From the NCBI GenBank assembly GCA_003218375.1, contig QHNH01000026.1, positions 2,840 to 66,588 on the forward strand: a DNA stretch of 63,749 bases, given 5' to 3'. The DNA is from Verrucomicrobiota bacterium. GTDB lineage: Bacteria > Verrucomicrobiota > Verrucomicrobiia > Chthoniobacterales > UBA10450. The stretch's first letter is position 1. Every line of letters starts with the position of its first letter. The notes beneath the pieces were generated by a model. That model was not told the origin of the DNA. It saw only the letters and a program-made list of their open reading frames with translations, and ran no database searches. The position numbers and the translations under genes are program-made. This document shows, piece by piece, positions 1 through 63,749 of this stretch.

Positions 1-2
1 AT

Positions 3-434
3 CTTCTCGCAATCGCATGGCGGGCCGCCGGACTAGACGCCGAGCCGATCATGGAAGCGCCGCTGAGTTCGAAATCCGTCAGCGAATTTTGGGGGCGTCG
101 CTGGAATGGTGCTTTCAACCGACTCGCGCTCGATTTCGTATTTCGTCCCCTCGCCAGCCGGTGTGGAACAAGGCTCGCAACACTGGCTGCGTTTCTTGTT
201 TCAGGCTTAATCCACGAGCTGGTGATCTCGTTGCCAGCCAGCGCGGGTTACGGCTTGCCTACAGCATATTTTCTTTTGCAGGGCATCGGAATTCTCACTG
301 AACGTGCGCTGCCGCAAATCCGCGGTCAGATCTTCACGATTGTAATTATAGCAGTCCCGGCGTTCTGGCTTTTCCATCCACCGTTCGTTCGCAATGTCAT
401 TCTGCCGTTCATGAAAGCGATTGGCGCCCTATGA
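3..434 (+). CDS. Wax synthase/MBOAT-like membrane acyltransferase, C-terminal part (5' end outside window)
   Basis: The frame is open from the left edge, so only about 143 C-terminal residues are visible. The visible part holds the motif SEFWGRRWN (residues 27-35) and, about 35 residues on, a His in a hydrophobic segment (SGLIHELVIS, His about 71), the two signatures of wax-synthase/MBOAT_2-type acyltransferases that move acyl groups at the membrane. Three hydrophobic segments follow. The stop overlaps the next start as ATGA (431-434), marking the head of a tightly coupled operon. The substrate cannot be told. An internal ATG at 51 is not the start, because the conserved motif needs residues upstream of it. 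Confidence 0.72.
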   Translation, partial: LLAIAWRAAGLDAEPIMEAPLSSKSVSEFWGRRWNGAFNRLALDFVFRPLASRCGTRLATLAAFLVSGLIHELVISLPASAGYGLPTAYFLLQGIGILTERALPQIRGQIFTIVIIAVPAFWLFHPPFVRNVILPFMKAIGAL

Positions 435-826
435 AATTGCTTCTTCAATCCGCCGCGGCACTTCAGCTATTAATCCTGATTGCCAGCGCGTTGACCCCAC
501 GCGTTTTGGATTGGCGAACAAATCTCGCCGTGCTCCATCCATTGCTGCGCAAACTTTTCTGGGTTTACGGCGCGTACATCGTGATGGTAATCATCGCGTT
601 TTCCTCCTTCACCTTTTGGCACGCCGAGGCGATGGCCACACACGAACCAGTGGCGCGATCGCTCTGCGTTTTCATCGCGATTTTCTGGGGCGCACGATTG
701 TTCGTGCAATTCGCCATCTTTGATCCGCGGCCATTTCTCACGAACTGGTTTTACCAGCTCGGTTATCACGCGCTCACCATCATCTTCGCGTTTCTATTAT
801 TCGTGTACGGGAAGGCGGCAATATGA
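431..826 (+). CDS. Four-helix integral membrane protein, function unknown
   Basis: This 131-residue protein has four predicted hydrophobic segments and little else. It starts at the ATG overlapping the preceding stop and ends in another ATGA overlap with the SDR gene, so it is translated from the same operon message. It resembles the product of 1805-2239 in length, topology and a shared pattern near the first loop (W followed by D/N-L, then PLLR or PLLV-R, then an aromatic segment), so the two look like diverged paralogues flanking the SDR gene. I recognise no enzyme motif. Confidence 0.75.
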   Translation: MKLLLQSAAALQLLILIASALTPRVLDWRTNLAVLHPLLRKLFWVYGAYIVMVIIAFSSFTFWHAEAMATHEPVARSLCVFIAIFWGARLFVQFAIFDPRPFLTNWFYQLGYHALTIIFAFLLFVYGKAAI

Positions 827-1671
827 AGCCACGCATCGTTCTAGCCGGTGGCAGCGGGTTCATCGGACAATCTCTTTCGCCCTTTCTCCTTTCGAAAAAT
901 TACGAACTGATCGTGCTCACTCGCGCAGAATCGGATCATCGCGGCGCTGTCCGCAATGTACACTGGGACGGCAAAACCCTGGATGATTGGCTTGAATTCG
1001 TTAACGGCGCCTTCGCGGTGGTGAATTTGACCGGTCGCAGCATCAATTGCCGCCACACGCCCGAAAATCGACGCGAGATCATCGATTCGCGTGTCAATTC
1101 GGTGCGGGTGCTTGGCCAGGCGATCGCGCGATGCGCGCAACCGCCGAAGGCCTTTGTCCAGATCGCGGGCGTCGGGATTTACGGCGATAAAGGCAAACGC
1201 ATTTGCGACGAGACCGCATCGCCCGGCGATGATTTCGTGACAAAGGTCTGTGAAAAATGGGAAGCGGCGTTCGATTCTGTTGACGCACCCAACACGCGCA
1301 AAGTTTTGTTCCGGCTGGGTGTCGTGCTTGGCCCGAGCGGTGGTTTTCTCGAGCTGCTGAGCAAACTGACCCGCTGGTTCCTGGGCGGGCATGTCGGCAG
1401 TGGGCGACAATACAGTGTGTTCAATGTTACCTCGCCGAACCCGGTCACCAACGCTGAACTCATGCGCGAATTACGGCGCGCACTACATCGGCCATGGAGT
1501 CCGCCCGTTCCGGAATTCGCCGCCCGCATTGGCTCGTGGTTGATGGGCACCGAAGCGAATCTAGCTCTCGTTAGTCAACGCTGCATACCGAAACGGTTTC
1601 TGGAAAAAGGGTTCAGCTTCAGGTTCCCGGAACTGCGATCGGCGCTCGCCAACGTTTATCCAAATCAATGA
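823..1671 (+). CDS. TIGR01777-family NAD(P)-binding epimerase/oxidoreductase (YfcH/SDR39U1 type)
   Basis: The protein has 282 residues. It begins with the Rossmann glycine motif LAGGSGFIGQSLSPFLL and carries the family blocks NLTGRSIN, the IAGVGIYGD segment, RLGVVLG and the C-terminal NVTSPNPVTNAE region of the TIGR01777 epimerases (DUF1731 at the end). These are extended SDR proteins of unknown substrate, common in bacteria and cytosolic by sequence (no signal peptide). The start overlaps the preceding stop (ATGA). The family assignment is firm; the reaction is not known. Confidence 0.88.
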   Translation: MKPRIVLAGGSGFIGQSLSPFLLSKNYELIVLTRAESDHRGAVRNVHWDGKTLDDWLEFVNGAFAVVNLTGRSINCRHTPENRREIIDSRVNSVRVLGQAIARCAQPPKAFVQIAGVGIYGDKGKRICDETASPGDDFVTKVCEKWEAAFDSVDAPNTRKVLFRLGVVLGPSGGFLELLSKLTRWFLGGHVGSGRQYSVFNVTSPNPVTNAELMRELRRALHRPWSPPVPEFAARIGSWLMGTEANLALVSQRCIPKRFLEKGFSFRFPELRSALANVYPNQ

Positions 1672-1680
1672 ACCCAAACT

Positions 1681-1793
1681 GTCATCCTGAGCGGAGTGAC
1701 GCGAAGTCGAAGGATCCCGTAGAAGTTATCTTAAAGGTAACATGGCGGGATCCCCCGGTCCGAGCCGGACTGGCATTTTCGCTCGGGATGACA
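1681..1793. repeat. 113-bp palindromic intergenic repeat with GTCATCCTGAGCG ends
   Basis: The element begins GTCATCCTGAGCG (1681-1693) and ends CGCTCGGGATGAC (1781-1793 region), a 12-of-13 inverted match. The interior contains a second imperfect inversion around GGATCCCG/CGGGATCC. It starts 9 bp after the SDR stop and ends 11 bp before the next gene. It resembles REP-type elements widespread in soil bacterial genomes and may fold as a hairpin in the operon transcript. Confidence 0.75.
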
Positions 1794-1804
1794 GGGGTTG
1801 CTAA

Positions 1805-2239
1805 ATGAATCTTTCACACTTCCTCTCTCTCGATCTTTCCCTCCGCGCCGCAGCACTCACGCAGTTGGCCGTCGCAATACTGAATTTGTTTCTGGTTCGG
1901 ATTATGAAATGGAAACCCGATCTCGACCGCGCGCCGCTCCTTGTCCGCGAAGTCTTCCGCATTCACATCGTTTTCATTTCCATTACTTTGTCGATCTTCG
2001 CCGTGCTGACCTGGCGTTTCGCCCATGAAATCGCCAGCGCGGCCAGTCCGCTGGCGATTTGGTTCGCGGTAGCGATCGGATTGTTAAGGCTCGCGCGATC
2101 AGCCATGCAATGGCTGCACTACAGCGCAAGTCTTTGGCGGGGCGATGCGCTGCGAACCGTAATTCATTGGGCGCTTTTTCTCGGTTACGGCGCAATGGCA
2201 ACCGTATATCTCACGTCTGCCTTTTGGAGAAATGGATGA
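1805..2239 (+). CDS. Four-helix integral membrane protein, function unknown
   Basis: The 144-residue product has four hydrophobic segments and a charged loop between the first two (MKWKPDLDRAPLLVRE). It is similar in layout to the 431-826 product, suggesting duplication around the SDR gene. It is separated from the SDR gene by a palindromic repeat but coupled to the next gene by ATGA at 2236-2239. No catalytic motif is recognisable. Confidence 0.72.
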   Translation: MNLSHFLSLDLSLRAAALTQLAVAILNLFLVRIMKWKPDLDRAPLLVREVFRIHIVFISITLSIFAVLTWRFAHEIASAASPLAIWFAVAIGLLRLARSAMQWLHYSASLWRGDALRTVIHWALFLGYGAMATVYLTSAFWRNG

Positions 2240-3162
2240 ACGCGGCTCGTGGCGCAGCAGGATGTCGCTCTACCAAAAGTCTCGCAATCAACGAATTGGT
2301 AGGGCGAGACCTCGCCGAGCCGGCAGGGAATGGTATTTCGCCATCGAATTTCGCCATTTCCGGCACGAGCGAAATTGCCAAACGTCATTTGTTGTCGATC
2401 CGCGGTGAGCCACTCTTCCTCGCGAATTGGGAAAATCTCATCTTCATTCATTACGAGACCGATCCGCAGGAATTGCAACGTTGCGTTCCCTACGATCTCG
2501 ACTGCTACCACGGGCGTGCGTTTGTCAGCCTCGTTGCATTCACGATGCATGGAATGCGGCCACGATTTGGTGGCAGAATCGGCGAGTTGCTTTTGAGACC
2601 GATTGCGACCCATGATTTCCTAAATGTTCGCACCTACGTCCGGCACAAAGGCGAACCGGGAATTTATTTCATGCGCGAATGGCTTTCGAGCCGGATCGCG
2701 GCATGCCTAGGGCCGTGGAGCTTCGGATTGCCATATCGATTTGGAAGGATCGATTACCAGCCTTCGACAGGCTGCGGGTCGGCAGGTGATCATGAGCGGC
2801 GGGGGAAAGTTGAAGCGGACGCACGTTCGTTCCATTTTTGCGCCACCTTCGAGGCAAATGATCTCGGTATCTGCACGTCGGAATCGCTCGACGAATTTTT
2901 ACTCGAGCGTTACACCGCTTTCACGCAATTCCGGAAGTGTCGCCGGTTCTTTCGCATCTGGCATGAACCATGGCAGCAAGTTCCTGCGAAGATCCAAATC
3001 GCGACTGATGATTTGATTCACTCTACCGGACGATGGTGGCGGGACGCACGTTGCATCGGAGGAAATTACTCGCCCGGGGTGAATGTCTGGATGGGCTGGC
3101 CGCATGCAATCGACAATTCCGATCGCCACAGCGTCACGTCGGGCGAGGCATTAATTTTATGA
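2236..3162 (+). CDS. DUF2071 (YqjF-like) protein with embedded repeat sequence
   Basis: From about residue 50 the 308-residue protein follows the DUF2071 pattern: LFLANWENLIFIHYETDP, the RAFVSLVAFTMHGMRPR block, FLNVRTYVRH and SFGLPYRFGRIDY. Function is unknown for the family. The start is the ATG overlapping the preceding stop; the frame is open further upstream but that part lies inside the previous gene. Residues about 12-29 are encoded by a palindromic repeat (2264-2322) and carry no family similarity. A second repeat-like stretch near 2760-2800 interrupts the region after the FGRIDY block. The gene may therefore be repeat-invaded but still open. Its stop overlaps the DoxX-like start (ATGA). 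Confidence 0.72.
   Translation: MNAARGAAGCRSTKSLAINELVGRDLAEPAGNGISPSNFAISGTSEIAKRHLLSIRGEPLFLANWENLIFIHYETDPQELQRCVPYDLDCYHGRAFVSLVAFTMHGMRPRFGGRIGELLLRPIATHDFLNVRTYVRHKGEPGIYFMREWLSSRIAACLGPWSFGLPYRFGRIDYQPSTGCGSAGDHERRGKVEADARSFHFCATFEANDLGICTSESLDEFLLERYTAFTQFRKCRRFFRIWHEPWQQVPAKIQIATDDLIHSTGRWWRDARCIGGNYSPGVNVWMGWPHAIDNSDRHSVTSGEALIL
2264..2322. repeat. Palindromic repeat inside the DUF2071 coding region
   Basis: Arms CTACCAA (2270-2276) and TTGGTAG (2296-2302) face each other, followed by the perfect inversion GGCGAG-AC-CTCGCC (2303-2316). The whole segment is read in frame near the N-terminus of the DUF2071 protein. Repeats with GGTAGGGCGAG...CTCGCCGAGCC cores are typical intergenic palindromes, so presence inside a gene is unusual. 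Confidence 0.6.
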
Positions 3163-3554
3163 ATACGAAATTACGCACCATCAAAATCACCTCACGAACC
3201 GCGCTCGGGCTGGTCTGGTTTTATGAGGGCCTCTTGCCAAAGATTTTGTTCCTGCGCCCGGATGAAGTCGGCCTGGTGCAGGCGTCCCATCTGGTATGGC
3301 GAACACCGCAGTTGACCCTGCAAATTCTCGGCGTCGCGCAAATGCTGGTCGGCGTGTGGCTGATCACCGGATTTGCGGAACGTGCTGCGGTGTTTATCGC
3401 GACATCATGGATGTTGATCTTGATCGCGCTGGTGGCGTCCGGAAATCCGTCGATGATGATCGATCCTTACGGCGCACTGGTGAAAGATCTTTGCTTGATC
3501 GCATGCGCGATTACGGTGTGGACTCTGGCGCCGCGCCCATCTCCCTCTGCGTAG
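3159..3554 (+). CDS. DoxX-like membrane protein
   Basis: The 131-residue protein has four hydrophobic segments and the DoxX-like pattern: an aromatic first helix ending in FYEGLLPKILF, a QILGVAQMLVGVWLITG second helix and a conserved MIDPYGALVKDLCLIA block. DoxX-like proteins are small inner-membrane proteins, some linked to redox or quinone metabolism; the role here is unknown. The start is the ATG at 3159 that overlaps the preceding stop. It is the last gene of the coupled operon that enters from the left edge. Confidence 0.78.
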   Translation: MNTKLRTIKITSRTALGLVWFYEGLLPKILFLRPDEVGLVQASHLVWRTPQLTLQILGVAQMLVGVWLITGFAERAAVFIATSWMLILIALVASGNPSMMIDPYGALVKDLCLIACAITVWTLAPRPSPSA

Positions 3555-3652
3555 CACACACGTCCGGCGTGAAATCGCCAGTCCGGCTCGGACCGATCGC
3601 CTCCCGCGATCGCAAGCTTTCGTTTTGTGAGATCGCTTTCCGACCTTATGCG

Positions 3653-5293
3653 TTAAACGACGGCGCGATTGTGCTGCCTTATTTCGACAGCGAATTCAAG
3701 TATCAGCCAGAGAGCGACGAATTGGGTCAGAAGCGTCGCGTACATTTGCACGGTGATGTAGCGATGAACTTCGAGCGAATTGACAATCGCCACCTCCAGA
3801 CAACTGGCGGCATTGTATGCCCAACCAAACAACACTAAGACTGCCAGCCGCCTCAAACGTCGCCAGCGAGGTCGCAAAAAAATGATTGCGCTTAAAATTA
3901 GCGTGAGCAAAACGATCGGCAAATAGCTGACCGCGAGATCGGTCAGTGCCTTCCGAAGGAGGCCCGCCTGTTTGGTAGCGGGAGCGTTGTGTGCCAGCGA
4001 CTTCGTCCGTTGCATGAAATCTGCCAATATCGGGAGTGATGGCGCGATTTTGCGATACTCCTCCAAATCAAGCGAATTAACGGCTCGCTCGTAGACCTCA
4101 CTCAGCGGCCAAATTTTCATCGGCGTGTAGGCAGGGCAATTCGGGAAATAATAAATTGAAAATTGACGCGCGACTTTCTGGAGTGCCCGAAGTGGTCGGC
4201 GCTGCCAGGTTCGCCAATAATAAAAGCGGAAGAACGCGCACCGCGCCGGCAGATTATTGTCGAATTCTCGGCTCAATTGCGCCACGATGGAACCTGGGTC
4301 GAACCACAAGTATTCGGGATCAAAATTGAGCAATGCATAATGTCCGGGGTACTTCATCCGAGATTTTGTGATCTCGCTGTTTAGTGCGGTGTAAACACGC
4401 TCAAGCCATTCTCTGGAATAGGGAAGGCGGGCGTTCTCCTTGAGGTCCTCGGTCATTTGGTCCCGGATCAGATCCGCGTGAATAACGAAGAGCATTGTTG
4501 GCACAAAAGTCTGGCTCGCCTCGTCCTCGCGGCTGAGAATTTGCTCCGGCCACAGCACGACCGACGCAATCAACGCCGTAGCGAAGCCGAGCGCGATTTT
4601 TTGCCGCCACCAATTTTGTCGCAGAAAGAAGGCAGCGACAGGCACCATTACGACGATAGCGGGAAACCAAAAGCTTGGTTTCGCTGATGCCAGCAACAGT
4701 GAAGTCAACACAGTTGCGCTTGCGCAGACGACTGCGCCGGCTCGCCGGTGCAACAAGAATGAGTAGCTGATGAACTGAACCGCAAAATAGAGATTAATAC
4801 TGATCAAAAACGCGCAGACGCCTTCGGGCCGAAGCTGCGTCTCAATTCGAGTAGTATCACTGGCGAGAAGATAAATCGCGGTGCCGACTAACCCGAGTGC
4901 ATCATAAAGCGAAGGATTGACACACGGGTTTGGGACAAAGGCACGGAGACGTCGCCAGGTGAGCAATAAAAAACCGCCCGCCGCCATCCCCAGTAAATGT
5001 TGTACGATCGCGATCGCCCGAAAATCTCCGAAACAGCGCAACACAAAATAGAGAAAACCGGGATACAAAAAATTTCGGGCCTGGCTATGACCAAATTCGG
5101 CGCCGGTCAGTTTGCGCAGAGCGGGCGAGAGATAGCCCCAGGTATCGGGATCGGCAATTGGATCGAGGGGAAGCGCAAAGCGTTGCCAAACCGCCCACGC
5201 AAAGACAAAGACGAGGGCAATCCCATAACAAATTCGCCAAAACGAATCGGTTCTCAGGCGAGACGATTGCCTGCTGGCGAACTGGGCGATCAT
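3653..5293 (-). CDS. Multi-spanning membrane protein, GT-C/ArnT-like, paralogue A
   Basis: The 546-residue product has about ten to twelve hydrophobic segments. Its first periplasmic loop carries DPIADPDTWGYLSPALRKL followed by RNFLYPGFLYF, which resembles the acidic loop and topology of GT-C glycosyltransferases (PMT/ArnT type) that use lipid-linked sugars. The C-terminus ends in a hydrophobic pair. It is closely related to the next minus-strand gene, with the same N-terminal order and the same extramembrane block around QLIRDQ..DDL/EDL, PYSR..LER and ALNAEITKS. GT-C activity is an inference from topology and loop motif only. Confidence 0.65.
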   Translation of the reverse strand: MIAQFASRQSSRLRTDSFWRICYGIALVFVFAWAVWQRFALPLDPIADPDTWGYLSPALRKLTGAEFGHSQARNFLYPGFLYFVLRCFGDFRAIAIVQHLLGMAAGGFLLLTWRRLRAFVPNPCVNPSLYDALGLVGTAIYLLASDTTRIETQLRPEGVCAFLISINLYFAVQFISYSFLLHRRAGAVVCASATVLTSLLLASAKPSFWFPAIVVMVPVAAFFLRQNWWRQKIALGFATALIASVVLWPEQILSREDEASQTFVPTMLFVIHADLIRDQMTEDLKENARLPYSREWLERVYTALNSEITKSRMKYPGHYALLNFDPEYLWFDPGSIVAQLSREFDNNLPARCAFFRFYYWRTWQRRPLRALQKVARQFSIYYFPNCPAYTPMKIWPLSEVYERAVNSLDLEEYRKIAPSLPILADFMQRTKSLAHNAPATKQAGLLRKALTDLAVSYLPIVLLTLILSAIIFLRPRWRRLRRLAVLVLFGWAYNAASCLEVAIVNSLEVHRYITVQMYATLLTQFVALWLILEFAVEIRQHNRAVV

Positions 5294-5420
5294 CTTTCCA
5301 AGTGCGGCAAATGTTGAACTAGCGGCAAAATGACAAAGCGCGTGCCGGTCGATTGCGGTAGTTTGACCTGCAGCACGGGAAAATTTACCAAAGGGCTCGC
5401 GAAAAATTACGGCTCAAACC

Positions 5421-8280
<2,860 letters not shown>

Positions 8281-8282
8281 CT

Positions 8283-8332
8283 CGGAGGGACGTGCTTCCG
8301 CACGTCCGGACATGCGGAAGCATGTCCCTCCG
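8283..8332. repeat. R3-family palindromic repeat (GGAGGGACGTGCTTCCGCACGTCC type)
   Basis: A compact hairpin-forming palindrome between the convergent tgt and SGNH gene ends: CGGAGGGACGTGC at the left mirrors GCATGTCCCTCCG at the right, with internal TTCCGCACGTCC/GGACATGCGGAA. It begins 2 bp after the tgt stop and ends 6 bp before the stop of the minus-strand gene, so it could serve as a two-way transcription end. A longer copy is at 40247-40327. Confidence 0.8.
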
Positions 8333-8338
8333 CTGGGT

Positions 8339-9160
8339 TCAGTTCTGCGCTCCTTCGTCGCGGGTGAAACTGCTGAGCTTCTTCTCGCGCCGGGTCAGCG
8401 CGAGCTTGAGGTCCAGCTCCCGCTGGATGCCGCGGGCCCAGGCTTCCGAGGACTCACTATTATAATGAATGCCGTCGCCCCCGGTCTTGCCCATGACGTA
8501 ATGAGTCACGTTCCGCGAATCGATGATGTCGAAGTTTTTCCGGGTCGCGGCGCGCCGAAGCAATTGATGCACTCTCCCCTGGGTTTTGCGCAGCCGCGCC
8601 GAATCGGGCGGCGCGATCCAGATGATTTTCTCGACCGAACCGCTCCGCCTTGCTTCCTCCACGAAACGCACCAGGTAATCGTTCATCTGCTCATCGCTCA
8701 GATTGCGGTCCATCCAATTGGTGCCGAGCTGAACAACCAGAATCGTCGGTTTATATTTTCGGACCAGGTCCGCCAGCTTGGGCGTGCGAGTCGGGCGCGG
8801 AGCCCGGCCGTTCACCCAATCGGTAAAAATGTCGGAATCGCTGGTCCGCTGGCGATAGCCGCACTTCGTCACGAAATCGGGCTCAGCCGCGAGCCAATGT
8901 TCCGGCGACGAACCGCAAGATGCGTAGGCCGCGACGCGGTGTTTCAACGCCAGGTGCATCTGGATCACTTCGCCGAATTTTCCCACGGAAAGCGAATCGC
9001 CGATCATGAGAATGCTGGGCGGCGGCGCGTCCGGCGACGGCTTCGTGGTTTTCTTCGTTTTGCCGTCGGCCACGAGAATGAAACTGCCGATGCCGACGAT
9101 AAAAGCGAGCGGCAGGAGCAGCGGCTGGAGCAATTTCGACCAATCTCTTTTAACGCGCAT
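8339..9160 (-). CDS. GDSL/SGNH-type hydrolase or acyltransferase, membrane-anchored
   Basis: The 273-residue protein has an N-terminal hydrophobic anchor (residues about 12-30), then block I ILMIGDSLSVGKFGE with the nucleophile Ser, block III VVQLGTNWMD, and the C-terminal DGIHYNSES with the Asp-x-x-His pair. These are the catalytic elements of SGNH hydrolases. It overlaps the upstream SGNH gene by 11 bp and lies in a cluster with two AlgJ-like proteins and an AlgI-like MBOAT protein, which points to acetylation or deacetylation of an exported polysaccharide. The substrate is inferred from context only. Confidence 0.8.
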   Translation of the reverse strand: MRVKRDWSKLLQPLLLPLAFIVGIGSFILVADGKTKKTTKPSPDAPPPSILMIGDSLSVGKFGEVIQMHLALKHRVAAYASCGSSPEHWLAAEPDFVTKCGYRQRTSDSDIFTDWVNGRAPRPTRTPKLADLVRKYKPTILVVQLGTNWMDRNLSDEQMNDYLVRFVEEARRSGSVEKIIWIAPPDSARLRKTQGRVHQLLRRAATRKNFDIIDSRNVTHYVMGKTGGDGIHYNSESSEAWARGIQRELDLKLALTRREKKLSSFTRDEGAQN

Positions 9161-10379
9161 GATCGGGATGTCTCATTTCATCCTGCACCCGGATGTAGGG
9201 CTGCAAGTTGATCAAGCCGGAATCATCCTTCGATTTCACCGTTTTCCAAACAGTGTTTTCCAGCTCGTGCAATTGGAGCCGGTAGGTTCGCCCGATCCGC
9301 CACCGGCCGAGACGCTGTTCCTCGAGTTTGATGTAGGCCGGATGCATCACGAGAATTTGGTTCTCTGAATATTCGCCCGCGATGACACGCGTGACCTCGT
9401 AGAGATAACCGACGAGAAATTCCTGGTAAGGCAGGAACTCGTTCACCGGAACCGGCTGCGTTTTCGAGATCAACTTCGCCCTAACCTGCAGCGTCTGTTC
9501 TTTCGGCTTTTCCGCCGGCGGCGTTGGCTCGGTCACCGAATTCTGCGCGATCGTTGTTTGCGACAGCGGCTGCAACGACGCGATCGGCTGCGAGGAAAGA
9601 TCGCGCTCAACGACGTCGAAGACTTTGTCGGCCCATTGGTCCATGTCCGCGCCGAGGAAATGTTCCTTGTCCGGTTCCATGTGATGATACGGGTAGGCGA
9701 CGAGCGTCCGGCTATCGATGACGTGGGCGACGTGGCCAACGTCGGATCGCGTTTGTTCGAAGACAAAATCCTGAATTTCTTTCGAGACTCGGCCGGACGT
9801 GGGCGACGTGACCCAGTAAATTTTCCGCAGGTTTGACGGCGTTCGCACCGCCTTGTTGATAAACGGCACGAGAAAATTCCGTAGCTCGGCTGCGTGGCGG
9901 TTCGGGTTCACGCTTCTTTTGTCCGGGAACAAATCGAAAAGATTCGTCCCGGTCTGCATGACCAGAATATCGGGCTGCTTTGTGACGAGCAGGTCTTCGA
10001 GCTTGGGCACCGGATGCGAACCGGGCGTATGTCCCCGGGTTTGACCGTAGACATCCTCGATTTCCCTCATCATGCCCCCACCGAGCGACTCCATGCTCAC
10101 GAAACCGCAATGCGTCTTGATATTCGAGTACGGTTTTTCCTTCAGCCAGCTCAGCGGATTCGTTCCGCAGGTGAGGTAGGTGAAGGTCGCGTTCACGGAC
10201 GGACTCTCGCGAAATCTTTCGTCGAGCCGTTTCCCGAATCCGCAAAGCGCGAGCGAATCGCCGAGGATCAGGACGTTGATGCCGTCATGCGGCGCGGGAG
10301 CCGGTGACTGCGCGAACAATGGAGACGCGATCAGCGCCAGGGCGATGAACGAACTGAAGATTTTCTTGGGGGCGATCAT
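9150..10379 (-). CDS. Secreted SGNH-domain protein with C-terminal beta-rich domain
   Basis: The 409-residue protein opens with a signal peptide ending in ASPLFAQ. An SGNH domain follows: VLILGDSLALCGFG (nucleophile Ser), VMQTGTNLFDLFP (block III) and PDKEHFLGADMDQWADKVF with an Asp-x-x-His. Residues about 290-409 form a separate beta-rich domain of unknown type, comparable in position and character to the C-terminal domain of the AlgJ-like protein at 13292. Acting on acyl groups of an extracellular polymer fits the cluster. The 3' end overlaps the next SGNH gene by 11 bp. Confidence 0.78.
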   Translation of the reverse strand: MIAPKKIFSSFIALALIASPLFAQSPAPAPHDGINVLILGDSLALCGFGKRLDERFRESPSVNATFTYLTCGTNPLSWLKEKPYSNIKTHCGFVSMESLGGGMMREIEDVYGQTRGHTPGSHPVPKLEDLLVTKQPDILVMQTGTNLFDLFPDKRSVNPNRHAAELRNFLVPFINKAVRTPSNLRKIYWVTSPTSGRVSKEIQDFVFEQTRSDVGHVAHVIDSRTLVAYPYHHMEPDKEHFLGADMDQWADKVFDVVERDLSSQPIASLQPLSQTTIAQNSVTEPTPPAEKPKEQTLQVRAKLISKTQPVPVNEFLPYQEFLVGYLYEVTRVIAGEYSENQILVMHPAYIKLEEQRLGRWRIGRTYRLQLHELENTVWKTVKSKDDSGLINLQPYIRVQDEMRHPDHAR

Positions 10380-10427
10380 GAGAGCACGGGAATCGCTTTC
10401 CAGTGAATCGTGTTCCGCGTCAAGACC

Positions 10428-10532
10428 GGAACATAGACTTCCAGTCTGTGCGCCCAGCGGACATGTTGTCCGTTGATTTACTTTCAGCGGAGTGAAACTC
10501 CGCTGGGCGCACAGGCCAGAGGCCTATGTTCC
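10428..10532. repeat. 105-bp composite palindromic repeat
   Basis: The outer arms GGAACATAG (10428-10436) and CTATGTTCC (10524-10532) enclose a second inverted pair, GTGCGCCCAGCGGA and TCCGCTGGGCGCAC. The element lies between two cluster genes, ending 3 bp before the stop of the AlgJ-like gene (minus strand) and starting 48 bp upstream of the SGNH gene start, so it may weaken or shape read-through between them. Confidence 0.8.
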
Positions 10533-10535
10533 GCG

Positions 10536-11582
10536 CTATTTCGCTACCGGCGCCTTGGCCCAACCTTCGGTCGCTTCGGTAAATTCGCGCGCGGCAAAGC
10601 ACCACACGACAACTTTCTTTTTCGCGAGATATCCGGGGTCCTTCACGCTGCGACGATAAAGATTTAGCCGCACTGGCGTCGCTCCCGAGCCGCGAGTCCC
10701 GATCAAGTCCGGCGCGAAGCCCAGCTGGAGCGCGAGCTGGTCGAGAAGCCCGGCGCGTTCAGCGAGAAAATCATGATAAACCAGCGTGTGGCTGTCGCCT
10801 AACAAAAGAAGCGGACTGTTCGCGTCTGGTTCAATCGCGGCGCCATTACCCTTTCTGCTCACGCTTTGAATGGCGACTTTCTCCGGACCGGGCTTGTGGG
10901 TTTCGTGCGTCACCAGGCCATCGAGATCGCCGGAGACCTGCACCTCTTTCCATTCCGACGCGAACTCCTTCGGCGTCGCCGGCTGCGGCAATTTCGAGCG
11001 AACCTTTTCCGCGATCGCCTGCGCGGCGAGCACGCAACCGATGCCGGACCAATGGCTGTCCGTTCTACAAAAAACAGCGCCGCGCGCGTGGTCACGGTTT
11101 TGGATGAAGAGCGCGCTCAGGTCGAGCACATCGATCCCGGCCGCGCGCAATTCGTCGTAAAAGCGGTGCAGCGTCGCTGCCGGATCGGTCGATCGCACGT
11201 CAAAGCCCGGAACAATCTTTTCCGGATAGATCGCCGCTTTCGGCGGAACCGGAACGACCACGAGCTCGATCCCGCGCGCTTTCAATTGCTGTCGAAAATC
11301 GAGAATCGCGGGCACCGGATCGGCCAGCTCCGGTTTGTGGGCGCGGCTGACTTTCGCCGCGTCGTCCCCCCAGAAACGGCCGAGCGAAAGCAGCCGTAGC
11401 TCGCCGCCGAAAAACAGCCAGCCATCCGCGCCCGCCACGGCCGCGGCGTTTTTCTTTTCCGCATTTTGGAATGTCGCCGCCAGCTCGGCCGCGAACTTCT
11501 GCTGCGCCTCCGAGAGCGGAGTTTGCGCCGGCAGAACGCCCGCCAGCGCCACCAGAACAAAGAGACTGCAGAAAAATCTCAT
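10536..11582 (-). CDS. Periplasmic AlgJ/AlgX-like SGNH acetyltransferase
   Basis: The 348-residue product has a signal peptide (cleavage near AGVLPAQ) and the AlgX/AlgJ pattern: DGWLFFGGELR, the VVPVPPKAAIYPEK strand, RTDSHWSGIG with the catalytic Asp and His, and LLLLGDSHTLVYHD with the nucleophile Ser. In alginate synthesis these proteins transfer acetyl groups, supplied through AlgI, to the polymer in the periplasm. The gene reads divergently from the AlgI-like gene. The acetylated polymer in this organism is unknown. Confidence 0.85.
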   Translation of the reverse strand: MRFFCSLFVLVALAGVLPAQTPLSEAQQKFAAELAATFQNAEKKNAAAVAGADGWLFFGGELRLLSLGRFWGDDAAKVSRAHKPELADPVPAILDFRQQLKARGIELVVVPVPPKAAIYPEKIVPGFDVRSTDPAATLHRFYDELRAAGIDVLDLSALFIQNRDHARGAVFCRTDSHWSGIGCVLAAQAIAEKVRSKLPQPATPKEFASEWKEVQVSGDLDGLVTHETHKPGPEKVAIQSVSRKGNGAAIEPDANSPLLLLGDSHTLVYHDFLAERAGLLDQLALQLGFAPDLIGTRGSGATPVRLNLYRRSVKDPGYLAKKKVVVWCFAAREFTEATEGWAKAPVAK

Positions 11583-11713
11583 TGGAGTTGAAAGCCGGTA
11601 GCGCTAATACGCTTTCTTTCAACTGCGCTCGCTGTTTTTGTTCGCGGTTACACACGTCCCCATCGTATCAGAGCACACGTGACCCACGCCTTACCGACGC
11701 GCTTTACTGCGCA

Positions 11714-11801
11714 GGTGGATCGAGCGCTCCGCCGCTCGATGTTTGTTAATCGCGGCTGCGCCGCCACTCTTGCCATCGCGCGACGGAGCGCGCGATCCAC
11801 C
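11714..11801. repeat. R2-family palindromic element (GGTGGATCGAGCGCTCCGCC type)
   Basis: This 88-bp palindrome starts GGTGGATCGAGCGC and ends GAGCGCGCGATCCACC. Its first about 30 bases are identical to the copy inside smc (39372-39459), which also spans 88 bp. It ends 4 bp before the GTG start of the AlgI-like gene, and its sequence creates a false in-frame extension of that gene back to a TTG at 11743. Confidence 0.85.
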
Positions 11802-11805
11802 GTCC

Positions 11806-13281
11806 GTGGTTTTTAGCTCTCACATTTTCGTTTATTACTTCCTGCCGATCGCGCTGCTCGGCTACTACGCGCTCAGCCGCGCCCGGCAGCGCTGGCGCAA
11901 TGCCTGGCTCATCCTCACCGGTTACGCCTTTTACGGATGGGCCGAGCCGCGCTTCATGCCGCTCATGTTCGCGACCACGTTTGTGGATTGGCTCGTGAGC
12001 CTGATCATCGCGCACGATACCTGGCAATTCTGGCGTGTGCTGCGCACGCCAGTGAAACAATTACCGCTTCGCGGGCCGCGCACCCGCACCCAGCGGCGCG
12101 CGATTCTGATCTCGGTTCTGCTCAATCTCGCCGCGCTCGGCTTCTTCAAATATTTCAACTTCGGGATCGAGAGCTACAACAATCTCGTCCAGGCGTTCGG
12201 ACTCCAGCACGCGCAGTTCGACACCTTCTTCCGCGTAGTCCTTCCGCTCGGGATCAGCTTCTACACCTTCCAGGCGCTCAGCTACACGATCGATGTTTAC
12301 CGCGGCGAGGCCGAGGCGATGTCGAACTTCATCGATTTCTCCTGCTTCGTTTCGATGTTCCCGCACTTGGTCGCAGGTCCGATCCTGAAATTCTCGTTCC
12401 TCGCCGACCAACTGAAATATCGCCGGCTCACGTCGGACAAATTCGCGCGCGGCGTCGCGTTCTTCATGCTCGGGCTGGCGAAAAAGATCCTGCTCGCGAA
12501 TCCGTGCGGGAAAATCGCGGACGTCGCGTTCAACGCCGGCTCGGTCGGGACGCTCGATGCCTGGTTCGGCTCGATCGGCTACTCGTTCCAAATCTATTTC
12601 GATTTCAGCGGCTACTCGGACATGGCGATCGGGCTCGGCCTGATGTTCGGGTTTGTTTTCGCGAAGAATTTCGATTCGCCCTACCGCTCGGAATCGATCA
12701 CCGATTTCTGGCGGCGCTGGCACATCTCGCTATCCACCTGGCTGCGCGAATACCTTTACGTCCCGCTCGGCGGCAACCGCCGCGGGACGCGCCGGACCTA
12801 TTTCAATCTCGTCATCACGATGCTGCTCGGCGGCCTGTGGCACGGCGCGTCCTGGAATTTCGTGATCTGGGGCGGATTGCACGGCGGCATGCTGGCCTTC
12901 GAGCGGAGCCAGGGTCGCGAAGGATTTTATCACAACCTTCCGCGCCCCTTTCGGATCGCGTTCACATTCCTGATCGTCCTGCTCGGCTGGGTTTTCTTCC
13001 GCGCCGCGGACCTGCCGCGCGCCCTCGAATATTTCGCGAGCATGTTCGGCTTCGGCCACGCCCAGCCGGGCGCCGCGCTGCTGAGCGGGATTCTTTACAA
13101 ACCCTATTACCTGCTCTTGATCGGCGTTGCCGCGCTGGTGGTTTGGGCTGGAAAACAAACCTGGGATTGGACCCAGCGCATGACGTTGCCGAAAACCGCG
13201 CTCTGCTTCGCCCTCGGCTGGCTCGCCTTGGTAGTCCTCGCCACCCAGGAATACAACCCCTTTATCTACTTCATTTTTTAG
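11806..13281 (+). CDS. AlgI-like MBOAT O-acetyltransferase
   Basis: The 491-residue polytopic protein follows AlgI throughout: an N-terminus VFSSHIFVYYFLPIALLGYY, LPLGISFYTFQALSYTIDVYRG, the FWRRWHISLSTWLREYLYVPLGG block and LLGGLWHGASWNFVIWGG with the conserved MBOAT His. It would move acetyl groups across the inner membrane to the AlgJ/AlgX-like partners. I choose the GTG at 11806 because AlgI proteins begin at this point (MVFSSHIF) and the 21 upstream codons are repeat sequence. The next gene follows after 10 bp. Symbol left blank because the polymer is not shown to be alginate. Confidence 0.9.
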   Translation: MVFSSHIFVYYFLPIALLGYYALSRARQRWRNAWLILTGYAFYGWAEPRFMPLMFATTFVDWLVSLIIAHDTWQFWRVLRTPVKQLPLRGPRTRTQRRAILISVLLNLAALGFFKYFNFGIESYNNLVQAFGLQHAQFDTFFRVVLPLGISFYTFQALSYTIDVYRGEAEAMSNFIDFSCFVSMFPHLVAGPILKFSFLADQLKYRRLTSDKFARGVAFFMLGLAKKILLANPCGKIADVAFNAGSVGTLDAWFGSIGYSFQIYFDFSGYSDMAIGLGLMFGFVFAKNFDSPYRSESITDFWRRWHISLSTWLREYLYVPLGGNRRGTRRTYFNLVITMLLGGLWHGASWNFVIWGGLHGGMLAFERSQGREGFYHNLPRPFRIAFTFLIVLLGWVFFRAADLPRALEYFASMFGFGHAQPGAALLSGILYKPYYLLLIGVAALVVWAGKQTWDWTQRMTLPKTALCFALGWLALVVLATQEYNPFIYFIF

Positions 13282-13291
13282 GAGCTCAACC

Positions 13292-15043
13292 GTGGCAAAC
13301 GAACCTAATATTCCAGTCGGCGGCGATGAGCCGCTCAAGCCGACGCATTCGCTGCCGCGTTACAGCGAGCCGACGCCGGAAACGCACCGGAGAGTTTCGC
13401 GCGAACAAGAGGCGGAACTGGCGCTCAAGAATTCCCAGTTCGCCGGCGGCGCGCGCATTTTGCTGACCGTTTTGTTCCTGGTCACGATCTTATCCGTGCC
13501 GACGATCCAGTTCGCCTATGAGATGCGAACGCCGCGTACCGAAGGCCGTCTTGGAACTTTCAACCTCTACAAAGCATATCCCGCCTGGAAAAAAATTCGC
13601 GCGGTCCGGGGTCCGCGAGAGCTGTGGCGCCTGCTCCCGCGCGCCGCGGAACTCAAAGCCGCCGAAAAAGAATTGGAAACCGAATCGGTCGTTTCGGAAT
13701 GGCTGCTGCCACGTGTCCAATGGGTTCTCAGCACAAAGCTCGGCGCGGGCAATGAACAGGTTTATCTCGGACATGATCGCTGGCTCTTTTACCGGCCCGA
13801 TGTCGATTACGTCACCGGTCCGCCGTTCCTCGATCCCAAGACGATGACGCGTCGCGCACACGCGGCCGCGGTTCAACCCGACCCCGTGAGAGCGATTGTC
13901 GATTTTCGCGACCAGCTCGCGGCGCGCAACAAATCGCTAATTGTGGTTCCCATCCCGATGAAGCCGGGCGTGGAAAGCGAGAAATTTTCACCGCGCGCGC
14001 GATCCAACGCTGTTCTCCAGAATGCATCGTTTGCTGAATTCAAAGAGCGGCTCGCGCGCGCCCGCGTTTCGGTTTTCGATCCCACTCCTCTTCTGTCGCA
14101 GCGCAAAGGGGAGCCCGGAAATGCTGCCTTGTATTTGGAGACGGACACGCACTGGCGCCCGGAAACGATGGAATTCGTGGCGGAGAATCTGGTCGCCTCG
14201 ATCCGAACCGCTCCCGTACCTGCCGGGAGAACGTTTCAGCTCGCCAATCGCGAGGTCCGCGGCGTCGGCGATATCGCCAGAATGTTGAAACTGCCGGAAT
14301 CCCAACAGGCTTACCCGATCGAGATCGTGACCATCCATGAAGTCGCGATCGACAACTCGCCTTGGCGTGCGTTGAAGAATGCGGATGTGCTGCTGCTCGG
14401 CGATAGCTTTTCCAATATCTTCTCGCTCGGTGCTCTTGGGTGGGGCGAATCCGCCGGGTTCGCCGAGCACTTTAGTCGCGCTCTCGGCGGGCCGATCGAT
14501 TGCATTCTTCGCAATAGCGATGGCGCGTTCGCCACCCGCGAAATCCTGAGCCGCGAGCTGGCGCGCGGTCGCGATCGGCTGGCGGGCAAGAAACTGGTGA
14601 TCTGGGAATTTGCCGCGCGCGAACTGGCGTTCGGCGACTGGAAGATGCTCGAGATGAAACTCGGCCAGCCTGTGCCCGCGAAATTCTTCGTACCGAAGAA
14701 CGGCGAATCGATCACGGCCAGCGGAACTGTGGAAGCTATCTCAACGGTCCCCCGCCCCGGCTCCGTTCCTTACAAGGATCACGTCCTCGCTTTGCACCTG
14801 ACCGATCTCGTTGTTGAAGGCCGTGAAGAAACCGCTGGCCTGGAAGCCTTGGTTTACGCCGAGAGCATGCGCGACAACATACTCACCGCGGCTGCGCGGC
14901 TCCGACCCGGCGACCGCGTGACGTTGCGCCTGCGTCCCTGGACCGATGTCGCCGACCAACTCGAAAAAATAAACCGGAGCGAGATCGACGATCCGACCGT
15001 GCAGTTGGAGGAACCGTGCTGGGGTGAATCTATTAAGCAATAA
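13292..15043 (+). CDS. AlgJ/AlgX-like acetyltransferase, membrane-anchored, with extra C-terminal domain
   Basis: The 583-residue protein has a hydrophilic N-terminus of about 50 residues, one membrane segment (GARILLTVLFLVTILSV), then an AlgJ/AlgX SGNH domain with the catalytic Asp/His in LETDTHWRPETM and the nucleophile Ser in VLLLGDSFSNIF. Residues about 455-583 form an additional beta-rich domain resembling that of the 9150-10379 product in placement. It starts at a GTG 10 bp after AlgI, with the ribosome-binding sequence TAGGAG overlapping the algI-like stop. It probably takes acetyl groups from the AlgI-like partner. Confidence 0.85.
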   Translation: MANEPNIPVGGDEPLKPTHSLPRYSEPTPETHRRVSREQEAELALKNSQFAGGARILLTVLFLVTILSVPTIQFAYEMRTPRTEGRLGTFNLYKAYPAWKKIRAVRGPRELWRLLPRAAELKAAEKELETESVVSEWLLPRVQWVLSTKLGAGNEQVYLGHDRWLFYRPDVDYVTGPPFLDPKTMTRRAHAAAVQPDPVRAIVDFRDQLAARNKSLIVVPIPMKPGVESEKFSPRARSNAVLQNASFAEFKERLARARVSVFDPTPLLSQRKGEPGNAALYLETDTHWRPETMEFVAENLVASIRTAPVPAGRTFQLANREVRGVGDIARMLKLPESQQAYPIEIVTIHEVAIDNSPWRALKNADVLLLGDSFSNIFSLGALGWGESAGFAEHFSRALGGPIDCILRNSDGAFATREILSRELARGRDRLAGKKLVIWEFAARELAFGDWKMLEMKLGQPVPAKFFVPKNGESITASGTVEAISTVPRPGSVPYKDHVLALHLTDLVVEGREETAGLEALVYAESMRDNILTAAARLRPGDRVTLRLRPWTDVADQLEKINRSEIDDPTVQLEEPCWGESIKQ

Positions 15044-15079
15044 GAAACGAACGAGAATCCCGCTTCGGGTTCAAACGCG

Positions 15080-15618
15080 TTACCGCTTCCCAAGTGACGC
15101 CCAGAGCATCAGCGACAGCGAAAACAAGCGGCACAGCTCGCGGTTATTGGCTTTCAGTCGGCGCCACTCATTCATTGCATTGTTGGCCCGCGTAACTGCG
15201 TTTAGTGCATCCTGCCGGGAAAAGGCAATCGTCGGATCGTAATCCGCGTCGTGTCGATCATTTTGCAAGTCGATGAATGTTTGAGCAACGATTTTGATTG
15301 GCTGGTTATTTCCCACATTTAATGGGGCCGCCAAAACCGTTGAAGCAACTTAGGGACACTATTAGGGTCAACCTTCACGAATTGTGTGCACACGGTTTTC
15401 ATTTTGCCGTGCTCGAATGCGCGACGGGAGAGATTACGGAGCGAGAGGTCTCCATGCGCGGCCCCGACCAGTAATATGGCGGCCTCTTCACTAAGAAAGT
15501 GAAACAACGCATAGTAACTCGTTGAAACCGCTCTTCGAAGGCTGGCTTGCTTTGGTTTTTTAGGTTCGCGCGTTGCAAGGATGCGCGCTTGTGCCAAGAG
15601 ATCTCGGCTTAAGGCCAT
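15080..15618 (-). pseudogene. HEPN-domain protein, interrupted by a frameshift
   Basis: Two overlapping minus-strand frames make one HEPN-like protein of about 175 residues. The 5' part (15319-15618, 99 codons) has RRAVSTSYYALFHFLSEEAA, the helix typical of HEPN proteins. The 3' part (15080-15334) continues with IVAQTFIDLQNDRHDADYDP, the second conserved helix with an Arg-His-x-x-Asp motif. The switch lies at a TTTT tract near 15328-15335, where a one-base indel joins both frames. It is either a real inactivating mutation or an assembly error. The ATG overlaps the stop of the upstream partner gene (TAATG). Confidence 0.7.
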
Positions 15619-15956
15619 TATCCAAGCTCGCCTGCGACATCCTTATGTCGCTTGACCCGCACGTAAGGCCAACGGGATTCACCCGTAGCCTTCCACACGT
15701 GATCTCGGACCCACGAGATCATCGGTTCAATTTTGTTCCATTGGAGCGCTTCGTCCGGTGTGTCGTCTGAAAACACGAGGTAAATATGAAAAGCGTGCTC
15801 CCCGTCACTGTCCGTCCCTTCAAGGAGCGAAACCCGATCTGGACGAGGAAAACCGCGTTGGACCAGCTGATCTGGTTGGATCTCCGAGCGTACCTTCTCT
15901 AGCGATGCTGTATCAATTATCGCCACTTGTGCGAAAACGATATACCTAGCGCCCAT
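15618..15956 (-). CDS. Small hypothetical protein coupled to a HEPN gene
   Basis: The 112-residue protein is not recognised. It has no signal peptide or membrane segment and no nucleotidyltransferase GS-x10-DxD motif, so this is not a classic MNT-HEPN pair. Conserved-looking blocks are HAFHIYLVFSDDTPDEALQW and ISWVRDHVWKATGE. Its stop overlaps the HEPN start (TAATG), so the two are co-translated and probably act together. A toxin-antitoxin or defence role is only suggested by the HEPN partner. Confidence 0.65.
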   Translation of the reverse strand: MGARYIVFAQVAIIDTASLEKVRSEIQPDQLVQRGFPRPDRVSLLEGTDSDGEHAFHIYLVFSDDTPDEALQWNKIEPMISWVRDHVWKATGESRWPYVRVKRHKDVAGELG

Positions 15957-16189
15957 TCAACTCAACTAAGCGCTTGAATGAGATGACCTGAAACATAACC
16001 TTCCGTTCTGCCCGGCGCTTTTCATTGGGCTGATTGCGGTTTGCACAGGGATGTTTCTCTCGAGAGGCCTCAAAGACCAAGACGTGTGTTTTGCCTCCCT
16101 TGCATTTTCAGCGGGGCCGTGCTCTCTAAGAGACCGCTCGTCCGGCTTTGGGCGCGAACACCTGCCAGAGCCACGAACTCAACAACATC

Positions 16190-16519
16190 ATGGCCACGCT
16201 TTTCTTTTTTCTCGCTCAAACGCCGGCTCCATCGCCCGGCGCCGGGGGCTCCAGCCTTTTCAGCATGCTGCCCTTCGTTTTCCTCATCGTCATCATGTAT
16301 TACGTGATGATCCGTCCCCAGATGCGCCGGCAAAAGGAGCAGGCCAAGCTTGTTTCGGCGCTCAAGACCGGCGACCGCGTCGTGACCGCCTCCGGAATTC
16401 ACGGATTGATCTCCAACGTCAAGGATACCACCGTGATCGTGAAGGTGGCGGACAACGTGAAACTCGAGATGGAAAAGAGCTCGGTCACCAATGTGGTGAA
16501 ACCCACGGGGCAAGGTTGA
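16190..16519 (+). CDS. yajC: Sec translocon accessory protein YajC
   Basis: The 109-residue product has one N-terminal membrane segment (MLPFVFLIVIMYYVMIRPQ) followed by RRQKEQAKLVSALKTGDRVVTASGIHG and a small beta domain, the full YajC signature. YajC associates with SecDF and the SecYEG channel. I take the ATG at 16190; an upstream in-frame ATG would add 14 unlikely residues. The TGA stop lies within the first unit of an 8-bp-periodic repeat that separates it from secDF. Confidence 0.93.
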   Translation: MATLFFFLAQTPAPSPGAGGSSLFSMLPFVFLIVIMYYVMIRPQMRRQKEQAKLVSALKTGDRVVTASGIHGLISNVKDTTVIVKVADNVKLEMEKSSVTNVVKPTGQG

Positions 16520-16623
16520 GAGGTAGAGGAGTTGAGAGGTTGAGATGAAAAAGCTTTATCGTTCGCCCGCCTTCTGCCGGATCCAATCCACTCAACCCAT
16601 CAACCACTCAACCTCTCAACCTT
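16512..16623. repeat. Inverted pair of 8-bp-periodic arrays between yajC and secDF
   Basis: The left array reads GGTTGAGA, GGTAGAGG, AGTTGAGA, GGTTGAGA (16514-16545). The right array reads ACTCAACC, CATCAACC, ACTCAACC, TCTCAACC (16590-16621), the reverse complement of the left. The arms can form a long hairpin across a 44-bp centre. The yajC TGA is inside the first left unit and the secDF ATG is 5 bp beyond the right arm. Confidence 0.88.
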
Positions 16624-16627
16624 TTCC

Positions 16628-18913
16628 ATGAGTCCTGGCTTAATGTTTTTCATCGCGCTCTTCTGGGTTGCGCTCTTTGGCTGGTATTTCGCAACCGATT
16701 ACGGGACCCGGAAGCGGCTTATCGCGCTGGCTCTAGTAATCATCGCGGTCGTGTCGTGCATCGTGATGATTTATCCGCCGGATAAAAAGATCCAGCTCGG
16801 CCTCGATATCAAAGGCGGCACCTCGTTCCTGATCAAGCTCCAGCAAACCGACAAGGACAAGGAGATCACTACGTCGATGCTCGACCAGGCGGTCGAAGTG
16901 ATCCGGAAGCGAGTGGATAAGATGGGTACCTCCGAACCGATCATCAGTCCCGTCGGCAAGGACCGCATCCTGGTTCAAATCCCCGGGCTGAGTACCGAGA
17001 AAATCCAGGAAACTCGGCAGCAACTTTCGCAGGTGGCGAAACTGGAGTTCGCCCTCGTGCACCCGCAGAGCGCGGAACTCATCCCGCAAATCGAGGCCGG
17101 CCAGGGCATCATGCCGCCGGACTACCGGCTGGTAGTTTACACTTTCGAGAACCGCAACGGCAAGAAGCAGGAAGAGAAGCTCCTCGTTCACAAACGGCCG
17201 GACCTGACAGGCGACCACATCACCCACGCCCACGCCGCCTTCCAGAACGAATGGGAGGTCAGCCTCGAGTTGGATGCGAAGGGAGCCAAGGATTTCGATG
17301 ACCTCGCCGCCGCCCATTTCCAGGAACGGTTCGCCATTCTGCTCGACGGCGCCGTCCAGTCCGCGCCCTCGATCAACGCCAAATATTTCGGCGGGCGCGC
17401 TCAGATCAGCGGCGGGCGGATGGGCGAGACCGAAGCGCGAAACCTCGCGAGCGTGCTCGAGAACCCGTTGCAGACGCCGGTCAGCATCGAAGAAGAACGC
17501 AGCGTTTCCCCCACCCTCGGCGCCGATTCCATTCGCGCGAGCATCATGGCCGGTCTGCTGGGCCTGGCGATCACGCTCGTCTGCGTTCTCCTTTATTACC
17601 GGTTCGCCGGAGTGATCGCGTGTCTCGCGCTGCTCATCAATATCGTGTTACTCGTCGGCTCGTTCCAGCTGATCGGCGGGGTGGTGCTTACTCTGCCGGG
17701 AATCGCGGGCATCATCCTCACGATTGGTCTCGCGGTGGACGCGAGCGTCCTGATCTATGAGCGGTTGCGGGAAGAGCTCGCGCTCGGCAAGTCCCTGCAG
17801 ATCGCGATGCAGTCCGCCTACCAAAAGGCGTTCAGCTCGATCTTCGACGCCAATGTCACCACCCTGATCACGGCGATTATTTTGTCCTCACTTTTCACCG
17901 CGCTCATTGTGGGTCGCAACGCCTTCGGCTGGTTCGTCGACAGCGGCCGCGTGAAGAAAATCAAGATGCTGCACCTCATCTCCTCGCAGCACATCAATTT
18001 CCTCGGCAAAGGTCTGTTGGCGGTGCTCTGCTCGGCCGCGCTGATCATCGCCGGTGCGACCTCGTTTTATCTCAAGGGCGAAAAGAATTTCGGCGTCGAT
18101 TTCAAGGGGGGCGATTTGCTGACGCTGAGTTCGCCAAAGCTCATCGACGTCGGCCAGGTCCGGAGTGCTCTCACTTCGATGAAGATCGCGGACGCGTCTA
18201 TCCAGGAATCAGCTCAGGGCGGCAAATATTACATCACCGTCCGAACTCCCCTTCAAACGAGCGACACCGTTAAACAGCAGCTTCCCACAGCCATGCCCGA
18301 TGCGCAGTTCCACGTGGAGGGATCCGATCGGGTGGGCGCGCTCGTCGGTGGCGAGCTCGCGAGGAATTCGCTCATCGCGCTCGGGCTGGGAATTCTCGGC
18401 ATCCTGATTTTCGTGACGTTCCGGTTCGAATTGTCGTTCGCGGTTGGCGCGATCGTCGCCTTGTTGCACGACGTGATTATTACCGTCGGCGTTTTCTCGC
18501 TGCTCAACCGCGAGCTGACGCTGACAATGGTGGGCGCGGTCCTGACCATCGCCGGTTATTCCATTAACGACACGATCGTCGTCTACGACCGAATCCGCGA
18601 AGGTCTCGCCAGCAGCAAACGCGGCTCGATCGAGCAGATCATGAACGACAGCATCAACCAGACGTTGAGCCGCACGATTCTCACCAGCACCGTGACATTG
18701 ATCCCGATTCTGTGTCTTTTCTTCTTCGGCGGGTCCGTTCTGCGGGACTTCGCGCTGGCTATTATCGTCGGCGTCGTCGTTGGAACTTACTCCTCTATTT
18801 TCATTGCTTCGCCCATCGTTCTCTGGTGGACGCGGGCCCGCGGCGGCAGTGTCTCGAGCCTCCGGCGCGAGATTACGGAAAAAGCCACAGCGGCCACAGG
18901 CCGTACGACTTAA
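16628..18913 (+). CDS. secDF: Fused protein-export membrane protein SecDF
   Basis: A single 761-residue chain holds SecD then SecF. SecD has KKIQLGLDIKGGTSFLIK, the large periplasmic P1 region with VIRKRVDKMGTSEP, and GLAVDASVLIYERLREEL. SecF begins about residue 460 with NFGVDFKGGDLLTL and ends with TIAGYSINDTIVVYDRIREGL. SecDF uses proton flow to pull preproteins through SecYEG. It follows yajC as usual. Fusion into one protein is known in several phyla, so this is not a misassembly. An R1 palindrome begins directly at its stop. Confidence 0.95.
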   Translation: MSPGLMFFIALFWVALFGWYFATDYGTRKRLIALALVIIAVVSCIVMIYPPDKKIQLGLDIKGGTSFLIKLQQTDKDKEITTSMLDQAVEVIRKRVDKMGTSEPIISPVGKDRILVQIPGLSTEKIQETRQQLSQVAKLEFALVHPQSAELIPQIEAGQGIMPPDYRLVVYTFENRNGKKQEEKLLVHKRPDLTGDHITHAHAAFQNEWEVSLELDAKGAKDFDDLAAAHFQERFAILLDGAVQSAPSINAKYFGGRAQISGGRMGETEARNLASVLENPLQTPVSIEEERSVSPTLGADSIRASIMAGLLGLAITLVCVLLYYRFAGVIACLALLINIVLLVGSFQLIGGVVLTLPGIAGIILTIGLAVDASVLIYERLREELALGKSLQIAMQSAYQKAFSSIFDANVTTLITAIILSSLFTALIVGRNAFGWFVDSGRVKKIKMLHLISSQHINFLGKGLLAVLCSAALIIAGATSFYLKGEKNFGVDFKGGDLLTLSSPKLIDVGQVRSALTSMKIADASIQESAQGGKYYITVRTPLQTSDTVKQQLPTAMPDAQFHVEGSDRVGALVGGELARNSLIALGLGILGILIFVTFRFELSFAVGAIVALLHDVIITVGVFSLLNRELTLTMVGAVLTIAGYSINDTIVVYDRIREGLASSKRGSIEQIMNDSINQTLSRTILTSTVTLIPILCLFFFGGSVLRDFALAIIVGVVVGTYSSIFIASPIVLWWTRARGGSVSSLRREITEKATAATGRTT

Positions 18914-18994
18914 CTGTAGCCGTTTCGCTGTGCGAAACGCCTTTTGGGGCGGCCGAGGTCGAGTCCCGAGCGGCCCACAGGGCCGCTGCTACAG
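18914..18994. repeat. R1-family palindromic repeat after secDF
   Basis: The element starts CTGTAGCCG at the first base after the secDF stop and ends GGGCCGCTGCTACAG. The ends are inverted and the interior has its own inversions (GTTTCGC...GCGAAAC). It belongs with the copies at 7620, 47587, 50928 and 58250. Confidence 0.82.
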
Positions 18995-19010
18995 TCCCAT
19001 TTGGCGAAAG

Positions 19011-19019
19011 TTATTCACA
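19011..19019 (+). other. DnaA-box-like 9-mer upstream of rpsU
   Basis: TTATTCACA matches the DnaA box pattern TTATNCACA exactly and lies 5 bp upstream of the rpsU -35 element. A single box is weak evidence; it may be chance or a regulatory DnaA site. Confidence 0.35.
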
Positions 19020-19023
19020 ATAG

Positions 19024-19052
19024 TTGACGCCCGCCAGCCGCCCGCGTAGGCT
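19024..19052 (+). promoter_or_regulatory. Sigma-70-type promoter of rpsU
   Basis: TTGACG (19024-19029) and TAGGCT (19047-19052) are separated by 17 bp, the ideal spacing; the rpsU start is about 48 bp downstream. The -35 box is strong, the -10 box matches at T, A and the last T only. Confidence 0.6.
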
Positions 19053-19100
19053 CGGCTGCGCCGGTTCGAAACCGGACATTTTTAGAAACGAGGATGACAC

Positions 19101-19298
19101 ATGCCTGAAGTGATTGTTCGTAAAGGTGAACCGGTGGACCGGGCCTTGAAGCGCTTGAAAAACAAGCTGGACGCCGAAGGAATTCTGGAAGAAGTGCGCC
19201 GGCTCCGTGCGTTCGAGACCCCGAACCAGAAGAGCCGCCGGAAAGCCAAGGCCAACGCCAAGCGCGGCCGGACGAAGTTCCGCTTCAATCCTTCCTAA
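19101..19298 (+). CDS. rpsU: 30S ribosomal protein S21
   Basis: The 65-residue basic protein begins MPEVIVRKGEPVDRALKRLK, the S21 signature, and ends in the Arg/Lys-rich tail common in the family. It sits in the 30S subunit near the anti-Shine-Dalgarno end of 16S rRNA and helps start translation. It is a single-gene unit: its own promoter lies upstream and a strong hairpin terminator at 19328-19362 follows. Confidence 0.95.
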   Translation: MPEVIVRKGEPVDRALKRLKNKLDAEGILEEVRRLRAFETPNQKSRRKAKANAKRGRTKFRFNPS

Positions 19299-19327
19299 GC
19301 GCGATTTTACTCGCGATTCGATTTCCC

Positions 19328-19362
19328 AAAGGCGGTCGCCACGGCGACCGCCTTTTTGTTTT
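19328..19362 (+). terminator. Intrinsic terminator of rpsU
   Basis: GGCGGTCGCC (19331-19340) and GGCGACCGCC (19343-19352) form a perfect GC-rich stem, flanked by AAA and followed by TTTTTGTTTT. It lies 30 bp after the rpsU stop and just before the convergent SUMF1 gene end. Confidence 0.92.
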
Positions 19363-19371
19363 GGTAAGCGA

Positions 19372-20985
19372 CTATTCGCATTCGCACACGATCCGGAAGC
19401 CGAGATCGTTGCAGGAATAATTCGGGACGTTTGAGTTGCGGGTGGTCGCCCGCAAGCTGTTGAAGCGCGACTTCCAACTGCCGCCGCGCAGGACGCGCTT
19501 CGATCCGGCCGTCGGCCCATGCGGGTTCACTTTCGCAATGCCGCGATAAGGCTCGAAAAAGTCCAGGCACCATTCCCAGACGTTCCCGGCCATGTCTTCG
19601 ACCCCAAACGGGCTGGCACCGAACGGGAACGCGCCCACCGGCGAACTTTCCGGATAACCGTCGTTGATCTCCCGGTCGCTCCAGGCGAAGACGGTGTTTC
19701 GGTCCGCGAAATTCGCCAGGTCGCCGCGATGCTCGTGATTTCCCCACGGGTATTTGCGCCCGTCCGTGCCTCGTGCCCCGTACTCCCACTCGGCTTCGGT
19801 GGGCAGCCGGTATTTCTTGCGCTCCCGGGTCGATAGCCATTGGCAATATTTGATCGCCTCGAGGCTGCTGACGTAAACAACTGGATGGCGATCCCCCGCG
19901 CCGGGTGCGCGTTTGCGTCCGTGGCTGGGATCGAACTGCTCGTATTCAGCGTTCGTGATCAGATGGCGGGACATGTAAAATTTGCTGAGCGTTACTTTCG
20001 TGAGTGGTCGTTCCGTCGGGCCGGAATCCGCCGCGTCGCTGCCCATGATGAATTCGCCGGAAGGAATGAAGAACATCTGGTCCCCGAGCGAGTTCACGTA
20101 GTTCGCGAAACGTTGACGATCCGCATCCGGGTTCGGCGCAGCGACTGGCGCGGCAACCGGAGCCGCGTGGCCGTTGATCGCCGCTTTGATCGGCTGATGA
20201 ACAACCGTCACGCGCGTTGGCTCCAACGCTTCCGGGTCCAACATCTTGTCGGCTTCCTCGAGATAAAGATCGACCAGCTCTTCGGCTTCCGTGGCGTCGA
20301 TGCCGAGGTTCTCGGCCATGTTGACGAAAGCGTCGCGCGTGTCGTCGGCCATGCCGTCGGTGTCCAGGCCGCTCAACCGCAGCATGCGCATGAAATCTTC
20401 CTTTGGATCGAGCGACTTCTGGCGGCGCGGCCGGGCTTCGCGCGGCGCCTGAACCGGAGCAGCAGCTACCGCGGCGACGCGTTGCGCACCGCTGTCTTTC
20501 AATTCCGCGTCGATATAGCTGGCGATTTGTTCCTCGCTCAATCCGTGCTCGGCGCCGAAGCGATGCAGATTTTTTTCTTCTTCGGCCGTCAACACGCCAT
20601 CAGCCAGGGCAAACGTCAGGTATTTATGGAATTCAATGACCGCCTGCTCGTTGGCTTGCGCCGCCAATTCCGAATCGACTTGCTGGCGGCGGGCCGGATC
20701 GAGCAATTCGACGCGCGCTTCCGTGAGGTAGCGCGACGATTCATCGAGGCCCGGCCGGAGGATTTGGGCGAGCGGATTGCTCGGCTGGTTCTTGAGCGGA
20801 AGCTTTTTCTGCCACCACCGCATCAGCTCGCGGCAATGCTGCTCGATCAGCTCGTTGCTCGGGTTCGCGCGCGGATCGAGGCAGAGCCGCTCGTAAAAAT
20901 TCGGCGACTTGTATTTGCTCCAGCCGTCCCATTTGTATGGATCGTCCGGAAGCGGAACGGGAAAGCTTCCCTCCAGTTGCATCAT
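19372..20985 (-). CDS. J-like N-terminal region fused to a SUMF1 (FGE-like) domain
   Basis: The 537-residue product has an N-terminal part (about 1-110) that looks J-domain-related, including SPNFYERLCLDP and DESSRYLTEARVELLDPA, the latter close to the end-of-J-domain wording of DnaJ-like proteins. A middle acidic helical region (about 120-260) follows. From about residue 290 comes a SUMF1/FGE-sulfatase domain: FIPSGEFIMGSDAADSG, YRLPTEAEWEYGARG, DMAGNVWEWCLDFF, VLRGGSW and NDLGFRIVCE. The two copper-binding cysteines of true formylglycine-generating enzymes are absent (NSLRATTRNS at that place), so sulfatase activation is unlikely. The start is 1 bp after the Hsp70 stop, and a role as Hsp70 partner is inferred. 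Confidence 0.78.
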   Translation of the reverse strand: MMQLEGSFPVPLPDDPYKWDGWSKYKSPNFYERLCLDPRANPSNELIEQHCRELMRWWQKKLPLKNQPSNPLAQILRPGLDESSRYLTEARVELLDPARRQQVDSELAAQANEQAVIEFHKYLTFALADGVLTAEEEKNLHRFGAEHGLSEEQIASYIDAELKDSGAQRVAAVAAAPVQAPREARPRRQKSLDPKEDFMRMLRLSGLDTDGMADDTRDAFVNMAENLGIDATEAEELVDLYLEEADKMLDPEALEPTRVTVVHQPIKAAINGHAAPVAAPVAAPNPDADRQRFANYVNSLGDQMFFIPSGEFIMGSDAADSGPTERPLTKVTLSKFYMSRHLITNAEYEQFDPSHGRKRAPGAGDRHPVVYVSSLEAIKYCQWLSTRERKKYRLPTEAEWEYGARGTDGRKYPWGNHEHRGDLANFADRNTVFAWSDREINDGYPESSPVGAFPFGASPFGVEDMAGNVWEWCLDFFEPYRGIAKVNPHGPTAGSKRVLRGGSWKSRFNSLRATTRNSNVPNYSCNDLGFRIVCECE

Positions 20986-20986
20986 C

Positions 20987-22561
20987 TTACGCCACGGCGA
21001 TGGCGCCCAGGCCCTTGGTCGCGCGGTCCACTTCATCCGGCGCGAGACCGGTGTTGCGTTCGATTCTCACCTTCGCCTGGTTGCCCGAAGCGTTGACGGC
21101 GACTTCGAGCACCTGGTTGGCGTTGTATTCGTAAGTTAGCTCGACCGGGGAACCCTTCGGCAGGAACGCGGGTAACTCGACATCGCACAACCCAAGCGGC
21201 GTGCACTCGGCCGGCAGCGTGCTTTCGCCTTCGACGATCCGCACCACGGCGCGCTGCATGTTCGCGCTGGCGGTGCCGAATGAATTGCGTGCCGTCGCCG
21301 GGATCGCCGTCATTTTGCGGATCATGGGGAAAACGTATTCCTCGAGGTGCGCTTCATCCCAGAGTACGACACCGAGTGTGTGCGAAGTGATATTGGTCAC
21401 CTGGATGAGTCCGCCTTCGCGCGACGAGAATTGCTGCCGGGTATTTTCTGAAACGGTCTTCTCTCCGGTGGTTTCTTCCTCTTTCAGCAATGACAAAATT
21501 CCCTGGATCGCCGCGCCGACCGCAACCGCTTCATCCGGATTCACATCGTCCACCAGTGGCACGGGCGAAAGACCCGCCACCATCTCGCGCACCATCGGCA
21601 TCCGCGTCATGCCGCCGACGAGCAGCACCTTGTCGATCTCGCTCCATTCCATCCGCGCTTCCTGGAGCACCATCTCGCAAATCGTTTTGCACTTCTCGAC
21701 GAGGTGCCGCGTTTTCTGCTCAAATTCTTCCCGGGTCAGCTCGACCTTCACACTCTTGCCGTTGTGGCTGTGAACAATCGCGGTCCGCGGCCGGCTCGAG
21801 AGCTGGATCTTCGCGGCCAGCGCCCGGCTTTGCAGGTCCTGGTAACTTTGCAGATCCAGCAGCGGGTTCTCGCCGTGCGCCCGATCGAATTCTTCCGCCA
21901 CGTGATTCACGATCACGTCATCCCAGTCCTTGCCGCCGAGTCGGTGGTCACCGTTGGTCGCCAGCATTTGGATTCCCTGCCCCTCGATCCGCATGATGGT
22001 GACGTCGAACGTGCCCCCGCCCAAATCGAAGACGAAAACCGTCTGGTCTTCGTCGAGTTTGTCGAGACCGTAAGCCACGGCGGCGGCGGTCGGTTCGTTG
22101 ATGATCTGGAGAACGTTGAGCCCGGCCAGTTGTCCCGAGGTTATTGTCGCCGTCCGTTCGGCGTCGTTAAAATAGGCCGGCACCGTGATGACCGCATCGG
22201 TCACCGGTTCCTTGAGATACTTCTCCGCATCCGCCTTCAGCTTGCGCAAAATCAGGGCCGAAAGTTCCTCCGCCGAATAAATCTTCCCGTTGAATTCGCG
22301 CTGAAATTGCCCCTTCGGTTTGCCCATCTCGCGCTTCACGAAATCCACGATCCGTTCCGCTTCCGCGACCGCGTTGTTCTTGGCCAGGCTGCCGACGATT
22401 ACGCTCGGGCCATCGAACAGGATCACGGAAGGAGTGAGCCGCTCGCTTTCGCGATTCGGAATGATTTGCGGTTTGCCGTAGGGATCGATATGGGCCACGG
22501 CGCAGAACGTCGTGCCGAGATCGATTCCGATTACTTTTCGTCGAGTTAGGGATGGAGTCAT
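20987..22561 (-). CDS. Hsp70 family chaperone, short form
   Basis: The 524-residue protein has a complete Hsp70 ATPase domain: VIGIDLGTTFCAVAHID, AVITVPAYFNDAERTAT, INEPTAAAVAYGLDK, VFDLGGGTFDVTIM and VLLVGGMTRMPMV. The substrate-binding beta domain (TSHTLGVVL, ELPAFLPKGSPVELTY, EVAVNASGNQAKVRI) follows, but it stops about 110 residues short of DnaK, so most of the alpha-helical lid is missing. The start is taken at MTPSLTRRKVIG; the open frame upstream has no similarity. It lies between a GrpE-like gene and the J-like/SUMF1 gene, so a dedicated chaperone set is likely. It is not the housekeeping dnaK by length and context. Confidence 0.88.
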   Translation of the reverse strand: MTPSLTRRKVIGIDLGTTFCAVAHIDPYGKPQIIPNRESERLTPSVILFDGPSVIVGSLAKNNAVAEAERIVDFVKREMGKPKGQFQREFNGKIYSAEELSALILRKLKADAEKYLKEPVTDAVITVPAYFNDAERTATITSGQLAGLNVLQIINEPTAAAVAYGLDKLDEDQTVFVFDLGGGTFDVTIMRIEGQGIQMLATNGDHRLGGKDWDDVIVNHVAEEFDRAHGENPLLDLQSYQDLQSRALAAKIQLSSRPRTAIVHSHNGKSVKVELTREEFEQKTRHLVEKCKTICEMVLQEARMEWSEIDKVLLVGGMTRMPMVREMVAGLSPVPLVDDVNPDEAVAVGAAIQGILSLLKEEETTGEKTVSENTRQQFSSREGGLIQVTNITSHTLGVVLWDEAHLEEYVFPMIRKMTAIPATARNSFGTASANMQRAVVRIVEGESTLPAECTPLGLCDVELPAFLPKGSPVELTYEYNANQVLEVAVNASGNQAKVRIERNTGLAPDEVDRATKGLGAIAVA

Positions 22562-22675
22562 TCTGCGGTAAGGAGAAGTGTGGTTTCCAGCACCCAGCCT
22601 AAGTGCAATTTCCATGCCTCCGTCCCGGGGCAGTTCGCGTATTTTTACGGACGACGCGGAGCCCTTTTTCGGCGC

Positions 22676-23392
22676 CTAGGAGAACCGCTTCGCAACTACT
22701 TCTTCCGGCCGTAACACCTGGTCGCGCCAAAGAAACCCGCGCTTTACTCGCATGACGATCCGCCCGTCCTCTTCCGCGTAGTCGGCCGGCTCGAAGCTGA
22801 TCACCCGGTGCAACGCGCGATCGACCGTTTCCTTCGGCTCGATTTCACTAACCTCCATCCGGTGCAGGATTTCCGTCAGGGAATGGATCGCGTTCTCGAG
22901 GTTGTCCCGCCACTGACCGAGCGCGCTACGCTTGCCTTCACTCGCCTCGACTGCGGTCTGGAGTTGCGAGAGCAACCCGCTCAAGTCGTCGAACAAGATC
23001 ACGAGATCGCGAATGAACGGTTTCTGGAGCGATTCGTGCAGGAAATTATCGCGGTACTTGATCAGCTCGTCGTGGAGCGAATCGAAGAGCCGCTGGTTCA
23101 CCGTCTCGGTGTTCCGCAGCGCCACCATGTGCTCATCCATCTTGCGAAGCTGCTCCGCGAAGTCGCTCTTCTCGGCGTTCTCCAGCTTTTCGAGCCGCCC
23201 GAGAACCGCTTGCTCGAAGCTCGTCATCCGCCCATTCAAAGCCCGGAACTCTTCCAGGATCTGGGCGAACTGTTCGCCGCCTCCGTCGCCACTCCCACCG
23301 TTCCCGGGCATTGTCTTCTCGGCTTCCGCGCTCAATTGCTGCATCGCCGAGGCAAACCCATCGGTGATCTTGATCTCCATCGGGCTCTTCAT
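22676..23392 (-). CDS. GrpE-like nucleotide exchange factor for the adjacent Hsp70
   Basis: The 238-residue protein begins with an acidic Gly-rich tail and a long coiled coil (about 40-115), followed by the GrpE-like helix KYRDNFLHESLQKPFIRDLVILFDDL and a C-terminal beta part (VDRALHRVISFEPADYAEEDGRIVMRVKRGFLWRDQVLRPEEVVAKRF is the region; key pieces RGFLWRDQVLRPEEV match the GrpE end). GrpE proteins release ADP from Hsp70. Its ATG overlaps the cobA-hemD stop (ATGA), so it belongs to the heme operon transcript. The 114-bp gap to the Hsp70 gene shows no strong hairpin. Confidence 0.78.
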   Translation of the reverse strand: MKSPMEIKITDGFASAMQQLSAEAEKTMPGNGGSGDGGGEQFAQILEEFRALNGRMTSFEQAVLGRLEKLENAEKSDFAEQLRKMDEHMVALRNTETVNQRLFDSLHDELIKYRDNFLHESLQKPFIRDLVILFDDLSGLLSQLQTAVEASEGKRSALGQWRDNLENAIHSLTEILHRMEVSEIEPKETVDRALHRVISFEPADYAEEDGRIVMRVKRGFLWRDQVLRPEEVVAKRFS

Positions 23393-24906
23393 CGCGCGGA
23401 AAAAAATTTGCGGATCGTTTCAACCAATCCCGGAATGTCATGCCGCCGCGCTTCGATCGCCACTTCGAGCCCGTGGTCGCGCGCCGTCTTCGACGTGATC
23501 GGTCCGATACTGGCGACTTGCATTTGGGCCGGCCACGGCAACCCGAGCGCCAGGAAATTTTCGACTGTGGATGAGCTGGTAAACGTGATCAAATCTGCGC
23601 CTTCCTCCAATAAACGGCGCCGCGCGCCGATATCGTCGCGCGTCTCGGGCACCGTGCGGTAGGCGAATCCTTCGTCCACAATAGCTCCCAAAGCCGACAG
23701 CTGCCTGGGTAGCAAATCCCGCGCCTTCTCTGCCCGCGCGATCAGGACGCGCAGATTTTCCACGCCGCCTTGCTTTCCGAACTCGCGCGCCAGCGATTCG
23801 GCCACAAATTCGTCCGGTTGCAGGTCCACGTGCATGCGAAAATCCTTGATCCGTTGCGCCGTCGCCGGACCGATCGCCGCGATCCGCGCGCCGCCGATCT
23901 CCCGCGCATCGTCGTAGAGCTTGTAGAAAAGATCGAAGAACGCGTTCACGCCGTTTACGCTCGTGAACACGATCCAGTCATAGGCGTGCGCGTCCTGCAC
24001 CAACTCGGCGAACGCCCTCAGGTCCGTCGGCGGCTCGATCCGAATGGTCGGCAGCTCGATCACGTCGGCGCCGAGCCCGCGCAGTTGCTCGGTCAACACG
24101 CCGGCTTGCGTCCGCGTCCGCGTGACGACAATTCGCTTACCGGAAAGCGGCCGGTCTTCGAACCAGTTCAATTCTTCGCGGAGCGTCACGACATCGCCGA
24201 AAACCGCGATCGCCGGCGCGGCGAATCCTGCGGCGGTAACGCGCTCGGCGATGTTCTCCAAGGTGCCGACGAGTGTTTCCTGCCGGCCGGTTGTAGCCCA
24301 TCGAATCAACGCGACCGGCAAATCCTTCCGCATTCCGTTCGCCATTATCTCGCGCGCGATCGCTTCGATGCGCTCGACGCCCATCAACATCACTTGGGTA
24401 CCGCCCAGCTTAGCCATCGCGCCGAAGTCGATTGCGCTCCCGGATTTTTCCGGGTCCTCGTGCCCGGTAAAAAACGTTACGTGCGAATTTTTGCCGCGAT
24501 GCGTAACGGGAATTCCCGCGTAAGCCGGCCCCGCGATCGCGGAGCTGACACCGGGAACAATTTCGAACGACAGTCCGGCTGCCGCCAACGCCTGGGCTTC
24601 TTCCCCGCCGCGCCCGAACAGAAACGGATCGCCGCCTTTCAGCCGAACCACGTTTTTTCCTGCGCGCGTTTTTTCCACGAGCAGAGCATTGATTTCCTCC
24701 TGCGTCATCGTGTGCGCGCCCGCTTTTTTTCCGGCGAAAATCAACTCGGCGTCGTCCGGCGCCCAGCGCAGCGTCTCGGGATTGCAGAGGTAATCGTAAA
24801 CAATGACTTCCGCCTGCTCGATGCACGCCTTCGCTCGCAGGGTCACCAATCCGAGATCGCCCGGGCCCGCGCCGACGAGGAAACATCTTCCTCCTTTTTC
24901 AGCCAT
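23389..24906 (-). CDS. cobA-hemD: Fused uroporphyrinogen-III C-methyltransferase and uroporphyrinogen-III synthase
   Basis: The 505-residue chain is a natural fusion. Residues about 1-245 are a SUMT methyltransferase with FLVGAGPGDLGLVTLRA, VRLKGGDPFLFGRGGEE and GIPVTHRG; residues about 255-505 are HemD, with DWIVFTSVNGVNAFF and DLITFTSSSTVENFLAL. HemD closes hydroxymethylbilane to uroporphyrinogen III, while the methyltransferase starts the siroheme/cobalamin branch. The start is MAEKGGRCFLV at 24906, overlapping the hemC end by 8 bp; the longer open frame is not needed. Such fusions occur in clostridia, actinobacteria and PVC bacteria. Confidence 0.92.
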   Translation of the reverse strand: MAEKGGRCFLVGAGPGDLGLVTLRAKACIEQAEVIVYDYLCNPETLRWAPDDAELIFAGKKAGAHTMTQEEINALLVEKTRAGKNVVRLKGGDPFLFGRGGEEAQALAAAGLSFEIVPGVSSAIAGPAYAGIPVTHRGKNSHVTFFTGHEDPEKSGSAIDFGAMAKLGGTQVMLMGVERIEAIAREIMANGMRKDLPVALIRWATTGRQETLVGTLENIAERVTAAGFAAPAIAVFGDVVTLREELNWFEDRPLSGKRIVVTRTRTQAGVLTEQLRGLGADVIELPTIRIEPPTDLRAFAELVQDAHAYDWIVFTSVNGVNAFFDLFYKLYDDAREIGGARIAAIGPATAQRIKDFRMHVDLQPDEFVAESLAREFGKQGGVENLRVLIARAEKARDLLPRQLSALGAIVDEGFAYRTVPETRDDIGARRRLLEEGADLITFTSSSTVENFLALGLPWPAQMQVASIGPITSKTARDHGLEVAIEARRHDIPGLVETIRKFFSAR

Positions 24907-25816
24907 TAATCGCCTCCCATAATTCCCTCGCCAATTTCTTCGGCGCCGAAGCTTCACCTTCCACTCGAGCCGTGCGCGGTTCAACGCGCGGCGGATCGAA
25001 AACCTGCGCCCGAACGGTCATGCTCGCTCCGGAGATCGCCGCCAGGACTCCGACTGGTGAACCGCAATCACCCTGGAGCAGCCGGAGGAATTCACGTTCG
25101 GCCTCCAGACACAAAAGCGTCTCTGCGTGATTAATCTCCCGGGTAACGTTCCTGCGATCGCGGTCATCGCCCCGCACTTGGAGCGCGATGATCCCTTGTC
25201 CGCCCGCTGGAAGAAATACATCCGCCGACAACGTTTCCGCGCGAAGGGAAACGCTTTCGAATTCAAAAGCACCGCGAGCTAAATCGTAGCCCAGTCGCTC
25301 CAGGCCGGCGCGCGCGAGCACGATCGCCTGCCAGTCGCTCTGCAAAAATTTTCGCAAACGCGTCGGCACGTTTCCGCGCAGCTCCACGATTTCGACTCCG
25401 GGAAATTTCCAACGCAACTGGTGCTGGCGTCGCACGCTTCCAGTCGCAATCGCCCCAGAAGTCTTCAATTGCTTCGTGATCAAAACATCTTCTACCGGAG
25501 CGCGAGGCAGGACGGCGCCCAGCTCCAACTCGGGAGTCATCTCGCTCGGCAAATCTTTCGCGCTATGAACCGCAACATCGATTTCGCCCGCTATCAGTGC
25601 ACGTTCGATTTCGCCCGTGAAAAGACCTTTGCGTCCGGCGCGCGGGTCGATCGGCTCTGCTGTCCGCACATCACCGCGCGTCGAAATAATCTGCGTCACC
25701 ACTTCGAGATCCGGCCATGCTTGTCGGAGCGCCGCCGCGACCATGGCGGTTTGCCTGCGCGCGAGCTCGCTGCCGCGCGAACCGAGAATGATTTTCTGCG
25801 AACCCGGCGCGCTCAT
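24899..25816 (-). CDS. hemC: Porphobilinogen deaminase (hydroxymethylbilane synthase)
   Basis: The 305-residue enzyme joins four porphobilinogens. The catalytic Asp88 is in VAVHSAKDLPSEM, Arg-rich substrate residues are in ATGSVRRQHQL, and Cys251 in LLQGDCGSPVGV is the attachment site of the dipyrromethane cofactor. It overlaps cobA-hemD downstream by 8 bp and follows hemA by 6 bp, so hemA-hemC-cobA/hemD are one transcription unit. Confidence 0.95.
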   Translation of the reverse strand: MSAPGSQKIILGSRGSELARRQTAMVAAALRQAWPDLEVVTQIISTRGDVRTAEPIDPRAGRKGLFTGEIERALIAGEIDVAVHSAKDLPSEMTPELELGAVLPRAPVEDVLITKQLKTSGAIATGSVRRQHQLRWKFPGVEIVELRGNVPTRLRKFLQSDWQAIVLARAGLERLGYDLARGAFEFESVSLRAETLSADVFLPAGGQGIIALQVRGDDRDRRNVTREINHAETLLCLEAEREFLRLLQGDCGSPVGVLAAISGASMTVRAQVFDPPRVEPRTARVEGEASAPKKLARELWEAING

Positions 25817-25822
25817 GAAGCG

Positions 25823-26869
25823 CTACGATTCCGACGCCAGAGCGCCAGGGGCCAGCGACGCTACACGAGAGGCGGCTCCGCCGAAACGCGTCGCAAAATC
25901 CGCGACATGATCGGTAATGATCTTTTCCGCCGCCGCCATTTGTTCGCGCCGCATCGCGAGCGACTGCTCGGCGATCGATTGCAGAGAGTCGATATCGTAC
26001 AGATAAACGCCGTCCATTTCGTTCACTTCCGGCGCGACGTCCCGCGGCACCGCGATATCGATGATGAAGAGTGGCCGGTCGGCCCGGCCCCGAAGCATCG
26101 GCGCCAAAAGTTCCCGAGTCAGGAGCGGTTCGTCCGCCGACGTGGATGAAATCAGGATGTCGATCTCGCGGCATTGCGCGGCCCATTGATCGAACGTGAC
26201 GGCGCGACCCCGGACAAGGACCGCCAGATTTTCGGCCCGCTCGAAAGATCGATTGCTCACCCGAATGTCGCTCACGCCCCGGGAACTCAAAGCGCGCGCC
26301 GTTCGCTCGCTGGTCTCGCCCGCGCCGAGAATGAGCACGCTGCGCTCCCGCAAATCGCCGAAGATTTTTCCAGCGAGCTCCACCGCGACCGAGCCGACCG
26401 AGACCGCGCCGCGGGTGATATCGGTGGTGCTGCGCACTTGCTTCGCAACCCGAAACGCTCGCTGAAAGACACGATGCAACAACGGCCCGGCGTTGCCTGA
26501 GGCGCGAGCGCGCTCATACGCTTTCTTCACCTGCCCGAGGATCTCGGTCTCACCGATCACCATCGAATCCAGCCCGGCGACTACGCGGAAAAGATGCTCG
26601 ACGCAGGCTTCGCCATCGTAGTGATAAAACGCGCCGGCGTTTTCTATTTCCCCCGCGCCACATTTTTGCAGTTCGCGCAGCACCTCTTCGGTCGCGACTG
26701 ATTGCCCGGTCGCCGCGTAAACCTCGACTCGATTGCAGGTCGCCAGCATGAGCGCTTCGCTGCAACGGGCCGCCGTTCGGAACGCGTCCTCGGAGCACCC
26801 GCCGGCGTAACGCTCGCGGGTCTCGACGTTCGCGGTGTGGTGGCTGATGCCGATGCAAAACAGTTTCAT
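25823..26869 (-). CDS. hemA: Glutamyl-tRNA reductase, short form
   Basis: The enzyme reduces glutamyl-tRNA to glutamate-1-semialdehyde, the first step of C5 heme synthesis. It starts MKLFCIGISHHTANVETRER and has catalytic Cys45 in LMLATCNRVEVYA, VVAGLDSMVIGETEILGQVK, and the NADPH domain VLILGAGETSERTARAL. At 348 residues it ends just after the spinal helix (AAAEKIITDHVADF), so the C-terminal dimerisation domain of the about 420-residue E. coli type is missing, as in chlamydial HemA. The start overlaps the preceding stop (TAATG). A longer open frame upstream is only the antisense of nothing: it lies within the ccsA-like gene and is rejected. Confidence 0.92.
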   Translation of the reverse strand: MKLFCIGISHHTANVETRERYAGGCSEDAFRTAARCSEALMLATCNRVEVYAATGQSVATEEVLRELQKCGAGEIENAGAFYHYDGEACVEHLFRVVAGLDSMVIGETEILGQVKKAYERARASGNAGPLLHRVFQRAFRVAKQVRSTTDITRGAVSVGSVAVELAGKIFGDLRERSVLILGAGETSERTARALSSRGVSDIRVSNRSFERAENLAVLVRGRAVTFDQWAAQCREIDILISSTSADEPLLTRELLAPMLRGRADRPLFIIDIAVPRDVAPEVNEMDGVYLYDIDSLQSIAEQSLAMRREQMAAAEKIITDHVADFATRFGGAASRVASLAPGALASES

Positions 26870-27729
26870 TACGACGGTCGATTTTGAGAAACAAAGTTGA
26901 TCGCCCAGAGGACCGAGACCGCCGCGCTGAAGGCGAGGATGCAGAGAGCGGCGATCCGTTTCGGCGCCAGCCGGTGCAGATGACGGCTCTGCAGAATCGT
27001 GCCGTAAAAAATCCAGACCGCGAACGCGCAGATCATTTTCACCCGCGGCAACGGCTCCCCGATAAAGAACCCGCTCACGAGTCCGGCGGTGTAGAGCGCG
27101 AACCCGAGCCAAAGGAGCCGGGTCAGCGCCGAGAAAAGATTCGTGAGCGGCGGCAGATGGTAAAAGATGGAGTGCAACTGGTGCGTCTTCAGTTGCCGTT
27201 CCTGCACGAGGTACATGACGCCGGCGACTCCCGCGAGCGCGAACGCGCCGTAGGCGATCATTGACATCGAGGCATGAAACTCGAGCCACGGGTTCACGTT
27301 CAATCGGACCGGATGCCGGATATCGATCGGGGCGAGAAGCGCGAACGTTTGGATGAGCAGGACCAACGGCGCCGTGAAAGCGCCCATGAGCGACAGCCGG
27401 TAGGCCGGTCCAATCGCCAGATAAATCAACGCCACCGACCAGGCGAGGAAGATAAAAACTTCGAAGAGGTTCGTGATCGGGCAACGCCCCAGAGCATGGC
27501 CGCGAACGGACAGGAACGCGCTCTGGAAAACGAACCCCAGGACTATTGCGAAAAAATTAAATCGGCGCGGCCGGAAAACGCCGTCGCGCAGCGTCGCCAC
27601 GGTATGCGCGACCGCAACCAAGAAACAGACCGTCGAAGCAATGATGAGTTGTCGATCCACCGGCCCGAATTGTAGGGCCGCTTGCGCGCTGGGCAAAGTA
27701 GCTTCTATTCGGGTCAACGGCAGGAACAA
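26869..27729 (-). CDS. CcsA/HemX-like cytochrome c assembly membrane protein
   Basis: The 286-residue polytopic protein has eight hydrophobic segments and the CcsA/HemX pattern: GRCPITNLFEVFIFLAW and NPWLEFHASMSMIAYGAFALAGVAGVMYLVQER are the regions, with the conserved PITNLFE and the His in EFHASMS. HemX next to hemA regulates HemA in Bacillus, while CcsA brings heme to cytochrome c. Either role fits, since the stop overlaps the hemA start (TAATG). It is the first gene of the heme/chaperone operon. Confidence 0.85.
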   Translation of the reverse strand: MFLPLTRIEATLPSAQAALQFGPVDRQLIIASTVCFLVAVAHTVATLRDGVFRPRRFNFFAIVLGFVFQSAFLSVRGHALGRCPITNLFEVFIFLAWSVALIYLAIGPAYRLSLMGAFTAPLVLLIQTFALLAPIDIRHPVRLNVNPWLEFHASMSMIAYGAFALAGVAGVMYLVQERQLKTHQLHSIFYHLPPLTNLFSALTRLLWLGFALYTAGLVSGFFIGEPLPRVKMICAFAVWIFYGTILQSRHLHRLAPKRIAALCILAFSAAVSVLWAINFVSQNRPS

Positions 27730-27734
27730 TCAAG

Positions 27735-28612
27735 ATGCGCCACCCAGCGTTAACAGTTCTCTTCGCCTCCCTGCTGTTGAACTGGTCGCACGCATCGCAC
27801 CTGGTCGCAGGTGACGCAGTCTTTTCCCGAGATGGGAAACGAATCTATGTAATTGCCCAGGTACCGTTAAAGCCCGAGGGAAAAAGTTACTCCGAGCGGG
27901 ACTACAAGCCGGCAGTCGAGGAAATCGATTGCGAGGCAAAAACTATCCGGACGATCTTGACCACTGAGTATCTCCGCGGCATCGCCTGCACCCATGAGAA
28001 CAAGATCTTTTGCACCACAGAGAGCGCCCTTCATTCCTTCGATCCGATAACTGGAACTTTGACTAAGATTCGCGACGCCGCGGCCGGCACTGGATTTTGG
28101 CGAGTCGCTTACGATCCAAAAAGTAAAGCGCTCTTTGTAACTACCGATGGAAAGACCGATCCGCTTTTTATGCTGAAGCAATCCGATGAATGGGTCCCCG
28201 TCCGGATGCGGCGCCATCCCTACCCTTCGTGTCTGGTTTTCGCCGCCAATGGAGATTTGTTCTTTGCCGCCTACGGCGACCTGTGGCACGGCGAAATCCA
28301 AAATGATGAAGGTTACTTCTCGTTAGCTGCTTATCGCTACGCGCCTCTGGCAACTCTGGAGACAGCTAACACAACCCCTGCTGAAATCGGGGTATCCGAT
28401 ATCGGAGTAGCTGGCGACGCTATTTACGTCCAGTTAGCGCGGATGGGAGGCTCGGGCGACGGATGGCTTGCGCAGCTCGCGAGGCCTCGACGGAAACGGC
28501 TGGCGGGATCTGCGTGTCGCCGGACGAAACTCGCGTTCATTATGTTCTTCGTGGGAAGCATTGGCTCGTCACCAACGGTAGGACCGAAGAATTGCGGCTA
28601 ACGAAGAAATAA
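27735..28612 (+). pseudogene. Secreted beta-propeller-like protein with a 3' frameshift
   Basis: The main frame (27735-28601) starts with a signal peptide (VLFASLLLNWSHASHL) and holds repeated beta-propeller-like blades (AVFSRDGKRIYVIAQ, YDPKSKALFVTTDG, LVFAANGDLFFAAYGDLW). After about 28480 it turns into basic nonsense, whereas the frame one base over reads TETAGGICVSPDETRVHYVL and RGKHWLVTNGRTEELRL to a TAA at 28610-28612, another blade-like ending. A one-base indel between about 28443 and 28481 explains both. It is either a true frameshift or a sequencing error. Function unknown. Confidence 0.65.
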
Positions 28613-28664
28613 CAGCGAGCGCCTGGGCCGGTTCTGTGCGGCAGACGATCCCGTGCCACGTTCG

Positions 28665-29099
28665 CTAATCGCGGCCCTGCACTTTATCGACCTTCCAATT
28701 ACTGCCGTCCTTCACCAGGTGAACGAGCAGTTTTTTCCGCATCCCTTTCGCTCCATCAAGGAGCACATGCGCATTGCTTCTGTCCCCGTTCGTGTGCACA
28801 TCGGAGATCGAAATCTTCTTCGCCCAGAGCGGGTCGAAATCCTGGGCGTCGGTGAAATAGTCGCCGTCCAGGCCATTCGGACCTTTCTCCATTCTATCGA
28901 TCGCCTTCAGCAGCCGCTCGGTGGCGTAACGCTTCATCTCCGTGCGTTGCTTCATCGGGTCGCGGTTTGCGACGAGATTGTTCACATACCAGCGATAGAA
29001 ATTCCGGATGCAATCCTCCGGGGTAGCGGCCGGCTCCGCGGCTCTGATCGGGCACGCGGCGAGAACAACAAGACTAAGAAGCGCGGCAATTCGTTTCAT
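28665..29099 (-). CDS. Secreted DUF3828-like protein
   Basis: The 144-residue product has a cleavable signal peptide (LLSLVVLAACPIRAAE); the Cys in the signal is not in a clear lipobox. The mature part fits the DUF3828 fold: an FYRWYVNNLVANRDP segment, RYATERLLKAIDRM, DYFTDAQDFDPLW and a C-terminal HLVKDGSNWKVDKV strand pair. The family is periplasmic and of unknown function. It is a single gene, with its end near the preceding frameshifted gene on the opposite strand. Confidence 0.72.
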   Translation of the reverse strand: MKRIAALLSLVVLAACPIRAAEPAATPEDCIRNFYRWYVNNLVANRDPMKQRTEMKRYATERLLKAIDRMEKGPNGLDGDYFTDAQDFDPLWAKKISISDVHTNGDRSNAHVLLDGAKGMRKKLLVHLVKDGSNWKVDKVQGRD

Positions 29100-29146
29100 G
29101 ATCGGAACAGTTTAATGACGGCCCAACAAATGCAATGCCGCCCCCG

Positions 29147-29174
29147 TTGACCTTTCCGGGCGAGCCGCTAGCGT
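29147..29174 (+). promoter_or_regulatory. Probable promoter of apt
   Basis: TTGACC (29147-29152) and TAGCGT (29169-29174) are 16 bp apart, resembling the rpsU promoter in both boxes. The predicted transcript would start almost at the apt ATG (29182), which would make it leaderless or nearly so. Confidence 0.4.
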
Positions 29175-29181
29175 CCCCGCG

Positions 29182-29712
29182 ATGCTTTCCGATTCGCTCG
29201 ATAAATTACGCGCCGCAGTGCGCGATGTGCCGGATTTTCCGAAGAAGGGGATCATCTTCAAGGACATCACGCCGATCCTGGGGAACGGAAAACTCTTCCG
29301 CACCGCGATCGAGGCGTTCCTGGAGCAATGCCGCGGCAAACAGATCGACAAGATTGTCGGGATCGATGCGCGCGGATTTCTATTTGGCTCCGCGGTCGCC
29401 TACGATTTGGGAATTGGGTTCGTGCCGCTGCGGAAGAAAGGCCGGCTGCCTTACAAAACGGAAAGCGCAAAGTACTCGCTTGAATACGGCGAGGCCGAGA
29501 TGGAACTGCATGTCGATGCGATCGAGCGCGGGGAAAAGATTGTGCTGATCGACGATCTTCTGGCGACGGGCGGCACGTCTGCGTCCGCCGCGACGTTGAT
29601 CCGGAAAGTGGGCGGCGTTTTGTTGGAAGCGCAGTTCCTGATCGAGCTTGAGTTTTTGCACGGCCGCAAGAAGCTGGAGTCCACGCCGGTTGTTTCGTTT
29701 CTGAAGTACTGA
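29182..29712 (+). CDS. apt: Adenine phosphoribosyltransferase
   Basis: The 176-residue enzyme makes AMP from adenine and PRPP. It has DFPKKGIIFKDITPIL near the N-terminus, VGIDARGFLFGSAVA, PLRKKGRLPY (hood loop) and the PRPP-binding motif IVLIDDLLATGGTSASA. It stands alone, with a probable promoter 8-35 bp upstream and an R4 palindrome 9 bp after its stop. Confidence 0.95.
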   Translation: MLSDSLDKLRAAVRDVPDFPKKGIIFKDITPILGNGKLFRTAIEAFLEQCRGKQIDKIVGIDARGFLFGSAVAYDLGIGFVPLRKKGRLPYKTESAKYSLEYGEAEMELHVDAIERGEKIVLIDDLLATGGTSASAATLIRKVGGVLLEAQFLIELEFLHGRKKLESTPVVSFLKY

Positions 29713-29721
29713 TCATCCAGT

Positions 29722-29769
29722 TGGAGTGTCGTCCCAAAATTATTGGGACGGACAGCGCCCATCCCTCCA
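29722..29769. repeat. R4-family palindromic repeat after apt
   Basis: The element reads TGGAG...GTCGTCCCAAAATTATTGGGACG...CCCATCCCTCCA and is the reverse orientation of the copy at 43775-43832. The centre CGTCCCAA-ATTA-TTGGGACG is a strong hairpin. Confidence 0.75.
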
Positions 29770-29778
29770 AGGATCACG

Positions 29779-30171
29779 CTAGCTGCAGCGGCACGCGTCG
29801 CCGCACCCTTGCTGCGCGACGATGACTTCCATCTCGATGTCCTGGAGCGCGACCTGGTCGTGAATCAGATTCAGTAACCCGAGCGCGCGCTCGTCCGGCA
29901 TGTGATCGCAGCGCAGCTCGATCCGAGCGGCTTTGCCCGTCAGCTCCGGATGGGCAGCGATCATCTCGCCATCGAGGAGGAAGGAAACGTAGGCGTTGAA
30001 TTTCTCCTGCAATTCATGGAGCCGCTCGTCGGAGCCGTCCCATGGCCGCGGCTCGCTCATCGCCAGAACCACTTCGCCACTTTTCCCATCGACCCCGAAG
30101 AGATCAATCACGGCTGCGTTCGCCACGCCGGTCGAAGATACATCGGGCTCGCGCTCGTGCTCGATAGCCAT
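29779..30171 (-). CDS. DUF6572-like small protein
   Basis: The 130-residue protein contains AVIDLFGVDGKSGEVVLAMSEPRPW, LQEKFNAYVSFLLDGEM and IELRCDHMPDERALGLLNLI, the layout of DUF6572 proteins (short alpha/beta cytosolic proteins of unknown function). The C-terminus is Cys-rich (CGDACRCS). I take the ATG at 30171; the 23 codons further upstream are encoded by a 7-bp-periodic array and are not coding. Confidence 0.65.
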   Translation of the reverse strand: MAIEHEREPDVSSTGVANAAVIDLFGVDGKSGEVVLAMSEPRPWDGSDERLHELQEKFNAYVSFLLDGEMIAAHPELTGKAARIELRCDHMPDERALGLLNLIHDQVALQDIEMEVIVAQQGCGDACRCS

Positions 30172-30180
30172 CGAAGAAAA

Positions 30181-30215
30181 CGTCCAACGTCCAACGCCCA
30201 ACGTCCAACGCCGAA
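30181..30215. repeat. 7-bp-periodic array (CGTCCAA units)
   Basis: Five consecutive heptamers: CGTCCAA, CGTCCAA, CGCCCAA, CGTCCAA, CGCCGAA. The array is in the divergent gap between the DUF6572-like gene and the 30251 gene, 9 bp from the former start. Confidence 0.88.
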
Positions 30216-30250
30216 TGGCAGAAACTTCAGCTAATGCCATAGTTTAGGTG

Positions 30251-31102
30251 ATGCTTCGTCTGCAGCTGGCTCTGTTCCTGATCGCGACCACCGCCTTCGC
30301 CCAGTTCTCGCCCGCCCTTCTCCAAAACAATAGCTATTGGGGCGACGGCAAAGCCGAGCTCAACATTTACGACGCCCAAATCGCGCGCTACGGAATCCCG
30401 CGTCCCACAGAAGTCCTTCACATTCTCGTGCGCGAACCGTTCGATCCGAAACAGCTCGTCAAACCGGACGACGCAAACCGGCCCGACGCGATCGCGGTCT
30501 TGAAGCTAAACCAGATCCTCCATGTCCCGACCGGCCTCTACGTTTATCAGCAGATGCACTCGAACTTCTGGCGGGTCGATAATGCGCAGCTGCTGAAATT
30601 CTCGCTTACGAGCAACGACAGTTGCGGCAACACCTTCAAGGAAGCGCGCCGTGAGGGCGATCGGTTCGCCTACGAATATCACACCTATTGGGACGGTATG
30701 GCAGATGGGAAAGAGAACGTGAGCGTCCCGGCCAACGGCTATTTTTACGACGAGTTGCCCTGGCTCGTGCGCACGATCGATTTCGCGAAGCCCGGCGCCG
30801 GTTTTGAGGTCCAGCTCGCGGGCACGACGATCAATTCAAAAAAAGACGCCTTCGTTTTCAAGTCCGCGAAAATCTCACTCAAATCGACCGAGCGCGAGAT
30901 CGACGTCGCAGTCGAACATGCCGGCGGCGTCGACCATTTCATTCTCGATCGCGATTTCCCCAATCTCCTTCGCGAATGGAAGGCCGCGGATGGGAGCCAC
31001 CTGAAAATGAAACGCAGCCTGAAAGTCGCTTATTGGAACTACAACAAGCCCGGCGACCGCGAGCGCGCCCTGGCCGACCCGATGTTGCGCCATCCAGATT
31101 GA
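30251..31102 (+). CDS. Secreted hypothetical protein
   Basis: The 283-residue product has a signal peptide (LQLALFLIATTAFAQ) and a mature part rich in beta strands and aromatic residues (NNSYWGDGKAELNIYD, FAYEYHTYWDGMADGKE, MKRSLKVAYWNYNKPGD). I do not recognise a family with confidence. GTG at 30248 and ATG at 30251 are adjacent starts; ATG is preferred. It lies 48 bp upstream of queF on the same strand, but no functional link is evident. Confidence 0.7.
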   Translation: MLRLQLALFLIATTAFAQFSPALLQNNSYWGDGKAELNIYDAQIARYGIPRPTEVLHILVREPFDPKQLVKPDDANRPDAIAVLKLNQILHVPTGLYVYQQMHSNFWRVDNAQLLKFSLTSNDSCGNTFKEARREGDRFAYEYHTYWDGMADGKENVSVPANGYFYDELPWLVRTIDFAKPGAGFEVQLAGTTINSKKDAFVFKSAKISLKSTEREIDVAVEHAGGVDHFILDRDFPNLLREWKAADGSHLKMKRSLKVAYWNYNKPGDRERALADPMLRHPD

Positions 31103-31150
31103 CCTTAGGCCATCCTCGACTGAGCGCAGGTTGCTGAATACCTTCACGGA

Positions 31151-31576
31151 GTGGCGAAACGGAAGACAGGTCTGACGTTGTTGGGCAAAAGCGAAACGCG
31201 TCTCCCCGCCTCTCCCGCTGACGCCCGACTCGAGACTTTCCCAAATCCCGCGAAACGAAATTACCGGATTCGTTTCGAGACCGCCGATTTCACTTCGCTT
31301 TGTCCAGTGACCGGGCAGATGGATTTCGCCCAGATCACCATCGAATACGTCCCCGCCAAACTCTGCGTCGAAAGCAAATCGTTAAAATTTTATCTCGCCT
31401 CCTATCGAAACGAGCGCGCCTTCAACGAAGCGGTGACCAACCGTATCCTCGACGATTTCGTCCGCGCCTGTTCGCCGCGCGAAGCGGTTGTCACCGCGGA
31501 ATTTTCCACGCGCGGCGGTATCGCGCTCACGGTTCGCGCTGAGTATGCAGGTAGCGCCGTCCCCGCCACGCCATGA
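31151..31576 (+). CDS. queF: NADPH-dependent 7-cyano-7-deazaguanine reductase
   Basis: The 141-residue unimodular QueF reduces preQ0 to preQ1. It shows the substrate Cys in [17 protein letters not shown], the [22 protein letters not shown] region with the QueF motif ESKSLKLYL-like block, and the C-terminal [11 protein letters not shown]. It starts with GTG and overlaps queC (ATGA at 31573), giving a preQ1 supply pair that feeds Tgt. Confidence 0.94.
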
Positions 31577-32253
31577 AACGCGCCGTCGTCCTAGTCAGTG
31601 GCGGACTTGATTCGGCGACAACCATGGCTATCGCGAACCGCGATGGCTTTCGAGGACACGCGCTCTCCTTCGATTACGGCCAACGCCACAAAGTGGAACT
31701 GGAGGCAGCGAAGCGCGTGGCCCGCTCCCTTGGCGCGGCGGATCATCGCATCGCGCAGATCGACCTTCGGATCTTTGGCGGCTCGGCATTGACCGGAGAC
31801 ATGTCCGTGCCGAAGAATCGCGAGACAAAGACGAAAAATATTCCGGTCACTTACGTCCCAGCCCGAAACACGATCTTTCTCTCCTATGCGCTCGCCTGGT
31901 GCGAAGCTCTCGGCGCCGCCGACATTTTCATCGGCGCAAACGCGATCGATTACAGCGGCTATCCCGATTGCCGGCCGGAATTTATTTCCGCATTCGAACA
32001 GCTCGCTGGCCTCGCCACAAAAGCCGGCGTGGAAGGAACAGCGTTCCGAATTCACGCGCCGCTCATCTCAATGTCGAAAGCCGACATCATTCGCAAAGGC
32101 GCAGAACTCGGCGTCGATTTCTCCCTCACCCACAGTTGCTACGACCCGACAGCTGACGGTCTGGCCTGCGGCGAGTGCGATTCCTGTCGGCTCCGGCTCG
32201 CCGGATTCCGCGAAGCGGGACTAACCGATCCGATTCGATATGCGCGACGATGA
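31573..32253 (+). CDS. queC: 7-cyano-7-deazaguanine synthase
   Basis: The 226-residue enzyme makes preQ0 from 7-carboxy-7-deazaguanine, ammonia and ATP. It has the pyrophosphatase loop [54 protein letters not shown] and the zinc-binding run [19 protein letters not shown]. Both ends overlap neighbours as ATGA: queF before and a small membrane protein after. Confidence 0.95.
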
Positions 32254-32426
32254 AACGCTTCTTCAATCTGTTCGTTCTGACCCAGGCGGAACAGCGGCTT
32301 ATCATCGTTTTAATTCTGCTGCTCGTAGCCGGCGCCTGGTTGAAGCACCATCGCGATTCGCAGAACACGCTGAGGCCGCCTCTACAATCCCGGGATGTGA
32401 CCGTAACCGATGAACATCGGCGTTAG
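32250..32426 (+). CDS. 58-residue single-span membrane protein downstream of queC
   Basis: The short product has one hydrophobic helix ([16 protein letters not shown]) after [15 protein letters not shown] and a polar tail. The FxLTQAEQR-hydrophobic layout recalls the N-terminal anchors of ComEA-like helix-hairpin-helix proteins, but no HhH part follows. It starts in an ATGA overlap with queC. The last 45 bp overlap the convergent NlpC/P60 gene. It may be a real small protein or the remains of a longer one. Confidence 0.45.
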
Positions 32427-33425
32427 CCGTCCTTCGTCGGTCTTGCCCGCGCGCGAGATTTTGAAATCGAAAACGCTGACGCCGTAGCGCGACTCGCCCT
32501 TGTAGGTCCGCCCGTCGCTCGCACCGACCATAATGCGCTGGCTCGTCCCTTTTTCGCGCCCGATGTAAATCATCGCGTGCGTGATCGGCGGATCGCGCTC
32601 GATGCTGTAGGTGCCGGTCCAAAAAAGCAGATCACCGGGAACCAGCTCGTCGAGCTCGAAGGTGTCTTCATGGCGGCTATTGACCGCTTTGAAATTCCCG
32701 GCCTTGCGCAGCCAGACATATTGCTGGCTCGAATCGCGCGGCACATCACGCAGTCCGTTTTGGCTCAAGACGTAAAAGACAAATCCGGAACAATCCATCC
32801 CGCCGCTGGCCGGATCGGCCGATCCATATTTGTAGTCGAGATTGCGTGTTGTTAACTGGAGCGCCATGTCGATTACGTTTCGAATGTGCTCCGGATACTT
32901 TTCGTAATCGGCAATCTCGCTCGCCGAAATTGTCGCCGGCGCGCCTTTTTTCTTCGGCGATGGGGAAGCTGATGGTGTCGGCTTCGGAGTTTCGCCGGTT
33001 CCAGGAGTTGCGCTCGGGGTTGTTGAAGGCGCCGGCGATTCGGCGGTGGACGGAGTCGGTGTGGGTGAAGCTTTACGTTTCTTTTTCTTGCTCGATGCGG
33101 TCGGAGAAAATTCCGGCGTCGGGCTCGGTGAAGATTTTTTCTTTTTGGACGACGCCGACGCGCTCGGAGATGGCGTTTGGGTAGGAGTCGGACTCGCGGC
33201 TATTTTTTTCTTTGGCGATGGCGATTTCTCCGGCGTTGCGGACGGTTTCGGCGTCGGCGATTTCTCGGCTATGGATTTTTTCTTCGGGTGTTTGCGCGGA
33301 GTTGGCGTCGGCGTGGGCGCGAAAATTTTCTTGAGCTTGGTGCCGAACGATTCTTCGGCGGGCGCCCGAACTGAGAAGCCAGTCAGCATCGCACAAACAA
33401 TCAGCATTATTCGAAGCTCTCGCAT
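32382..33425 (-). CDS. Secreted NlpC/P60 peptidase with low-complexity linker
   Basis: The 347-residue protein has a signal peptide (MLIVCAMLTGFSVRAPAEE), a linker of about 140 residues made almost only of Pro, Ser, Thr, Lys and Ala with repeated TPTPTP and KKKK blocks, and a C-terminal NlpC/P60 domain. The catalytic Cys is in GGMDCSGFVFYVL, the His in ITHAMIYIG. Such enzymes cut peptidoglycan stem peptides; the linker probably spans or binds the wall. I use the ATG at 33425, since the longer open frame overlaps repeat DNA and the next gene. Confidence 0.87.
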   Translation of the reverse strand: MRELRIMLIVCAMLTGFSVRAPAEESFGTKLKKIFAPTPTPTPRKHPKKKSIAEKSPTPKPSATPEKSPSPKKKIAASPTPTQTPSPSASASSKKKKSSPSPTPEFSPTASSKKKKRKASPTPTPSTAESPAPSTTPSATPGTGETPKPTPSASPSPKKKGAPATISASEIADYEKYPEHIRNVIDMALQLTTRNLDYKYGSADPASGGMDCSGFVFYVLSQNGLRDVPRDSSQQYVWLRKAGNFKAVNSRHEDTFELDELVPGDLLFWTGTYSIERDPPITHAMIYIGREKGTSQRIMVGASDGRTYKGESRYGVSVFDFKISRAGKTDEGRLTPMFIGYGHIPGL

Positions 33426-33478
33426 TGAGAGTCGGAACTTAGCACAAGCGCTAATTGCTCGGGCCCGCAAAGCGCAAA

Positions 33479-33555
33479 TTGGAGCCGGCCCGCCCTCGTG
33501 CCGGAGGGAGAATGCGACGCTACGACTCCACGGCCTGAGGGCAGGCCGCCTCCAA
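33479..33555. repeat. R5-family palindromic repeat
   Basis: Ends TTGGAGCCGGCC and GGCCGCCTCCAA are inverted, with internal CCCTCGTGCCGGAGGG and GCCTGAGGGC. The element sits between two minus-strand genes, 6 bp from the stop of the M20 peptidase gene. Confidence 0.72.
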
Positions 33556-33561
33556 TACCGC

Positions 33562-34899
33562 CTATTTTTTCGCCAGCTCGGCCAGCACTGCTTTGTTGAG
33601 GCGAATCCCACCCTCGAGATTTTCGAGCGGAAAATTCTCGTTCGGCGAATGGGCGCGGCAATCGGGCAAGGCCAGTCCCATTAACAGCGTCTCGACTCCA
33701 AGAATATCCCGGAACTGCGACACGATCGGGATGCTGCCGCCTTCCCGAATCATGGCTGGATCTTTTCCGAACGCTTCCCGCAAAGCGCGCTGCGCGGCCT
33801 GACCCACATCCGAATGCGGATCGGTGAGATACCACGGGCCGCTGTGCCCGCGTGTGATTTCCATCGTCACGCCCGGCGGCAAATGTTTTTTGAGATGCCG
33901 TTCGGCAAGCGCGAGGATCTCGTCGCCTTCCTGGTTCGGCACGAGGCGAAACGTCAGCTTCGCCATCGCGTGACTCGCGATCACGGTCTTCGTTCCCATG
34001 CCTTGGTAACCGCCGCCGATGCCGTTGATCTCCGCTGTCGGCCGACCCCAGATGCGTTCGAACGTGCTGTAAGCGGATTCCCCGAATAGGCCGGGCGCAC
34101 GGGTTTCATCGAGAATGGCCTTGTCGCCGTCGATCGGCAATTCGCGCCAGGCTTTGCGTTCCCAATCCTCGAGCGGCTTCACCTTGTCGTAAAATCCTTC
34201 GATGGCGACGTGCCCGTTTTCGTCGTGCAACGTCGCGAGCAAACGCGCGAGCGCCGTGATCGGGTTCGCGACGGCGCCGCCGAACACGCCCGAATGCAGG
34301 TCCATCTTCGCGCCGGTGATTTTGATTTCGAGCGCAGTGACGCCGCGCAGTCCGTAGCTGAGGGTCGGCACGCCGCGCGCCACCATTCCGGTATCTGACA
34401 CGACGGCCACGTCGCACTTTAACGCCTCGCGATTATCGGAAAGAAATTTCGGGAGATTTCCGCTGCCGATTTCTTCTTCGCCCTCGATGACGAAATGGAG
34501 GTTCACCGGCAGATCGCCATTCTGCTCCATCGCTTCCTGAACGCCGAGGATGTGGGAAAGGATCTGGCCCTTGTTGTCCGTCGCGCCGCGGGCAAAAACG
34601 TAGCCGTCTTTCAAGACCGGCTCGAACGGCGGCGATTCCCAGAGCTCGAGCGGATCCGGCGGCTGGACATCGTAATGGCCGTAGATCATGACGCTACGGC
34701 GACCGGGCTGATGTTTGTTCCGCGCCCAAACCACCGGATGGCCCGCTGTCGGAACGAGTTTCGTCTCGAGGCCAATGCCCTCGAGTTTCTTCACCAGCCA
34801 CTGCGCACAGTCGTTCACCTTTCCCTTGAACTGGTCGTCGGTGGAAACGCTCGGGAATCGCAGGAAAGAAAGGTAATCGTCGAGATAAGTGTCGCGCAT
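33562..34899 (-). CDS. M20 family dipeptidase/metallopeptidase
   Basis: The 445-residue protein has the full M20 metal set: His in VMIYGHYDVQP, Asp in GATDNKGQ, the EGEEEIGSGN pair, Asp in VVSDTGMV and His in CRAHSPNENFPL. An M20 dimerisation domain lies between (GLRGVTALEIKITG through NGIGGGYQG). It resembles bacterial carnosinase-like dipeptidases (CNDP type). No signal peptide. The start at 34899 (MRDTYLDDYLSFLR) fits the family N-terminus; a longer open frame is rejected. It reads divergently from the APC permease gene, so uptake and peptide breakdown may be linked. Confidence 0.9.
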   Translation of the reverse strand: MRDTYLDDYLSFLRFPSVSTDDQFKGKVNDCAQWLVKKLEGIGLETKLVPTAGHPVVWARNKHQPGRRSVMIYGHYDVQPPDPLELWESPPFEPVLKDGYVFARGATDNKGQILSHILGVQEAMEQNGDLPVNLHFVIEGEEEIGSGNLPKFLSDNREALKCDVAVVSDTGMVARGVPTLSYGLRGVTALEIKITGAKMDLHSGVFGGAVANPITALARLLATLHDENGHVAIEGFYDKVKPLEDWERKAWRELPIDGDKAILDETRAPGLFGESAYSTFERIWGRPTAEINGIGGGYQGMGTKTVIASHAMAKLTFRLVPNQEGDEILALAERHLKKHLPPGVTMEITRGHSGPWYLTDPHSDVGQAAQRALREAFGKDPAMIREGGSIPIVSQFRDILGVETLLMGLALPDCRAHSPNENFPLENLEGGIRLNKAVLAELAKK

Positions 34900-34981
34900 G
34901 GTCGAGCATGCTAAACCAACTTTGGCCACTTCGACAATTGCGCGTTGCGTCTGCGGGCCCGCTGATTGAGCCTGAACGATT

Positions 34982-36313
34982 ATGGAAAAGGATCGTGCCG
35001 GGCACTCCGATGAAAAGCTGATCCGCGCTCTCGGCGTTCCCACGCTCACGTCCAGTATCATCAACGCCACCGTGGGCGCGGGGATTTTCGTCCTACCCGC
35101 TGGCGTCGCGTTGGGGTTGGGTCCCGCGGCCCCGATTGCGTTCATCATCTGCGCGATCGCGATGGCGCTCATCGTCACGTCGTTCGCCATCGCCGGCAGT
35201 CGCGTGTCTCTCACCGGCGGTCTCTACGCTTACGTCGAGGTCGCGTTCGGTTCGTACGTCGGTTTTCTCGCCGGAGTATTACTCTGGCTAACGAATGTCC
35301 TCGCCGTTGCTGGAGTCGCGAGCGCGGTGGCTGCGGCCGTCGGCGTAATTGTTCCCGCCGTCCGAAGCGGCCTGGGACGGTCGGTCGTCTTGTTGCTCAT
35401 ATTTTCGAGCCTGGCATTCATCAACATTCGCGGTGTGCGCGCCGGCGCCCGAACCGTCGCCACCATGACGGTGGCAAAGCTGTTGCCGCTCCTGCTCTTC
35501 ATCGCGGTCGGCGTTTTCTTCGTCAAAGGCGACGCTCTCGGTTGGTCCGCGTGGCCGGAGCGGGAATCCGTCGGGCAAACCGTTTTGCTTTTGATCTTCG
35601 CGTTCATGGGTATCGAGCTGGCGCTCGTTCCCAGCGGTGAAGTCAAGAATCCGTCGCGCACCGTGCCCAAATCGATCTTCCTCGCGCTCGCGATCACGAC
35701 CGTGCTCTACATGGCGATTCAGCTTGTCGCGCAAGGAGTGCTGGGCGCGAAGCTGGCGAATTTCACCGACGCGCCGTTAGCCGAAGCGGCCTCCCGGTTT
35801 CTTGGTAACGCGGGCCGGTCGATCATCCTCGTCGGGACGGCGATCTCGGCTTTCGGCTATGTGAGTGGCGACATCCTCGCGTCGCCGCGGACCCTTTACG
35901 TTTTCGGCCGGAACCGCATCCTGCCCACGAAACTGGCCGCGGTGCATTCGCGTTTTCGAACTCCACACATCGCGATCGCCGTGCACGCCGTCATTGCCTT
36001 TGCGCTCGCGGTCAGCAGCACTTTTCAGTACCTCGCTATTCTCTCGAACATCGCGGCGCTGCTTCTTTATTTGCTTTGCTGCTCCGCCGCCTTCGAGCTG
36101 ATCCGGCGCGATGTGCGCGCGGACGGAAAACCGTTCTCGATCCCGGGCGAAAAAGTGATTCCGATCCTGGCCGTCGCGGTGGTCCTCTGGATCTTGTCGC
36201 ACGCCACCTTGTTCGAGTTCAGGATCGCGGCGATCGTCCTGGCGGTTGCTACTGTTCTTTATGGATTGAGCCGAGTCCGAGCTGTCAGACGAGCGGCGCA
36301 GTTGGGCGATTAG
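34982..36313 (+). CDS. APC superfamily amino acid permease
   Basis: The 443-residue protein has about twelve membrane helices. The first shows the APC substrate-binding break SIINATVGAGIFVLPAG, and FAFMGIELALVPSGEVKNPSRTVPKSI is the region of the conserved helix 6 with E-VKNPSRTVP following. Substrate is probably an amino acid; the exact one cannot be read. Single gene, divergent from the M20 peptidase. Confidence 0.87.
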   Translation: MEKDRAGHSDEKLIRALGVPTLTSSIINATVGAGIFVLPAGVALGLGPAAPIAFIICAIAMALIVTSFAIAGSRVSLTGGLYAYVEVAFGSYVGFLAGVLLWLTNVLAVAGVASAVAAAVGVIVPAVRSGLGRSVVLLLIFSSLAFINIRGVRAGARTVATMTVAKLLPLLLFIAVGVFFVKGDALGWSAWPERESVGQTVLLLIFAFMGIELALVPSGEVKNPSRTVPKSIFLALAITTVLYMAIQLVAQGVLGAKLANFTDAPLAEAASRFLGNAGRSIILVGTAISAFGYVSGDILASPRTLYVFGRNRILPTKLAAVHSRFRTPHIAIAVHAVIAFALAVSSTFQYLAILSNIAALLLYLLCCSAAFELIRRDVRADGKPFSIPGEKVIPILAVAVVLWILSHATLFEFRIAAIVLAVATVLYGLSRVRAVRRAAQLGD

Positions 36314-36443
36314 GGGCCGGGTCCCAAAGAACCCAATATCTTGTGCCCGGCGGCGTTTGCCCCGCAGCCAATGGTATATTTTCCTTGTCAGCCGCTATTA
36401 ATTCGTAACTTATTGGACGTTACTCAGCGCCAGGCGCTTTTTC

Positions 36444-39400
36444 ATGCATCTCCATTCGCTCGAACTCGTCGGATTCAAATCGTTTGCGGACAAAACCACC
36501 TTCGAATTCCACGAAGGCGTCACCGCCATCGTGGGGCCTAACGGCTGCGGGAAATCGAATGTGCTCGACGCTGTTCGCTGGGTGCTCGGCGAACAATCGG
36601 CCAAGGCGCTGCGCGGCGGCGAAATGGCGGACGTTATTTTCAACGGGACCGATTCACGTAAGCCGGTCGGCTTCGGCGAAGTCTCACTGACGTTCACGAA
36701 TTGCGGGAGCGAGCTGGGCGTGGACTGGCACGATGTGCGCGTGACCCGGCGCGTGTATCGCGACGGCAACTCGGAATATTTGCTGAACAAAACGCCGTGC
36801 CGGTTGCGCGATATCCAGGCGCTCTTTGCCGACACTGGCGTGGGCCGCACCGCTTACTCGATCATGGAGCAGGGCAAGATCGATCTGATCTTGAGCTCGC
36901 GACCGGAAGATCGGCGGGCCGTTTTCGAAGAAGCCGCGGGGATCACGAAATTCAAAACGCAAAAGAAAGAAGCGCTGCGCAAACTCGAAGCGACCGAAGC
37001 GAATCTTCTTCGCATCGGCGACATCATTAAGGAAGTGAAGCGGCAGATCGGATCGCTGCAACGCCAGGCGGGAAAGGCGCGGCGCTACCAGGCGTTGCAT
37101 GCGGACCTGCAGGTGCTCGACACCCATCATTCGCGGCGCCAGCTGGACAGGCTCGAGGCGGAAGCCGAACACGCGCGAACCGAAATGGGTCGCTTGCACG
37201 ACGCGGAACAGGAAGCGCACGCCAAAATTGAGGCGAGCGAAAATGATTTGGCCGCGAAACGCCGCAGCCTCGATCAAGTGGACGGCGAGATCGGCGATGC
37301 GCGCGCGGAAGTGCAGCGTTTGCAAAGTGAGATGGCGGGACTCCGGAACCAAATCGATTTCAACCGGCAACGCGCCCAGGAAATCGGCGAGCTGATCGAA
37401 CGTTACGCGAGCGATATCGCGGCTGCCGAAGCGAAGCGGAGCGAGCAGGCCACCCAGCTTCAGGAAGCCGATGCGCTGATCGCGCGCACCAATCAGCTGC
37501 TGGTTTCGAAGGAACAGGAAGTCGAACAATTGACCGAGGCGCTGCACGCCGCGCGCGCTGAACGCTCGCAAAAGGAAGACGAGCTCCAGGCTTTACAGAC
37601 GTCGCTCTCGAAGCTTGAAAGTCGGATCGCCAGCCTCCAGACCGATTTAAGCGGAATGTCGGCGCGGCGGGACGCGACCACGGCGCGCGTCGCAGAACTA
37701 ACGAATCTGGTCAGTGGGGCGACGCGCGATCTGGCGACCGCGCGCGCGAATCTTAGTGCCGCGCGCGCCGCCATGGAAACGGAACGACAGACCGCGCAGC
37801 AGCGGAAGGAAACGTTGCACCAGGCGGAGGAACGCCTGCAGCAGAATCAAGCGGCGGTCGCGGCGGCGGAAAAAGAAATCGGACGTCTGGAGCGGACGAT
37901 CGCGGAAAAACAGGCGCGTCTCGAGGTCTTGCGTCAGATGACCGAAGAGGGCCACGGTCTGGAAAAAGGTTCGCAGGCGGTCTTGAAAGGTCTCGACGAT
38001 CCGGAACGCATCCGACCGGCGATCGCCGGCGCGCTCGTCGCCAGCTTGAACGTGGAACGAGAGTTCGTCCCGGCTCTGGAAGCCGCACTCGGCCGAAACA
38101 TGCATGCGGTCGTTTTACGCTCACCGGATCTGGCGGCCGACATTTTCCAGAAACTCGCGGACCAGAAATTGGGACAGGCCGCGCTCGCCATCGCCGGGCT
38201 TTCCGCGACGACGGGCGAGAGCGCTACCTCTCCTCTTCCGCAGGGCGCAATCGCGTGGGCGGTGAACAAGGTGGAGGCGCCGGCGGAACTCGCGCCACTT
38301 ATTAAAAATCTTCTGCGCGAAGTGGCGGTTGTTTCCGATCTTGCCACCGGCTTGAAACTGAAACAGGCGGCGCGCAATCTTGCGTTTGCGACGCTCGGCG
38401 GTGAGTTCATCTCCGCGGAAGGAATTATTTTCGGTGGAGGGGTCAACGCCGCCACCGATTCCATGCTCGGACGGAAAGCGATCATCACCGGCCTCGATCA
38501 GGAAGCGCAGGCACTCGAAACAGAAAGAGCCGGGGCGATCCTCGCGCGCGATCAAGCGAAAGAGCAGGTCCTGTCCGCGGAGGCGGCTGTCGCGGAAGCG
38601 CGCCGAAGCCATGAGAGCGCGCACGAAAAATCGTCCCAAACCGGCGTCGAGATTCTTTCAGCCGAACGCGCCGTGGCCGACGAAGAACGGAAACTGGCGC
38701 AGCTCGAAACGGAGAAGAGTACGCTCGAGCAGCAAGTCCGGAACGCCGACGATCGGATCGCGGAGATCGACCGCGAGCTTCAGGCAGATCGCAAGAACCT
38801 GGAGAACGAGCAGGGTCTCCAAATCGCGGCGGAAAAAACACGGGACAACGCGCGTTTGCGAGAGGAAGAAGCGGCGGAAAAACTCAATGAGCTTCGCCTC
38901 GCCGTGGCGACGGAACGGCAGCGCCACGAAAGTTTGATCCATCATCGGGAGCCGATGGCGGCGCGCGAAGCGGAGTTGGCCGATCTCGTCGCCGCGCGAA
39001 ATGGCGATATCGCGACCTATCAAGACCGGCTCGCCCGGCAGGCCCGCGAATCAGAGCAGGCCGAGGCCAGGATCCAATCGCACGCGTCGGAATTGGAGTC
39101 GGCCGAGCAAAATGCGGCTACGCTCGCGGAACAACGAAGCGCCCGACTCGCGGTCGTGACCGAGCAGGAAACCCGGCTGCGGGCTTTGCGAAATTCTCTA
39201 AATGATCTGCGCGACTCGCGCGGCAAGGAGGAAGTCCGCCAGACGCAGTTGCAATTGCGGATCGAGAATCTGGTCGAACACGTGACGCGCCGATATCAAG
39301 TCGATCTGCGCGAGTTCGCCGCCGACACGTTCGCCTTCCAGAAAACCTTAAGCGTGATCACGAAGCGACGCGGTGGATCGAGCGCTCCGCCGCTCGATGT

Positions 39401-40241
39401 TAATAATGGCGGCGAAGCCGCGACCACCGAAGCATCGTCCGCGGAGCGGCCGATCCACCAAACCGAAAGCCTCGAGCAAATCATCGCCGAGCTAACGCGC
39501 CAGCTCGATAACATGGGGCCGGTGAATCTCGATGCCGTCCATGAGTACGATGAGCTGGAAGAGCGCTACCGTTTTCTGGAGACGCAAAACAACGATTTGA
39601 CCGCGGCGCGCCGGGAAGTGCTCGACGTAATCGCCCGGATCAACAGCACCACCCAAAAACTTTTCGCCGAAACGTTCGCGCAGGTGCGGATCAATTTTGG
39701 TGAGATGTTCGCGGAAATGTTCGGCGGCGGTCGCGCCGATCTTTCGCTTCAGGATGAAAACGATCCGCTCAATTGCGGCATTGAGATCACCGCCAAACCG
39801 CCGGGGAAACAACTCCAAAGCGTTTCACTTCTTTCCGGCGGCGAACGGACGATGACGGCGGTCGCGTTGCTTTTCGCGATCTACATGGTGCGGCCGAGCC
39901 CGTTCTGCATCCTCGATGAAATGGACGCGCCGCTGGACGAGAGCAACATCAACCGTTTCATCAAGGTGCTGGAACGTTTCGTTTCGCAAAGCCAGTTCAT
40001 CATCATCACCCACAACAAGCGCACGATCGCAAAGGCGGACATCCTCTACGGCGTGACCATGGAAGAACGCGGTGTGAGCAAACTCGTCGGGATGAAATTG
40101 GCGGCCGAAAAAGGCAGCGACGGCGAACTGCGGCGGACTTCGTCGAACGGAAACGGCTCGGCGGTCCACGAAAAGCCGCGCCAGGGCCAGTTCGCCATCG
40201 CCGGCGAAGCCGAAGAACATCGGCGAACAGCGCACCGATAA
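36444..40241 (+). CDS. smc: Chromosome segregation protein SMC
   Basis: The 1265-residue ATPase has Walker A GPNGCGKSNVLDAVRW (31-46), the N-terminal SRPEDRRAVFEEAAGI block, two long coiled coils, a hinge around residues 520-680 (including the GG-rich GGEFISAEGIIFGGG) and the C-terminal head with LLSGGERTMTAVALLFA (about 1130) and CILDEMDAPLDESN. It compacts and segregates the chromosome with ScpA/B. Residues 977-1006 are encoded by an R2 palindrome read in frame, just before the LEQIIAELTRQLDNMGPVNL segment at the head end of the coiled coil. It ends 6 bp before an R3 repeat. Confidence 0.95.
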   Translation: MHLHSLELVGFKSFADKTTFEFHEGVTAIVGPNGCGKSNVLDAVRWVLGEQSAKALRGGEMADVIFNGTDSRKPVGFGEVSLTFTNCGSELGVDWHDVRVTRRVYRDGNSEYLLNKTPCRLRDIQALFADTGVGRTAYSIMEQGKIDLILSSRPEDRRAVFEEAAGITKFKTQKKEALRKLEATEANLLRIGDIIKEVKRQIGSLQRQAGKARRYQALHADLQVLDTHHSRRQLDRLEAEAEHARTEMGRLHDAEQEAHAKIEASENDLAAKRRSLDQVDGEIGDARAEVQRLQSEMAGLRNQIDFNRQRAQEIGELIERYASDIAAAEAKRSEQATQLQEADALIARTNQLLVSKEQEVEQLTEALHAARAERSQKEDELQALQTSLSKLESRIASLQTDLSGMSARRDATTARVAELTNLVSGATRDLATARANLSAARAAMETERQTAQQRKETLHQAEERLQQNQAAVAAAEKEIGRLERTIAEKQARLEVLRQMTEEGHGLEKGSQAVLKGLDDPERIRPAIAGALVASLNVEREFVPALEAALGRNMHAVVLRSPDLAADIFQKLADQKLGQAALAIAGLSATTGESATSPLPQGAIAWAVNKVEAPAELAPLIKNLLREVAVVSDLATGLKLKQAARNLAFATLGGEFISAEGIIFGGGVNAATDSMLGRKAIITGLDQEAQALETERAGAILARDQAKEQVLSAEAAVAEARRSHESAHEKSSQTGVEILSAERAVADEERKLAQLETEKSTLEQQVRNADDRIAEIDRELQADRKNLENEQGLQIAAEKTRDNARLREEEAAEKLNELRLAVATERQRHESLIHHREPMAAREAELADLVAARNGDIATYQDRLARQARESEQAEARIQSHASELESAEQNAATLAEQRSARLAVVTEQETRLRALRNSLNDLRDSRGKEEVRQTQLQLRIENLVEHVTRRYQVDLREFAADTFAFQKTLSVITKRRGGSSAPPLDVNNGGEAATTEASSAERPIHQTESLEQIIAELTRQLDNMGPVNLDAVHEYDELEERYRFLETQNNDLTAARREVLDVIARINSTTQKLFAETFAQVRINFGEMFAEMFGGGRADLSLQDENDPLNCGIEITAKPPGKQLQSVSLLSGGERTMTAVALLFAIYMVRPSPFCILDEMDAPLDESNINRFIKVLERFVSQSQFIIITHNKRTIAKADILYGVTMEERGVSKLVGMKLAAEKGSDGELRRTSSNGNGSAVHEKPRQGQFAIAGEAEEHRRTAHR
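39372..39459. repeat. R2-family palindromic element inserted in frame within smc
   Basis: The 88-bp segment begins GGTGGATCGAGCGC and ends GAGCGGCCGATCCACC. Its first about 30 bases are identical to the intergenic copy at 11714-11801, which is also 88 bp. It is read as residues 977-1006 (G-G-S-S-A-P-P-L at the start), rich in Gly, Ser, Ala and Pro and unlike the flanking coiled coil. Confidence 0.9.
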
Positions 40242-40246
40242 GCGCT

Positions 40247-40327
40247 CGGAGGGACGTGCTTCCGCACGTCCCATTACTTTGCCTCGCCCGCGATATGAAG
40301 TGGGACGTGCAGAAGCACGTCCCTCCG
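40247..40327. repeat. R3-family palindromic repeat after smc
   Basis: CGGAGGGACGTGCTTC at the left and GAAGCACGTCCCTCCG at the right are inverted ends; an internal GGGACGTGC copy adds to the fold. It shares its left end with the 8283-8332 repeat. It starts 5 bp after the smc stop. Confidence 0.82.
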
Positions 40328-40379
40328 CATTGGGAAAAAACACTTTGCGCGGCTTTCGGCTCAATGGCTAAATCGGGAG

Positions 40380-41414
40380 ATGCTTCAAACGGCGGAACGC
40401 GGCGCGTCCACTTCGAAAAATGCGCCGCACGAGAAATATCTCAAGGCGTTCCGCATCATGTTCCAGACGCGCATTTTTGAGGAAAAACTCGCGAGCCTTT
40501 ATCGCGGCGGTTTGATTACCGGGGGCGTTTACCTTGGAAAGGGCCAGGAAGCGGTGAGCGTCGCCTGCGGCCTCTTCCTGCAAAAAGGCGACGTTTTCGC
40601 ACCGCTCATTCGCGACCAGGCCGGGCGCTCCGCTTTCGGTGAACCGCTGGTCGATGTGGCGCGCACTTATCTCGGCTCGCGAAGTGGACCGATGCGGGGG
40701 CGCGATGGGAATATTCATCGCGGTTGCCCGAAGGCGGGACAGCTCGCGATGATCAGCCATCTCGGCGCGATGGTTTCGGTCGTTGTCGGCAAATTGCTGG
40801 CGAAGCGGATGAAGGGCGAGAAAGGTTTTATTGGCCTAACGACCATCGGCGAAGGCGGCATGCAAACCGGCGCCACCCACGAAGGGATGAATATCGCCGC
40901 GGTCGAGCGCGTGCCGCTGGTCATCGTCGCGACGAACAATCATTACGCCTACTCCACGCCTAACGACCGCCAGTTTGCGTGTGCGGATCTGGTCGATCGC
41001 GCGAAGGGCTACGGTTACGAAGGCAGCTCGGTCGACGGCACCGACCTCGCGCAATGCCTCGAAGTTATCAGCGCCGCGGTTAAGCACGCGCGTGCTGGCC
41101 GTCCACCGCAGCTCGTCGTCGCGTCGACTCTGCGTCTCGCCGGCCATGGTGAGCATGACGACGCGAGCTACGTGACCGAAGATATCAAGCGCGAGTCGTT
41201 CGCCCAGGATGCGCTGCAACGCACTGAGCAGTTCATTCTCGAACACGAACTCGTCGATCGGGAAGGTTTGCAGCAAATGCGGGCCGAGCTTGCCGCTGAA
41301 GTTGACGAGGCCGTCGCGACCGCGCAGCAGGAAGAGGCGCCAGTTGGCAGCGAAGAAGATTGGTGCGCGGTCTCGACGCGAGAACTGGCCGACGAGCCGA
41401 CGCTCGCGGAATGA
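40380..41414 (+). CDS. pdhA: 2-oxoacid (probably pyruvate) dehydrogenase E1 alpha subunit
   Basis: The 344-residue protein has the E1 alpha layout: the FRIMFQTRIFEEKLASLYR N-terminus, GGVYLGKGQEAVSV, the thiamine diphosphate motif GEGGMQTGATHEGMNIAAV leading to VIVATNNHYAYSTP, and RLAGHGEHDDASYV (the H-S/G-x-x-D/H-DD phosphorylation-loop equivalent). It is followed by E1 beta and E2, so it forms the alpha2beta2 decarboxylase of a dehydrogenase complex. Pyruvate is the likely substrate, but a branched-chain complex cannot be ruled out. Its TGA stop lies in the first unit of a 7-bp-periodic array. Confidence 0.88.
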   Translation: MLQTAERGASTSKNAPHEKYLKAFRIMFQTRIFEEKLASLYRGGLITGGVYLGKGQEAVSVACGLFLQKGDVFAPLIRDQAGRSAFGEPLVDVARTYLGSRSGPMRGRDGNIHRGCPKAGQLAMISHLGAMVSVVVGKLLAKRMKGEKGFIGLTTIGEGGMQTGATHEGMNIAAVERVPLVIVATNNHYAYSTPNDRQFACADLVDRAKGYGYEGSSVDGTDLAQCLEVISAAVKHARAGRPPQLVVASTLRLAGHGEHDDASYVTEDIKRESFAQDALQRTEQFILEHELVDREGLQQMRAELAAEVDEAVATAQQEEAPVGSEEDWCAVSTRELADEPTLAE

Positions 41415-41521
41415 CGAAATCCGAATGATGAATGTCGAAACAATGACGAAGCCCGAATGTCGAAACCAAAGCGCGGAGCGCAGCCGTTCGCTCTTCGTCA
41501 TTCGTCATTGGTCATTCGTCA
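41411..41521. repeat. Inverted pair of 7-bp-periodic arrays between E1 alpha and E1 beta
   Basis: Left arm: ATGACGA, AATCCGA, ATGATGA, ATGTCGA, AACAATG, ACGAAGC, CCGAATG, TCGAAAC (41411-41466). Right arm: TTCGTCA, TTCGTCA, TTGGTCA, TTCGTCA (41494-41521), complementary to the TGACGAA words of the left. The pdhA stop is inside the first left unit, and the pdhB start is 11 bp after the right arm. Confidence 0.88.
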
Positions 41522-41531
41522 TTTTCCCCTC

Positions 41532-42500
41532 ATGAGCGTCACGTACCTCGAAGCGATCCGCGAGGCGCAGGCGAAACTCTTGCGCGATGACGACCGCGTC
41601 TTCATTTACGGCCAGGACATCGCCGGAAAATTCGGTGGCGCGTTCAAAGCCACAAAAGGCCTGGCGGAACAATTTCCCGGGCGCGTCCTGAACACGCCGA
41701 TCAGCGAAGACGCCATGGTCGGGACGGCGATCGGCGCGGCGATGGAAGGAATGCGGCCGATCGTGGAGATGCAGTTCGCCGATTTCTCCAGTGTCGCGCT
41801 CAACCAGATCCTCAACAACGCCGGGACGCAGTATTGGCGCACCCAGACTCCCTGCCCGATCACCGTGCGCCTGCCCTCAGGCGGAACAAAAGGCAGCGGC
41901 CCCTTCCACAGCCAGAGCATGGAAGGGATTTACTCGCATTACCCCGGGCTGGTCGTGCTCACGCCCGCGACGGTCGAAGATGCCTACACGATGCTGATCG
42001 ACGCGGTCGCGATCGACGACCCCGTCATCTACTGCGAGCACAAATATCTTTATTACCACCTCAAGGCCGACGCGCTCCCGACGGAGAAATTGCCGATCGG
42101 GAAAGCCCGAGTCGTTAGGCCGGGCCGCGATCTCAGCATCGTGACCAATAGCGCGATGGTCCATGAAGCGCTTGCCGTCGCGCAGCAATTCCGCGCCGAG
42201 GGCATCGAGCTCGAGGTGGTCGATCTGCGCAGCGTGAAGCCGCTCGATACCGCCACGGTGCTCGCGTCGGTCGCGCGGACCGGGCGATTGCTATGTGTCG
42301 GCGAAGCGTTCCCGTGGGGCGGCGTGACGGCGGAAGTGATCGCGCGCGTCGCAACCGAAGGATTCCATCTCCTCGATGCCGCACCGGCGCGGATCAACGC
42401 CAAAGACACCCCGATTCCTTATCACCCGAATCTTTGGAGCGAGCATCGGCCCAACGCGAAAACGATCGCGGCCAAAGTGCGCCAGGTTCTCGCCGAATAA
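41532..42500 (+). CDS. pdhB: 2-oxoacid (probably pyruvate) dehydrogenase E1 beta subunit
   Basis: The 322-residue subunit starts MSVTYLEAIREAQ and has FNTPISEDAMVGTAIGAAMEG-like family wording (here LNTPISEDAMVGTAIGAA), PIVEMQFADFSSVALNQI, GPFHSQSMEGIYSHYPGL and LEVVDLRSVKPLDTATVLASV with the transketolase C-terminal fold. It binds the thiamine diphosphate pyrimidine end with E1 alpha. The open frame extends upstream through the repeat array, but the family start is the ATG at 41532. The E2 gene follows after 2 bp. Confidence 0.92.
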   Translation: MSVTYLEAIREAQAKLLRDDDRVFIYGQDIAGKFGGAFKATKGLAEQFPGRVLNTPISEDAMVGTAIGAAMEGMRPIVEMQFADFSSVALNQILNNAGTQYWRTQTPCPITVRLPSGGTKGSGPFHSQSMEGIYSHYPGLVVLTPATVEDAYTMLIDAVAIDDPVIYCEHKYLYYHLKADALPTEKLPIGKARVVRPGRDLSIVTNSAMVHEALAVAQQFRAEGIELEVVDLRSVKPLDTATVLASVARTGRLLCVGEAFPWGGVTAEVIARVATEGFHLLDAAPARINAKDTPIPYHPNLWSEHRPNAKTIAAKVRQVLAE

Positions 42501-42502
42501 TT

Positions 42503-43774
42503 ATGCCACAAGTTCCAATCACCATGCCGCAGCTCGGCGAATCGATGGCCGAAGCCACAATCGTCGCGATCAAGGTCCAGCCGGGGGACAAGGTTTCCGC
42601 CGATCAGGAGATCATCGAGGTCGAGACCGACAAGGCCGTCATGGGTGTGACGACGCCGTGCGCCGGCGAGATCGCGAAGATCGATGCGGAGGTGAAAGGA
42701 ACTTACGCAGTCGGAGCGGTGCTCGGTTATGTCGAAGCGAGCGAGGCCGATGCGGCGCGTTTCCAGAAGCGCGCGCCGCAGTTACCGAAAGGCGATGTTG
42801 CCAAGGAAGTTCCGGGCCGCGAAGAGGAATCGGCGACAGCCGTGCGGACCCAAAACGGAAGCGGCTCGCATTTCCAAGTCGATGAAACCGCTCTGCCGCA
42901 GGTGGCGGCGGGTTCGCATTTCCAAGTCGATAAGGCGGGCGTGCTGCCTGTTCCTGCTGGCACCAAAGGCGCGGGCTATCTTTCGCCGCGGGTGCGTGCG
43001 CGTATGGCCGAGCTGCAATTGACCCAGGCCGACCTCGCGGGGATCGCCGGCAGCGGGAACGCGGGCCGGGTTACCATCAAAGATCTCGAGAAGTTCCTGG
43101 GCGGAATCGAAGGACAACCGGCGGAGAAACCGAGCGCGATTCGGACTGGCGTGGCGGATGCGATGCGCCGCAGTTGGACGCGCCCCCTCGCGACGGTTGG
43201 CCTTTCAGTTTGTCTCGATCCCATATTGCAGGACCGGGCGAAACGCGATCCCAAGCCGGGCCCCGCCCTCTACGCACTGCGCGCCCTCGCGCTCGCGCTC
43301 GCGGAGCAACCGAACGCCGCCGCGCGCCTGATTGGCGGACGCGCGATTCGCTCCGAATCGATCGACATCGGCGTCGCGGTGGAAGCGCAGGACGGCATCA
43401 TGGTTCCGGTGATCCGGAACGCCGACAAAACTTCGCTCGCCGACCTAACGAGTCGTTATACGGAGCTGGTCGATCTCGCCCGGCGCCGCCGGCTCACGGG
43501 TGATATGACTTCGGGTGGGATTGCTTCCATTTCGAACTTCGGCACCTTCGGCTTGGAATGGGGCACGCCGATTCCGTTGCCGGATCAAACGCTTTTGCTT
43601 GGGCTCGGCATGGGTAAAAAAGTTCCCGCGTGGGACGAAGGCAACGGCGCATTCGTTCCGCGGACGGAGGCGCAGGTCACGCTGAGCTTCGATCATCGCA
43701 GCCTCGATGGCGGCGGCGCCGGACGTTTGCTGAAGCGGATCGTCGAGCTGCTGGCCGATCCGGCGAAACTCTAA
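42503..43774 (+). CDS. pdhC: Dihydrolipoamide acyltransferase, E2 component
   Basis: The 423-residue E2 has one lipoyl domain with Lys44 in IEVETDKAVMGVT, a linker, a peripheral-subunit-binding domain (YLSPRVRARMAELQL through NAGRVTIKDLEKFL) and a catalytic domain ending QVTLSFDHRSLDGGGAG with the His. It passes acyl groups from E1 to CoA. The linker holds a 16-residue tandem repeat (GSHFQVDETALPQVAA and GSHFQVDKAGVLPVPA). The gene follows E1 beta directly. No E3 gene is in the window. An R4 repeat begins at the base after its stop. Confidence 0.92.
   Translation: MPQVPITMPQLGESMAEATIVAIKVQPGDKVSADQEIIEVETDKAVMGVTTPCAGEIAKIDAEVKGTYAVGAVLGYVEASEADAARFQKRAPQLPKGDVAKEVPGREEESATAVRTQNGSGSHFQVDETALPQVAAGSHFQVDKAGVLPVPAGTKGAGYLSPRVRARMAELQLTQADLAGIAGSGNAGRVTIKDLEKFLGGIEGQPAEKPSAIRTGVADAMRRSWTRPLATVGLSVCLDPILQDRAKRDPKPGPALYALRALALALAEQPNAAARLIGGRAIRSESIDIGVAVEAQDGIMVPVIRNADKTSLADLTSRYTELVDLARRRRLTGDMTSGGIASISNFGTFGLEWGTPIPLPDQTLLLGLGMGKKVPAWDEGNGAFVPRTEAQVTLSFDHRSLDGGGAGRLLKRIVELLADPAKL
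42866..42931 (+). repeat. 18-bp direct repeat in the E2 linker
   Basis: TCGCATTTCCAAGTCGAT occurs exactly at 42866-42883 and 42914-42931, 48 bp apart, encoding SHFQVD twice. It expands the flexible linker between the lipoyl and subunit-binding domains by 16 residues. Confidence 0.9.
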
Positions 43775-43832
43775 TGGAGGGACGGGCGCCGTCCGTCCCA
43801 TTATTCCCGGGACGACGGCGGTCGTCCCGCCA
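43775..43832. repeat. R4-family palindromic repeat after E2 gene
   Basis: It starts TGGAGGGACGGGCGCCGTCC and ends GGCGGTCGTCCCGCCA, with a CCCGGG centre. Inverted copy of the 29722-29769 element. It begins at the first base after the E2 stop. Confidence 0.8.
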
Positions 43833-43867
43833 AGTTGCAGTTATCGACGCGCAATCTAATTTGAAGC

Positions 43868-44422
43868 GTGATCTCGATCCCTGCTATCGACCTCAACATC
43901 ACGATGAAGGAACTGCTCGTGCAGTTCCCAGGCGCCCAGCGCGCGCTTTTTCGCAAGTACCATATCGGCGGTTGCAGCAGTTGCGGGTTCAGTCCGGAAG
44001 AAACGCTCGCCGGCGTTTGTGCGCGGAACGAGAACCTCGACGTCGGTGAAGTGATCGAACACATCACGACGAGCCACGAAGCCGACCAGGCGATGCAGAT
44101 CGAGCCGCGTGAACTCTCCGAGCGGATCGCGGCCGGACAACCCATTTACCTGCTCGACGTGCGCACCCGGGAAGAATGGGATGCAGTCAAGCTGCCGGGC
44201 GCGCATTTGTTCACGCAGGAGCTTATGCAGGAAATCCTGGGCAACGGATCGCGCGGCAACCTCCTCGTCATTTACGATCACACTGGCGTGCGCAGCATGG
44301 ACGCGGCCGCCTATTTTCAAGGGCACGGATTCGAGAACGTGAAGAGTCTCCGGGGCGGGATCGATGCCTGGAGCGCGGAAGTCGATCCGAAATTGCCGCG
44401 ATATCACGTCGAACAAACATGA
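43868..44422 (+). CDS. DUF1858-like/rhodanese-like fusion lacking the catalytic Cys
   Basis: The 184-residue protein starts at GTG 43868. Residues about 10-70 form a small helical domain with a Cys pair (KYHIGGCSSCGFSPEETLAG), similar to DUF1858-type modules. Residues about 85-180 are a rhodanese domain (PIYLLDVRTREEWDAVKLPGA, then GFENVKSLRGGIDAWS). At the active-site loop it reads LLVIYDHTGVRS, so the usual Cys is Asp and sulfurtransferase chemistry is not expected. Its stop overlaps the SufU/IscU-like start (ATGA), linking it to Fe-S cluster assembly, perhaps as a binding or regulatory protein. Confidence 0.8.
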   Translation: MISIPAIDLNITMKELLVQFPGAQRALFRKYHIGGCSSCGFSPEETLAGVCARNENLDVGEVIEHITTSHEADQAMQIEPRELSERIAAGQPIYLLDVRTREEWDAVKLPGAHLFTQELMQEILGNGSRGNLLVIYDHTGVRSMDAAAYFQGHGFENVKSLRGGIDAWSAEVDPKLPRYHVEQT

Positions 44423-44895
44423 ACGACGACCTCCAATCGCGGATCGAGGATGCGGTGAAGAACCCGCGCAACCTTGGCGAAATGAAAGACGCGGACGCGA
44501 TCGGGACGGTGGGGAGCGCAGATTGCGGCGACATGTTGCGAATGTGGGTAAAGTTCAAGGAAGAAGGCGGCCGCAAGGTGATCGATCGCGCCACGTTCCA
44601 GACCTTCGGTTGCCAGACCGCGATCGCGGTGGCGAGCGTAGCGACCGAGATGCTCGCCGGAAAAACCGTGGCGGAAGCGCAGTCGATGTCGGGCGAAGAA
44701 TTGGCCGCGCCGCTGGGACCGTTGCCGCCGGTGAAAATTCATTGCGCGCAACTCGTCGAAGGCGCGTTACGCTCAGCGCTATCCGGAGAAACCGTCTCCG
44801 AAAACAAGATGCCGCCGACGGGATCAACCCTTCTCGGTCAGCTAAACGCCGGGCAGTCCCCCGAGCGAAAAGTAAAAATCGTCCTCGACAATTAG
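44419..44895 (+). CDS. sufU: Fe-S cluster assembly scaffold (SufU/IscU/NifU-N type)
   Basis: The 158-residue protein has the three scaffold cysteines in SADCGDMLRMWVKF, FQTFGCQTAIAVASV and VKIHCAQLVEGALR, the NifU-N/IscU pattern on which a [2Fe-2S] cluster is built. It overlaps the rhodanese-like gene (ATGA) and lies 10 bp before sufT. IscU versus SufU cannot be settled by eye; the symbol follows its neighbour sufT. The cysteine desulfurase and sufBCD are not in the window. Confidence 0.85.
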   Translation: MNDDLQSRIEDAVKNPRNLGEMKDADAIGTVGSADCGDMLRMWVKFKEEGGRKVIDRATFQTFGCQTAIAVASVATEMLAGKTVAEAQSMSGEELAAPLGPLPPVKIHCAQLVEGALRSALSGETVSENKMPPTGSTLLGQLNAGQSPERKVKIVLDN

Positions 44896-44905
44896 AAGGC
44901 CAGCT

Positions 44906-45460
44906 ATGCACGAAAATACCGAATTCACTTTGACGCGGGATTGCGAGTCGATCCTCATCCCGAGCGGCGCCAGGACGATGATTCCGGCCGGTACGCCGGG
45001 CGTAATCACACAAACGCTCGGGGGGAGCTACACCGTCGCCACATATCAGGGACTGGCTCGCATTGCCGAAAAAGATTTGGACGCGCTGGGAATCGAGAAG
45101 CCGGCGGCAAACGGCGCGGAGAAACCGGCGTCATCGAGCACCGGGGACGTCGACGAGAAAATGGTTTGGGACCAGTTACGCCAATGTTTCGATCCGGAGA
45201 TCCCGGTAAACATTGTCGATCTCGGGTTGGTTTACGATTGCCAGCTCACGAAACGTCCCGAAGGCGGCACCAAGGTCGATGTGAAGATGACGCTCACCGC
45301 GCCCGGCTGCGGGATGGGCCCGGCCATCGCGCATGACGCGCAAAGCAAAATTCTCACAATCGATGGTGTTGACGAAGCCGACGTGCAGCTCGTCTGGGAT
45401 CCGCCTTGGAACCAGAACATGATCAGCGAAGCCGGCCGGATGAAGCTCGGCATGGTCTGA
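44906..45460 (+). CDS. sufT: Fe-S assembly protein SufT
   Basis: The 184-residue product has an N-terminal beta domain (FTLTRDCESILIPSGARTMIPAGTPG...TVATYQGLARI) joined by a linker at about 70-80 to a DUF59/MIP18 domain with QLRQCFDPEIPVNIVDLGLVYD, LTAPGCGMGPAIAHD and VQLVWDPPWNQNMISEAGRMKLG. This two-part layout is that of SufT, which helps mature Fe-S proteins. It closes the Fe-S trio; the strong rplI promoter lies just downstream. Confidence 0.9.
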   Translation: MHENTEFTLTRDCESILIPSGARTMIPAGTPGVITQTLGGSYTVATYQGLARIAEKDLDALGIEKPAANGAEKPASSSTGDVDEKMVWDQLRQCFDPEIPVNIVDLGLVYDCQLTKRPEGGTKVDVKMTLTAPGCGMGPAIAHDAQSKILTIDGVDEADVQLVWDPPWNQNMISEAGRMKLGMV

Positions 45461-45472
45461 TTTTTTCGGCGT

Positions 45473-45500
45473 TTGACAGCGATTGAGGCGGTCCTATAAT
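45473..45500 (+). promoter_or_regulatory. Near-consensus sigma-70 promoter of rplI-dnaB
   Basis: TTGACA (45473-45478) and TATAAT (45495-45500) match both consensus hexamers exactly with a 16-bp spacer. The rplI ATG is about 57 bp downstream. It is the strongest promoter visible in the window. Confidence 0.85.
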
Positions 45501-45557
45501 CCTCCTCCCCGCGCCTGCCGATTTTTTCGCGCGGGACTTTTATCAGCCAAAATTGTC

Positions 45558-46094
45558 ATGCCTTCGACCGAAATTATCCTGACCGAAAACATCCCCGGCC
45601 TCGGCGCTGAGGCGGATGTCGTTAAAGTCCGCCGCGGCTACGCCCGCAATTATCTTTTGCCCCAGGGCAAAGCGTACGAAGTGACGAAACAGAGCATGCG
45701 CCAGCTCGACAATTTGAAAGCGAAACGCGCCACGCGGGAAGCCGCCGAGCTGAATGAAGCCGAAGAACTCTCGCGCCGCATCGGCAAACTGCGGGTGACG
45801 TTTACTCTGGAAACCGGCGAGACCGGCAAAGCCTTTGGTTCGATCACCGCCCAGGATCTCGTGAAGCGTTTGAAAAACGAGCTCGGCAACGAGATCGATC
45901 GTCATCGCCTCGTGCTCGATCATCCGATCAAGTCGACCGGCGAACACGAAGTGGCGATAAAATTGCACCACGACGTGACGGCGAAATTCATTTTCCAGGT
46001 TAAACCTTCGAAGGAAGAAGCTCCGGCCCCTGAACCGGCCGGCGAGGTCACGGAAAAAGCGCGACCATTCAAAAAACGCACCGACTCCAAATAA
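45558..46094 (+). CDS. rplI: 50S ribosomal protein L9
   Basis: The 178-residue protein begins MPSTEIILTENIPGLGAEAD, continues VVKVRRGYARNYLLPQGKA, and has the long central helix (TREAAELNEAEELSRRIGKL) and the C-terminal domain GKAFGSITAQDLVKRL. L9 binds 23S rRNA at the L1 stalk base. A charged tail of about 30 residues extends past the usual end. Its stop abuts the TTG start of dnaB, so both come from the promoter at 45473. Confidence 0.95.
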   Translation: MPSTEIILTENIPGLGAEADVVKVRRGYARNYLLPQGKAYEVTKQSMRQLDNLKAKRATREAAELNEAEELSRRIGKLRVTFTLETGETGKAFGSITAQDLVKRLKNELGNEIDRHRLVLDHPIKSTGEHEVAIKLHHDVTAKFIFQVKPSKEEAPAPEPAGEVTEKARPFKKRTDSK

Positions 46095-47579
46095 TTGGCT
46101 ACTGATCCATCCGTCCGAGGAGGTCAGCAGTCTCGCAGAAAATCGGGCAATGAGCCCGGCCGAGGCTGGCCGGAAAAGAATGGCGGCCCGCGCAACGGGG
46201 AGTCACTCACAAGTTCTGCGCAGGATATTCACAGAACCCTGCCGCATAGCATCGAGGCGGAGCAGGGCGTGCTCGGTTCCATGCTCATCTCGCCGCGCGA
46301 AATCATCGCGGAATGCGTCGAGAAGATTAACGAGAATTATTTTTATGTTCCCGCGCACCAGACGATCTACCTGGTGCTGGTCGAATTGTGGAACGGCGGG
46401 CAAGGCATCGACCTGATCACGTTCACGCAGGTCCTGCGCGACCGGAATTTGCTGGAGACGGTCGGCGGCGCCGCGGCAGTGACCAGCCTGTTCACCTTCG
46501 TTCCGACGGCGGCGAACGTGACCTACTACCTCGAGATCGTCCGCGACAAATACATCCTGCGGCAGATCATCGCCGCTTGCACCGAGAGCGTGCGGCGCTC
46601 GTTCGAAGAGCAGGACGAAGTGCACAATCTGCTCGACGAAGTGGAGCAGAAAATCTTTTCCGTCGGCGAAGATCGCTTCAAAGGCCAGGTCCTCACCATG
46701 AAGGACCAGGTCATGGAAGCGATTGAGGCCATCGAGCAGCTCTACGAGCGCCGTGGCGGAATCACTGGGATCTCGACCGGGTTTGCCGAGCTGGATCGGA
46801 TGACGAACGGACTGCACGAATCCGAAATGATCGTGATCGCGGCGCGACCGAGCATGGGAAAGACGGCGCTGGCGATGAACATCGCCGAGCACGTCGCGAT
46901 CAACGAGAAGTTGCCGGTCGCGGTCTTCAGTTTAGAAATGAGCAGCCAGCAACTCGTGCAACGTCTGCTTTGCTCCCGCGCCCGGGTGAACTTGCAGAAG
47001 GTTCGCGACGGCTTTTTGGCGGAACGCGATTTTCCGAGTCTGACTGCCGCGGCCTCGAAGCTGGCCGAGGCGCAAATCTTCATCGATGACAGCGCGAGCT
47101 TGAGCATCCTGGAATTGCGCGCGAAAGCGCGACGCTTGAAGGCGCAGAAAGACATCAAGCTGATCGTGGTCGATTATCTGCAGCTCTTGCGATCGACGAC
47201 GCGGAGAGCCCAAGACAATCGCCAACTGGAAATTTCCGAGATCTCGGCCGGCTTGAAGGGTCTGGCGAAAGAATTGAAGGTCCCGGTGCTCGTGCTTGCT
47301 CAATTGAATCGCCAGCCGGAAGCGCGGACCGGCGGCAAGCCGCGCTTGAGCGATTTGCGCGAATCCGGCTCGATCGAACAGGATGCCGATCTGGTGGGAC
47401 TACTCGTTAGGCCAGAAATTTACGAGGAAGACGAAGATGCTCGTGCCGAGAAAGCCGGAGAAGCCGAGCTGATCATTGCGAAGCAACGCAATGGCCCGGT
47501 CGGCGAAATCGCGCTGACGTTCTTGAAGGAGTTCACGCGCTTCGAAGATCGGGCGCGGAATGTGAGCGAGCCGATGTAG
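46095..47579 (+). CDS. dnaB: Replicative DNA helicase DnaB
   Basis: The 494-residue helicase has an N-terminal domain (LPHSIEAEQGVLGSMLI), a linker, and a RecA-like motor with Walker A RPSMGKTALAMNIAEH, VFSLEMSSQQLVQRLL, Walker B KLIVVDYLQLL and the ending LSDLRESGSIEQDADLVG. It unwinds DNA ahead of the replisome. The chosen TTG at 46095 directly follows the rplI stop; the first about 48 residues are a polar, Gly/Arg-rich extension, so a later start cannot be excluded. An R1 repeat follows within about 8 bp. Confidence 0.94.
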   Translation: MATDPSVRGGQQSRRKSGNEPGRGWPEKNGGPRNGESLTSSAQDIHRTLPHSIEAEQGVLGSMLISPREIIAECVEKINENYFYVPAHQTIYLVLVELWNGGQGIDLITFTQVLRDRNLLETVGGAAAVTSLFTFVPTAANVTYYLEIVRDKYILRQIIAACTESVRRSFEEQDEVHNLLDEVEQKIFSVGEDRFKGQVLTMKDQVMEAIEAIEQLYERRGGITGISTGFAELDRMTNGLHESEMIVIAARPSMGKTALAMNIAEHVAINEKLPVAVFSLEMSSQQLVQRLLCSRARVNLQKVRDGFLAERDFPSLTAAASKLAEAQIFIDDSASLSILELRAKARRLKAQKDIKLIVVDYLQLLRSTTRRAQDNRQLEISEISAGLKGLAKELKVPVLVLAQLNRQPEARTGGKPRLSDLRESGSIEQDADLVGLLVRPEIYEEDEDARAEKAGEAELIIAKQRNGPVGEIALTFLKEFTRFEDRARNVSEPM

Positions 47580-47586
47580 CGTTCTT

Positions 47587-47688
47587 CTGTAGCCGCGGCC
47601 CTGTGGGCCGCGTGGCCTTGCGCTGGGCAACAAAGGCACCGGCTCTCGCGCTTCGCACAGCGAAGCGGCCACAGAAGAGCGGCTACAG
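47587..47688. repeat. R1-family palindromic repeat between dnaB and tkt
   Basis: CTGTAGCCGCGGCCCTGTGGG at the left mirrors the family core, and AGCGGCTACAG closes it. The interior carries an added inverted pair (CTTCGCACAGCGAAG). The TAG stop of tkt (minus strand, 47683-47685) is the complement of the CTA in the closing GGCTACAG. Confidence 0.85.
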
Positions 47689-49668
47689 CGACTTGGCCGC
47701 TTCCACGACGTGCGCGGCGTCGATGCCGAGCTCTTTCATTACCTCGTCTCCGGGCGCGCTCATGCCGAAGCGATCCAGACCAACGACTTTGCCATCGAGA
47801 CCGACGTATTGGTACCAGATGTGGGGCACGCCCGCTTCGATCGCGACGCGACGACGGCACGACGACGGCAAAACTTCTTTGCGGTATTCGGCGGACTGGC
47901 GCTCGAAACGTTCGAAGCAGGGCATCGAGACGACGCGGGTCCCCTCACCCAGCTCGCCCGCGGCTTTCATGGCGTGCTGCAATTCGCTCCCGCACGACAT
48001 CAGAATAAGATCCAGCTTGCCGCTCTCGCGTTTCGCGATGTAACCGCCGCGCGCCACACCTTCCCGTCGCGTCTTCGCATCGATCTCGTTTAACATCGGC
48101 ACGGTCTGGCGGGTCAGGGAAAGCAAGGTTGGCCCATCAATGCGTTGCGCCGCGGCCGCGAATGCTCCCGCGGTTTCCTCCGGATCGGCCGGACGGATCA
48201 CGTCGATCTGCGGCATCAGGCGCACGCTGCTGACCGTTTCGACCGGTTCATGAGTCGGTCCGTCTTCGCCCACCCCAATGGAATCGTGGGTGAAGATATA
48301 AATATTCGGGAGCTTCGAGAGCGCAGCGAGACGAATCGACGGACGGCAATAATCGGTGAAGACGAGAAAAGTGGCGCCGGAGGCGCGGAAGATTCCGTGA
48401 TACGAAATGCCGTTCATGATGGCGCACATGCCATGTTCGCGAATTCCGAAATGAATGTTGCGACCAGCCGGCGTTTCGCGGGTGAAATCGCCGCCGTCCT
48501 TGATGTAGTTCAAGGTCGACCCGTGGAGGTCGGCGCTGCCGCTGATGAGGAACGGCATCGCTTCGGCCAACGGTTGGAGGGCTTCGCTGCCGGCTTTCCG
48601 CGTCGCGATCTTCGAATCTTTCGGGAACTCCGGAATCTTCGATAAAAGATCGGCGTCTACTTTTCGCTCGATTGCGTCATCGAGCTGCCGGGCCTGGTCC
48701 GGGTTTTTCTTCCGCCACTCATTGTAGATTCTTTCCCAGACATCGTAATCCGCGAGCAACTTCTTTTTGTGCTCGGCAAAATATTTCTTTGTTTCCTCGG
48801 AAACGAAATAGTGTTCGTCCGGCAGCCCAAGACCTTTGCGCCCGGCATCGACAAATTTCGCGCCGGCTTCCCCGTGGGCCTTGAAGGTTCCGGCGATCTC
48901 CGGGATGCCTTTGCCGATCAGGGTATGGGCGACGATGAATTTCGGCCGGCCATTATTATTTTCCCTGGCATTGTTCAGGGCATCGAGGAACGCCTGCATG
49001 TCCTGCCCATTGATTTCCTGGACGTCGAAGCCATAGGCCTTGAAGCGCGCGGCGGTGTCTTCGCTCTGGGTGGCGGTGGCGGGCGCATCGAGAGTGACCG
49101 CGTTGGAATCGTAAATCAGAATCAAATTATCGAGCCCGAAATGGCCGGCGAATGCGCTGGCCTCCGCGGAAACGCCTTCCTGCAAACAACCGTCGCCCGC
49201 CAGACAGATGCAGTGCTGATCGAAGATGCGGTGCTCGCTCGTGTTAAATCGCGCCGCCGCCATTTTCATCGCCACGGCCACACCGACGGCGTTGCCGACG
49301 CCCTGCCCGAGCGGGCCGGTGGTGCATTCGACGCCCGGCGTTTCAAAAAATTCCGGATGCCCCGGCGTCTTGCTGTGCAGTTGCCGGAATTGCTTGATCT
49401 CTTCCATCGGCAAATCGTATCCGCTCAAGTGGAGCCAGGCGTAAAGGAACATGCTGCCGTGGCCGGCGGAGAGAACGAAATAATCGCGCCCGATCCAGCG
49501 CGGCTGCTCGGGATTATGTTTGAGCGCGTGACCGTAAAGGACGGCGCCCATTTCGGCGCATCCCAGCGGCAGCCCGAGGTGGCCGGACTTCGAAGCCTGG
49601 ACCGCGTCCATGCACAACCCGCGGGCTTCGTTCGCCGCCCGCGAAAGAATTTCGAGATTCAAACTCAT
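47683..49668 (-). CDS. tkt: Transketolase
   Basis: The 661-residue enzyme moves two-carbon units in the pentose phosphate pathway. It has [40 protein letters not shown], the thiamine diphosphate motif [31 protein letters not shown], and [19 protein letters not shown] followed by [17 protein letters not shown]. The start is [18 protein letters not shown] at 49668. Its stop codon lies inside an R1 palindrome, so the last residues may have been set by repeat insertion. Confidence 0.95.
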
Positions 49669-49708
49669 GAACACGGGTATAATTGGCGGGTCCGTGTAAA
49701 CCAAGCGC

Positions 49709-49743
49709 AATCCAAAATCCCGAATCGAAAATCCAAAATGGAA
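49709..49743. repeat. 7-bp-periodic array (AATCCAA units)
   Basis: Five heptamers AATCCAA, AATCCCG, AATCGAA, AATCCAA, AATGGAA end at the first base of the ATG of the DUF697 gene. The array fills the gap between divergent tkt and that gene. Confidence 0.85.
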
Positions 49744-50918
49744 TGAACCGCCCTGGCCTGCTCCACATCATCGAGCGACTCGAAGGGTTCCTCGGCAAAC
49801 TGCCAGAGGCGATTCGCCGGCCGGTCCTGCACGAACTGACGCCGCTCAAGGAATTGTTTCTGCAACAGCGCGCGCCGCGCTTTGTCATCACCGGCGACAA
49901 CACGCGGCCGCTCCAGGAGATCGTGGCTACGCTTTTCGCGTGGTCGCCGCCGCCCCAGCCGCGCGAAGTCCTGATGGAGCTTTTTCGCTGGCACGCCATG
50001 GAACTGGGCGGTCGTGGGACCGTTTCTTTTCTCGACGCTCGCGGGGCGGACAGCGAAACGCTTTTAAAGATCGGCAAAGAACTGAAGACGCAGCCGGCTG
50101 ATCTTCTGCTGCACCTGGCGGAGGATGATTCGCACGCGATCGAGCCATCCGAGCTGGACAACCTCGCGACGTTTCTCAACGCGAATCCGGGCGGGCACGC
50201 TCCGCCCAAAGTCATTGGCATTGTTTTCCAGCAGGCGGATGCGCGCGTGCGGCAGCATAATGGCGACAGACCAGGGACAGCGCCGATCCGGAGGCGGTCG
50301 CAGTTACAAAACGCGCTCCAGGAGCACGCCGGCGTCCGCCCGCATTTGCTTGAGGTCGTCGAAATCCAGACGGAGACGGCCGACAAAAGCGCCGCGCAAT
50401 TCATGACGTTCCTCGCGCGCAACATGCCGAACGAAGCGCGCGTGGAGATGGCTCGCCTCGCGCACGATCGCACTACGCAAACCGAGATCGCCCAGACCCT
50501 GGTGAAATCCACCACCGCCATCTCCGCCGCGATCGGGGCACAACCCATTCCCCTCGCCGATCTGCCCATCCTGACTGCGCTCCAGCTCATGATGGTCTCC
50601 GGCGTCATGTACATCAGCGGACGCGAACGGAGTCTGCGGGCTGCGACTGAATTTGTCGCGGCCCTCGGCGTCAACGTCGGGGCCGGAATGATCCTGCGGG
50701 AAGGAGCGCGGGCGCTGCTCAAGTTTTTCCCAGGCTGGGGCAACGTCGTCTGCGGCGCGGTGGCCGGCGCCGGCACCTACGCGATCGGCCGGGCCGCGAT
50801 CGTTTATTTTCTGGAAGGATTTTCACTGAAAGACGCGCGCCGGACCTATCTTTCGAGCCGGAAAAAGCGCGAGCGTTCAGAGCCTCACGCCATCAAACAA
50901 ATCAAGACAGCATCATGA
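49743..50918 (+). CDS. DUF697-like membrane protein with degenerate GTPase region
   Basis: The 391-residue protein has an N-terminal part placed like the G domain of DUF697/YcjF-type GTPases, but the P-loop region reads [20 protein letters not shown], without GxxxxGK[ST], so nucleotide binding is doubtful. From about residue 230 a DUF697-type region follows with two hydrophobic stretches ([21 protein letters not shown] and [26 protein letters not shown] as regions). The ATG at 49743 directly follows a heptamer array, and an R1 repeat begins 9 bp after the stop. Role unknown; envelope stress or trafficking is a guess from the family. Confidence 0.65.
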
Positions 50919-50927
50919 CACAGGAGC

Positions 50928-51007
50928 CTGTAGCCACGGCCCTGTGGGCCGTTCTCGTGTGGCCGTATTTGACGTTGCAAAGGACGGCCCGCAGGGCCGT
51001 GGCTACA
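50928..51007. repeat. R1-family palindromic repeat upstream of rsmA
   Basis: CTGTAGCCACGGCCCTGTGG at the left is matched by GGCCCGCAGGGCCGTGGCTACA at the right, a nearly perfect inversion of over 20 bp around a 35-bp centre. It starts 9 bp after the DUF697 gene stop. Confidence 0.88.
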
Positions 51008-51031
51008 AACGTCGACCCGGGTCGAATAACT

Positions 51032-51040
51032 TGTGAATAA
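51032..51040 (-). other. DnaA-box-like 9-mer upstream of rsmA
   Basis: TGTGAATAA is the reverse complement of TTATTCACA, the same 9-mer as at 19011. It lies 20 bp before the palindrome at 51060. Confidence 0.3.
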
Positions 51041-51059
51041 AATCCGCGATACGGAGCGT

Positions 51060-51085
51060 TTTGTTCACATTTTTTTGTGAACAAA
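51060..51085. promoter_or_regulatory. Perfect palindrome TTTGTTCACA-N6-TGTGAACAAA
   Basis: Arms of 10 bp match perfectly around a TTTTTT centre. It lies 46 bp upstream of the rsmA ATG. It may be a protein-binding operator or an RNA hairpin in the rsmA leader. It is not related to the R1-R6 repeats, and its AT-rich makeup differs from the surroundings. Confidence 0.6.
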
Positions 51086-51130
51086 GAGAGGCCTTTCTCC
51101 AGCACCGTCGAGTCCCGCATTCTCGCCTGA

Positions 51131-52474
51131 ATGAAGCTGTCCCAGATCGACGCAACCCTGCGGGAAATCCGGGTCTCCCCCGTCAAGACGCTCGGCCAGA
51201 ATTTTCTTCACGACCGTAATCTGGCGCGCTGGATCGTCGACAAATCCGAACCGTCCCCGGACGATTACGTCGTTGAAATCGGGCCGGGGCTCGGCGCGCT
51301 CACTGAATTTATTCTCGAATCCGGCGCGCGTGTTCTCGCGATCGAAAAGGACCAGCGGCTGGTGGAATTCCTGCGGAATCGATTCGCCGATTCCCGCCTC
51401 GAAGTCGTGCACGGGGATGCGCTCGATTTCGATTTGCGATCGCTGTTCGCCGAGCCGCGAGTGAAGCTGCTGGGCAATCTTCCCTACTACATCTCCAGTC
51501 AGTTGCTCCTGAAGTTCACAAAATATCCAAGTCCCATTTCGCTATGGCTGTTGATGTTACAAAAGGAAATGGCGCGGCGGATTTCCGCGGCCCCAGGCAC
51601 TTCCGATTACGGGGCGCTGAGTCTGGTCGTGCAATTGCAGTATCGAGTCGAGTTTCTTCGGACCGTGCCGGCGACCGTTTTTCTTCCCGAGCCGGATGTG
51701 GATTCCGCATTCGTTCGCATCACGCCACGCCTCCCGGATGAACTTCCACCGCACGATCCGGAGACGTTTTTTCGCCTCGTGCGCCAGGGATTTTCGCAGC
51801 GCCGGAAACAGCTCCGAAATTTGTTACGGAAAGAAATCCCCAATTGGGAAGAAGCCGCCGGGAGAGTCGGATTCGATCCTCGCGCCCGGGCGGAGCAATT
51901 GAGCCTGGAGCAATGGATCGCATTGTCCGAGCAGTCACGCTCGGGACTATCGACTGGCCCCAACACCGCTGCCTCGGAGCGCTTCACGGTGGTCGACGAA
52001 AAGGACCATCTGCTCGGCGACGCGCCCCGGAGCGAAGTGCATGGGAATAACTTACGGCATCGCGCCGTTCACCTCTTCATTTTCAACGGGCAAGGCGAGC
52101 TCTTCCTGCAGAAACGGTCGCGGTGGAAAGACCGTCATCCATTGCTCTGGGACTCGAGCGCGGCGGGTCATGTGGAGACCGGGGAGGAATATGATGAAAC
52201 CGCCGCCCGCGAGCTCGAGGAAGAGCTTGGAATCAAGGCCGAGTTAACGCGCGTGGCCAAGCTGCCGTGCTCCGAGCGGACCGGTTGGGAATTCATCTGG
52301 CTTTACCGCGGAGAGCACGAAGGGCCATTCAACCTCGCCAAAACTGAGATCGAGCATGGCGAGTTTTTCCCGACCGAGATCGTTGCCCGCTGGGTGAAAG
52401 CCCGGCCCGACGATTTTGCGCCCGGCTTTCTGGAATGCTGGAAAGCCTCTGAGCATCAAGGAGAGGCGATTTGA
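51131..52474 (+). CDS. rsmA: RsmA (16S rRNA dimethyltransferase) fused to a Nudix hydrolase
   Basis: The 447-residue chain joins two enzymes. Residues about 1-265 are RsmA/KsgA: SPVKTLGQNFLHD, the SAM motif VVEIGPGLGALTEF, LGNLPYYISSQLLLKF (N-L-P-Y) and GFSQRRKQLRNLL; it dimethylates two adenines at the 3' end of 16S rRNA. Residues about 285-447 are a Nudix domain of the YfcD/IPP-isomerase-like group (RHRAVHLFIFNGQGELFLQ, box GHVETGEEYDETAARELEEE). The join is open and both domains are complete, so this is a true fusion. The stop and last residues lie in an R6 palindrome. Confidence 0.92.
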   Translation: MKLSQIDATLREIRVSPVKTLGQNFLHDRNLARWIVDKSEPSPDDYVVEIGPGLGALTEFILESGARVLAIEKDQRLVEFLRNRFADSRLEVVHGDALDFDLRSLFAEPRVKLLGNLPYYISSQLLLKFTKYPSPISLWLLMLQKEMARRISAAPGTSDYGALSLVVQLQYRVEFLRTVPATVFLPEPDVDSAFVRITPRLPDELPPHDPETFFRLVRQGFSQRRKQLRNLLRKEIPNWEEAAGRVGFDPRARAEQLSLEQWIALSEQSRSGLSTGPNTAASERFTVVDEKDHLLGDAPRSEVHGNNLRHRAVHLFIFNGQGELFLQKRSRWKDRHPLLWDSSAAGHVETGEEYDETAARELEEELGIKAELTRVAKLPCSERTGWEFIWLYRGEHEGPFNLAKTEIEHGEFFPTEIVARWVKARPDDFAPGFLECWKASEHQGEAI

Positions 52475-52520
52475 AATCGCCGACCTAATACCACGGCGGT
52501 TACAAACCGCCGCTCCTTGA
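52456..52520. repeat. R6-family palindromic repeat at the 3' end of the rsmA-Nudix gene
   Basis: TCAAGGAG at the left and CTCCTTGA at the right are inverted; inside, GGCGATTTGAAATCGCC and GGCGGTTACAAACCGCC form two further hairpins. The gene stop TGA (52472-52474) lies in the first inner hairpin. Confidence 0.85.
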
Positions 52521-52540
52521 CGCGCAATCCGAAGCGGTAC

Positions 52541-52849
52541 CTAGCGCCGCGCGCGAGTTTTCTTCGCGGTCGTGCGCTTCTTCCCCCACGTCTTCTTCGC
52601 CCCGGCGGGCCCGCGGAACATTCGCTCCGGCAGATCGCCTATCGCCGATTTGCGGAACTTCCGCGCCGCGCGTCGCGCGCCCTCTTTCCCACCGTGACCA
52701 TTGTCGCTGAACAAACGAGTTACCGTGTTGCCTCCACGGAGAAAGTGCACCTGGAAGCCGTGGGTCTGTTTCTTGGCGCGAGATTTCGTATCGATGCGCC
52801 GGATGTTTTGCTCCGAATCGGGATTAGCTCTCTTTTTCACCTGCCTCAC
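52541..52849 (-). CDS. Small basic AP2-like protein
   Basis: The 102-residue, Lys/Arg-rich protein has GFQVHFLRGGNTVTRLFSD followed by GGKEGARRAARKFRKS, the wording of bacterial AP2-like DNA-binding domains. The C-terminus is very basic (KKTWGKKRTTAKKTRARR) and could bind nucleic acid. Function unknown. The gene starts 33 bp downstream of the transpeptidase gene end on the same strand. Confidence 0.6.
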   Translation of the reverse strand: MRQVKKRANPDSEQNIRRIDTKSRAKKQTHGFQVHFLRGGNTVTRLFSDNGHGGKEGARRAARKFRKSAIGDLPERMFRGPAGAKKTWGKKRTTAKKTRARR

Positions 52850-52882
52850 TCTAAGTAGCGCGGGCGCGACTGCAAACGCGCT

Positions 52883-53650
52883 TCAATGCTCGGTTTTCCA
52901 CGAGGCCGGTGGCGGCAAATTCCACCCCTTCCATTTTTTGTCGTACTCCGCCACCGGCAAAAGGACGTAACAAGGATGCCGCGCCGCGCGCATCCACGTA
53001 ATTATTTTCACCAGGTCTGGCTCGGCCATGGTGGTGCAACCGGCACTCGGCCGCGAGACCCCGCGACGGATGTGAAAGAAAATCGCGCTGCCCGCGCCGG
53101 GGACGGGCGGATCGGAGTTGTGCCTGATCTCCACCAGCCAGCGATAGGCGAAGTCATTGTGCCGCATTTTTTGTTTCTCGAACCAGGGCGGCGGCTTCGC
53201 GGGATCGGGGATCGTAACGAGGCGATTGTAGTCCGGGCTTTTTACATCGTCGACCCAGGCGTCCGCGGTCGTGACTCGATGGAACGGGAAATCAGCGCCG
53301 GGCGGAAGCTGGGCATCGTAGGTGTAAATTTTTCCAATCCGAAAGATGCCCGCCGGCGCGCGACCATCGCGCTCGGTCTTGCGCAGACCGTTTTCACTTT
53401 GCCCGGCGAGCCCGCTCCCCCAGGCCAGGCCCTGTTTGCCAAAGAGGACTGGCCACGACGGTCCGGTGGCTTCCCATTTCCCACCCGCCGCGCGCTCGAA
53501 CAATTGCATTTGGCCGCGCATGGAATTCCAATCGGGACCGGTCCCGACGATGAGTTGGGTGCAGTCATCCGGTACGCCGGCGGCATATCCACTGCTTACG
53601 ACCAACGCCACGACGCCGCTCAATGCCCGGCGAAAATTCTTGATAAACAT
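52883..53650 (-). CDS. L,D-transpeptidase (YkuD-like) domain protein, secreted
   Basis: The 255-residue product has a signal peptide (LSGVVALVVSSGYAAG), then a YkuD-like domain: GPDWNSMRGQMQLFER, APAGIFRIGKIYTYD and the active-site run FFHIRRGVSRPSAGCTTM with His and Cys spaced as in L,D-transpeptidases. Such enzymes crosslink peptidoglycan or process it. It resembles the YafK/ErfK relatives acting in the periplasm. Single-gene start, divergent from the TMTC-like gene. Confidence 0.83.
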   Translation of the reverse strand: MFIKNFRRALSGVVALVVSSGYAAGVPDDCTQLIVGTGPDWNSMRGQMQLFERAAGGKWEATGPSWPVLFGKQGLAWGSGLAGQSENGLRKTERDGRAPAGIFRIGKIYTYDAQLPPGADFPFHRVTTADAWVDDVKSPDYNRLVTIPDPAKPPPWFEKQKMRHNDFAYRWLVEIRHNSDPPVPGAGSAIFFHIRRGVSRPSAGCTTMAEPDLVKIITWMRAARHPCYVLLPVAEYDKKWKGWNLPPPASWKTEH

Positions 53651-53703
53651 TTCCCAAACCTAGACGCGCATCTTATTGCTTCTGTCCAACCGAATCGCTG
53701 TCG

Positions 53704-55494
53704 TTGAAAAAATTCCTGCCCGCGCTCTTTTTAGTTCTCGTCATTTTCGCGGTCTACGCGCCGGCGCTCCGAAACGATTTTGTCTGGGACGACACCGCCC
53801 TGATCCTGCGCGATCCACTCATCAGGAGCTGGCAGCTCGCGCCCGAGGCGTTCCAGCATTTTCTTTTCATCGACGCGACACCCTCGGATTTCTACCGGCC
53901 AATTCAGCGGCTCACTTACCTCGCTGATTACGCTGCGTTCGTTTTCAAACCGGCCGGCTATCATTTCACGAGCATCCTTTGTCATGCCGGCGCCACGCTC
54001 GCGCTCCTTCTTTTGGCCAATGAGCTCTTGCGCAGCTGGAACGTCGAGGAGCGCAAACGACGTTGGCTGGCATTCCTCACCACGCTTATCTGGGCGGTTC
54101 ATCCCGTGCATACCGCCGCCGTCGCGTACATCTCCGGTCGGGCCGATCCGCTGGCGGCGATGTTCGGTTTTCTCGGACTTTACTGCGGTATTCGCGCTAC
54201 GCCTCAGCTCCGGGCGAACCGGTGGCTGCTCCTCATCGCCACCGCCGCTCTGTTTCTCCTGAGCGCGCTCAGCAAAGAAACCGGCCTCATCTTTCCAGTT
54301 CTGTGGCTGGCGATCCTTCTCCTCCGAAAATCCTGGAAGCAGATCCTGCCGGCTTTCGTAGCCATCCTTTTCGTTGCGGTGAGTTATTTGAGTTTGCGAT
54401 TGCCGGCCGAGCATTTTCCTGCGCCGCGCCTCCGGCCACCCTCTCCATTACTCGTCAGGCCAATCATCTTCGCCCGCGCTTTCGCTGAATACACGGGCCT
54501 GATCTTGTTCCCCGCCAATCTCCACATGGATCGCGATGTAGAATCCCACCCGTTCGGGCCGAGCGACGCGAGCGTCCGCGGCGCGGCCTGGCGCGAACTC
54601 CAGACCCTTCTCGGGATCGTCCTCATCGCCGCTGTGATTTACTGGTTCCTTCTAAGTCGCAGAAAAAATCCCGCAATCTTCGGCTGCCTCGTCTTTGCCG
54701 CAATCGCTTACCTTCCGGTCAGCGGCGCGTTTTCTCTCAACGCCAACATTGCCGAACACTGGCTCTATTTGCCGACAGCGTTTGTTTTTCTCGCGGTCGC
54801 CCTGGCGATCTCGCAACTGCGGGTCCCAACGCCTGCTCTCGCCGGTCTTGTGGCTTCGTGCGTCGTCCTCCTCGGCGCGCGCACCTTTGTCCACACCCTC
54901 GACTGGAAAAATCAACGGACGTTTGTGGAGCGCACGATTGCCGCCGGGGGAGATTCGGCCCGGATGCTGATCAATCTCGCCAGCCAGGATCTGCATGAAG
55001 GGCAACTCGATGCCGCGAAAAAGCATTTGGAAGCTGCGCTGGAAAAGGAACCGAACCAGCCGTTCGCCGTCATCAACCTGGCGGTCGTAGCGATCCGGAA
55101 GGAAGATTATGCGACGGCGCGCGAAATCCTCAACCGCGCCAAAGACCTGCCGCTGGTCGACGCGCAGGCCCACGAGCTTCTCGCCATCCTTGAGCTGAAG
55201 GAACACGACCGCGTCGACGTCATGCGTTTCCGCCTCGCCTCCCGGACCGGGCCGCTGAATTGGAGAATCGAGCGCCGCTACATCGAGGTGCTCGACCAGA
55301 CCGGCAACACCCCAGCCGCGATCCGCGAACTGGCAGCTTGTTTGAAAACGCAGTGGTATCGCGCCGAATCGTGGCAATTGCTCAGCCGTCTATTTACCAA
55401 AAACGGACCGACCCGCGAAGGAATGGATGCGCTGGAGCAGGCGAAAGATTACGACGTGCATTTGATGGAGCACGCCGAGGTCCCGCAGCCGTAA
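53704..55494 (+). CDS. TMTC-like GT-C membrane protein with TPR tail
   Basis: The 596-residue protein begins at TTG 53704 and has about ten membrane helices. The first loop holds YAPALRNDFVWDDTALILRD, the NDFVWDD motif of TMTC-type proteins (protein O-mannosyltransferase relatives); further motifs are FYRPIQRLTY and HPVHTAAVAYISGRADPLAA. Residues about 415-590 form TPR-like helices outside the membrane. In bacteria the substrate is unknown, but protein or envelope glycosylation is likely. A heptamer array follows 7 bp after the stop. Confidence 0.82.
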   Translation: MKKFLPALFLVLVIFAVYAPALRNDFVWDDTALILRDPLIRSWQLAPEAFQHFLFIDATPSDFYRPIQRLTYLADYAAFVFKPAGYHFTSILCHAGATLALLLLANELLRSWNVEERKRRWLAFLTTLIWAVHPVHTAAVAYISGRADPLAAMFGFLGLYCGIRATPQLRANRWLLLIATAALFLLSALSKETGLIFPVLWLAILLLRKSWKQILPAFVAILFVAVSYLSLRLPAEHFPAPRLRPPSPLLVRPIIFARAFAEYTGLILFPANLHMDRDVESHPFGPSDASVRGAAWRELQTLLGIVLIAAVIYWFLLSRRKNPAIFGCLVFAAIAYLPVSGAFSLNANIAEHWLYLPTAFVFLAVALAISQLRVPTPALAGLVASCVVLLGARTFVHTLDWKNQRTFVERTIAAGGDSARMLINLASQDLHEGQLDAAKKHLEAALEKEPNQPFAVINLAVVAIRKEDYATAREILNRAKDLPLVDAQAHELLAILELKEHDRVDVMRFRLASRTGPLNWRIERRYIEVLDQTGNTPAAIRELAACLKTQWYRAESWQLLSRLFTKNGPTREGMDALEQAKDYDVHLMEHAEVPQP

Positions 55495-55501
55495 GCGATC
55501 A

Positions 55502-55536
55502 AATTCGAAATCCGAAGTTCGAAATCCGAAACAATT
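55502..55536. repeat. 7-bp-periodic array (AATCCGA units)
   Basis: Heptamers AATTCGA, AATCCGA, AGTTCGA, AATCCGA, AACAATT follow the TMTC-like stop by 7 bp. The array lies between convergent gene ends (TMTC-like and recQ). Confidence 0.82.
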
Positions 55537-55587
55537 TTCAAAAACCCGAAATGTTCGCAGCGCGTCTCTGAAATTTCCCGGTTTAGC

Positions 55588-57735
55588 TTATTTGGATTTG
55601 TTTCGAGTTTCGATATACGCGCTTCGAATTTCTTCGATAAACGCCGGCAAATATTTTCTCGCCTTCACTTCCCCGACTCCGCGAATCTGGCGACCGGCTT
55701 CGACCGACGCCGGTTTGAGCCGCGCGAACGCTCTCAAAGTTTCGTCCGGAAAAATAATGTAGGCCGGCACGTTCCCTTGCTCGCGCGCCAGATCGAGCCG
55801 CAATTTTCTCAAGCGCTCCAGGATCGCGGCATCCACGGGCAGCATTTCCTCCAACGACGCTTCCTTCGCTCTCGGTTTTCGCGCCGCGGCTTTCTCCGCT
55901 GCACTTCGCTGCGGCCAGCGCAGCTGATAATCAACGCTGCCCTTCATGACTTCGTCACCTCTCCGGGTCAACGTCACCATCGGATATTGCCCGCCGCTCG
56001 AAACCAGGATGCCGGTGTCCTGCAGCTCGCGCAGAAGCAGGTTCAGATAGGCGACCCCTTCGTTCTTTAGCAATCCATAGGTCGAAAGCCGATCGAGCTG
56101 CGCGTTGATGATTTCCTGCGAACGGCTGCCGACCAGCGCCTGCACGATCCGCCCACGGCCAAACCGTGCCTGCCATTCCCCATCGATCCGTGCAGACATG
56201 CGCGCCACGCCGCTCAATGCTTTCCGCACAATGAGCGCTTCCTGCTCTGTCGGCGGCCGCGCCGGCCCGGCCGTCTCGAGACAGATGTCGCAGTTCCCGC
56301 AGCGCGCCGGATCGCTTTCGCCAAAATAACGCAGGATCGCCTGCTGCCGGCACTCGCGCGCATACGCGAAGTCGATCATCATTTTCAACTTCGCCCGGTC
56401 GCGCCGCTCCTTTTCGCGGAGCTTCACCGCGTCGAGCTTGAGCTGGGGGCCGCGCACTTCCGGCTGGAGCACGCGCGTTCCGCGGACGCGCTTTCCCGGA
56501 ATATCGAACCGGTCGATGTAGCCTTCGCGATCGAGAACGTGGAGCGACGAGCTGATCATCATGTCGCTTCTTTCGTCCCCGAGTCGCAGCGCCATTTCCT
56601 TGATCGAAATCTGAAGCTCGTGCTCCTCGTTCGCCTCTCGTCGCAGCATTTCGTAAGTCTGGGTGATGAATTCGAGCGGCGGATTGCTGCCTTCGATGAA
56701 AAATTCCTGCACCCGCGTGTCGGCGTGATTGAAGAGGAGGTCGCACGTGGCCGCTTCGCCGTCGCGACCGGCACGCCCGGCTTCCTGGTAATACGCCTCG
56801 ACGCTGCCCGGCACATCGAAGTGGACGACAAACCGAATGTCAGGCCGATCGATCCCCATTCCGAATGCATTGGTCGCCACGACGACGTCGCGCCGGCCCT
56901 GCATGAATTCGTTCTGCGCTTTCTCGCGTTCCTCGTCGTTCATGCCGCCGTGGTAAAGAATGCTGGAGATCTTCGCGAGGCGCAGCGTTTCGGCCACGGC
57001 CTCGACGCGTTTCCGGGTCGAGCAATAAACGATGCCCGTCTTGTGATCGCGGATCAGCGCGTTCAGCCGTTCGTATTTTTGCGCCTCGTTGGCGACGTGC
57101 GTGATCAGCAGTTTCAAATTTGGGCGCGCGAATCCCGCCACGAATTCCCGTGGCTCGCGCAGCGCGAGATGAGTGAGAATATCGCGGCGCACCTCCGGCG
57201 TCGCCGTCGCGGTGAACGCGGCCACCTGCGGACGACCAAGCGTTTCTAGCACCTGGCCGAGCCGGAAATAATCGGGGCGGAAATCGTGGCCCCACATGGA
57301 AAGACAATGCGCCTCGTCCACCGCGAAGAGCGCGATCGTGCTTTGGCCGAGCGCCTCGAGAAACGACCGGCTCCGGAAGCGTTCCGGCGCGATGTAAACC
57401 AGCTTGAATTCGCCGCGGGCGAGGGCGCGAATCCGTTCCTGCTGCTCGCCGAGACTGAGCGTGCTGTTGATCAGTGTGGCCGAAATTCCGCGGCGCTGGA
57501 GAGCGTCCACCTGGTCTTTCATCAGCGCGATCAACGGCGAAACGACAACCGTTGTTCCTTCCAACAAGAGCGCCGGCAATTGATAACAGAGCGATTTGCC
57601 GCCGCCCGTCGGCATGACCACGAGCGCGTCGGAACCGCCGGCAATAGCCGTGATCACTTCCTCCTGCGCGTCGAGGAATTCGCGGAAGCCGAAATACTTT
57701 TCGAGAACGTCGTGAGGGGTCATCGGGATTTCCAT
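55588..57735 (-). CDS. recQ: ATP-dependent DNA helicase RecQ
   Basis: The 715-residue helicase has Walker A VVMPTGGGKSLCYQLPALL, the DEAH box FAVDEAHCLSMWGHDFRPDY, GIVYCSTRKRVE, motif VI QEAGRAGRDGE, a zinc site (CRQQAILRYFGESDPARCGNCDIC region: four cysteines), a winged helix and a C-terminal HRDC domain (ERLRKLRLDLAREQ). It unwinds DNA in recombination and repair. Starts at 57735 (MEIPMTP) and 57723 are both possible. It reads divergently from a small hypothetical gene only 36 bp away. Confidence 0.95.
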   Translation of the reverse strand: MEIPMTPHDVLEKYFGFREFLDAQEEVITAIAGGSDALVVMPTGGGKSLCYQLPALLLEGTTVVVSPLIALMKDQVDALQRRGISATLINSTLSLGEQQERIRALARGEFKLVYIAPERFRSRSFLEALGQSTIALFAVDEAHCLSMWGHDFRPDYFRLGQVLETLGRPQVAAFTATATPEVRRDILTHLALREPREFVAGFARPNLKLLITHVANEAQKYERLNALIRDHKTGIVYCSTRKRVEAVAETLRLAKISSILYHGGMNDEEREKAQNEFMQGRRDVVVATNAFGMGIDRPDIRFVVHFDVPGSVEAYYQEAGRAGRDGEAATCDLLFNHADTRVQEFFIEGSNPPLEFITQTYEMLRREANEEHELQISIKEMALRLGDERSDMMISSSLHVLDREGYIDRFDIPGKRVRGTRVLQPEVRGPQLKLDAVKLREKERRDRAKLKMMIDFAYARECRQQAILRYFGESDPARCGNCDICLETAGPARPPTEQEALIVRKALSGVARMSARIDGEWQARFGRGRIVQALVGSRSQEIINAQLDRLSTYGLLKNEGVAYLNLLLRELQDTGILVSSGGQYPMVTLTRRGDEVMKGSVDYQLRWPQRSAAEKAAARKPRAKEASLEEMLPVDAAILERLRKLRLDLAREQGNVPAYIIFPDETLRAFARLKPASVEAGRQIRGVGEVKARKYLPAFIEEIRSAYIETRNKSK

Positions 57736-57771
57736 TGTGGCGGATCAATCATCGGTGCACAAGGATCGGTC

Positions 57772-58260
57772 GTGCTTATCGAATTCACAAAACGCGCCGA
57801 TGGGCGAACTGTGCTCCGCTGCCTGCGCGCCGACGGCTCCGTTACCTGGCAGCGGAACGATGATCGGAATGCCCGCTTTTTCCCGTTGCATGATCTGACG
57901 CATTACGCGGTCGAAACCGAGTTGGGCTTTTCCCAAGGATTCTTCGGCCTGATCGCGAAGGGCTGGAACATCGATGAAACGACGGGGCAGACCGCGCGCG
58001 GAGCGTTGCCAAATGAAGCGCTCGAAGTCGAATACATCGTCTCCGCGTTTTCGGCCGAGCGCGCTGCAGGCGCGATCGCTTCCGCTGCGGAGTTCAATCA
58101 ATTGGCCAGGACCTTCGCCAGCGCGAAAGGAATGCCACCGCCGCGTCCGCTTTCGGACGAAGACCTGGTGCGGGTGCGTTCCCGCTTCGACGAGCTTGCG
58201 GCCAAGTGGAGAAGCCTCCAGCCGGACGAAACGCTCGAGTTAACGTTCGCTCTTCTGTAG
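57772..58260 (+). CDS. Hypothetical cytosolic protein
   Basis: The 162-residue protein is not recognised. It starts at GTG 57772 with AAGGA about 7 bp upstream. Sequence features: VLRCLRADGSVTWQ, FFPLHDLTHYAVETELGFSQGF (a His-x-x-x-His-like HDLTHYAVE motif) and a C-terminal helix pair (SDEDLVRVRSRFDELAAKW). No signal peptide or membrane segment. The TAG stop lies in the opening CTGTAG of an R1 palindrome. A longer open frame upstream is antisense to recQ and is rejected. Confidence 0.65.
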   Translation: MLIEFTKRADGRTVLRCLRADGSVTWQRNDDRNARFFPLHDLTHYAVETELGFSQGFFGLIAKGWNIDETTGQTARGALPNEALEVEYIVSAFSAERAAGAIASAAEFNQLARTFASAKGMPPPRPLSDEDLVRVRSRFDELAAKWRSLQPDETLELTFALL

Positions 58261-58360
58261 CCGCTCTTCTGTAGCCGCGCCCCTGTGGGGCGCGTGAGAG
58301 CAAACTTTGCAGTCCACGTTCGATCCCGCGCGGCCCGCAGGGCCGCGGCTACAGAAGAGC
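58250..58360. repeat. R1-family palindromic repeat between convergent genes (with duplicated left end)
   Basis: The left end GCTCTTCTGTAGCCGC occurs nearly twice in a row (58250 and 58264), followed by GCCCCTGTGGGGCGCG; the right end is GCGGCTACAGAAGAGC. Outer inversion of 16 bp is perfect. It supplies the stop codon of the upstream gene and ends 18 bp before the secA stop. Confidence 0.88.
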
Positions 58361-58378
58361 AATAAAACGCGGCGGGGC

Positions 58379-61300
58379 TTACGCCACCCGGCCGCAGCAG
58401 TTCTTGAATTTCTTCCCGCTCCCGCAGGGGCACGGCTCGTTACGACCCACTTTCGGGGTGTCGCGACGGACCGGCGCGAGATCGAGCTTCAGCTCGGATC
58501 CGTCTCCATTCGACGAAACGCCGCCGCTTGCCGGAATGCGATCGCCGTGACGCCCGGGGACCGGGCCGGTCGCCGTCGCGGCACTGGGCGCCTGCTCTTT
58601 CAAAAGGAATTGCGGCAGGGTGGAGAGGAAATTCTCGAAGGCCTGCAGGTTCGAGGTGCTGCGGAAAAGATTATGGAGCACTTCACTCTTAATGTTCGCC
58701 ATCAGCTCGACGAACATGTCGAAGGCCTCGGTCTTGTATTCGATCAGCGGATCTTTCTGGGCGTAGCCCCGCAGATAAACACCTTCGCGCAACGCGTCCA
58801 TCGCGTAAAGATGCTCCTGCCAGAGCCGGTCGATCGCGTTCAGGATGATGTAGCGCTCGAGGCTCTTCACCGCGGTCGGCTCTTCGTGGCTCGATTTGCG
58901 CTCGTACGATTCCTTGATCTTCCCGATCAGGAATTGCGCGTTCTCATCGACCGACCGCGTTTCGAACTGCGCCTTCTCCTTGGAAAGACCAAGCGGGAAC
59001 GTGACGTTCACCCAGTTTAATAACCCCGCGTAATTCGGCTCGTCGCCCGCCGCGCCGGTGCCGAGAAATTCCTGCACTTTCGCCGGGACCGCTTCGTCGA
59101 TGACCTCGAAGACGAGTTTGCGCGGTTCCTCGGAATCGATCGTGTCGTTGCGATAAGTGTAAACCACTTCGCGCTGGTTATTCATCACGTCGTCGAAATC
59201 GAGCGTCCGTTTACGCGCGAGGTAATTGCGCTGCTCGACCCGCTTCTGCGCCGTCTCGACTGACTTGTTCAGCCACGGGTGCTCAAGCTCCTGGCCTTCC
59301 TCGAGCCCGAAACGCTCCATGATTTTCGTCATCCGATCCGCCGCGCCGAAGTTGCGCATGAGGTCGTCCTCGAAGCTGACGTAAAAACGCGAGCCACCAG
59401 GGTCGCCCTGGCGCGCGCAACGCCCGCGCAACTGCCGATCGATCCGGCGCGATTCATGGCGCTCCGTGCCGATCACGAAAAGGCCGCCGGCGTTCGCTAC
59501 GCCTTCACCGAGCTTGATGTCGGTGCCGCGGCCCGCCATGTTCGTCGAGATCGTGACCGTGCCCGCCTGCCCGGCCCGCTGGACGATCTCGGCTTCCTGC
59601 ATGTGGAACTTCGCGTTCAGGACGTTGTGCGGAACTTTTTCGCGCTTCAGCATCCGGCTCAGTAACTCGGACGCTTCCACGCTCACGGTGCCGACCAGGA
59701 CCGGCTGCGCTTTCGCATGGCGCTCCTTGATCTCGTTGATTACCGCGTTGTATTTCTCGCGGCGCGTCTTGTAGATCCGATCGTTCGCGTCCTTCCGCGC
59801 CACGGGACGGTTCGTCGGGATAACGTTCACGTCGAGCTTGTAAATATCGTGGAACTCGGCGGCCTCGGTGTCCGCGGTGCCGGTCATGCCGGCGAGTTTG
59901 TGATAGAGCCGGAAATAATTCTGGATGGTGATCGTGGCCAGGGTCTGGGTCTCGCGATCGATCTGGACGCCTTCCTTCGCTTCGACGGCCTGGTGCAATC
60001 CGTCGCTCCAGCGCCGGCCCGGCATTTTCCGGCCGGTATATTCATCGACGATGACGACCTTGTTGTCCTCGATCACGTAAGCCACGTCCTTTTCGAAGAG
60101 GCAATAGGCGCGGAGCAGTTGCGAGATGTTGTGGATCCGTTCCGCCTGCATGTCGCAATGCTGCTGGCGCTCGACCTTCGCCTTTTCTTTTTGCTCGGGC
60201 GTGAGGTTCGGGTCGAGATCGATCTCGGTAAATTCGCTGATCAAGTCCGGCAGCACGAATGCATTCGGATCGTCCGGGTTCATGAACGATCGACCTTGTT
60301 CGGAGAGATCCGCTTCCTGAGATTTCTCATCGATGGTGAAGAACAACTCTTCCTTCAACGCGAAGAGTTCTTCTTTGCGGGTCTCCTGATAAAACGACAA
60401 CTCGGCCTTGTCGATCGCCCTGCGTTTCTCCGGATCTTCCATCATCCGCAACAGTTGCTTGTTGCGCGGCTGACCGAGCTTTACTTTGAACATTAGCAAC
60501 CCGCCTTCTTCCAGGTTACCCGCGTCGAATGCTTCCTTGGCTTCGCTCGCAATCCTATTGCAAAGCATGGTCTGTTTGCGCACCAGTTGCTCGACCAGCG
60601 GCTTCCACTTGTCGTATTGATGCGTCGAAATTGTCGCCGGTCCGCTAATGATTAACGGGGTGCGCGCTTCGTCGATCAGGATGGAATCGACTTCATCGAC
60701 AATGGCGTAGTTATAGCCACGCTGCACCTGCTGCTCGCGCGTTGTCGCCATTCCGTTGTCGCGCAGATAATCGAAACCGAACTCGGAGTTCGTGCCGTAG
60801 GTAATGTCGCAGGCATATTGCTGGCGCCGAACGCTCGGTTCCTGATCGTGTTGAATACAACCGACGGTGAGTCCGAGAAAGCTATAGAGCTGGCCCATCC
60901 ACTCGGCGTCGCGTCGCGCCAGGTAATCGTTCACCGTGACCAAATGCGCGCCGCGTCCGGTCAGCGCGTTTAAATAAAGCGGCAGAGTCGCGACCAGGGT
61001 CTTGCCTTCGCCGGTCGCCATCTCGGAAATTTTGCCGCGGTGCAATACGATTCCGCCGATGAGCTGGACATCGAAGTGCACCATTTCCCATTTCATCGGC
61101 TGATCGCAGACGGTGAAAGTGTGCCCACGCTCCGTTAGCCGGCGCGCCGCATTTTTCACAACCGCGAACGCTTCCGGCAAAATCTCATCGAGCCGTTTCC
61201 ACTGCTCCTCTAGTGTGAGTAGTTTGGCCAAGTCCTCCTTCCAACTCGCAGTCAGTCCACGCAGTTCGTCCTCAGAGAAACTCTGAAACTCCTTTTCCAA

Positions 61301-61390
61301 CTCGTTGATCTGGCGGACGATCGGCGCCATTCGCCTGATCTCGCGCTGATTTTTCGAGCCTAAAATTTTCTTTAAAATCCAACCGACCAT
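58379..61390 (-). CDS. secA: Protein translocase motor SecA
   Basis: The 1003-residue ATPase has Walker [40 protein letters not shown]-type Walker [35 protein letters not shown] and the C-terminal zinc motif [18 protein letters not shown] that binds SecB. It drives preproteins through SecYEG and works with the YajC-SecDF set at 16190. The start is [20 protein letters not shown] at 61390; the longer open frame is non-family. An insert of about 90 residues around 300-400 is longer than in E. coli SecA. Confidence 0.95.
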
Positions 61391-61556
61391 TTCGTTTTTA
61401 GTATCGTCGAGATTCGGCGACTTGTCATTCAGCGAAGGCAGGGCTCTCAACGCGTTAACTTTAAGGATTCGCCGCGATCCCTCGACTTCCGCCTTCCCTG
61501 GGCAACCTGCACGACGAGCCACTCGACATGACAGAGACTGCCGCTAACATCGCGCC

Positions 61557-61967
61557 ATGAAGAAAATCATTGCGACTCCCGACGCGCCCGCCGCAATCGG
61601 GCCCTACTCACAGGCAATTCGGTTCGGCAATTTAATATTCTGCAGTGGCCAAATTCCGCTTGAACCGAAAAGTGGCCAGATGGTATCGGATGACATCGCT
61701 GACCAAACCCGGCGCGTGTTGGATAACATCAGCGGCCTTTTGAAATCTGAAGGCCTTTCCTTAGGCGACGTTTTGAAAACGACCATCTTTCTGACCGATC
61801 TCGGCAATTTCCAAATCGTGAACGAAATCTATGGCTCTTATTTCAGCAATCAGCCACCGGCTCGCTCAACGGTGCAGGTTTCGGCATTGCCGAAAGGCGC
61901 GAAAGTCGAGATCGAAGTGATCGCATGCGCAAATGGCGGCGGGACCGCCAGCGATACTTCCGGCTAG
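61557..61967 (+). CDS. ridA: 2-iminobutanoate/2-iminopropanoate deaminase RidA
   Basis: The 136-residue enzyme hydrolyses reactive enamines and imines. It has IGPYSQAIRFGNLIFCSGQIPL, QTRRVLDNISGLL, a catalytic Arg in PPARSTVQVSALPKGAKVEIEVIA. It is slightly longer at the C-terminus than usual (about 128). The stop TAG abuts the stop of the convergent gene, with no gap for a terminator. Confidence 0.94.
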   Translation: MKKIIATPDAPAAIGPYSQAIRFGNLIFCSGQIPLEPKSGQMVSDDIADQTRRVLDNISGLLKSEGLSLGDVLKTTIFLTDLGNFQIVNEIYGSYFSNQPPARSTVQVSALPKGAKVEIEVIACANGGGTASDTSG

Positions 61968-62465
61968 CTATTCCAACGGCAGCTCGATTCGTTCGTCCTC
62001 GCGCGCAGTAAGATGATTCTTGTCGATCATGCGCGCGCAGGTGTTCCAGCGCAGCAAGGCATCGTCATTTCCGGCGGGACGAACCGCTTCCGCCTTTTCG
62101 AACCAATCCATCGCTTCACGGAATCCCTCGTAAGCCTGATGACCACAACCGGGCGCCCCGCGCGCGAGCTGTGCTTTGGCCCAGCGCTCCGCCAGGATTC
62201 CGCGGTAATAGGCATGCTCGTACTCGCCTCTGATTCGCGTTAGAATTTGTTTGGCTTGGGTATCGCTCACTCCATAGCTCTTGCTGAAACGATCCGTCAC
62301 GGCCAGCAACAACATAATCAGCGCCTGCTGGTTTTCCGGCTCTGCCGTCAAAATATCGAGGCAAATGCTCTCCGCTTCCGCGGGCTCGTTCAGCAGACGG
62401 TAGCGTTCGGCTTTCTCTAGCGCGCCCGGGATCGCATTCTTTGAGAGTGTTTTCAACTCAGACAT
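61968..62465 (-). CDS. TPR-like cytosolic protein
   Basis: The 165-residue all-helical protein has TPR-like helices (LEKAERYRLLNEPAEAESICLD and EGFREAMDWFEKAEAVRPAGND are the regions, with A-E-x-I-C and W-F-E-K-A signatures). No enzyme motif is visible. It follows sdhB on the same strand by 40 bp and may be co-transcribed with it. Function unknown. Confidence 0.68.
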   Translation of the reverse strand: MSELKTLSKNAIPGALEKAERYRLLNEPAEAESICLDILTAEPENQQALIMLLLAVTDRFSKSYGVSDTQAKQILTRIRGEYEHAYYRGILAERWAKAQLARGAPGCGHQAYEGFREAMDWFEKAEAVRPAGNDDALLRWNTCARMIDKNHLTAREDERIELPLE

Positions 62466-62505
62466 GCTTTGTTACGTGGTCACCGATTTTAACAGCGTAA
62501 TAGTT

Positions 62506-63249
62506 TTAACGTTTTACTTTCTTTTTCCTCCAAATCCATCCTGGCGTATCATAAAATTCGTCCACCACTCGTTCTTTCAAAGGAATAATCCCGTTGTCCG
62601 TGATTTGAATCTCCTCCGGACAAACCTTGGTACAACATTTCGTAATATTGCAGTAGCCGATCCCGTGAGCTTCGCGCAGCTCCCCCACCCGATCTTCGGT
62701 ATCGAGCGGGTGCATCTCCAGCGCGGCCGCGTAAATCAAAAAGCGCGGCCCGATAAAGCGATCGTGCATCTGATGATCGCGTAAAACGTGACAGACATCC
62801 TGGCAAAGGAAACACTCGATACATTTTCGGAATTCCTGCACTCGATCGATATCTTCCTGTTGCATTCGCCAGGTGCCATCCGGCGCATCGGGGGGGCGCG
62901 GTTTAAATTTCTTAATCTGCTTTTTCACCCGAAAATTCCAAGACACATTGGTGATCAAATCTTTCAAGACTGGGAATGCTTTCATCGGCTCAATCGTGAT
63001 GGGCCGATCCAGCGGCAGATCGCTCAGCCGCGTCATGCACATGAGCTTCGGCATCCCGTTTACTTCCGCCGAACACGAGCCGCACTTGCCCGCCTTGCAG
63101 TTCCAGCGACAAGCCAGATCGTTAGCTTGCATCGCCTGAATCTGATTTACGGCATCCAGCACCACCATTCCTTCGGAAACTTCGGTGGTGTAACCATGGA
63201 ACTGGCCGCCTTTGGTGTCACCGCGCCAAATTTTGAACGTTGCGTTCAT
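62506..63249 (-). CDS. sdhB: Succinate dehydrogenase/fumarate reductase iron-sulfur subunit
   Basis: The 247-residue subunit carries all three clusters: [2Fe-2S] cysteines 51, 56, 59 and 71 (CKAGKCGSC...C), [4Fe-4S] CIECFLCQDVC (143-153) and the [3Fe-4S]/[4Fe-4S] run CNITKCCTKVCPEE. It passes electrons from the flavoprotein to quinone. It is of the type with a long C-terminal part, as in fumarate reductase-like sdhB of PVC and Bacteroidetes. The upstream neighbour is a four-helix-bundle gene, not sdhA, with an ATGA overlap; sdhA must lie outside. Confidence 0.93.
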   Translation of the reverse strand: MNATFKIWRGDTKGGQFHGYTTEVSEGMVVLDAVNQIQAMQANDLACRWNCKAGKCGSCSAEVNGMPKLMCMTRLSDLPLDRPITIEPMKAFPVLKDLITNVSWNFRVKKQIKKFKPRPPDAPDGTWRMQQEDIDRVQEFRKCIECFLCQDVCHVLRDHQMHDRFIGPRFLIYAAALEMHPLDTEDRVGELREAHGIGYCNITKCCTKVCPEEIQITDNGIIPLKERVVDEFYDTPGWIWRKKKVKR

Positions 63250-63749
63250 TCGTTGAAGCGTTGAAGGGATGAAGCGTTGAAGGGGCGGAGGAGCAGGGCA
63301 TCCAACTCATCGTCATCGGGATCATAATCCGATGACCCTTCCTGGACGCGGGAAGGATCGCTTGCGACGCGACCGCGAAGAAAACGAATGTAGCCATTGA
63401 TCAGCTTGTGAACGCGCCAACCTTCTTCCTTGAGTTTCCCGATTTCCGTTAAAGTCAGATACAGCTCATCTTCGCAGACATTGAGGTCATCAAGCAACTC
63501 CTCCAAGGACCCGCGTGCCTGCAATATGAATTTGATCTGCTCGAGAAAGTGGAATCGCCCATGTCCCTCCGCGATATTATTTGTAAGCGAAACGGCGGCG
63601 CGCCGGATCTGATTTCCGAGCGCGAATTTTTCCTCTTCCGGCAGTCGCTTTGCGACGCGATACATCGCTTTCCGAAATTCGCGCGCGACTTGATACACTT
63701 CCAAATCTTCGAACGTCTTATACTGCTTTGTTTGGTTTTCTGTTCGCTT
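63246..63749 (-). CDS. Four-helix-bundle protein (S23/intervening-sequence family), 5' end outside window
   Basis: About 167 residues are visible and the frame is open to the right edge. It shows the S23 pattern: YKTFEDLEVYQVAREFRKAMY, FALGNQIRRAAVSLTNNIAEGHGR and LEELLDDLNVCEDELYL. These proteins were first found in rRNA intervening sequences and are spread widely as accessory genes; function unknown. Compared with the usual about 120 residues it has an extra tail of about 45 residues, whose last part is encoded by an 8-bp-periodic array. It overlaps sdhB (ATGA), an odd place for an accessory gene. Confidence 0.85.
   Translation of the reverse strand, partial: KRTENQTKQYKTFEDLEVYQVAREFRKAMYRVAKRLPEEEKFALGNQIRRAAVSLTNNIAEGHGRFHFLEQIKFILQARGSLEELLDDLNVCEDELYLTLTEIGKLKEEGWRVHKLINGYIRFLRGRVASDPSRVQEGSSDYDPDDDELDALLLRPFNASSLQRFNE
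63250..63281. repeat. 8-bp-periodic array encoding the tail of the S23 protein
   Basis: Units TCGTTGAA, GCGTTGAA, GGGATGAA, GCGTTGAA lie in the last codons of the S23 gene, 1 bp before the sdhB start. Confidence 0.82.

Follow-up and report, generated by a model that had tools for sequence, protein, structure and literature searches.

A RAYT-associated REPIN read in frame as a probable linker in the SMC joint of a Verrucomicrobiota bacterium

The smc gene of a Verrucomicrobiota bacterium contains an 88-bp block that is very probably a RAYT-associated REPIN, captured in frame by the Smc joint loop and translated as a flexible linker, at a site that acts as a filter for recurrent REP families. 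Intragenic REPs are known, Verrucomicrobia included, and recurrent colonisation of the SMC joint by several families appears to be new. The present analysis adds that a single SMC loop has repeatedly captured REP-type families, at least five of them, and further adds the link between the R2 family and a RAYT, graded decay, and excess synonymous conservation.

Results

The element in smc and its intergenic copy

We analysed a window of 63,749 nucleotides (the whole stretch of DNA presented above), in which the following features are discussed.

36444..40241, + strand: smc, chromosome segregation protein SMC, 1265 aa; ORF matching NCBIfam TIGR02168 (SMC_prok_B) at 1013.7 bits (cut-off 567)
39372..39459, + strand: R2 element, a REPIN of 88 bp; encodes SMC residues 977-1006, GGSSAPPLDVNNGGEAATTEASSAERPIH and one shared codon
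39372..39399, + strand: left REP unit, GGTGG tag and then hairpin ATCGAGCGCTCCGCCGCTCGATG, from within-arm covariation in 50 parsed copies
39400..39432, + strand: spacer with inner hairpin GGCGGCGAAGCCGCG, both sides of whose pairs vary among copies
39433..39459, - strand: right REP unit, inverted, variant GGCCGCTCCGCGG
11714..11801, no strand assigned: R2 copy between genes, 88 bp, located upstream of a gene for an MBOAT-type acyltransferase

A preliminary description of the window had noted that the stretch inside smc shares its first 30 or so bases, its ends and its length with the intergenic copy. This held on direct comparison: positions 39372-39401 and 11714-11743 are identical at 30/30 bases, and both elements are 88 bp long, start with GGTGGATC and end with GATCCACC. 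For the R2 28-mer, 0 matches were expected by chance and three were found at up to three mismatches, the inverted arm of the intergenic copy among them. The two window copies have folding energies of -52.1 and -55.3 kcal/mol (z about -6.1 against shuffles), and the element in smc had no match to an Rfam family above the gathering score. The smc ORF is uninterrupted across positions 39372-39459, which are codons 977-1006, as first proposed. The left arm of the smc copy is the exact genomic consensus. Its right arm has diverged from that consensus, and the variant GGCCGCTCCGCGG is common to the four smc copies of the window's genus (with one base changed in G007).

Anatomy and copy number of the R2 family

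The preliminary description had left open whether the genome holds R2 copies beyond these two. Using BLAST and a covariance model, we mapped about 20 full-length copies plus fragments in the genome of the window (G000; 3.96 Mb in 52 contigs). The model was built from 17 copies (sixteen full ones of 85-93 bp and one shortened), which align as inverted doublets, i.e. two inverted arms with a spacer, and in which the GGTGG tag is invariant (17/17). GTGG is a reported variant of the GTAG tag of REPs (PMC3733652). The consensus consists of GGTGGATCGAGCGCTCCGCCGCTCGATG, then a spacer that holds a small GC hairpin, then the inverted second arm. R2 is also abundant in G002, G005, G006, and G007, with at least about 35 copies each (70-75 two-strand matches listed). 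REP copies in Pseudomonas number in the hundreds, and the R2 number is low by comparison.

We examined covariation in 57 distinct R2 copies from six genomes of the family, fifty of which could be parsed in both arms. Within an arm, the two variable bases are paired in 85 per cent of cases (0/2000 shuffles were as high), whereas the corresponding variable bases of the two arms pair in only 26 per cent. As covariation is found inside the arms and not between them, each arm forms its own GGTGG-tagged REP hairpin, and the two together make up a REPIN. The 'palindrome' first described is a real repeat family, made of two REP hairpins instead of one palindrome; a single long palindrome was ruled out by the lack of mutual covariation between the arms at variable positions. 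A special frame design was also ruled out, with each of the six frames open in 27-40 of the fifty-seven copies and lengths spread evenly modulo 3.

A RAYT gene between R2 copies

A search of G000 with the Y1_Tnp profile gave twelve matches. One of them (C19:85646-85867) sits between R2 copies at 85388-85478 and 85943-86031, which are inverted and about 465 bp apart.

L074:579-1097, - strand: RAYT gene of G000, R2-bracketed, 172-aa product

This product scored 75 bits against the NCBIfam model for REP-associated tyrosine transposases (NF047646, REP_Tyr_transpos; below the cut-off of 80), reached the cut-off of 23 for Pfam PF01797, and weakly matched TnpArep (PDB 4ER8, E 0.004). The tyrosine of YIRQNP is present, and HLR replaces the HUH motif (His to Arg), which reads HLH or HIH in close homologues; with this replacement the protein may be inactive now. 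Judged from its sequence, the gene is a RAYT homologue that is probably impaired; alternatively, the base behind HLR may be an assembly error.

Close homologues with 68-69 per cent identity are found in G002, G006, G011, G015, and G030. Using the R2 model on eight RAYT homologues (41-69 per cent identity, L088-L095), we found R2-like elements on both sides of five (L088, L089, L090, L091, L094). These comprise four of the close homologues (G006, G011, G015, G030) together with a broken homologue from G018. The same model showed no R2-like flanks at L092, L093, or L095 (G002, G055, and G048). No close R2 RAYT was found in G005 or G007, though both are rich in R2 copies. Almost every other RAYT-like locus in G000 has flanking palindromes of a family of its own, with none reported at L079. 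Separately, window palindromes at 10427-10533, 7612-7703, 47572-47688, and 33479-33556 match flanks of the RAYT-like loci L077, L082, and L079/L081.

Location of R2 copies and a second in-frame case

Most R2 copies in G000 are intergenic. They often lie directly after TA, their first G then completing a TAG stop codon according to the ORF-end coordinates of L003, L004, L006, L009, L011, L012, and L019; TA precedes GGTGG at one end or more in 25 of the 57 copies. Genes with family matches near R2 usually end at or before the element. Coding as the general state of R2 was ruled out, the frames that span copies mostly looking spurious (the detailed inspection of adjacent ORFs covered one genome). 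Only two of the roughly twenty copies are internal to genes, in smc and in nuoM. The nuoM product (TIGR01972, 418 bits) carries its in-frame copy in the loop preceding the last conserved block, and a copy in another genus matches it in place, orientation, and frame:

C52:105100-105187 (L002 1501-1588): R2 in nuoM of G000, variant GGCCGCTCCG
C22:3661-3748 (L249): R2 in nuoM of G014 (another genus), variant GGCCGCTCCG

The same loop holds an R2 remnant in G005, and other genomes have a different loop. The suggestion that this genome habitually carries elements inside its genes gains a second in-frame example in nuoM, but with two of about twenty copies it describes a minority outcome. In addition, a hydrolase-methyltransferase fusion gene (L013 1501-1554) appears to end within R2, which gives its last eighteen residues and stop.

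The insert in the SMC protein

We modelled a C-terminal segment of SMC with AlphaFold2, in which the R2 insert is residues 106-135. The prediction has a helix up to residue 106, pLDDT below 50 at 107-110 and again at 113-135, and a second helix starting at 136, so that the insert is modelled as a disordered loop between two helices; the overall fold is weak (mean pLDDT 66.7, pTM 0.34). A colinear alignment with B. subtilis Smc, its numbering anchored by inference at E1118, puts the insert near residue 965, within the joint (922-1011). Published screens found random peptide insertions to be harmful in the Smc arms, with exceptions close to the hinge and in some portions of the joint (PMC5526789, PMC5344682). 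The Gly/Ser/Pro-rich block had been described as lying where SMC proteins tolerate breaks, which agrees with its position in the joint, a region reported as insertion-tolerant (PMC5526789).

The same loop in related genomes

The genomes of the family are uncultured Chthoniobacterales/Spartobacteria, largely assembled from soil metagenomes. The smc linker was readable in 74 of 83 genomes, and forty-four of these linkers include a recognisable REP-type palindrome. Eighteen of the seventy-four are R2-derived (thirteen at E ≤0.01 with the R2 model, the others by sequence resemblance). The other twenty-six carry REP-type palindromes of at least four families besides R2, as listed here; the patterns were picked after viewing the linkers and the family counts are descriptive.

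13 genomes: REP-B linker, GGAGGGC...GCCCCTCC
5 genomes: palindrome CTGTAGCC
4 genomes: palindrome of the GCGGGCTTGCAGCCCGC type
3 genomes: palindrome GGGGAGCGCACGCG
1 genome: palindrome GGAGGTCGTCCCTCC

REP-B is multi-copy in all six genomes tested, and the GGGGAGCGCACGCG-type linker matches a palindrome flanking the RAYT locus L078 of G000. Linker types other than these two and R2 were identified as REPs by sequence pattern.

G005, G006, and G007 carry R2 in the smc loop as G000 does, an orthologous retention within the genus, and the block (residues 977-1006) is absent from the sister species G001, G002, and G003. Genera g5, g6, and g8 also have R2 in this loop, but in a private variant of their own, in which the right unit (if readable) has TCTCC or TCTCT followed by GA or GG. 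TCTCCGA occurs in 0/56 genomic R2 copies. The different private right-arm variants of g1 and of g5/g6/g8 indicate at least two R2 insertions, each inherited since. A quick FastTree phylogeny of SMC without the linker requires at least eight to nine changes for R2 and at least eighteen for all linker types. Together with the differing right-arm variants, this leaves one ancient insertion for all R2 linkers unsupported. In this family-wide survey the R2 linker was patchy within the family, which speaks against the conservation across distant Verrucomicrobiota that the preliminary description had named as the contrary outcome. We found no recent empty R2 site. A further palindrome is nested within R2 in G007 and G014, and in G007 it interrupts the left arm of the smc element. 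A GGGCTCAGGACAGGCTC-type palindrome is nested in another REP in the smc linkers of L035 (G007) and L242 (G095).

Comparison with known systems

R2 resembles the REPINs and RAYTs of Bertels and Rainey (2011, PMC3116915) in its inverted REP doublet with spacer, long hairpin, dispersed copies, and RAYT bracketed by REPs. In P. fluorescens SBW25, REPINs are described as almost wholly extragenic, with 14 of 1,067 16-mer occurrences overlapping genes (PMC3116915). Unlike those REPINs, one R2 copy is a lasting part of SMC and another of NuoM. The smc and nuoM copies depart from the extragenic location of REPs and REPINs, which is typical of the group without being obligatory; the literature accepts intragenic members.

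Another close precedent by description is the GTAG superfamily (PMC3733652), in which GTAG-20 of Opitutus terrae has a GTGG tag and forms dimers that, inside ORFs, encode 20-30 residues. It shares with R2 the GTGG-type tag, the dimers, and the phylum Verrucomicrobia. REP ends were found to supply TAG stop codons, and the authors suggested that translated REPs form flexible linkers or loops (PMC3733652). A list of intragenic REPs appeared in 2013; many of them lie in genes for DNA repair, and Opitutus terrae of the Verrucomicrobiota has the largest number of GTAG cases (PMC3733652). The recB genes of two Xanthomonas species, with different REPs at about the same site, were the sole same-site case (PMC3733652). 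Where GTAG REPs mostly occupy different sites, here one SMC loop has been taken by at least five REP-type families across a bacterial family. The term smc does not occur in the main text of that paper (PMC3733652). Rickettsia palindromic elements (RPE), again compared by description, are like R2 in being palindromic repeats read in frame in protein genes and differ in that R2 comes with a RAYT. RPE-4 and RPE-6 have been equated with REPs of the PMC3733652 set, and RPE-1 is longer (PMC3733652).

The B. subtilis insertion screen (PMC5344682, PMC5526789) likewise found parts of the joint to tolerate peptides. Its inserts were artificial and fourteen residues long, whereas the linkers of this family are natural mobile-DNA inserts of about thirty residues. 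They amount to a natural SMC insertion screen, in which mobile DNA rather than the laboratory locates a tolerated joint loop. They also offer a test case for mobile repeats becoming protein, in which one loop is seen at several stages: the hairpins are intact in G000 and G036, decayed in genus g5, and elsewhere replaced by a different repeat family.

Synonymous conservation and alternative explanations

When the four genus members are compared in pairs, 105 of 113 codons that encode a shared residue within the element are identical, against 0.54 elsewhere. None of the 1117 control windows of thirty codons was as high; as these windows overlap and the pairs share ancestry, the figures are ranks and not probabilities. 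G000 and G036, from different genera, match at 13/13 such codons. Genus g5 shows a weak excess or none in close pairs and a larger one in distant pairs, and in REP-B linkers the excess is not consistent. In three intergenic R2 copies shared with G005, the arms are mostly kept too.

Under the explanation we favour, a REPIN, i.e. a non-autonomous mobile element of two inverted GGTGG-tagged REP hairpins associated with a RAYT transposase, would have been fixed in frame in the joint loop, with the coiled coil of the hinge side before it and the C-terminal head after it. It would be translated there as a flexible linker rich in Gly, Ser, Ala, and Pro that does not destroy SMC, and these species presumably tolerate it. 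Such elements would insert widely, with copies that land in the joint loop with a readable frame persisting; a loop acting as a filter in this way would account for different REP families having landed there repeatedly in the family. We infer the insertion reaction itself and, as the length of 88 is not a multiple of three, small compensating changes must have gone with it. Besides this length, the points that weigh against the explanation are that no recent empty site was found, the HLR motif of the G000 RAYT, the R2-rich genomes G005 and G007 in which no close R2 RAYT was found, the G002 and G055 homologues without R2-like flanks, and the origin of the genomes in metagenome assemblies of uncultured bacteria. 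More speculatively, and only as a tentative proposal, the joint loop may be a standing entry port that turns unrelated RAYT-driven REPINs into protein. The REPIN captured in the window's genus may then have been domesticated, with selection acting on the peptide and also on the hairpins in its DNA or RNA.

Several causes might lie behind the high nucleotide conservation. The smc element, still a REPIN by origin, could be kept for a job at the nucleotide level, as an mRNA hairpin slowing ribosomes before the head domain or as a site on the DNA recognised by a protein such as RAYT or gyrase, with the peptide linker as the price. This idea, which we regard as possible but rather doubtful, draws on the codon identities in the genus and between G000 and G036. 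It also draws on REP hairpins that are kept in both arms despite the private right arm, a combination that speaks against copying from other R2 copies. It fits poorly with the uneven excess in g5 and REP-B linkers, the broken left arm in G007, and several sisters entirely without the element. Whether REPs serve the host is an old question, and the synonymous conservation makes it testable in one gene. Alternatively, the element could be inert selfish DNA, conserved through gene conversion with other R2 copies of the same genome. The left arm is indeed identical to the genomic consensus, and conservation is strongest in the R2-rich genus and weak in g5, where copies are few. However, the four smc copies keep GGCCGCTCCGCGG in the right arm, unlike the consensus, and at least that half has therefore not been overwritten, which makes gene conversion an unlikely source.

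Homologous recombination of smc segments between species, in place of repeated insertion, might also have spread the linker types. An RWID-type R2 linker (L161) does lie beside REP-B linkers on the SMC tree, with short branches. We nevertheless consider this quite improbable, given the different private variants in the R2 linkers of g1 and g5/g6/g8 and the occupation of the site by at least five REP-type families, which needs several insertions in any case. Finally, a GC-rich genome and a Gly/Ala-rich stretch could suggest a chance palindrome or ordinary GC-rich coding sequence. We give this practically no credence and reject it on the 30/30 identical bases where none were expected, the roughly twenty genomic copies, and the covariation.

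Two further observations concern the region just outside smc. In G019 an R2-like element lies directly 3' of the gene (L048 5289-5377). In the window, palindromes of the GGAGGGACGTG family occur at 8280-8307 and 40244-40327, with one pair directly 3' of the smc stop codon.
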